A DNA stretch of 24,107 nucleotides from a virus. Location: positions 1-24,107 of the IMG/VR virus record IMGVR_UViG_3300000477_000006; one strand, 5' to 3'. The position numbers were made by a program, and so were the translations under genes. The first letter of the stretch is position 1. Every line of letters starts with the position of its first letter. Below, one piece after another: positions 1 through 24,107 of the stretch. The notes beneath the pieces were generated by a model. It had not been told where the DNA came from and made no database searches. It was given only the letters and a program-made list of their open reading frames with translations.

Positions 1-17
1 CCAAAATACTTATTCAT
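1..17 (-). CDS. Start of a gene running off the left edge
   Basis: An ATG at 15-17 is preceded by AAGGAGTG at the usual distance and followed by codons for MNKYF before the window ends. Only five full codons are visible, so no function can be given. The nine-unit repeat array at 34-123 lies immediately upstream of its ribosome binding site, and the tandem promoters at 321-361 point at it, so it is probably a specially controlled gene. Confidence 0.5.
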
Positions 18-33
18 CGCTAATCACTCCTTT

Positions 34-123
34 GTAAAACACTGTAAAACACTGTTTAACAGTGTAAAACACTGTAAAACACTGTAAAACACTGTTTAAC
101 AGTGTAAAACACTGTAAAACACT
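34..123. repeat. Iteron-like array of nine 10-bp units
   Basis: Nine contiguous 10-bp units follow the order A A B A A A B A A, where A is GTAAAACACT and B is GTTTAACAGT. All seven A units are identical, as are both B units. Each A-B-A junction makes a perfect palindrome with 8-bp arms around a central T (ACACTGTT-T-AACAGTGT) at 49-65 and 89-105, exactly 40 bp apart. The 10-bp period keeps all units on nearly the same face of the helix. Such arrays are typical of replication initiator iterons or multi-site operators. The array sits between the leftward promoters and the start of the leftmost gene. It has no CRISPR spacers. Confidence 0.85.
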
Positions 124-320
124 ATTTGTCAATATTGTAACATAAATGGTGCTTGTAAGGAATCACGTATAATTAAATACTTTCCATTTTACAACTATCA
201 CGAAAACTTAACTTTTACTTTTTCTTCTAAAAGAGGGAGAAACTGGGTAAACTCAACTCCGTGCCCGCCGAGCAAAAAGGAGTAATCGAGAGTATTCGGT
301 TGAAAGAGGAAGCAAGTCTA

Positions 321-361
321 ATACTATGACGATACTATGACTAAATTCAAGCTAATTTCAA
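321..361 (-). promoter_or_regulatory. Tandem overlapping type A promoters
   Basis: Two leftward promoters overlap, offset by 11 bp. One has TTGAAT at 345-350 and TAGTAT at 321-326; the other has TTGAAA at 356-361 and TAGTAT at 332-337. Both have exactly 18-bp spacers. The same element with the same spacing recurs at 4139-4168 and 6800-6829, with a conserved TTAG after the -35 and CA before the -10. The identical spacing in four elements is the main evidence. Confidence 0.65.
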
Positions 362-590
362 GTGAGAGAGGGCGAGGGAGAGTTCATTCTAAGGGCACAC
401 CCGGTGGGGTTTTTATTATTCTCTATTCTTATTAAATGTTTCTAAAAATGTAATTATAGTATGTATATATTCTTTTTAATATTAAAGCTACCTTTATATT
501 CTCCTTCCCCGCCGGTTTTTTGGGGTCTGGTGCGGGTTTTAGGTTTAGAAGATATACTCTTACGTAACTATCTCTATTAATAGATAAAAT

Positions 591-631
591 AAAAACGGCG
601 AATACCATTTTCTATAGTACCCGCCGTTTTT
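591..631 (-). terminator. Intrinsic terminator after the 657-983 gene
   Basis: Ten-base perfect arms (AAAAACGGCG at 591-600 and its complement at 622-631) form a GC-centred hairpin. On the minus strand it is followed by TTTTTATTTTATC. It lies just downstream of the last gene of the small-gene operon. The flanking A and T runs could make it bidirectional. One arm carries a GGCGG copy. Confidence 0.8.
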
Positions 632-656
632 GTTTAATCTTATTAAAGGTTTAACT

Positions 657-983
657 TTAAAGTTTCTCTATCCCCATTTTACCGAGTGTGTAAGCGGTTT
701 CGTAAACCTCCTTAATAAATAGTGCTTGGTAGTTATCAAATAACCTTGACTTCCCGCCGGGTAATTCGATAAATACAAATTTAATCTCTAACCCGGTTGG
801 TGTAGCCCTACAATCAACATTCGGGCAAAGGTATTCCCTATACTGCCATCCTTTTTCAAATAGGTTTATTTTCGTATCCGCCGGTTTTTCGTATTTATTT
901 CTATTTTTTTCAATAGTAACGTCAACCCATTTTTCAAGAGGATAAGAACTTTGGCACGTAGGACATATTGGTTTAATATTCAT
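657..983 (-). CDS. Small zinc-ribbon-like protein, unknown function
   Basis: A 108-residue protein. I start it at ATG 983 rather than the upstream TTG because GGGGAG precedes this ATG and an earlier start would overlap the upstream gene. It has CPTC near the N-terminus and a CPNVDC pair about 45 residues later, which together could bind one zinc ion. The rest is mixed charged sequence with no membrane segment. It is last in the leftward run of small genes and is followed by the terminator at 591-631. No family is recognised. Confidence 0.75.
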   Translation of the reverse strand: MNIKPICPTCQSSYPLEKWVDVTIEKNRNKYEKPADTKINLFEKGWQYREYLCPNVDCRATPTGLEIKFVFIELPGGKSRLFDNYQALFIKEVYETAYTLGKMGIEKL

Positions 984-988
984 CCTTT

Positions 989-1405
989 TCAACTCCCCGC
1001 CCAAATTTCTTTTATAACCAAATCATGTGGACACTCCGTATTATCACGAATCCCGCAACGGTAGTATTTTTCCCCTGCCACTCTAAAACCATATCCGCAA
1101 TACCGGCAAATTCCTTCACTTACCCGTTCCATTTTTTCATCTTGTGTCAGTAACCTTTCATCTTCCGCCGAATCATCTTCAAGTTCCACATCTTGATAAA
1201 GATCAACAACCCTTCCGAGTAGTTCTGCTAAAAGCATATTTCCCAAGGAAGGATTATCACGAAGCCAATCCTCTATAACCCGAACATCAGGAAGAAACGC
1301 TGTTTGAAAGTAAGAGAACAATACTTTTTCTGTTTTCCTGTCCGGCTCCAAACTTGAAACCAGTTTGGAGATTAATACTGCTTTGTCATAAATAGTCGGG
1401 TGCAT
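989..1405 (-). CDS. Unknown protein with C-terminal zinc ribbon
   Basis: A 138-residue protein starting at ATG 1405 behind AAGGAAGGGG. The N-terminal two thirds look helical and are followed by an acidic linker (residues about 75-85). The C-terminus holds a zinc-ribbon-like cluster: CRYC, then CG, then a final CPH. It ends five bases before the next start, so the genes are probably co-translated. The zinc ribbon suggests nucleic acid or protein binding, but no family is recognised. Confidence 0.75.
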   Translation of the reverse strand: MHPTIYDKAVLISKLVSSLEPDRKTEKVLFSYFQTAFLPDVRVIEDWLRDNPSLGNMLLAELLGRVVDLYQDVELEDDSAEDERLLTQDEKMERVSEGICRYCGYGFRVAGEKYYRCGIRDNTECPHDLVIKEIWAGS

Positions 1406-1421
1406 TATATCCCCTTCCTTT

Positions 1422-1652
1422 CTATTTAACTAAAGTTTTTATTACCTCAACCGCCGTTTCTTCAAAAGCAAAGGATAGGTTAATTTGTTCTTCCGAAGAA
1501 ATACTTTGTTCAAAGGGCATTTCCATTTCCGTGTATGCCGCATGTTTTACATCATTGTTATCGGCTGCCCTCAAAGCCCCCATGCAAGCTATCAATTCCT
1601 TATAAGTCAGCTTTATAGTTACAACGGGTTCCTCCACTCTAACCAGTTCCAT
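1422..1652 (-). CDS. Small acidic hypothetical protein
   Basis: A 76-residue protein. The start at ATG 1652 is chosen because AGAGGAGG lies six bases upstream; the longer frame to 1679 lacks a site and would overlap more of the preceding gene. It opens with a beta-like stretch (VVTIKLTYKEL), followed by a Cys-Met motif and an acidic helix. It overlaps the preceding zinc-ribbon gene by 14 bases, which suggests translational coupling. Function unknown. Confidence 0.7.
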   Translation of the reverse strand: MELVRVEEPVVTIKLTYKELIACMGALRAADNNDVKHAAYTEMEMPFEQSISSEEQINLSFAFEETAVEVIKTLVK

Positions 1653-1800
1653 CTTCATCCTCCTCTGGTAACTTTCCATGTTCCCCGTTTACTGCTCCAC
1701 ACTCCAAACATTCCGTAATTCCTTCATCAACCGCCGTAAAAAGCTGATTAGGAATATCCTCTGTGCCACAATAAGAACAGATTACATTACCGTAACTCAT
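1639..1800 (-). CDS. 53-residue zinc-ribbon microprotein
   Basis: ATG at 1798-1800 overlaps the TAA of the upstream gene (TAATG), with AGGAGG eight bases before it. The product begins MSYGNVICSYCGTED and carries a second pair, CLEC, about 20 residues after CSYC, giving a classic four-cysteine zinc ribbon. The tail is acidic. The compact CxxC-x20-CxxC layout, the strong ribosome binding site and the stop/start overlap argue for a real gene despite its size. Likely a small nucleic-acid- or protein-binding module; the target is unknown. Confidence 0.75.
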   Translation of the reverse strand: MSYGNVICSYCGTEDIPNQLFTAVDEGITECLECGAVNGEHGKLPEEDEDGTG

Positions 1801-2138
1801 TATTCATCCTCCTTTACTTCCCAAAATCCGAATAACGCACCATCCCCTTCGTGTGCGCCGAAAATGGTTCCTTCTGGTGCTATTTCCCCAATGTAATCAA
1901 ATAAATCTTCGAGGAAATACATCGCTTCTTCAAGGTTTTTCTTCGTATAATCCTCCCACGTTACACAACCTTCTTCCTTTAGTTTCTGTGCAACGAAGTC
2001 AATAAACCCTTCGTCTTGTGGGTAGTTTTGTTCAATAAATTGAACAAAGTTCTCAATAAGATGTGTCGGGTTTAGTGTTGCTTGAGAAACTACACTCCCT
2101 TTAAACTCCGCCGGTAATTTTTCTTTCTCTTTTTCCAT
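1800..2138 (-). CDS. Conserved-looking phage hypothetical protein
   Basis: A 112-residue acidic protein starting at ATG 2138 with AAGGAGG seven bases upstream. It is mostly helical. Its C-terminus (about residues 85-108) has an APEGTIFGAHEGDGALFGFW segment that resembles a motif I know from small uncharacterised proteins of Firmicute phages. That resemblance comes from memory, not a search. It overlaps the next gene by one base. Confidence 0.75.
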   Translation of the reverse strand: MEKEKEKLPAEFKGSVVSQATLNPTHLIENFVQFIEQNYPQDEGFIDFVAQKLKEEGCVTWEDYTKKNLEEAMYFLEDLFDYIGEIAPEGTIFGAHEGDGALFGFWEVKEDE

Positions 2139-2150
2139 AAAACGACCTCC

Positions 2151-2213
2151 TTATAAGTCTAATACACGACACCAAATCCAATACAGAATAAACACCGTGA
2201 AAATAAACTCCAT
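2151..2213 (-). CDS. Possible 20-residue membrane peptide
   Basis: ATG at 2211-2213 follows AGGGGAG and encodes MEFIFTVFILYWIWCRVLDL. This is a single hydrophobic helix with a short charged tail, and it ends just before the AAGGAGG of the next gene. A second tiny frame upstream (2229-2270, MATILLIVVVKYM) is also hydrophobic but lacks a well-placed ribosome binding site. Both fill an otherwise empty 145-base gap. They could be chance frames. Confidence 0.4.
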   Translation of the reverse strand: MEFIFTVFILYWIWCRVLDL

Positions 2214-2283
2214 CTACCACTCCCCTGACTACATATATTTGACTACGACTATAAGTAGGATTGTTGCCATGAAAACGACCAAT

Positions 2284-2727
2284 TTAGACCTCCTCTAAGT
2301 AGAGATGCCCTTCCCATAACTGCCACGATTCCACCACCTGAACCCCGGAATACTTATTTTTTGCCAGTATGAGGTTTAACTTTTTGAGGATTTCCTCAAC
2401 TGTGCGACCTACCTTTAATTCCTTATAATGCTCGTCCTTGTACCCCATGCTTTTGTGTATGAAGTCCAGATGCTTAACCCCATCCTTTAGGTACAAGTAG
2501 TCCTCCGGGATTCCAACCAATACATAGCGAGTTTTTTCCCTTTTCCCGCCATCCGGCACGATTACCATGCCGTGTATTAAGTCGCTGATGCTTGAGGTTT
2601 TGAGCCGGTTTTCCACACTTTGGACGACCCTTTTGATTCCACTATGGTTTTTATTGAAGTCGTACGCAAGAATAAAAACCGTACCATTTTGTTCTAATAC
2701 TTCCATTTCCTTTTTGTTAATAAACAC
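2284..2727 (-). CDS. Hypothetical protein, 147 residues
   Basis: The start is GTG at 2727, supported by AAGGAGG eight bases upstream. The first half alternates beta-like stretches (TVFILAYDF, HGMVIVPDGG, RYVLVGIPEDYLYL). The second half has a lysine-rich helix. It has no cysteines, membrane segment or catalytic motif that I can name. It is the first gene downstream of the structured element at 2814-2992, so if that element is transcribed leftward it forms part of this gene's 5' leader. Confidence 0.75.
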   Translation of the reverse strand: MFINKKEMEVLEQNGTVFILAYDFNKNHSGIKRVVQSVENRLKTSSISDLIHGMVIVPDGGKREKTRYVLVGIPEDYLYLKDGVKHLDFIHKSMGYKDEHYKELKVGRTVEEILKKLNLILAKNKYSGVQVVESWQLWEGHLYLEEV

Positions 2728-2813
2728 TTTTATTCCTCCTTATACTTTGGGTGTTTCCTTTCCCTATTTTAAGTATATAAGGAACTGGTAAACAAAGGAA
2801 GAAATACTTTTTA

Positions 2814-2992
2814 GTTTTATCCCTTTCTTATAACGCATAGGAGGGGAAACTCCGCAAGTAGTTAAACAGCTACCTTATCGGCGTAGCCAACCTTTGTTCG
2901 TATAACTACTCGTAAGCCCGGAGGTCGGGGCATTAGCGGGATCTGCCCTTACGGTAACAGACCTCCTATGCGTCATAAGAGAGGGATAAAAC
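2814..2992. ncRNA. Candidate structured RNA closed by 31-bp arms
   Basis: Arms at 2814-2844 and 2962-2992 are inverted repeats matching at 29 of 31 positions. Inside are further perfect stems: AGTAGTTA (2857-2864) with TAACTACT (2903-2910) enclosing GCTAC/GTAGC (2869-2873 with 2883-2887); CGTAAG (2911-2916) with CTTACG (2948-2953) enclosing GGGCA/TGCCC; and GGAGGTC (2920-2926) with GACCTCC (2960-2966). The last crosses the CGTAAG stem as a pseudoknot and competes with the closing stem. A separate hairpin at 2979-2999 (AGAGAGGG/CCCTCTCT on the minus strand) also competes with the closing arm, so switching is conceivable. I do not recognise the class. The strand is not settled, but leftward fits its neighbours. 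A miniature transposable element is an alternative. Confidence 0.55.
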
Positions 2993-2997
2993 CCTCT

Positions 2998-3342
2998 CTA
3001 TTTTGAGTTCTTTTTCAACTCCGCAACTGCGTCATAAGCCTCTCTTAACTCTGGTTCATCCATTACCGCTAAAAGAAGGAAGGTTGAAAGAACAACTGCT
3101 TTTCCGTAAGTATCTGCTTTTAAGAGTAACGTATGATAAATAAAATCCAAGCTGTTTGTTATTTCATTACGTAATCCATCTTCATCCAACCGCCGAACAA
3201 GAAAACCAAGTAAAGTGTGCATATTCTCATGTAATAGTTCATCTGGATCGAATAGATTTTCTTTTTCTTCCTGTTCCGCCTGTTCTTGTTCATTTTTCTT
3301 TTGTTCCAACAACTCCATAAACCGTTTATCAACATTTCCCAT
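2998..3342 (-). CDS. Small helical hypothetical protein
   Basis: A 114-residue protein starting at ATG 3342 with TTGGAGG nine bases upstream. Residues 10-30 are a Glu/Gln/Lys-rich helix likely to be coiled coil. The remainder reads as a compact all-helical domain with hydrophobic stretches such as GKAVVLSTFLLLAVMDE. It lacks known motifs. Its stop codon sits at the edge of the structured element at 2814-2992. Confidence 0.75.
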   Translation of the reverse strand: MGNVDKRFMELLEQKKNEQEQAEQEEKENLFDPDELLHENMHTLLGFLVRRLDEDGLRNEITNSLDFIYHTLLLKADTYGKAVVLSTFLLLAVMDEPELREAYDAVAELKKNSK

Positions 3343-3368
3343 AAATTACTACCTCCAAGAAAATAATG

Positions 3369-3396
3369 TGGGCGGATATTCTAAAATACCCGCCCA
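3369..3396 (-). terminator. Hairpin between two genes, probable terminator
   Basis: Perfect 7-bp arms, TGGGCGG (3369-3375) and CCGCCCA (3390-3396), extend inward through partly paired A/T bases. The hairpin lies between the stop at 3408 and the next start at 3342. The minus-strand tail (ACATTATTTTCTT) is only moderately T-rich, so it may be a weak terminator or an mRNA processing hairpin. Because of the palindrome it holds a GGCGG on each strand. Confidence 0.55.
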
Positions 3397-3407
3397 TTTT
3401 CGGTTAA

Positions 3408-3974
3408 TTAAACGACTTCGTGGGTGTTGTCCATTTCTAAAACCTTAACATCGTTGTCCGGGTCAAATGCCAAGGTAAGAAGCATAGCCCACGTTTTCGC
3501 CCTTTTCCAACCCCGGCTGTGATTGTTGGTTTCCGTAATCACTTCCGTTTTACCATCATTAAATTCGGCGATAACCTTCAACTTATCCCCGCCTTTTTTG
3601 CGGTACTTAGCCCGGTGAATCTCCAACAAAATCCGCCCGTTTTGATCACGGTAAGGTTCAACTTCCGCCTTGTTGAAGGTAACAACAATTTCCTCCGGCT
3701 CGCCGTCCTCATTGAAGGTAATGGGCTTTTGAAGATGGTTGACAGGCACTCCAAAGATTTCGCCTTCCTTGGAAAGATCGGCAACCCTTTTCTTCATTTT
3801 CTTTTCCGATTTTTCCTGCGTGGTTTCCTTATTTTCTTGTTTCTTTTTCTTTCCGCCGGACTTCTTAGACTTTTGAGGTTGTTCCTTTATCTCAACCTCA
3901 TCCTCTTTTGTCAGGGCATCAGGATTAAGCCCTAACTCCTTCGCCAACTGGTCAGCATTGTTTTTTGTCGTCAT
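3408..3974 (-). CDS. Lys/Glu-rich protein with a C-terminal domain
   Basis: A 188-residue protein starting at ATG 3974 behind AAAAGGAGG. Residues about 20-65 are a low-complexity Lys/Glu/Gln linker. Residues about 70-188 look like a folded beta-rich domain (EEIVVTFNKAEVEPY, RILLEIHRAKY, KLKVIAEFNDGKTEVI). It has its own leader: a type A promoter (4139-4168) and a type B promoter with hairpin (3990-4050). Two promoters and a strong ribosome binding site suggest high expression. A DNA-binding role is possible from its basic character, but no family is recognised. Confidence 0.75.
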   Translation of the reverse strand: MTTKNNADQLAKELGLNPDALTKEDEVEIKEQPQKSKKSGGKKKKQENKETTQEKSEKKMKKRVADLSKEGEIFGVPVNHLQKPITFNEDGEPEEIVVTFNKAEVEPYRDQNGRILLEIHRAKYRKKGGDKLKVIAEFNDGKTEVITETNNHSRGWKRAKTWAMLLTLAFDPDNDVKVLEMDNTHEVV

Positions 3975-3989
3975 TTGACGAACCTCCTT

Positions 3990-4050
3990 TTAACGTGTTG
4001 GAAGAGCATAGTTTGCCCGTTCCGTTAATTATAGTATAAACCCTACTTAG
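3990..4050 (-). promoter_or_regulatory. Type B promoter with 5' leader hairpin, copy 1
   Basis: A minus-strand TATAAT at 4028-4033 lies in a conserved block reading CTAAGTAGGGTTTATAC before it and TAACGGAACGGGCAA after it. TTAACG (4023-4028) and CGTTAA (3990-3995) can pair, with GGAA/TTCC and GGGC/GCTC inside, and the hairpin ends right at AAGGAGG of the gene at 3408-3974. The block matches copies at 5696-5756 and 6541-6580. There is no good TTGACA, so it may use the GGGTTTA block instead. Confidence 0.65.
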
Positions 4051-4138
4051 GCACGTTAGAACCCCTTTTTTGAAAATTCTTATAAGTTTCTTTTTGCCGG
4101 AAATCGTGAATCTCGTTAGTTTATCCCCAAACATAATA

Positions 4139-4168
4139 ATACTATGAAGAAAAACTAACTAAATTCAA
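4139..4168 (-). promoter_or_regulatory. Type A promoter, copy 2
   Basis: TTGAAT at 4163-4168 and TAGTAT at 4139-4144, separated by 18 bp, with the family's TTAGT after the -35 and CA before the -10. It lies immediately after the stop of the 4170-4484 gene and about 110 bp upstream of the type B promoter for the 3408-3974 gene. Confidence 0.65.
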
Positions 4169-4169
4169 G

Positions 4170-4484
4170 TTACTCAATACGACCAATAGTAATTTTTAAT
4201 TCTTCACGGGGAATGTAATAAATAATAATTGCTTCCTTGTGAAGCGTATCTTTAATGTGTTCTTTTACTTCGTCAACCGTAGTGCTGAAATTACGACATT
4301 CCCAATTATCCTTACGGTTAGCATCGTGGAGAGCCATTAACTTTAACCGATTAGTGTCCACCTGCATTAACTGGTAGGCACATTTTTTGTCAATTTTTTC
4401 CCATTCAACAATAAAAACATCTCCGTAACAAACCTTACCTTCTTCTCTAAAATTATCCATCGTTAATTTGACTTCTATGTGCAT
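4170..4484 (-). CDS. Hypothetical protein, 104 residues
   Basis: Starts at ATG 4484 with AAAGGAG ten bases upstream. The sequence alternates short beta-like segments (VCYGDVFIVEWEKI, YQLMQVD, LKLMALHD, AIIIYYIP) with charged turns, suggesting a small barrel-like fold. Its first 32 bases overlap the end of the upstream gene, so the two are translationally coupled. No family is recognised. Confidence 0.7.
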   Translation of the reverse strand: MHIEVKLTMDNFREEGKVCYGDVFIVEWEKIDKKCAYQLMQVDTNRLKLMALHDANRKDNWECRNFSTTVDEVKEHIKDTLHKEAIIIYYIPREELKITIGRIE

Positions 4485-4755
4485 TATTAAACTCTCCTTT
4501 CATTCCGCCTTTTTTCATCCACTTAACCATTTTCTCCGGTGATCCCCAACATTGACTTGGAGCGTAATTGTAGAACCACTTAATAATGTTCTCTAAGTTA
4601 GCCGAGTTAATACTGTCTGCCTTTCCAAATGCTCCGCTTAGATCATTACTGATAACTGCCCTTAAAAATCCGCCGGGTTCTATTCCTTCCTCCACATACC
4701 TTTTCACCCCGCCTCTAATGTGTTCAGGTAATAACTCCAAATTTTCTAATTCCAT
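4453..4755 (-). CDS. Conserved small phage/prophage-type protein
   Basis: A 100-residue protein starting at ATG 4755 behind AAGGAGG. The order LPEHIRGGVKRYVEEGIEPG, FLRAVISNDLSGAFGKAD, WFYNYAPSQCWGSPEKMVKW matches, from memory, a widespread uncharacterised family of small proteins in phages and prophages: an LPEH..G start, a NDL..AFG..D centre and a W..APs..WGSp..v end. The function of that family is not known to me. It is the first gene after the terminator/hairpin region at 4785-4840. Confidence 0.8.
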   Translation of the reverse strand: MELENLELLPEHIRGGVKRYVEEGIEPGGFLRAVISNDLSGAFGKADSINSANLENIIKWFYNYAPSQCWGSPEKMVKWMKKGGMKGEFNNAHRSQINDG

Positions 4756-4784
4756 ACGCTTTGACCTCCTTCTATTCTCCTAAT

Positions 4785-4816
4785 TTAAGCTGATAATATT
4801 TAAATTATCAGCTTAA
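4785..4816. repeat. Perfect inverted repeat, 13-bp arms
   Basis: TTAAGCTGATAAT at 4785-4797 and its exact complement at 4804-4816 flank a 6-base A/T loop. On the minus strand it follows the terminator at 4815-4840 and lies about 30 bases before the 4453-4755 gene, so it could be an operator, an mRNA 5' hairpin or a processing site. Confidence 0.7.
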
Positions 4817-4840
4817 AAAAGCAGCCGAGATTACTCGGCT
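4815..4840 (-). terminator. Intrinsic terminator
   Basis: On the minus strand AGCCGAG-TAAT-CTCGGCT (4823-4840) is a perfect 7-bp GC-rich hairpin, followed by GC and six T residues (4815-4820). It ends the transcript of the 4893-5051 gene. Confidence 0.85.
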
Positions 4841-4892
4841 AAAATATTTAATTGTTTAACGTATAAGCGTTTATTTCATCACTACCACCCCT

Positions 4893-5051
4893 TTAAAATC
4901 TTCTACGCCTCCGCCACCATGAAACTAACCTTTTAGACCGCCCAACTTTATCCCCTTTGTTTTCATTAGATTTTTCAGCATTATACGTTGGCCCTTTATC
5001 ATATTTTTGCCTACGCCTAACGCCAGCGTAAGTCCGAAACATTTTTAACAT
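4893..5051 (-). CDS. 52-residue highly basic protein
   Basis: ATG at 5049-5051 overlaps the stop of the upstream gene and lies seven bases after GAGGAGG. The product is rich in Arg and Lys throughout and ends in SWWRRRRRF. An internal ATG at codon 4 is an alternative start. Arg-rich tails of this kind usually bind nucleic acid, though no family is recognised. The gene is followed by a tandem terminator and inverted repeat, which supports it as the true end of an operon. Confidence 0.65.
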   Translation of the reverse strand: MLKMFRTYAGVRRRQKYDKGPTYNAEKSNENKGDKVGRSKRLVSWWRRRRRF

Positions 5052-5422
5052 TTAAATTCCTCCTCAAACAAATGATTGAGATAATCTAAAATTAATTGGG
5101 AGAAGTCCTCTACTTCATCAATAGGAATTTCGATAAAACTTCTACCCGCCTTTAACTTGGAAGTAATAGGATATATTCTTATAGCGTCCGGCATTTCATC
5201 AATGTAATCCAACTCAATTCCCTTACAGTTCATATACCCGTTTTTCCCAAGTGCTTGAACATTTCCCGACCTTATTTCCTTGAACATCATCATTTTTTCT
5301 GGTCGCTTTTTAGGTTTAGGAGTAAATCCACACTTAGGACAATTATGATCCCCATATTCATCAGCTAAAACCCGAAACCGATATTTACATTTAGAACACC
5401 TGCATACTACCTGCTCGTCCAT
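5045..5422 (-). CDS. Zinc-ribbon protein, unknown function
   Basis: A 125-residue protein. I use ATG 5422 (AGGAGGG six bases upstream) rather than the TTG two codons earlier. The N-terminus has CRCSKC then CPKCGF, a typical treble-Cys zinc ribbon. The C-terminal 80 residues contain beta-like stretches (DAIRIYPITSKLKAGRSFIEIPI) and an acidic helix. The gene follows the PC4-like gene by 11 bases, and its C-terminal half vaguely resembles that protein in layout, which may mean a related single-stranded-DNA-binding fold; this is weak. Function unassigned. Confidence 0.75.
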   Translation of the reverse strand: MDEQVVCRCSKCKYRFRVLADEYGDHNCPKCGFTPKPKKRPEKMMMFKEIRSGNVQALGKNGYMNCKGIELDYIDEMPDAIRIYPITSKLKAGRSFIEIPIDEVEDFSQLILDYLNHLFEEEFKC

Positions 5423-5433
5423 AGTCAACCCTC

Positions 5434-5682
5434 CTACTCTTGAATTAAGGTAAGCACTTCGTCTAAAGAATCCTGTAGTATATCTGCTACGTCTTTTACA
5501 TAATCCGCCGGAATTGCTATCCCTTTCCTTGTAGGAGCAACTTCCCCTTGTTTGTTGACGAAATAGTTCCGAATGTCAATGTAATACTGCGAACCCTTTT
5601 TGCACTTAGTAACCTTAATGCAGTTTCCCTTTTCATCTCTTTCCACCGTTCCCAATTCTACTTGCTCATCCCAAAAACTCAT
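5434..5682 (-). CDS. PC4/YdbC-like ssDNA-binding protein
   Basis: An 82-residue protein with start ATG 5682, seven bases after AAAGGAGG; the longer frame to 5715 would begin inside the leader hairpin. Residues about 34-65 (YYIDIRNYF, GEVAPTRKGIAIPADYV) match the signature of the PC4 coactivator/YdbC domain: a Y.DIR.y strand, a charged turn and a P(t/s)rKGI strand, followed by a helix. The family binds single-stranded DNA or melted DNA as a dimer. In a phage it could serve replication, recombination or transcription. It has its own type B promoter and 5' hairpin, so it may be expressed early and strongly. The assignment is by motif only. Confidence 0.65.
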   Translation of the reverse strand: MSFWDEQVELGTVERDEKGNCIKVTKCKKGSQYYIDIRNYFVNKQGEVAPTRKGIAIPADYVKDVADILQDSLDEVLTLIQE

Positions 5683-5695
5683 GTTGTTTCCTCCT

Positions 5696-5756
5696 TTAAC
5701 GTGTTTTGAGGGCAAAGGTTGCCCGTTCCGTTAATTATATTGTAAACCCTACTTAG
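5696..5756 (-). promoter_or_regulatory. Type B promoter with 5' leader hairpin, copy 2
   Basis: TATAAT at 5734-5739 lies in the same CTAAGTAGGGTTTA...TAACGGAACGGGCAA block as copy 1. In the leader TTAACG (5729-5734) pairs with CGTTAA (5696-5701), and GGGCAA pairs with TTGCCC inside. Compared with copy 1 the inner stem has changed but is still paired, and the hairpin again abuts the AAAGGAGG of the next gene. Confidence 0.7.
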
Positions 5757-5770
5757 TTACTATGGAATAG

Positions 5771-5869
5771 TTACTTGTTATTTTTTCCGTAAACTAAATG
5801 GTAGATAATACCCCCAACACTTACATATAAGCAAGCAAACCCTACCACCAGAAACAGTTGTTGTTCCAT
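5771..5869 (-). CDS. 32-residue single-span membrane protein
   Basis: ATG at 5867-5869 follows the previous stop by one base, with GAGGAGG ten bases upstream. The sequence MEQQLFLVVGFACLYVSVGG continues with a hydrophobic IIYHLVY stretch and a short basic tail (GKNNK), giving one transmembrane helix with a likely cytoplasmic C-terminus. Its size and position in a phage accessory operon suggest a small effector of the host membrane, but this cannot be tested from sequence. Confidence 0.6.
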   Translation of the reverse strand: MEQQLFLVVGFACLYVSVGGIIYHLVYGKNNK

Positions 5870-5870
5870 C

Positions 5871-6122
5871 TTAACCGACCTCCTCAAAAGTTTTTATACC
5901 TGCTTCCTTACAGGCATTTTTTAACCAATTAATAACATGGTGAATATCCACAAAATGACCAATAAATTCACCCAATACCAATTCGCTATTATCCTCCACC
6001 CGAACAGTAATTTTTGATTCAAAGTTATCCAAAGGAGTAACGAAATCGGTAATTAATTCCTTTAACTTAAACCCGTAAGATTTATTCATCCGAATGGTAA
6101 TCATCCCTTTGAATTGATCCAT
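5871..6122 (-). CDS. Small hypothetical protein, 83 residues
   Basis: Starts at ATG 6122 with GGCGGGG upstream as the only candidate ribosome binding site; here the GGCGG motif falls in the translation start region. The sequence has a beta-like N-terminus (MITIRMNKSYGFKLKEL), an acidic middle and a C-terminal helix with one Cys. It is followed one base later by the 32-residue membrane protein. No family is recognised. Confidence 0.65.
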   Translation of the reverse strand: MDQFKGMITIRMNKSYGFKLKELITDFVTPLDNFESKITVRVEDNSELVLGEFIGHFVDIHHVINWLKNACKEAGIKTFEEVG

Positions 6123-6141
6123 GCTTTACCCCGCCTTTTTC

Positions 6142-6324
6142 TTATTTACCAAAGAAATCATCTTGGCATTTTTGGCACAACCCGCTAATTCTGTATTCCT
6201 TAATTGATAGCTGATCTCTGAAATCCTCTGCTTTAACCTTTTTACCGCAAAATGGACATATAACCTTTTTTACCATTTCAACTTCCTTTCCAAAGCCCGC
6301 CTTTTTCATAATTTCCTCATTCAT
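6142..6324 (-). CDS. Two-CxxC zinc protein common in phages
   Basis: A 60-residue protein starting at ATG 6324 behind AAAGGTGG and overlapping the upstream gene by 8 bases. It contains CPFCGKKVKAEDF, then LSIKEYRISGLCQKCQDDFF. This is, from memory, a widespread small zinc protein of Firmicute phages with the pattern CPfCg..vka.dFrd.LS..EyriSGlCq.CQd..fg. Function unknown; it is probably a small nucleic-acid or protein adaptor. Confidence 0.8.
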   Translation of the reverse strand: MNEEIMKKAGFGKEVEMVKKVICPFCGKKVKAEDFRDQLSIKEYRISGLCQKCQDDFFGK

Positions 6325-6514
6325 TTTCTGTTCCACCTTTCGTTTCCGTATTTATTCTCTTTAAGACTTGTCCTTTTCCAACACCCAATCCAACACCGGC
6401 AAATCCGAAACACGGTTCGCAAAGATAAGCCCAATACCCGAAAGTAGTTCGAGCATCATACCGTGCCTTCTTCATTTTCCCATCTTCCTTGCAGAAATCA
6501 CAGTATAGAATCAT
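6317..6514 (-). CDS. Small zinc-finger-like protein
   Basis: A 65-residue protein with start ATG 6514 (AGGGAGGG seven bases upstream); two codons of TTG/TTA upstream are excluded. It has CDFC near the N-terminus and CEPC about 25 residues later, followed by a Gly-rich stretch and a hydrophilic tail. It is the first gene behind the third type B promoter and hairpin. No family is recognised. Confidence 0.7.
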   Translation of the reverse strand: MILYCDFCKEDGKMKKARYDARTTFGYWAYLCEPCFGFAGVGLGVGKGQVLKRINTETKGGTENE

Positions 6515-6540
6515 TAACAACCCTCCCTAACAAAGATTAA

Positions 6541-6580
6541 GAACAGGGATTGCCTGTTCCCTAATTATAGTGTAAACCCA
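6541..6580 (-). promoter_or_regulatory. Type B promoter with 5' leader hairpin, copy 3
   Basis: TATAAT at 6564-6569 follows GGGTTTACAC, and GGGAACAGGCAA comes after it as in the other copies. GAACAGG (6553-6559) pairs with CCTGTTC (6541-6547) in a perfect 7-bp stem, about 20 bases before the ribosome binding site of the 6317-6514 gene. Confidence 0.65.
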
Positions 6581-6592
6581 ACGTATAAACGA

Positions 6593-6651
6593 TAAAAGCC
6601 TTACTTTAAAGAACTTAAAAATTTTTTAAGTTCTTTTGGTAAAGTAAGGCT
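6593..6651 (-). terminator. Long hairpin terminator
   Basis: AGCCTTACTTTA (6597-6608) and its exact complement (6640-6651) form a 12-bp outer stem. Between them AAGAACTTAAAAA pairs with TTTTTAAGTTCTT, making one very long hairpin with a small bulge. On the minus strand it is followed by TTTTATC. It separates the type A leader upstream from the type B promoter downstream. Confidence 0.75.
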
Positions 6652-6825
6652 AAATAAATTCTTTCCTTATATATTATATATAATGTATGGCAGTTAATAC
6701 TTTAACTACCCCGCCAGTTTCTTTGTAAACTTTCCTATATAACACGAAAACTTAACAAACACTATTTTTCAATGGATAATTATTATCCATTATGACATGA
6801 TACTATGCTTTTTCTATTACTAAAT
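6652..6825 (-). other. Non-coding stretch between promoter and terminator
   Basis: No start codon here has a usable ribosome binding site. The region lies between the type A promoter (6800-6829) and the long terminator (6593-6651), so the predicted leftward transcript is about 200 nt and untranslated. It contains the palindrome at 6771-6791, the 14-base sequence at 6743-6756 shared with 199-212, one GGCGG and an A/T-rich tract near 6670-6690. It may be a small regulatory RNA or an attenuated leader. Confidence 0.45.
6771..6791. repeat. Perfect palindrome, operator candidate
   Basis: AATGGATAAT-T-ATTATCCATT has 10-bp perfect arms around one base. It begins nine bases downstream of the -10 hexamer of the type A promoter at 6800-6829, near the expected transcription start, where a repressor would block initiation. 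It could also act as a 5' hairpin in the transcript. Confidence 0.6.
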
Positions 6826-6829
6826 TCAA
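6800..6829 (-). promoter_or_regulatory. Type A promoter, copy 3
   Basis: TTGAAT at 6824-6829 and TAGTAT at 6800-6805 with an 18-bp spacer, again with TTAGT after the -35 and CA before the -10. It follows directly on the stop of the 6826-7080 gene and faces the palindrome at 6771-6791. Confidence 0.65.
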
Positions 6830-7080
6830 GTTGAGAACGGACTACGGTAACCCTCCTTTTGTTCATCCGAGAGAATACCAAACGGTAAATCAACGATAAA
6901 TGAAACACGACCGTAAAGAATATCCAATCCAACAACCGTTATCCCTGTAAATCCGCTTATAAGTAAAGGTCTAATGATGTTATACCATCTATATGTTACC
7001 CCGGTATGTTGTATCTTTGTTCTTACTTGAAATAATACAGAAAACCTTAGTATTGATGCTTCAAGTTTTAGAATGTTCAT
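6826..7080 (-). CDS. Hypothetical protein, 84 residues
   Basis: Starts at ATG 7080 behind GAGAAGGTGG and overlaps the end of the aldo/keto reductase gene by 20 bases, so it is translationally coupled to it. The N-terminus is basic. Residues about 38-72 are hydrophobic with interspersed Gly (PLLISGFTGITVVGLDILYG), possibly one membrane segment, although the charged tail (SDEQKEGYR) is soluble. No family is recognised. It is the last gene before the type A promoter region. Confidence 0.65.
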   Translation of the reverse strand: MNILKLEASILRFSVLFQVRTKIQHTGVTYRWYNIIRPLLISGFTGITVVGLDILYGRVSFIVDLPFGILSDEQKEGYRSPFST

Positions 7081-8083
7081 ATTTACCCACCTTCTCTAAA
7101 ATCCGCCGGGTTTCTTGAGGAACCAATTCCGTTAATTTTAGATTATAAGGACAGGCTTCTTCACATAAACCACATTGTTTACACTCTAACCCGGCTTTTA
7201 TTTGTTTTAGTTTGTTATCACTTAAAAATCCTTCATCCCTTTTCATCATCAACTCCCGCCATTGAATAATGATAGAAGGATTAATCCCTTCTGGACAAAC
7301 ACAACAATATTCACACCTACGACAAAACCGATGCCCTAACCGTGATTTTTCTTCCCATAATTCAGGGAAATTTCTTGGAAATTTCAAAGATTTTTCAAAG
7401 AGATTCGTATTAATATCAACTTCCTCTATTGTTTTCATACCCGGTATAATAATAGCGTCTTTTAAAGTTCTACCAATCCATTGTAAGGATTTTTCAGGGT
7501 ATCTTATCATCCCTCCGCCGATTGGTTTCATAATAACCATGCCAATATTCTTTTTTCTGCACTTATCAATAAGCCCTGTATTTAATGCTTCTGATTCAAT
7601 GAAGTTAAAGGGAAACATAACCACATCAACCATACCTTGTTTAACAATTTCTTCCAGAATTTCCAGTCGATGAACCGAAACCCCAACCTTCTTCACCGTT
7701 TTTTCTAAAGTAAGTGCTTCCAAATTATCGTAGAACATCATATTTAAGTTTCTAACATCGTGCAACATAAAAATATCTATATAATCTGTTTTTAGATTAT
7801 ATAGACTTTCTTCTAAATCGTCCATTAATGGTTTTAATCTCTTTACCTTAGTTTTAGAACAGATAATTATATTTTCTCTAAAACCATATAAACCCCGCCC
7901 AATAATCGCTTCACTATGACCGTAAGACCGAGCCGTGTCAAAAAAATTCACCCCTTTTTCATAGGCGTGATAAACCAATCTCATACCACCCTCCAAAGGC
8001 GTGTTCTTTAATGCCAATCCGCCAAACCCGATCTGACTTATCTCTTTATTTAGCCAGTTAATCTCTACTTTCTTCATTTCCAT
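7061..8083 (-). CDS. Aldo/keto reductase with C-terminal Fe-S cysteines
   Basis: About 340 residues from ATG 8083 (a second ATG two codons on is also possible). The AKR barrel shows its catalytic tetrad: Asp49 and Tyr54 in FFDTARSYGHSE, Lys77 in CSKTK and His108 in FMLHDV. After the barrel come CRRCEYCCVCPEGI and CKQCGLCEEACPY, ferredoxin-like motifs able to hold iron-sulfur clusters, as in AKRs of anaerobes. Such enzymes reduce carbonyls with NAD(P)H; the substrate is unknown. It overlaps the upstream gene by 26 bases. A metabolic oxidoreductase is unusual in a phage. It carries five GGCGG copies like its neighbours, so it is probably an old acquisition. It could be an auxiliary metabolic gene or serve base modification. 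Confidence 0.85.
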   Translation of the reverse strand: MEMKKVEINWLNKEISQIGFGGLALKNTPLEGGMRLVYHAYEKGVNFFDTARSYGHSEAIIGRGLYGFRENIIICSKTKVKRLKPLMDDLEESLYNLKTDYIDIFMLHDVRNLNMMFYDNLEALTLEKTVKKVGVSVHRLEILEEIVKQGMVDVVMFPFNFIESEALNTGLIDKCRKKNIGMVIMKPIGGGMIRYPEKSLQWIGRTLKDAIIIPGMKTIEEVDINTNLFEKSLKFPRNFPELWEEKSRLGHRFCRRCEYCCVCPEGINPSIIIQWRELMMKRDEGFLSDNKLKQIKAGLECKQCGLCEEACPYNLKLTELVPQETRRILEKVGKYEHSKT

Positions 8084-8675
8084 CAGATTCTTTTTTCCCT
8101 CCCCCGCCGAAAATCTCTGATAAAATACCACCACTACCTTGAACAGCGTTTTTCCCTTTAATACTGATGTTAATAGAATCGTCCTCTTGAAGTATCTCTT
8201 TAAAGTTTTTCATCATTTCCATTAACCTTTTAATTTCCTCTGATAAATTCCTATCTACATAACCGCCTTCCGTCATTTCAATAAACCGCCCAAAAATTAC
8301 CCGTTCACCTTGCATCTCTATCAATGTCCGTAATAGTTCAAATATATCATGTGGTTGGTCAATAGATACCGAAGTCCTAAAACGACAAGTAGCCCCTTCT
8401 TCAAAATGGTTGCACCTATCCTGTAAATAACAATTATCACATACTCTTGGAATATCAAAAGTATCAGCAACAATAGTCTGCTTACTTGGAACCGCCGGAA
8501 GTCTGTCTTTGTATTCCTTTTGCTCTCCTTGTTTTTGTTTCTTTTCCTGATCATAATCATATATCTCCTGCAACTCGTCTGTTACCTCCCCTCCATCTTC
8601 TGCTATTAACTCGTTATATTCATTTTCCTCCGGCCCACGAACTTGTTCCCTTGCCTTAGATTTCTTTTTACTCAC
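8058..8675 (-). CDS. Cys-cluster protein, possible phage structural or DNA factor
   Basis: A 205-residue protein with a GTG start at 8675, supported by AAGGTGG and a four-base GTGA overlap with the upstream stop. The first 80 residues are a charged Glu/Gln/Lys segment. Residues about 78-98 carry CDNCYLQDRCNHFEEGATC, a four-Cys cluster. This is followed by a helical region (LIEMQGERVIFGRFIEMTEGGYVD) and a Gly/Ser-rich tail. The Cys spacing suggests a zinc or iron-sulfur site. I recall similar layouts in uncharacterised Firmicute phage proteins but cannot name a function. Confidence 0.75.
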   Translation of the reverse strand: MSKKKSKAREQVRGPEENEYNELIAEDGGEVTDELQEIYDYDQEKKQKQGEQKEYKDRLPAVPSKQTIVADTFDIPRVCDNCYLQDRCNHFEEGATCRFRTSVSIDQPHDIFELLRTLIEMQGERVIFGRFIEMTEGGYVDRNLSEEIKRLMEMMKNFKEILQEDDSINISIKGKNAVQGSGGILSEIFGGGGKKESDGNEESRD

Positions 8676-9238
8676 TTCATCACCACCTTATAACCATTAC
8701 TATAATGTTTCTGCCTTACTTCTCTTTTTAAACAACCGTAATCTATTAGTTTAATTCCTTCTTCGTCATATCCCCAATTCCGCCAATTCGTTAGAATTTC
8801 TTTCAACTCTAACTCAAATATATTACTCAATTCCCGAATATCTTTCTCTAATTGATCGTAGTTTTTAAGGTTATTCTTATGACAAAAGGCTTCTAACTTA
8901 TTTCTTTTACCGTAATTTCTAAAATAATCCGCCTCTTTTGAGTTAAATGTTTTCATTTTCTTCTGAAAGATAATAGGTATATCTTCAACGTAAAAGTAAT
9001 AAGGAATATCACATAATAAATATTTTAATCTCGCCGGACAGTTTAGAAAAACCTCTAATTCAACTATATTTTGCATTACCCTTGAGCGTTCTTTTTGCGG
9101 AGTATCAGAAAAAGAAGGATATTTTGACGTTTCCTTAAAGTTTTTAGGAATCTTAATTACCTGATCCCCATAATCATAAACATACCTACCCGCCCCATTA
9201 CTGATAATAGGTAATTCTTTTATGTCTTTAAGTAACAT
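8672..9238 (-). CDS. Degenerate protein-kinase-like protein
   Basis: A 188-residue protein starting at ATG 9238, overlapping dpdA by 11 bases. It reads as a small kinase fold: a glycine-loop and first-lysine region (SNGAGRYVYDYGDQVIKI), a Glu-containing helix (ELEVF), and near the C-terminus GYDEEGIKLIDYGCLKR, where IDYG fits the DFG position. The catalytic-loop position reads LTNWRNWGY, where active phage kinases of this type have an Asp-Leu-His-like motif, so the catalytic Asp seems absent. It may be a pseudokinase that binds a nucleotide or a partner. Position beside DpdA and a second kinase-like gene hints at a shared role. The assignment is by motif order only. Confidence 0.55.
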   Translation of the reverse strand: MLLKDIKELPIISNGAGRYVYDYGDQVIKIPKNFKETSKYPSFSDTPQKERSRVMQNIVELEVFLNCPARLKYLLCDIPYYFYVEDIPIIFQKKMKTFNSKEADYFRNYGKRNKLEAFCHKNNLKNYDQLEKDIRELSNIFELELKEILTNWRNWGYDEEGIKLIDYGCLKREVRQKHYSNGYKVVMK

Positions 9239-10115
9239 TTTCTTTCCGCCAAAATTGTTCTTGTTTTTCTTTAAACTGCCCCAACTTGCCTTGTTCTTCT
9301 AAATACTCTTGAAATTTAAGCCATTGTATTAAACTAAAAGAGTTTGTTTCGTAAGCATGGTCGTCCATAAACCGATCCCAATTCAACCCATACCCCTTAA
9401 CTTCTCTTTTAAACCTTGCCCTGACCCACTTATTAAATTTATCGTAAGCCCTTAAATGCCTTCCATCAAACCAAAACGTCATTCCGTGCTTTCCTACATG
9501 AAGCCATGAAGCACTATCTACACTTGCCAATCCGAAATTTCTCATTATATCAACCGCCGTTAAAGCAAAGCCGTGAATAGGAGTTCCGTTTTTCTTAGCC
9601 GGTGCTAACCTTTGAGCAATATACTTCCTATTTTCCGCCACCGAATACCCTTTTAGACCCGCATAAGCAACGTAAGGGTATTTTTCACAAAGATAATCCA
9701 CGTATCTATTAGGATCAGCCCTGTGAACAACAGGAAGTAAAGTAACATTTGCCTTTATTTTATCTCTTAACTGTTCCCGATACCTTGTTTTTTGTTGCCA
9801 AGAACCTACGTCAAGTTCAGTAACCAAAGTAAAATGTTCTCCGTACTCATTAATAAACTGAACATAATCCTCCAAGTAATCATCTATTTGATCAGAGGCA
9901 TAGCGACTACTCGGATTAACTCCGTTCTTTTCTAACTGTAACCTTAATGTAAATGCTCCCGAATCTAAGAATACATCATCAAATTTATCTAAAATAGTTT
10001 CTACTGTCCTTCCGCCTTTTTCTCTTAGGTAGTAGTAAGATATTAGAACATATTTAGCCCCGTGTTCAGCTAATAGTTTGTGCATACTTTCTCCACCGGC
10101 CAGATAGATTTTCAC
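9228..10115 (-). CDS. dpdA: DpdA-like 7-deazaguanine DNA transglycosylase
   Basis: A 295-residue protein with GTG start at 10115 after AGGAGG. It has the tRNA-guanine-transglycosylase-like pattern of phage DpdA proteins: FLDSGAF (Asp51), LLPVVHRAD (126-133), YAGLKG (151-156), HGFALT (181-186) and VDSASW (199-204), whose Asp200 is a candidate nucleophile. DpdA enzymes exchange guanine in DNA for preQ0 or a derivative, protecting phage DNA from restriction. The genes for preQ0 synthesis (folE, queD, queE, queC) are all within 5 kb upstream in the same operon, which strongly supports a DNA role rather than a tRNA role. Which guanines are targeted is unknown. Confidence 0.88.
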   Translation of the reverse strand: MKIYLAGGESMHKLLAEHGAKYVLISYYYLREKGGRTVETILDKFDDVFLDSGAFTLRLQLEKNGVNPSSRYASDQIDDYLEDYVQFINEYGEHFTLVTELDVGSWQQKTRYREQLRDKIKANVTLLPVVHRADPNRYVDYLCEKYPYVAYAGLKGYSVAENRKYIAQRLAPAKKNGTPIHGFALTAVDIMRNFGLASVDSASWLHVGKHGMTFWFDGRHLRAYDKFNKWVRARFKREVKGYGLNWDRFMDDHAYETNSFSLIQWLKFQEYLEEQGKLGQFKEKQEQFWRKENVT

Positions 10116-10126
10116 GGTCTTACCTC

Positions 10127-10822
10127 CTATTCAATACCCTTTCTTTCAAGTGCCGATATTATTTCCTCCGCCCTTTGTTCCTTATATTCACCGCTTCGAG
10201 CCGCCGCAAGATACCTTCGAGCCAGTTCAGTATCCCAAGGATTAATATAATATTCCTCCTGTAAATCGTTTAACTCGAAAGCAACCCATCTCCTAAAACA
10301 TGCCGAACAATAACCACATTGATTTCCATTATTTCCGCCGATATTATAACAACTCGTAGTAAGTAGTAAGTTTTCAGTAGATAAACCTTGTTCTCTATAC
10401 CATTTTACCATATCCACTTTACTCATGTTAAGAAAAGGTGTTTCAATAGTAATTTCCTTTTCCAACATATCACTTAATAATTTTTGAGTTTTTGTAAGAA
10501 AGTTAATACTCCTATCCGGCGAATGTGTTTCCCCTTTTTGCACGATTAAATATATCCATTCCCCACCATGTAAAGCGGCAATATGACAAAGGAAAGAATT
10601 TCTCATAGGTATATTTCCATCGGATTCCTCTTTATCCCCTAAAACTAACCTCCTATCATATTTTACCTTTATATTTAACTTTGTTTGTAATAACTTAATC
10701 CGTTCTTTTTCCACTCCGGCGTATTTGTGTTTTAAATCAATATATAAGCAATCTGGTCGTGATAGGTAATGCCAACCAATAAAACTATCCAACCCACCAC
10801 TAAACAGGAGTAACGTATTCAT
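10127..10822 (-). CDS. queC: 7-cyano-7-deazaguanine (preQ0) synthase QueC
   Basis: A 231-residue protein. ATG 10822 is chosen because GGAGG lies eight bases upstream and the PP-loop begins at once. SGGLDS (8-13) is the ATP pyrophosphatase loop. Downstream are IPMRNSFL and SPDRSINF, substrate-site motifs, and Cys158, Cys169, Cys172 and Cys175 (CYN...CGYCSACFRR), the zinc site of QueC. The enzyme converts carboxy-deazaguanine, ammonia and ATP to preQ0. It is not fused to a Gat-like domain, and no QueF is in the window, so the expected end product here is preQ0. Its 5' end overlaps the kinase-like gene by 23 bases. Confidence 0.93.
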   Translation of the reverse strand: MNTLLLFSGGLDSFIGWHYLSRPDCLYIDLKHKYAGVEKERIKLLQTKLNIKVKYDRRLVLGDKEESDGNIPMRNSFLCHIAALHGGEWIYLIVQKGETHSPDRSINFLTKTQKLLSDMLEKEITIETPFLNMSKVDMVKWYREQGLSTENLLLTTSCYNIGGNNGNQCGYCSACFRRWVAFELNDLQEEYYINPWDTELARRYLAAARSGEYKEQRAEEIISALERKGIE

Positions 10823-11507
10823 AATGCTGTCCTCCGGCAACTTGTTCATGGAATAATTTTGGTAGGTATTTGATCCTTGTTTGTAGTATTTCTTTTATTC
10901 GTTGTTCTTCATTCCCGCCGAAATTAATAGTCAAATCCAGTTTGAAGTCCTGATTTTGTATTGTTGAAACCAATTCCATAGCGTAATCAATATCTACCAA
11001 CCCAATAATTAAAGGGTCAATATTTAAACCGGGTTCCTGTATGTCAAAGGGATTCTTATAAAACGTAAAATCCCTTTGTTCTGCTTCTTCTGGTAAGTGA
11101 AAACACAATGAAAACCCGTTATCAATGGCATGAGGTTTTTGAAACAAATCCACTACAACATTATCCAAAGTCCTGTCCGTATTACAAATTAGAACATCAA
11201 ATACCACCATTTTTGTTATATCCTCTTGATTAACCTGTCCTACATATTTATTTAAAGGTAATGCTTCTAAAATATAATCCTGTAACGATCCTTCCATTGT
11301 TATTTCATTCCCGCCGATATTTACTTTCGTAGCTGATATTTTAGTTGGAGGAACAACATGAAACCCTAAAATCTCTGAAATTTCATAAGCAATTACTTCA
11401 TTATAGGGAACTGTTTTAAACCCCGCCGTAAAAAAATCATACGGTTTGAGTATAAATCTTTTACCCCTACCCGTTGCTATTTCTAATGACCCTTTCCGTA
11501 TATGCAA
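10800..11507 (-). CDS. PI3/4-kinase-like (HipA/SCO1664-type) kinase
   Basis: A 235-residue protein with a TTG start at 11507 directly after the previous stop and behind AAGGAGGGG. The kinase elements are in order: FILKP (Lys21), NEVIAYEISEILGF (Glu37), a VVPPT strand, GSLQDYI, then the catalytic loop VFDVLICNTDRTLDN (Asp111, Asn116) and IDNG (Asp129) for metal binding. This NtDR...N / iDnG pattern is that of bacterial PI3/4-kinase-like and HipA-related proteins, so it looks catalytically competent. The substrate is unknown: a protein, nucleotide or modified base are all possible. It lies inside the preQ0 gene set between the HAD phosphatase and queC. Confidence 0.78.
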   Translation of the reverse strand: MHIRKGSLEIATGRGKRFILKPYDFFTAGFKTVPYNEVIAYEISEILGFHVVPPTKISATKVNIGGNEITMEGSLQDYILEALPLNKYVGQVNQEDITKMVVFDVLICNTDRTLDNVVVDLFQKPHAIDNGFSLCFHLPEEAEQRDFTFYKNPFDIQEPGLNIDPLIIGLVDIDYAMELVSTIQNQDFKLDLTINFGGNEEQRIKEILQTRIKYLPKLFHEQVAGGQHYEYVTPV

Positions 11508-11888
11508 TTATTTCCCCTCCTTACCCCAAAACGTGCCTTTAAAGTATTCGTGCATTAATATTTCCTTCTCTATCTCCAACCATACCGGCATCCGCCCAAC
11601 ATTTCGATCATCAACATAATAATTAGCGAATATTTTCCGCCCTGTAAAATCAATTCCCGGTGCATTTTCATTAACAGCGTGAAATGGAATGTTGTTTTTC
11701 TGTAAAAAATTAACCATATCTTCTTCGTATTTATCCTTTCTACAAGTCCAGATAATAATATAACACCCGTTTTGGTATAAACGGGCAATTACATTATTGG
11801 CATCTTCTACTAATTTTCCTATTTTTGGAAAAGCATTTTCAACAATAGTTCCGTCAAAATCAATAGCTACTATAGGTCTATAAGCCAT
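11508..11888 (-). CDS. HAD-superfamily phosphatase
   Basis: A 126-residue protein starting at ATG 11888 after AGGAGG. The HAD nucleophile motif DFDGT is at 10-14 (VAIDFDGTI). Motif II is in IIIWTCRKD, and the acidic motif is in YYVDDRN. It has no large cap domain, so it may act on a macromolecule or a small phosphate ester. It lies between folE and the PI3/4-kinase-like gene. A phosphatase next to a kinase within the preQ0 operon suggests they act in one pathway, such as nucleotide intermediates of preQ0 or DNA ends, but this is inference. Confidence 0.82.
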   Translation of the reverse strand: MAYRPIVAIDFDGTIVENAFPKIGKLVEDANNVIARLYQNGCYIIIWTCRKDKYEEDMVNFLQKNNIPFHAVNENAPGIDFTGRKIFANYYVDDRNVGRMPVWLEIEKEILMHEYFKGTFWGKEGK

Positions 11889-11890
11889 GT

Positions 11891-12430
11891 TTATCCTCCT
11901 GTTTGTAATAGACTAATAAACTCATTCTTATCAAACTTACCCCTAATTGCAGAAGTAATCGTCTTTGACCCCGCCTTTTTTACACCCCGGATTGTCATAC
12001 ATTGATGTTCCGCTTCTAAAATAACCATTAACCCTTTCGGCTGTATTTTATCGTATAAATAATCCGCTATTTCCATTGTCATTCTTTCCTGTATTTGTGG
12101 TTTCTTAGCGTAGAAATCTACTACCCTACCTATTTTGGAAAGACCAATATAATTCTCCGCCGGTAAATAACCAACTTGAGCATACCCGATAAAAGGTAAT
12201 AAATGGTGTTCACACATAGAATAGAAAGGTATATCCCGAACAATAACCATATCTTTATACCCTTCTTCATTGGGAAAAACTGTTACATCTGGTTCCTGTT
12301 CATTTAAACTGGAAAATACCTCTTTATAAAGTTTCTCTATCCTATGTGGTGTATCTATTAGTCCTGATCTTTGAGGATTTTCTCCGATTTCTTCTAAAAT
12401 CCGCCGAAAAAGTGCTTGTATATTCCCCAT
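11891..12430 (-). CDS. folE: GTP cyclohydrolase I, FolE
   Basis: A 179-residue protein. ATG 12430 has AAAGGTGG five bases upstream. The family hallmarks are FYSMCEHHLLPF (zinc ligands Cys73 and His76), YIGLSKIGRVVDFYAKKPQIQ and EHQCMTIRGV (zinc ligand Cys144). The enzyme converts GTP to dihydroneopterin triphosphate, the first step towards both folate and 7-deazaguanines. The length is slightly short of the bacterial enzyme, as usual for phage copies. With queD, queE and queC it completes the route from GTP to preQ0, so the phage does not depend on the host for this step. Confidence 0.95.
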   Translation of the reverse strand: MGNIQALFRRILEEIGENPQRSGLIDTPHRIEKLYKEVFSSLNEQEPDVTVFPNEEGYKDMVIVRDIPFYSMCEHHLLPFIGYAQVGYLPAENYIGLSKIGRVVDFYAKKPQIQERMTMEIADYLYDKIQPKGLMVILEAEHQCMTIRGVKKAGSKTITSAIRGKFDKNEFISLLQTGG

Positions 12431-12441
12431 AATAACCACCT

Positions 12442-12687
12442 TTAGATAGGCATTTTCAATCCCGGTAGTGTAGTATCAGCTTCCGATTTTCCTTCCTTCA
12501 ATGCTGTCTTTAATACATCAAGCCTTACCTCAACTGCTTCAAGTTCATCTTCAATGGTTTCTTTTTTGTGTTCCAGATTTTGAACCTGCTCTTTAATCTG
12601 CTGTTCCGTTAGTTCATCTGATAGTTCCCTTACAACTGTGTACTTTCCATTTTTGTCATTTTTTACTATCTTTGTAAAATCCTTCAT
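12442..12687 (-). CDS. Small coiled-coil protein
   Basis: An 81-residue protein starting at ATG 12687 after AGGAGGG. Residues about 25-66 are a continuous charged heptad-like helix (LTEQQIKEQVQNLEHKKETI and onward), likely a dimeric coiled coil. A short tail ends GLKMPI. It sits between queE and folE with 11-12 base gaps. No enzymatic motif is visible; it may be a small scaffold or anti-host peptide. Confidence 0.7.
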   Translation of the reverse strand: MKDFTKIVKNDKNGKYTVVRELSDELTEQQIKEQVQNLEHKKETIEDELEAVEVRLDVLKTALKEGKSEADTTLPGLKMPI

Positions 12688-12699
12688 TATTTTACCCTC

Positions 12700-13380
12700 C
12701 TATCGTAAATCAAAAAATTTGTGCATCTGTGGAATAAACCGAACATTACTCGCTATCTCTGGTATATAATTTCTTGTTAAATCTAAAAAATTTTTAAAGA
12801 TTTCTTTATTGCCCCACTCTGGTTGTAATGTCCATTGAACTAATGGTAAGTAATTACCTTGTTTCTTTTCCAGTAAATTATAGTAAGATTTTAACTCAAT
12901 AAAATCCTTAGTATCAGCTATTACAAATTTTAACTCTACCTGTGTTGTTTTAGAACGGCTAACCCATTTTGATAGATCAACCGCTTTACCATTACCCGAA
13001 GAAGAAAGTTTCGGACTAATTGTAACATGATTGACTAAATGTAAAAGATTAATTTCCGGCACTAATGTTCCATTTGTTTCAATTTGAACAAACCTCCGTC
13101 TAATAGATCGTAACAAAAATAATAAATTATAAAGTTTATCATAATCTTGAAAGAATGGTTCCCCACCTGTTAAAACAACCATGTTTGCATAACCATTAGC
13201 TATTTTACTTGCTATAGATAGAGGTTCTAATACTTCATAATTACCTTCCTCTAAAACCGCCGATTTTGTATCGCACCATGAACAGTTTAAATTACACCCA
13301 AAAAACCTTACAAAATGGGCGGGAGTGCCAATTAATCTTCCTTCCCCTTGTATGCTGGTAAAAATTTCATTAACTTTCAT
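12700..13380 (-). CDS. queE: 7-carboxy-7-deazaguanine synthase QueE
   Basis: A 226-residue protein starting at ATG 13380 behind AAAGGGG. It begins with EIFTSIQGEG (5-14), the QueE signature, followed by the radical-SAM motif CX3CX2C at Cys29, Cys33 and Cys36 (GCNLNCSWCDT) and TGGEP at 71-75. The enzyme uses S-adenosylmethionine and a 4Fe-4S cluster to rearrange carboxy-tetrahydropterin into carboxy-deazaguanine, between QueD and QueC. The oxygen-sensitive cluster fits an anaerobic host. Confidence 0.94.
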   Translation of the reverse strand: MKVNEIFTSIQGEGRLIGTPAHFVRFFGCNLNCSWCDTKSAVLEEGNYEVLEPLSIASKIANGYANMVVLTGGEPFFQDYDKLYNLLFLLRSIRRRFVQIETNGTLVPEINLLHLVNHVTISPKLSSSGNGKAVDLSKWVSRSKTTQVELKFVIADTKDFIELKSYYNLLEKKQGNYLPLVQWTLQPEWGNKEIFKNFLDLTRNYIPEIASNVRFIPQMHKFFDLR

Positions 13381-13384
13381 GTGC

Positions 13385-13942
13385 TTACCCCTTTACCGTT
13401 TTTACCGGCATTACGAATCCCGCTGTGCTGTGAGCCATACTCCTTACATTTTCCACGCCTTCATCATACTTTACCCGAATATCAAAGTGAAAATCATCCA
13501 AATCTGTTTCGCTAATATGGTTTCTCTGTTCTACCGTAAGGTTATTATCATAAGGGCGGGAGTTTTGATAACGATTAACCCGTAAAGTAACAACAGTATA
13601 GTTACTATCCAACCGGGTTTTAAAATAACCCACTTCTGTTTTATACCGTGTATCAGGGCATAAGATTATATCTTCATCCCCCGTTAGTTTTTCTTCTAAC
13701 TTTTTACACCAATAATAGGGATCATATTCTCTCATGCCCTGACCGTGTTTTTGTAGTAAACTACGTCCTTGTTCATCTTTTTTACCATCCCACCCTAACT
13801 TCTCCGCCGCTTCTTCTTTTACTGCTTTAGCAAAATGATAAATACCGACTTTATACCCCTTTTCCTCTAACGCCTCTTTTAGAAAAACGGCAAAAGTATC
13901 TTTACCATGTTCCGCTTTTCCAGATATTAACACAATAACCAT
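13385..13942 (-). CDS. Deoxynucleoside monophosphate kinase-like protein
   Basis: A 185-residue protein starting at ATG 13942 with GAGAGG upstream. A P-loop, SGKAEHGKDT (7-16), opens the sequence, and the pattern GKxxxGKDT followed by YHFAKAVKEEAAEKLGWDG and ILCPDTRY resembles phage dNMP kinases of the T4 gp1 type and related adenylate-kinase-fold proteins. The likely reaction is ATP-dependent phosphorylation of dNMPs to dNDPs for replication. Position between queD and queE also allows a role in handling modified nucleotides, but base exchange by DpdA does not require that. Confidence 0.75.
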   Translation of the reverse strand: MVIVLISGKAEHGKDTFAVFLKEALEEKGYKVGIYHFAKAVKEEAAEKLGWDGKKDEQGRSLLQKHGQGMREYDPYYWCKKLEEKLTGDEDIILCPDTRYKTEVGYFKTRLDSNYTVVTLRVNRYQNSRPYDNNLTVEQRNHISETDLDDFHFDIRVKYDEGVENVRSMAHSTAGFVMPVKTVKG

Positions 13943-13944
13943 AG

Positions 13945-14295
13945 TTAAACCTCTCTAAAAGTAGCACAAGAAGTAGGTGTTTCCCAAACCTTAATCTCTA
14001 CAACTTTTGGTGTATGGGATAATTTATCACAGTATTCCTGTATTTCATAAAAGAATAGTTTTGATAAATACTCCGCCGTTGTAGGATTAATTATTTCATT
14101 AAGATAACAATGGTCGTATTTAGAAAGTAAACTCTTTAAATCCCCAAAATCAACCAACATTCCGTGTTTATCCAATTTTTTTCCAGCGATTGTAACGATA
14201 ACACGATACCTATGTCCATGAATGAAACCGCAACTTTCGTGTCCTTCTATCTTGTGTGCCGCATCTAAGTGTATCTCTTTTTCTATAATATACAT
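13945..14295 (-). CDS. queD: 6-carboxy-tetrahydropterin synthase QueD
   Basis: A 116-residue protein starting at ATG 14295 after AGGAGG. LDAAHK (His14) and CGFIHGHRY (Cys22, His26, His28) give the zinc ligands and the reactive cysteine. DHCYLNE and NPTTAEYLS follow, with VWETPTSCATF at the end, all typical of the QueD/PTPS fold. It turns dihydroneopterin triphosphate from FolE into carboxy-tetrahydropterin for QueE. It is the right-most preQ0 gene, immediately downstream of spoVS. Confidence 0.94.
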   Translation of the reverse strand: MYIIEKEIHLDAAHKIEGHESCGFIHGHRYRVIVTIAGKKLDKHGMLVDFGDLKSLLSKYDHCYLNEIINPTTAEYLSKLFFYEIQEYCDKLSHTPKVVEIKVWETPTSCATFREV

Positions 14296-14306
14296 AGTCT
14301 TTCCTC

Positions 14307-14573
14307 CTAATTCGTAAGGATTATAAACTTCATCGCCGTTTTCTGTAGTCCATCAATGTCAATATCAGCAAAACCGATACGTGTGGAAATAGCCAAACCC
14401 TGTGGTGCGGCGTAACCTGCCCCGATAGCAATTCCCTTCGTAGCTTGGTTGACTGCGCCAGCACCCACAGCCAGGATTTCCACATTTTTATTCTCCTGTA
14501 AATTTCTTACAATAGCCCCTCCAACACTTGCTGGATTGCTTGAGGCCGCCACTTTCAATGTAACCTTATCCAT
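14307..14573 (-). CDS. spoVS: SpoVS-family protein
   Basis: An 88-residue protein starting at ATG 14573 after AGGAGG, overlapping the RuvC-like gene by 8 bases. It matches the SpoVS/Alba-like layout end to end: LKVAASSNPASVGGAIVRNL, then ILAVGAGAVNQATKGIAIG, then FADIDIDGLQKTAMKFIIL. SpoVS binds DNA as a small dimer and in Bacillus affects sporulation and septation genes. In a phage it could bind phage DNA, sit at recombination intermediates (its neighbour is RuvC-like) or interfere with host sporulation. The family is clear; the role is inference. Confidence 0.9.
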   Translation of the reverse strand: MDKVTLKVAASSNPASVGGAIVRNLQENKNVEILAVGAGAVNQATKGIAIGAGYAAPQGLAISTRIGFADIDIDGLQKTAMKFIILTN

Positions 14574-15156
14574 ATCTAACTTCCTCCTTAATTAAAGTAT
14601 TCATTACTTTTTGTTGGTGTTTAGGCAAGGAATCCATTTCTAAAATCCCCGCCGTTATTAAGTGCAGTATCCTTCCTATTGTGGCAACCACAAACGCATC
14701 AGTTTCATGATCTGTGTCAAACTCCATATCAAAGTGCTGTTTTACTTCTTGCATTAACCACTTTTTACCCCAATTACTTTTAACTTCCCCCTCTGGACAC
14801 TTTGGAACCTGACCCCTACCTGTAGCAAATAATTTTAATGTAGTTGGTGCTATTAATGTAGGTAGTTCTCCTGTTGTATCTGCTATTAATTTTTTAACTA
14901 CCCCGCCGATTTCTCCTGCTAATTCCCTACCATGACTTGAGCCAAAAGAATAGTTCTCCATAAAAACCGCATCTGCTTCGTGTAAGTAATCTGCTAAAGT
15001 ATTCTCTATTTTGTTAATACAAGTTATCCAAGACATAGATTTATCCGTTGCAACTGTTTCCGATTTAATAACAGTTCCAGATATATCTAATAAAACCAAA
15101 CCTGTATTACGCAAACTTAAATCAATTCCGAGAATCCTTTGAATCTTTTTTGTCAT
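14566..15156 (-). CDS. RuvC-like Holliday junction resolvase
   Basis: A 196-residue protein starting at ATG 15156 after GAGGGAT. It has the RNase-H-fold acidic residues of RuvC in order: Asp12 in LGIDLSLRNTG, Glu67 in VFMENYSFG, then DTDHETDAFVVA near 147-158. There a His150...Asp153 pair matches the His/Asp version known from Thermus RuvC rather than the Asp/Asp of E. coli. The enzyme should resolve four-way junctions or branched replication DNA before packaging. It belongs with the recombinase and nuclease genes upstream. Confidence 0.85.
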   Translation of the reverse strand: MTKKIQRILGIDLSLRNTGLVLLDISGTVIKSETVATDKSMSWITCINKIENTLADYLHEADAVFMENYSFGSSHGRELAGEIGGVVKKLIADTTGELPTLIAPTTLKLFATGRGQVPKCPEGEVKSNWGKKWLMQEVKQHFDMEFDTDHETDAFVVATIGRILHLITAGILEMDSLPKHQQKVMNTLIKEEVRYG

Positions 15157-15340
15157 ATTTATCCCTCAAGTTCATGGTAAATAAAGCTAATTCCTGATGT
15201 ATATTGTTTTCAGTAGCCCATCTAAATAACGCTGTTGATACCGCTTGTAATTCCGATATTAATTTCTCTGCATCTTCCTTACTCTCAACCGCCGATTTTC
15301 CATTTAAAAACTTACCTTCCGGGATATTAAACTTCTTCAT
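15122..15340 (-). CDS. Small helical hypothetical protein
   Basis: A 72-residue protein starting at ATG 15340 after AAGGAGG. It overlaps its upstream neighbour by 14 bases and the RuvC-like gene by 35 bases, which implies coupled translation. It is charged and helical (KEDAEKLISELQAVSTALFR), with a Lys/Asp-rich tail. No family is recognised. The tight overlap with the resolvase suggests a partner or co-expressed accessory factor. Confidence 0.7.
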   Translation of the reverse strand: MKKFNIPEGKFLNGKSAVESKEDAEKLISELQAVSTALFRWATENNIHQELALFTMNLRDKYDKKDSKDSRN

Positions 15341-15914
15341 TTGTATCCTCCTTATTATCTACATCAAAATCTAATTTTGGATTATCTTCCATATTTTTGT
15401 ATATGTTTACATTCCTACCCTCTGTTGCTTGGTAATGACCTCTACGTGTAATCTCCCGGCTAATCATAAATACCAACTTCTCGCAACTTTTTAGGACTGA
15501 ATTAGAAAGTTCATAAATCGCCTTCCTATCGTCATACCAATCCTGTGCCTCTATTACTCTTGGATCAGTATTCCGTATTGCTTTTTTCTCCGTTAAAGTG
15601 CCTTTTTGAGTGTTTGCTATTTCTAATAATACTTGTGCTTCTGTAAAATCTTTTGCCCGTTCCGCCGAAACATAGTCAATATAAGAACAGGAAACAATAA
15701 CTTCATAATAACCGTTTAGTTGTGTAAATAAAGTCATATACCTTCCTAATTCTTCTGTAGGAATATCTGTTAAATCATAAGGAACGTGTAAATTCCCATT
15801 TTTTGTTTGAAACTGTTTTGGTAGAGTAACCTTGGAGGGCATAATCATACCAGATTTTTTTACCTGTTCTATAACCCTATGTCTTAATGTCGTATCTCCA
15901 ACCTGTCTGCTCAT
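15327..15914 (-). CDS. Hypothetical protein, 195 residues
   Basis: Starts at ATG 15914 behind AAGGAGG. The N-terminus is basic (RQVGDTTLRHRVIEQVKKSG), the middle is helical with several aromatics (YYEVIVSCSYIDYVSAERAK), and the tail is very acidic (DFDVDNKEDTNEEV), as in single-stranded-DNA-binding or packaging proteins. I considered a terminase small subunit or a recombination accessory factor but see no defining motif. Its neighbours are replication and recombination genes. Confidence 0.75.
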   Translation of the reverse strand: MSRQVGDTTLRHRVIEQVKKSGMIMPSKVTLPKQFQTKNGNLHVPYDLTDIPTEELGRYMTLFTQLNGYYEVIVSCSYIDYVSAERAKDFTEAQVLLEIANTQKGTLTEKKAIRNTDPRVIEAQDWYDDRKAIYELSNSVLKSCEKLVFMISREITRRGHYQATEGRNVNIYKNMEDNPKLDFDVDNKEDTNEEV

Positions 15915-15926
15915 GTGTATTCCTCC

Positions 15927-16115
15927 TTATTGGCTGATTTCCGGTTTTACAGAAAACATTTCCTGTTCTACTTCGTCAAATTCAACATTTATTTCTACCA
16001 TTTCTCCTACCTTAGAACGAAGTTTTACCAACAATTCATCATTTGCATCCACTTCGCTAAAAGTAACCGTTACTCCTTTGTCGTTAATCTTCATATCTTT
16101 AACCACCGCTAACAT
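15927..16115 (-). CDS. Small acidic hypothetical protein, 62 residues
   Basis: Starts at ATG 16115, one base before the stop of its upstream neighbour, with GGAGGGG six bases ahead. It is mostly beta-like strands (LAVVKDMKI, GVTVTFSEV, MVEINVEFDEVEQEMF) and strongly acidic, perhaps a small barrel or a DNA mimic. No family is recognised. Confidence 0.7.
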   Translation of the reverse strand: MLAVVKDMKINDKGVTVTFSEVDANDELLVKLRSKVGEMVEINVEFDEVEQEMFSVKPEISQ

Positions 16116-16784
16116 TTAACCCCTCCTTTCCTGTATTTTTATCGCACTTAATATATTAACGATAGGAAAATACATCTCATATAAATGTAATCCATCACTG
16201 AAAGCTATAATTGAACCGTCTTTTATAGGAAACGTAAGGTAAGTTAAAATATACTCTTTTAGTAATTGTAACCCACCTAAGTTTTCTGGTAGTCCGGCAA
16301 ATAAATCCCAACTTCTAAAATAAACCGCCAAATTTAACTGTTCTCCGACCCGTTTAAAAGTAATTGACCGTAAACACGGCGGATCATCTAAGTAAATAGA
16401 ATCCTTATCTCCAATAGTTATACAAGCCTGATTCGTATAACCATCCGAAGAATTAATTATTTCGATTACACGTTCTAATTGTGGATAAATATATTGTCCG
16501 TAAGTGTAATCAAAGCAACCTTTATCATCGTTAATAATACTCGTTAAAAAGTATTCGTGTATTGCTTCTTCACTTGTAGGAGCCGGTAATCCACTACCTT
16601 CCGGCATTTGAACTGCCAACGGTCTTTTCCAGGGTGTATTTACCTCTAAAACTACATAAGGAAACTGCCTTCTCTTTTGTCCAATATAGCTACCATGTTT
16701 TATTTCATAATCCCGCCCATTTCTTACGCACTCAAATATTGCCCACCGCCAAACATCATCTATTGTGTTATCAGAAATAATCAC
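16116..16784 (-). CDS. Thymidylate-synthase-fold protein (short, archaeal-like)
   Basis: A 222-residue protein with a GTG start at 16784 overlapping the upstream stop (GTGA). The ThyA core is clear: YGQYIYPQ (about 95-102), catalytic Cys137 in DDPPCLRSITF, RSWDLFAGLPEN (Arg157, Ser158, Asp160, Asn168), and His200/Tyr202 in SDGLHLY. Asn168 occupies the position that is Asn in dUMP enzymes and Asp in dCMP hydroxymethylases, so dUMP is the expected substrate. The arginine pair expected before the catalytic strand reads NQ here, and the residue after Cys is Leu rather than His. It most likely makes dTMP, with hydroxymethylation of dUMP as the alternative. Confidence 0.8.
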   Translation of the reverse strand: MIISDNTIDDVWRWAIFECVRNGRDYEIKHGSYIGQKRRQFPYVVLEVNTPWKRPLAVQMPEGSGLPAPTSEEAIHEYFLTSIINDDKGCFDYTYGQYIYPQLERVIEIINSSDGYTNQACITIGDKDSIYLDDPPCLRSITFKRVGEQLNLAVYFRSWDLFAGLPENLGGLQLLKEYILTYLTFPIKDGSIIAFSDGLHLYEMYFPIVNILSAIKIQERRG

Positions 16785-16987
16785 TTTAGAACCCCCTTAA
16801 TTACCGAACCGACAAAAGCAACAATAATTAATAAGGTAATCCATAATACTAAGCCGTTTAAAAATGTAAGTTCAATCCCTAAAATACCGCCGCTTAGGTA
16901 GATAAACAAAGCCGGAATGAAGAACACTACTCCAAATACAATTATTAAAACAACGATAACACCAACTAAATCCCCAAACTTATTCAT
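16781..16987 (-). CDS. Small two-span membrane protein
   Basis: A 68-residue protein. ATG 16987 is preferred because GGAGAG lies ten bases upstream, while the longer frame starts inside the previous gene. Residues about 7-32 and 41-64 are two long hydrophobic helices joined by a Gly-rich turn. It overlaps the nuclease gene before it by 8 bases and the thymidylate-synthase-like gene after it by 4. It is possibly a holin-like or host-membrane protein; sequence alone does not tell. Confidence 0.7.
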   Translation of the reverse strand: MNKFGDLVGVIVVLIIVFGVVFFIPALFIYLSGGILGIELTFLNGLVLWITLLIIVAFVGSVIKGVLK

Positions 16988-17900
16988 CCATAACTCTCCT
17001 ATCAACCGAAGAAAAAGTATGTCCAGAAGTCCAGCATAAATCTAACCATTGACAGAACCGGCAAAATCTGTCAGTTTTATCCATTCCTGCACGTTCCGGC
17101 AAAGTTTTATCCGCTACATGTTGTTCAACCAAATCCCTTTTAACCTTCGCTTTTTGAATTACTTCGTCCATTAATGTAAGGTTAAACTCTTTCCAATCCT
17201 GTGTATTCTTCGATATATACACAAACCCGCCGGAAGTAAAATCATCTTTATTCTTGCCATAAAGTTTATTTGCCAAATACATATAAAGATTGAACTGTGT
17301 ATTATGATGATCTAACGGCTGAACCAAATCTTCATAAGTATTCGCATAAGAACTTGTTCTTTGATCTCTATTCTTTATAGTTTTAAACTCCCATAATGTT
17401 TTCTTACCTTCCCTTAATACCCCTGCATCTGCTTTACCCGCCATTTTTTCTTCATCATCTAAAAGAGGGATTTCTAAGTAATGTAAGTTATACCATATCT
17501 CTAATTCCCGCCCACATTTAGGGCAATAATTAGGTGAAGGATCATCCAAATCCATCCAACGATATTCACAAGCAGTACATAACCATTCCCCGATTAAAAT
17601 ACCCATCTCATATAAATATCCTTGAATACGATACCCAAAATCATTCCCGGTATGAAAAATCCGTTTCCCTTTCGCATTAATCGAAGGATTACTTCTTTTC
17701 GCATCAATCCAACTGTAAACGTATTGTCGTAAACAGTCAAATGAGGCAAGAACAGAAGGGTGGTGATACCCTTCTGCTCGTACCTCATAACTCCGTCCAA
17801 TATCGGCTCCATCTCTATACATTAAATACCGATCAATTTCCTGTAACAATCCTTCTTCTTTTTCGTTTTTAAAAGTTTTCAAAAGATCAGCTAATGCCAT
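16980..17900 (-). CDS. Cas4/AddB-like Fe-S PD-(D/E)XK nuclease
   Basis: A 306-residue protein starting at ATG 17900 after AGGAGG. The nuclease core is GKADAG (Asp158) and WEFKT (Glu171-x-Lys173), then QFNLYMYL (Gln202), the RecB-family order. One early Cys (Cys56) plus Cys280, Cys283 and Cys289 near the C-terminus fits the split four-cysteine 4Fe-4S arrangement of Cas4 and AddB. A zinc ribbon (Cys108, Cys111, Cys126, Cys129) is inserted before the active site. It probably trims DNA ends for recombination. There is no CRISPR array, so a Cas4 adaptation role is not supported. A promoter lies just upstream. Confidence 0.83.
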   Translation of the reverse strand: MALADLLKTFKNEKEEGLLQEIDRYLMYRDGADIGRSYEVRAEGYHHPSVLASFDCLRQYVYSWIDAKRSNPSINAKGKRIFHTGNDFGYRIQGYLYEMGILIGEWLCTACEYRWMDLDDPSPNYCPKCGRELEIWYNLHYLEIPLLDDEEKMAGKADAGVLREGKKTLWEFKTIKNRDQRTSSYANTYEDLVQPLDHHNTQFNLYMYLANKLYGKNKDDFTSGGFVYISKNTQDWKEFNLTLMDEVIQKAKVKRDLVEQHVADKTLPERAGMDKTDRFCRFCQWLDLCWTSGHTFSSVDRRVMDE

Positions 17901-17922
17901 GTCTATTCCTCCTTCTTTCTCC

Positions 17923-17951
17923 ATTATAATATAAAATAAAACTGGATACAA
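17923..17951 (-). promoter_or_regulatory. Sigma-A-like promoter before the nuclease gene
   Basis: A perfect TATAAT at 17923-17928 and TTGTAT at 17946-17951 are 17 bp apart. The -10 lies about 20 bases upstream of the start at 17900, between the nuclease gene and nrdG. It would start a leftward transcript through the thymidylate synthase and preQ0 genes. Confidence 0.5.
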
Positions 17952-17959
17952 TTACCTTT

Positions 17960-18433
17960 TTAGTAATACTGGATAAAATCACAATCCTTTTCTCTCCGCC
18001 AAATTTTTTGATTAGAGCTTGATAACCTTCCTTTTTTTCCTAAAGATTGATCATACCTCCCTGTTTTCACATAATCAACTAAAAAAAGAATATACTCTGG
18101 TATCTCCTCCAATTCATAAGAAGTATATAACCATAACCATTTCGTAGGAAAGTGAAGTTTTATTTGCTCTAAAAGGGTCTTTATATTCTTTTGATTTAAC
18201 GGTTCCCCGCCCAAAATTGCTATGCTGTCAGCATCTTTGTATTTATGAGTAAGAAGTAATATTATATCCTCAATAAATAATTCTTCCCCAAATTTAAAAT
18301 CCCACATATAAGGGTTATAACAACCCTCACACTTTGGATTTCTGGCACAACCTGATAAGAATAAATCAACCCCTACCCCCTCTGTTGAATTAAAAGAAGG
18401 GAATTGCCAACCCCCTACTTGGATTGTCTGCAA
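17960..18433 (-). CDS. nrdG: Anaerobic ribonucleotide reductase activase NrdG
   Basis: A 157-residue protein with a TTG start at 18433, supported by AAGGAG nine bases upstream and a 19-base overlap with nrdD. It is a short radical-SAM protein: GVDLFLSGCARNPKCEGCYN carries the cluster cysteines and ILGGEP follows. The cysteines are spaced CX5CX2C (Cys29, Cys35, Cys38), longer than the usual CX3CX2C. It should cleave S-adenosylmethionine to install the glycyl radical on NrdD, its upstream neighbour. Confidence 0.9.
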   Translation of the reverse strand: MQTIQVGGWQFPSFNSTEGVGVDLFLSGCARNPKCEGCYNPYMWDFKFGEELFIEDIILLLTHKYKDADSIAILGGEPLNQKNIKTLLEQIKLHFPTKWLWLYTSYELEEIPEYILFLVDYVKTGRYDQSLGKKGRLSSSNQKIWRREKDCDFIQYY

Positions 18434-20322
18434 ACAACTCCACTCCTTTCTTCCTCGGTAATTTCTTCGTTACCATACCATTTACGAAGCGGAAATTCAT
18501 ATTCTCTCCGTGCTTTTGCCCAATCCGTTGTATCAGTAAAAAACCCTACAACCCTTGTAGTATAATAACTAATCTCATCATTACACTCCGGGCAAAACTC
18601 ATATACCCCAACTTCCGTATGATCATTAACACAGGTACTAAATCCTTTGTTTAATGCAAAATGAGGAATACCATAATCCTCTACAATCCGCCGAAGTAAT
18701 TCCCTATTCGCCCCCGGCGTTAAATCATCGTTAATATTAAGGTGAAGGATTGCCCCACCAGAAACAATATTCATCAATTTACTGCTAACCTGTAACCGAT
18801 CAAAGAAATCAAAGTGATCAGTGTAAAGAGGAACCATCTGGTTAGACAATAATTTCCTTTCCGTACCGAAAACAAAGGCATCTTTCTTTGCAAGTTTTGG
18901 ACTTGCATTTTCCGCCGGGATTTCCTCAACATTGAAAGCGAAACCTTTGTTTTGTTGCCCTGCTTCTTTAGCAAAATTTTCCATAAATGTTAAAACATCA
19001 GAAGCATAATTTGTAAATTCCTTGTCTATTGATAATACCTCATAAGAATCATACAATCCAGTAAAGCCGAATGTACTGAAAAACATATTAAGATTAACCC
19101 AACCTATTCTAAAGAATTTGAGAATACCCTCATCAACCCGCCGTTTTAGAATATCCTCTTTATGGACAACAAGTAATTTCTTTGCTTGTTCCATAAAATT
19201 CTCTAAAACCTGAAAGAGATTTTGTCCTGTTTTTTTACTTACCAAAGCAACCCGATGTAAATTAATAGCAACTACACGGTGAGAACCTATACTCAATCCG
19301 CCGTTTCCGAAAGTATCTGTCCTTATTTGATTTTTCAACTCCGATAAATCCGAAGTTAATCTACAACACGTGGCTATTTTTTCGCCAATATGCCAGTTAA
19401 ATACACATTTTTCCCTATTCAAATCCGCCATAAAATTAAAGAAACTTCTGTCAATAATTTTCCCATTATAATTCGTCTTAATATTAACCGTAGTAATCGG
19501 GAAACGATAAGGTTTATTTGTTTTTGGTGAACCTTTTACGAAAAACTTGGCGTATATTTCCTGTATTCGCATGATCTCATCAATATTATCAATAACCTTT
19601 GACCCATCTGGATAAATAGAGTTTTTAAAAGTATCATATAAAGAACCACGACAAAATAGTGATAGATTCGTAAAAGGTGCATCTCCTCCAACCCTAAAAC
19701 TATTATGGAAAATATGGACGGTCTGCTGTAATTCGTCCTCTATTTCCTTATCCGTTATACTCTTATCATCCCTTGTATAATACGCCATACTTACAAGAGC
19801 ATTAGCCAACCCTATAGCCCCGGCGTTTTCTTGAGAATAATCCATCGTAACTTCCCTTAATTGCCCCATAAAAGACTGTAATTTTTTAGGAGCAACAGAA
19901 GGTAGCCAACCGTAAGGTCTGCCTTCGTGCATTAAAAAAGATGTATCGGGTGAATAGCAATAAGGAACATCAATTTTTGAAGCATCGTGGAAATATAAAC
20001 CACCGCTTACAATATTTGTAATGATATTGTTTGCTTCTTGTAAGCCCCATCTTTTATTAATGTATTTCCACAAAAGATAATAACAACGAAGTTTTAAAAT
20101 AGGTTTCGATACCTCTGAATAAAAATTAACAGGCGATTTACCTGTTATATTTGCATTAGGATCAATACTCTGATCCGCCAGAACATCATTCTTATAATAC
20201 TCCTTTGCCAACGTAAATGGATCAATTTCCTGCAATCCTTCCAATTCCATTAGTTCTTCAGGAAAACTATTCATTAACTCCTGAAATTCTGGTTCTACAT
20301 TTTTTCCGATTATTCCTAACAT
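18415..20322 (-). CDS. nrdD: Anaerobic (class III) ribonucleotide reductase NrdD
   Basis: A 635-residue protein. I start it at ATG 20322, after AGGAGGG and ten bases past the dUTPase stop. It lacks the usual N-terminal ATP-cone and opens close to the catalytic barrel. SGGLYFHDASKIDVPYCYS and the GRPYG...DYSQENAGAIGLA stretch resemble the clostridial/Bdellovibrio-type reductases. The C-terminus has a zinc-site candidate (CVNDHTE, CPEC) and RVVGFF, the glycyl-radical site at about Gly593. It reduces ribonucleotides to deoxyribonucleotides without oxygen, so the host grows anaerobically at least at times. Loss of the ATP-cone would remove overall dATP feedback, which would suit a phage. Confidence 0.92.
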   Translation of the reverse strand: MLGIIGKNVEPEFQELMNSFPEELMELEGLQEIDPFTLAKEYYKNDVLADQSIDPNANITGKSPVNFYSEVSKPILKLRCYYLLWKYINKRWGLQEANNIITNIVSGGLYFHDASKIDVPYCYSPDTSFLMHEGRPYGWLPSVAPKKLQSFMGQLREVTMDYSQENAGAIGLANALVSMAYYTRDDKSITDKEIEDELQQTVHIFHNSFRVGGDAPFTNLSLFCRGSLYDTFKNSIYPDGSKVIDNIDEIMRIQEIYAKFFVKGSPKTNKPYRFPITTVNIKTNYNGKIIDRSFFNFMADLNREKCVFNWHIGEKIATCCRLTSDLSELKNQIRTDTFGNGGLSIGSHRVVAINLHRVALVSKKTGQNLFQVLENFMEQAKKLLVVHKEDILKRRVDEGILKFFRIGWVNLNMFFSTFGFTGLYDSYEVLSIDKEFTNYASDVLTFMENFAKEAGQQNKGFAFNVEEIPAENASPKLAKKDAFVFGTERKLLSNQMVPLYTDHFDFFDRLQVSSKLMNIVSGGAILHLNINDDLTPGANRELLRRIVEDYGIPHFALNKGFSTCVNDHTEVGVYEFCPECNDEISYYTTRVVGFFTDTTDWAKARREYEFPLRKWYGNEEITEEERSGVVCRQSK

Positions 20323-20332
20323 ATTTACCCTC

Positions 20333-20791
20333 CTAATTAGTACTTCCCATTCCGCCAGTTCTTTCTCTTTCTGCAACATCATTATCTGCCATTTTATATT
20401 CCATAAATATACCTTGACCAATCTTATCTCCTTTTTTAATCTTCACAGGAAAGGGAGAAATGTTAATAAATTGAAACATAATATGCCCATCATTATCCCT
20501 ATTACCATAATAATCTGCATCAACAACACCGACACCGTTAGACAACCAAAGTCCTTTTTTAATAGGATTACTTGACCTGTTATAGAGGAATAATCCTTCA
20601 CTATCCGGCATATATGCCTTAATACCTGTAGGCACTAAAACAGGTTTACCTTCCTCTTTAAAAGGAAGTATTTCTATATCTTCCGCCGACCTAAAATCAT
20701 ACCCTGCCGATAATTTTGTTGACCGTTCCGGCATACTAATATCCTTATCCTCATAACCTTTTACTACTTTAAAACCCCTAATTTTACTCAT
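20333..20791 (-). CDS. dut: dUTP diphosphatase
   Basis: A 152-residue protein starting at ATG 20791, with GGAGGA upstream. All five trimeric dUTPase motifs appear: I in SAGYDFRSAED, II in LYNRSSNPIKKG, III in NGVGVVDADYYGN, IV in KKGDKIGQGIF and V in RERTGGMGSTN. It hydrolyses dUTP to dUMP, keeping uracil out of DNA and feeding the thymidylate-synthase-like protein encoded downstream. It overlaps the nuclease gene by 8 bases. Confidence 0.95.
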   Translation of the reverse strand: MSKIRGFKVVKGYEDKDISMPERSTKLSAGYDFRSAEDIEILPFKEEGKPVLVPTGIKAYMPDSEGLFLYNRSSNPIKKGLWLSNGVGVVDADYYGNRDNDGHIMFQFINISPFPVKIKKGDKIGQGIFMEYKMADNDVAERERTGGMGSTN

Positions 20792-21218
20792 TATCCTCCG
20801 CCCTTTCTATTATTAAATCTACCATTTCTTTTAACATTAAAAAGTCGTTTTTCTCAATCACAATTAGTTCAACAGGTTTTTTTAGTTCTTTACTGTTTAT
20901 TTCCACTTGCATACCCGGTATATAACCGCCCGCTTTAAACGCATATTCTTTTAGTTTCTCCCAATCATCTCCTTTTATTCTAAAAGATTTTGAATCCGTA
21001 TATTTATTATCCCATAGAAATTTCGTGAATAACTCTTTTGTTTCCGCCAGTTTTTCTTTTACATCTCCTTTGCTGTGCCAAGTAGCACCAGAAGCTGGTT
21101 GCACTTTTCCATCTACAGTTTCCGCCCACTTTTTTTCCTGTTTCGTAGATTTCTTTTTCTTCTTTTTTGGTGAATCCTGCCCAAGTGTAAAGGGTTTAAT
21201 ACCTGCCCCTCCCCTCAA
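20784..21218 (-). CDS. Phage resolvase-like PD-(D/E)XK nuclease
   Basis: About 144 residues if started at TTG 21218; no in-frame ATG is near and the codon before is a stop. Residues 15-30 are Lys-rich. The nuclease core is QPASGATWHSKGDV followed by FLWDNKYTDSKSFRIKGDDW, in which GD and D-x-K take the places of the active-site acids and lysine; this is the layout of small phage Holliday-junction or VRR-type nucleases. Upstream, a seven-codon frame starting at an ATG with GAGGA ends in a TGA that overlaps the TTG (TTGA), so start by re-initiation is possible. An ATT behind GGGGAGGGG is another start. Confidence 0.7.
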   Translation of the reverse strand: MRGGAGIKPFTLGQDSPKKKKKKSTKQEKKWAETVDGKVQPASGATWHSKGDVKEKLAETKELFTKFLWDNKYTDSKSFRIKGDDWEKLKEYAFKAGGYIPGMQVEINSKELKKPVELIVIEKNDFLMLKEMVDLIIERAEDNE

Positions 21219-21246
21219 TTAGCTTCATTGTTCTTCATTGTATTCC

Positions 21247-21408
21247 TCAATCCTCGTCTAATAAATTTGCCAAGTTATCCGTTTCCTTACAAAACCCCGT
21301 GTAGAGAAGAACACAATTTTTACAGTCAACAGGATGAATCTCATTACAGTCAATAGCTTGAAGCCTTAGAACAAAATCCGCCAATTCTTCATAAGTTGGT
21401 TTAACCAC
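21247..21408 (-). CDS. 53-residue Cys-rich protein
   Basis: GTG at 21406-21408 follows AAGGGG. The product starts MVKPTYEELADFVLRLQ if the second Val is counted and has four cysteines and one His in DCNEIHPVDCKNCVLLYTGF plus a following Cys, then an acidic tail. The spacing suggests a small zinc or Fe-S knuckle. It lies between recA and the nuclease gene with a promoter candidate upstream. GTG start and gap-filling position support it; no family is recognised. Confidence 0.6.
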   Translation of the reverse strand: MVKPTYEELADFVLRLQAIDCNEIHPVDCKNCVLLYTGFCKETDNLANLLDED

Positions 21409-21441
21409 TATAACCACCCCTTAATTTTTAATGTTAATATA

Positions 21442-21470
21442 ATTATATAATAGTCATGTTTGCGATGTAA
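21442..21470 (-). promoter_or_regulatory. Possible promoter downstream of recA
   Basis: A perfect TATAAT (21442-21447) lies in a very A/T-rich gap, 17 bp from a poor -35 (TTACAT, 21465-21470). It would drive the Cys-rich gene, the nuclease, dut and nrdD-nrdG. Confidence 0.35.
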
Positions 21471-21472
21471 GA

Positions 21473-22600
21473 TTAAACTTCCGTAATATTTCCCTCTGAA
21501 TCCTCCGCCGTTTCTTTTTCTATATAACTTTCGATAACCTTATTTAATACAGCGTTCTCAATATCCTTCACTACCTGCGGGTATTCCCTAAAATATTTAA
21601 CCAATTCATTATTACCATGAAACTTCATTTCTTCTCCTTGTTCCGTTGTATAGTAATACCACGCTCCACTCCTTTGAACTATATCCCATATTACTGCATA
21701 AACTAATACTTCTTTAATTCGGTCAATACCACCTGCCCTAAAACCGCCGAAATCTTGAGTATATAAATCGAAACTACCTTTCTTTTTAGCGGGAAATGTC
21801 CTGTTCTTTTCTGTTTTAAAATTTATTTCCCTTCCAACTACTTCCTCTACTCCTCTAATTGTTCCTTTTCTCCATTCCCCCGCCTTTAAATCAATACGAA
21901 GCATAGCGTAAAAATCTAATGCCCTACCACCGGGCAGTATATCTTTACCTCCACCGTAACCGCCGACTTGTGTTCTTAATTGGTTTAACAATAAAACCGT
22001 GCATTTGTTGTTGTCATCTTTAAGGGTTTTTCCTGTCCATAAAGCAGAAGATAACTTTCGTAGAAACTTTGAATTGAGGTAAGCACTAAGACCCATTTGC
22101 CAATCTTCCATACTTTCCTCCGCCTCTCTCGAAGGCGTTAGAGCAGTAAGTGAATCCAAAACAACCAAAGAAATGGAAGGAACACGCACCATATTTAAAA
22201 TAATATCAAATGCCTGTTCCGTATAAAGAGGACGAATAATAATCATACGTTCCGTTTCCAAACCCTGCTTCTTAACCCATTGTAAGTCCAATGCCCCTTC
22301 TGCATCTACCCAAACTACATCTTTATCCGGGTATTTCTTTTGTGCTTCTTTAACCGTTTTTAAACTTAATGTCGTTTTTGCTGATTCATAAGGCCCAACT
22401 ATTGTATTAATCCTATTTTCCGGCAATCCTCCGCCAGTTTCTACATCCAAGGCAAATGAACCTGTAGGAATACGTGAAATATTAAGTGCCTTTGCATCAG
22501 AAGCATAACTCGCAATTCCACCACCGTATTGTTTGTTAATCTCCTTCATAACCGTATCAAAGTCCAGTTCTGTTGGCTTGTTTTTATCCCCTTTAGACAT
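21473..22600 (-). CDS. RecA/UvsX-type recombinase
   Basis: A 375-residue protein starting at ATG 22600 after GGAGG. The RecA core is recognisable: RIPTGSFALDVETGGGLPENR, a Walker A GPYESAKTT (69-77), a Walker B SLVVLDSLTAL, and LLLNQLRTQVG near the L2 region with GGRALDFYAMLRIDL. The Walker A has Ala where RecA has Gly before the lysine; T4 UvsX also lacks that Gly, so this looks like a phage-type variant rather than a defect. The C-terminus is acidic. It catalyses strand exchange and acts with the nucleases and resolvase of this operon. Confidence 0.92.
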   Translation of the reverse strand: MSKGDKNKPTELDFDTVMKEINKQYGGGIASYASDAKALNISRIPTGSFALDVETGGGLPENRINTIVGPYESAKTTLSLKTVKEAQKKYPDKDVVWVDAEGALDLQWVKKQGLETERMIIIRPLYTEQAFDIILNMVRVPSISLVVLDSLTALTPSREAEESMEDWQMGLSAYLNSKFLRKLSSALWTGKTLKDDNNKCTVLLLNQLRTQVGGYGGGKDILPGGRALDFYAMLRIDLKAGEWRKGTIRGVEEVVGREINFKTEKNRTFPAKKKGSFDLYTQDFGGFRAGGIDRIKEVLVYAVIWDIVQRSGAWYYYTTEQGEEMKFHGNNELVKYFREYPQVVKDIENAVLNKVIESYIEKETAEDSEGNITEV

Positions 22601-22617
22601 CTACGTTCCTCCCTTCC

Positions 22618-23202
22618 TTATAAATACTGTTTGATTGCTTCTATTTCTTCCGCCGTTAAATTATCCGTATATACTTTTACTTCTAAAACCTCCCGACCCC
22701 ATTTTCTTGCTTCCGCCAAAGTTTTTACGTAAATATCAAATACAAACCTTCCGGTGTCATGCCGGTATTTAATCGCACTTCCAGTATCATAATTAACCCT
22801 TTTACCGACACCCGGTATTTCTATAACCGTTCCAAAAGGAAATACTTCTGGAGCCGCTAAAGTAACCCCTTCTTCAACCATCCGCCCACTTCTTGTTACC
22901 CCATATTGCGGATGATCAGGTGTTTTTCCTGTGCATTGATACCCTGCTGTATAAGCTGTAACCTCTGCTTCAAATTTTAAATAATGCCTGTAAATTGTTG
23001 TATCTTCATCCAATTTTAGTTTCTCCTTTTGCTCGTATTCTTCATAAGCAAAATCATCTAATAATGATTCTTTGAAAGTAACCTTTTTCTTTTGATTGGA
23101 ATTTACTTCCGTTTCTGGTTGTAAATAGGTCAAAATCCCCAAAAAACAGAATATAGTAATGCCAGACATTACTATATATTGAAATCTATTCATTTTTACC
23201 AT
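22618..23202 (-). CDS. Membrane-anchored 3D-domain protein
   Basis: A 194-residue protein. The N-terminus (about 6-26) is one hydrophobic segment, an uncleaved signal anchor. After a charged linker, residues about 75-175 form a 3D domain as in YuiC/YocH/MltA-like proteins: VTAYTAGYQC, YGVTRSGRMVEEG, VFPFGTVIEIPGVG, then DTGSAI and RFVFDIYV holding the conserved Asp residues. The family trims peptidoglycan or binds cell-wall material. In a replication operon it is unexpected; spore-wall or cell-wall remodelling during infection is possible. ATG 23202 is very close to AAGGAG, so the ATG three codons later is an alternative start. Confidence 0.83.
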   Translation of the reverse strand: MVKMNRFQYIVMSGITIFCFLGILTYLQPETEVNSNQKKKVTFKESLLDDFAYEEYEQKEKLKLDEDTTIYRHYLKFEAEVTAYTAGYQCTGKTPDHPQYGVTRSGRMVEEGVTLAAPEVFPFGTVIEIPGVGKRVNYDTGSAIKYRHDTGRFVFDIYVKTLAEARKWGREVLEVKVYTDNLTAEEIEAIKQYL

Positions 23203-23274
23203 CTACTCCTTTTTATCCATCCGCCCTAATACTATTTTACTATAAATCAGTTGAAAAATAAACCCGAATATACG

Positions 23275-24107
23275 TTATTTTGCCTGACCCCATGAGTTAC
23301 AAATAGAAGGTTCAGTAATAACTTTAACTCGTAATTGAACAACATTTTCCATAATATTTTTGATTTCTGTAAAATATTGTTCCGGGTTTTCACAGGTAGG
23401 ATTAAATACAATTTCATCATGGACTTGGATGGCTTGAGTTATTCCCTTATCCCATAACTTTCTCTCTAAAAGAATTTGAGCCATTTTAATATAATCACCC
23501 GCAGAGCCTTGCACACGGCTATTAATTGCTTGCCTCTTAGCTTTCCGCCGTTGGTATTCTTTTTCCGCTAAAATTGCCGGTAATCTTCTTCTCCGCCCCG
23601 TTAATGTTTTAACAAAGCCGTATTTCTTACAATATGCTTCTGTATAATCCATAAATCCTAACACACCGGGAAATGATCCGAAAAACTCATTAAGATAGTC
23701 CTCCGCTTTGTTTAAGTATTTGTCGTTAATCTTAGGATTACCGTAATTATCATAACCCTTAATAAAATCGGGTTCTTGAGAAAACCAATCCATAGCATAA
23801 CCGTAAGGTGTCTTACCATAAATTGTTCCGAAGTTTACAGCTTTAGCATTTTGCCTCATATCCTTTGTAACTTCTTCTTCTCTTAACCCACTAACTAATG
23901 CCGCACCCCATGTATGAACGTCTTTATCTTCCTCAAAGGCTTTAAGTAAGTTTTCATCTTGTGAGAAATGCCCCATTAACCTCATTTCAATTTGTGAGTA
24001 GTCAGCGACAATTAATTTACCATGTTTGTTGTAATACAAATCCCTAATTTTACGATAAACCAGAAAATATTTCCCTTCTTCGTCCTCATATATTTCCTTT
24101 GTGTCCG
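23275..24107 (-). CDS. polA: DNA polymerase I (family A), C-terminal part
   Basis: The frame stays open to the right edge, so the N-terminal part lies outside the window and the TTG at 24039 is internal. The polymerase motifs are in order: motif A VADYSQIEMR, motif B RQNAKAVNFGTIYG (Phe as in E. coli Pol I, which discriminates against dideoxynucleotides), the GRRRRLP stretch and motif C IQVHDEIVF. It ends at 23275. It is probably the phage replicase; whether it carries an exonuclease domain cannot be seen here. Confidence 0.95.
   Translation of the reverse strand, partial: DTKEIYEDEEGKYFLVYRKIRDLYYNKHGKLIVADYSQIEMRLMGHFSQDENLLKAFEEDKDVHTWGAALVSGLREEEVTKDMRQNAKAVNFGTIYGKTPYGYAMDWFSQEPDFIKGYDNYGNPKINDKYLNKAEDYLNEFFGSFPGVLGFMDYTEAYCKKYGFVKTLTGRRRRLPAILAEKEYQRRKAKRQAINSRVQGSAGDYIKMAQILLERKLWDKGITQAIQVHDEIVFNPTCENPEQYFTEIKNIMENVVQLRVKVITEPSICNSWGQAK

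Follow-up and report, generated by a model that had tools for sequence, protein, structure and literature searches.

Which base would this phage locus place in its DNA? The window, the whole stretch of 24,107 nucleotides analysed here, opens an IMG/VR record of 32,355 bp that is itself a fragment, and every clear gene in the window is encoded on the minus strand. Read in the order of transcription (14295 to 9228, minus strand), a run of these genes encodes QueD, a dNMP kinase, QueE, a coiled-coil protein, FolE, a HAD phosphatase, a kinase, a QueC homologue and DpdA. The first-pass annotation had taken this run as an intact operon that converts GTP to preQ0, which DpdA then exchanges for guanine, and had expected preQ0 itself to be the final base. 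The operon is as described, its reading frames being tightly packed with spacings of 0–12 nt or short overlaps. The identity of the base turns on the QueC homologue.

Organisation of the locus

FolE, QueD and QueE together convert GTP to CDG, and on grounds of homology the window's three enzymes would do the same. QueD, a 6-carboxytetrahydropterin synthase of 116 aa (13945..14295, minus strand), matches Pfam PTPS (9.1e-28) and scores slightly below the cut-off of TIGR03367 QueD (5.6e-23). The CDG synthase QueE, a radical SAM protein of 226 aa (12700..13380, minus), matches the QueE-like family phrog_2076 (1.1e-38), carries the CxxxCxxC motif as GCNLNCSWC and has a Clostridium-type QueE as its top-scoring model. 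FolE, or GTP cyclohydrolase I (182 aa; 11891..12439, minus), is recognised by both Pfam (7.2e-66) and NCBIfam FolE (1.4e-69). The gene for the QueC homologue, a protein of ~231 aa (10127..10822, minus; Pfam QueC 2.5e-17), lies in a longest open reading frame reaching up to 10849; its likeliest start, at 10822, is preceded by GGAGGA and falls inside the last codons of the kinase gene, so that the two overlap. DpdA, a TGT-fold guanine transglycosylase of 295 aa (9228..10115, minus), matches phrog_887 (1.7e-39) and completes the set.

This is very likely a phage 7-deazaguanine DNA-modification operon, of a kind already known from DpdA phages (Hutinet 2019) and here fitted with a variant finishing enzyme. 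Like group 2 of Hutinet 2019, the window encodes FolE, QueD, QueE, a QueC-family protein and DpdA, without QueF or an amidotransferase; unlike group 2, its QueC lacks both YxQxHxxE and YPDC, and its operon holds a HAD phosphatase, a kinase and a dNMP kinase. The earlier observation that neither QueF nor an amidotransferase fusion is encoded extends beyond the window: across the rest of the 32,355-bp fragment, as in the window, no QueF scored above cut-off (a sub-threshold match falls inside FolE only), and the QueC homologue has no N-terminal glutamine amidotransferase domain, its SGG loop beginning at residue 8 when counted from the likeliest start. It differs in this, and in its motifs, from Gat-QueC of the phage 9g type (dG+), which likewise supplies a QueC-family step in DpdA phages. 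Promoter and terminator scans stayed at chance level, and megablast against phages returned no match, so that at the DNA level the window resembles none of the phage records detectably.

The QueC homologue departs from canonical QueC

Canonical QueC is defined by SGGxDS, YxQxHxxE, VPxRN, YPDC and a zinc motif, and in the E. coli enzyme Y35, R99, Y131 and Y189 are essential; alanine at position 35 or 131 yields a dead enzyme, and Y131F is partly active (2026 study, PMC13329287). The window protein retains SGGLDS, IPMRN and the zinc site SCY...CGYCSAC (C-CxxCxxC), and with them R99, D133, K165, Y189 and the zinc cysteines. It has IDLKHKYAGVE in place of YxQxHxxE and HSPDRS in place of YPDC, and lacks Tyr35 and Tyr131. 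Set against the canonical family (PF06508 cluster 1), then, the loop and the zinc motif are there, and the Tyr motifs and an equivalog-level score are not (TIGR00364 QueC, 47.2 bits, below the cut-off of 150.3). The QueCs of CAjan, Dp-1, phiSM and HVTV-1 keep both motifs, with one change in HVTV-1 (His39 to Thr), and most canonical phage QueCs keep both tyrosines.

An AlphaFold model of the window protein (pLDDT 93.9) adopts the fold common to QueC, QatC and Cap9, with matches to QueC (Z 16.9 over 183 residues), QatC (16.8 over 217) and Cap9 (16.3 over 174); its C-terminal helices, which canonical QueC does not have, are covered by the QatC match only. The closest solved sequence is that of Cap9 (1.9e-4). 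QatC of the qatABCD defence system and Cap9 of type IV CBASS resemble the window protein in fold, ATP loop, zinc site and remodelled substrate motifs. Unlike them, it is ~231 rather than ~400 aa long, keeps RN and Asp133, and is linked to DpdA and CDG synthesis instead of QatA/B/D or a CD-NTase. It scores 43.8 bits against a QatC cut-off of 280, has RN and PDR where QatC has RxRS and HP, and has no qat genes among its neighbours.

A divergent branch of phage QueC homologues

An alignment query of viral contigs returned 99 relatives, the best 80 of which were kept; together with gut-phage loci and the window these gave 51 non-redundant members at 70% identity. Throughout this set, drawn from the best 80 of 99 relatives, Tyr131 is missing (51/51), every member has R99, D133, K165 and the zinc cysteines, and E42 is present in all members save one (50/51). 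Position 134, a Cys in canonical QueC, is Lys in 40 of the 51, from which we call the branch DK-type. The residue following DS is Phe or Trp in 45/51, and a Tyr stands at position 39 in 37/51. Past the last zinc cysteine the DK-type proteins extend by a median of 62 residues, compared with 16–40 in the canonical rows examined alongside them.

A maximum-likelihood tree of 97 proteins, with QatC-like rows taken from a genome scan, sets DK-type and QatC apart from canonical QueC, Gat-QueC and Cap9 (support 97/99), and the C-terminal extension is common to the two groups that the tree unites. QatC is nested within the DK-type proteins in the best tree, and a separate DK-type clade is compatible with the data (p-AU 0.45). 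In a quick tree the window protein grouped with those of loci L016, L013, L012 and L015, the first of which is one of its nearest relatives (41%). A QatC family search of 60 Bacteroides-side genomes found none. This divergent phage branch of the QueC family is apparently undescribed; the literature searched contained no description of it or of its link to the phosphatase considered below, and an earlier one is possible. As the window's QueC lacks Tyr35 and Tyr131 and belongs to this branch, the expectation of preQ0 as the final base is weakened: a family member does sit in the QueC slot, and a route from GTP to a 7-deazaguanine that feeds DpdA is well supported, but the enzyme is not a canonical QueC and the preQ0 endpoint is the part of the earlier proposal that suffers.

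DK-type QueC recurs with a HAD phosphatase

DpdA or another TGT-type gene is present in 48 of the 51 DK-type loci (again from the best 80 of 99 relatives), and FolE, QueD and QueE are all present in 25/51 within the stretch examined. The window's HAD phosphatase (11508..11888, minus strand; 126 aa), of the BT0820 type (NF046079 8.5e-28; PDB 2obb 9.5e-16), has both the DxDGT and the DD motif. A HAD phosphatase gene lies no more than two genes from QueC in 19/51 DK-type loci and in none of 54 non-redundant canonical phage QueC loci used as a control (Fisher 1e-7; BT0820-type only, 15/51, 6e-6); related loci are not independent in these counts, but the trait changes at least seven times on the DK-type tree. 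Of the 21 loci with a separate HAD gene, 17 have it at most two genes away from QueC, against 4.4 expected if it were placed by chance (p ~5e-5), and in L017 and L022 a HAD domain is fused to the QueC C-terminus. The enrichment, the placement and the two fusions together identify the phosphatase as a recurrent partner of DK-type QueC; 28/51 loci contain no HAD. DK-type enzymes thus frequently have a phosphatase gene close by and occasionally carry the phosphatase as a fused domain; from this linkage a role in the finishing step is predicted for it.

Two further features of the neighbourhood bear on the pathway. A second, YPDN-type QueC is encoded in L016, L029 and L080 (3/50 full DK-type virus records), two of these proteins being of Gat-fused size, and Gat-QueC is found together with DK-type QueC in L029 and L080; in these phages at least, the DK-type protein need not be the preQ0 step. 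The other 47 records show DK-type QueC alone, which makes it, for most DK-type phages, the sole candidate enzyme for using CDG. Among the 51 DK-type loci, nine encode a second radical SAM enzyme; its placement within two genes of QueC (5/51, versus 1/54 canonical loci) is not significant (p 0.11).

The final base

The final base is probably something other than plain preQ0. Our preferred reading, which we credit only marginally more than we doubt it, is that the operon makes an amide-level or substituted 7-deazaguanine via its DK-type QueC and that DpdA places this base in phage DNA. The DK-type enzyme would use ATP to activate the CDG carboxylate and then couple it, giving a product predicted to lie at the amide level (ADG or a substituted CDG), short of the nitrile preQ0. 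The phosphatase, judged from its linkage and fusion, may act in the same step or in the supply or clean-up of a phosphorylated co-substrate. DpdA would then swap the product for guanine, and the modified DNA, by comparison with characterised relatives, would most likely be protected from restriction.

Structural work on Cap9 has shown base stacking by the equivalent Tyr, with the Asp reading the Watson–Crick edge of the base (PMC13279940). The DK-type proteins keep the Asp only of Cap9's Tyr131/Asp133 equivalents, and its retention in 51/51, taken with its role in Cap9, suggests that a deazaguanine substrate is still bound. A parallel comes from Campylobacter phage CP220, the DNA of which is reported as fully dADG (PMC8306585) and the QueC-family protein of which is also without Tyr131, having FPDC with Phe at that position; CAjan, Dp-1, HVTV-1 and Gat-QueC keep the Tyr. 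The CP220 protein differs from the window's QueC in retaining Tyr35, His39 and PDC. Together with the lost residues, the kinship with QatC and the phosphatase link, this one parallel makes an amide-level or substituted product the more likely alternative to preQ0.

An ordinary dPreQ0 operon, to which we give appreciable though minority weight, would have the DK-type protein as a diverged working preQ0 synthase and preQ0 inserted as in CAjan and Rosebush. The gene set and the slot of the window's QueC are those of group 2, the dPreQ0 makers (PMC6884629), and many DK-type QueCs occupy the usual QueC position in a FolE/QueD/QueE/DpdA operon, with the ATP loop, RN, Asp133, Tyr189 and zinc site retained and with another QueC so rarely present (3/50). 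Another stacking residue, either the conserved Phe/Trp after DS or Tyr39, could restore preQ0 synthesis, and the amide-level reading must itself accommodate the loci that lack a HAD and its dependence on one CP220 case. Against preQ0 stand the loss of Tyr35 and Tyr131, on which the E. coli enzyme depends and the second of which is missing throughout the branch, the retention of both in CAjan, Dp-1, phiSM, HVTV-1 and most canonical phage QueCs, and a phosphatase linkage that the canonical loci do not share.

A more far-reaching possibility, which we likewise give appreciable though minority weight, is that the DK-type protein is a CDG-conjugating enzyme, which with the HAD phosphatase builds a new substituted 7-deazaguanine (CDG plus a small amine or polyol) for DpdA to transfer to DNA; some phages would add an inositol-phosphate synthase or the second radical SAM enzyme. 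In four phages, adjacent genes encode an inositol-phosphate synthase, a HAD-like protein and DK-type QueC. Outside phages, DK-type QueC is found in a small bacterial genome (L197) with FolE2, QueD, QueE, a GNAT protein, a carbamoyltransferase and a PIG-L deacetylase, without DpdA, in what looks like a small-molecule cluster. Both arrangements would be in keeping with CDG being coupled by this enzyme to a partner other than ammonia.

It is improbable that the DK-type protein instead acts on proteins in the manner of QatC or Cap9, as a ligase attaching CDG to a protein N-terminus, while DpdA takes another base. The grouping with QatC in the tree and Cap9 as the closest solved sequence lend themselves to this idea; yet a DpdA/TGT-type gene is present in nearly all of the loci, the recurrent neighbours include no conserved partner of the QatB-like or CD-NTase kind, and the base-reading Asp that QatC has lost is kept in the DK-type proteins.

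If the amide-level reading is true, the preQ0 synthase annotation is wrong for a widespread group of phage 'QueC' proteins, the branch marks phages with a different and possibly new DNA base, and phage DNA modification is linked to the QatC branch of bacterial anti-phage defence. A direct test is possible in the Bacteroides phage BS162P1, an isolate with the whole pathway: its deposited, partial genome encodes FolE, QueD, QueE, a DK-type QueC and DpdA, and lacks a canonical QueC.

DpdA and its target

Aligned with the DpdA proteins of CAjan, Dp-1, phiSM, JG054 and two gut phages, the window's DpdA has D51, S52, A54, H131, H181, S198, D200 and S201 in common with them, and D51, H181 and D200 are invariant in the alignment. 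A single-protein scan of IMG/VR with this DpdA returned nothing, and alignment queries were needed instead. Its AlphaFold model (pLDDT 89.4) has TGT as top fold match (8e-7). CAjan DpdA is experimentally essential for DNA modification (PMC6884629), and by analogy the window's enzyme would also act on DNA. That the genes instead raise host queuosine or modify tRNA, as the TGT fold and the name given by PHROG to phrog_887 (queuine tRNA-ribosyltransferase family) might suggest, is very improbable, since the transglycosylase resembles phage DpdA rather than bacterial TGT (Pfam TGT gives no match) and shares its residues with the CAjan enzyme.

Accompanying genes

The first-pass annotation had called the interleaved genes unexplained. 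This no longer applies to the phosphatase; a link of the kinase and the dNMP kinase to the pathway stays unsupported. The kinase (10800..11507, minus strand; 235 aa) is HipA/PI3-PI4-kinase-like by weak matches (TIGR03843 1.3e-8, PF00454 1.3e-4, HipA_2 0.005); it has no match in phage records or by a single-protein IMG/VR scan, and among the loci occurs in the window's own record only. The dNMP kinase-like protein (13385..13942, minus; 185 aa; phrog_139 3.2e-26) is likewise confined, among the loci examined, to the window's own phage, and the 81-aa coiled-coil protein (12442..12687, minus), with weak coiled-coil matches only, does not recur among the related loci examined. We dropped a pathway role for all three, as they recur in no other locus examined. 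A ParB gene adjoining QueC was rejected as a DK-type marker since it occurs in both classes, and one cluster (c0) considered as a phosphoribosyltransferase was rejected on a Pfam call of ParB. Directly upstream of queD lies a gene for a SpoVS-like protein (14307..14573, minus; Pfam SpoVS 3.6e-25), and a SpoVS-like gene is also found near DK-type QueC in L004, L011, L047, L072 and L013.

Results and discussion

The divergent QueC branch that includes the window protein (10127-10822), here termed DK-type, is also represented in a small bacterial genome (L197), where a cluster at 9986-15531 combines it with a GNAT protein, FolE2, QueD, QueE, a carbamoyltransferase and a PIG-L deacetylase. The L197 genome contains no DpdA, the TGT-fold guanine transglycosylase, and this is possibly a deazaguanine natural-product cluster. 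Four phage contigs (L065, L069, L070 and L087) share the order inositol-3-phosphate synthase, small HAD-like protein, DK-type QueC; the L065 synthase matches TIGR03450 (1e-97). A second radical SAM protein of ~330-360 aa, with weak PqqE/NirJ likeness, lies near DK-type QueC in L012, L015, L016, L022, L023, L024, L029, L080 and L088. By eye, the FolE of L029 (1651-2601) carries an N-terminal stretch (VIVDDIVDSGET) resembling a phosphoribosyltransferase. Another divergent QueC-like type, which retains YGQ and has lost the zinc cysteines and PDC, is found within DpdA operons (L096:8899-9639, L104:8621-9415, L105 and L108).

In L011 (MT835482.1; 5671-7869), DpdA is split by an intein-like insert precisely at the conserved SxDS/xTW motif (junctions FSSDS - SVGYDS...VVVHN - TTWLGG). 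The 732 aa DpdA of L072 (8683) is interrupted at exactly the same motif, and both inserts contain homing-endonuclease-like motifs.

Directly downstream of the window operon lies a gene uncommon in phages (7061-8134), which encodes an aldo/keto reductase carrying a 4Fe-4S region at its C-terminus. A CDNCYL cysteine-motif protein downstream of DpdA (8058-8675) recurs in L004, L011, L013, L047 and L072, as does the SpoVS-like gene upstream of the operon. Elsewhere in the window, a pair resembling anaerobic ribonucleotide reductase by eye (17960-20421; NrdG-like, 17960-18433, and NrdD-like, 18415-20421) suggests that the phage has an anaerobic host.
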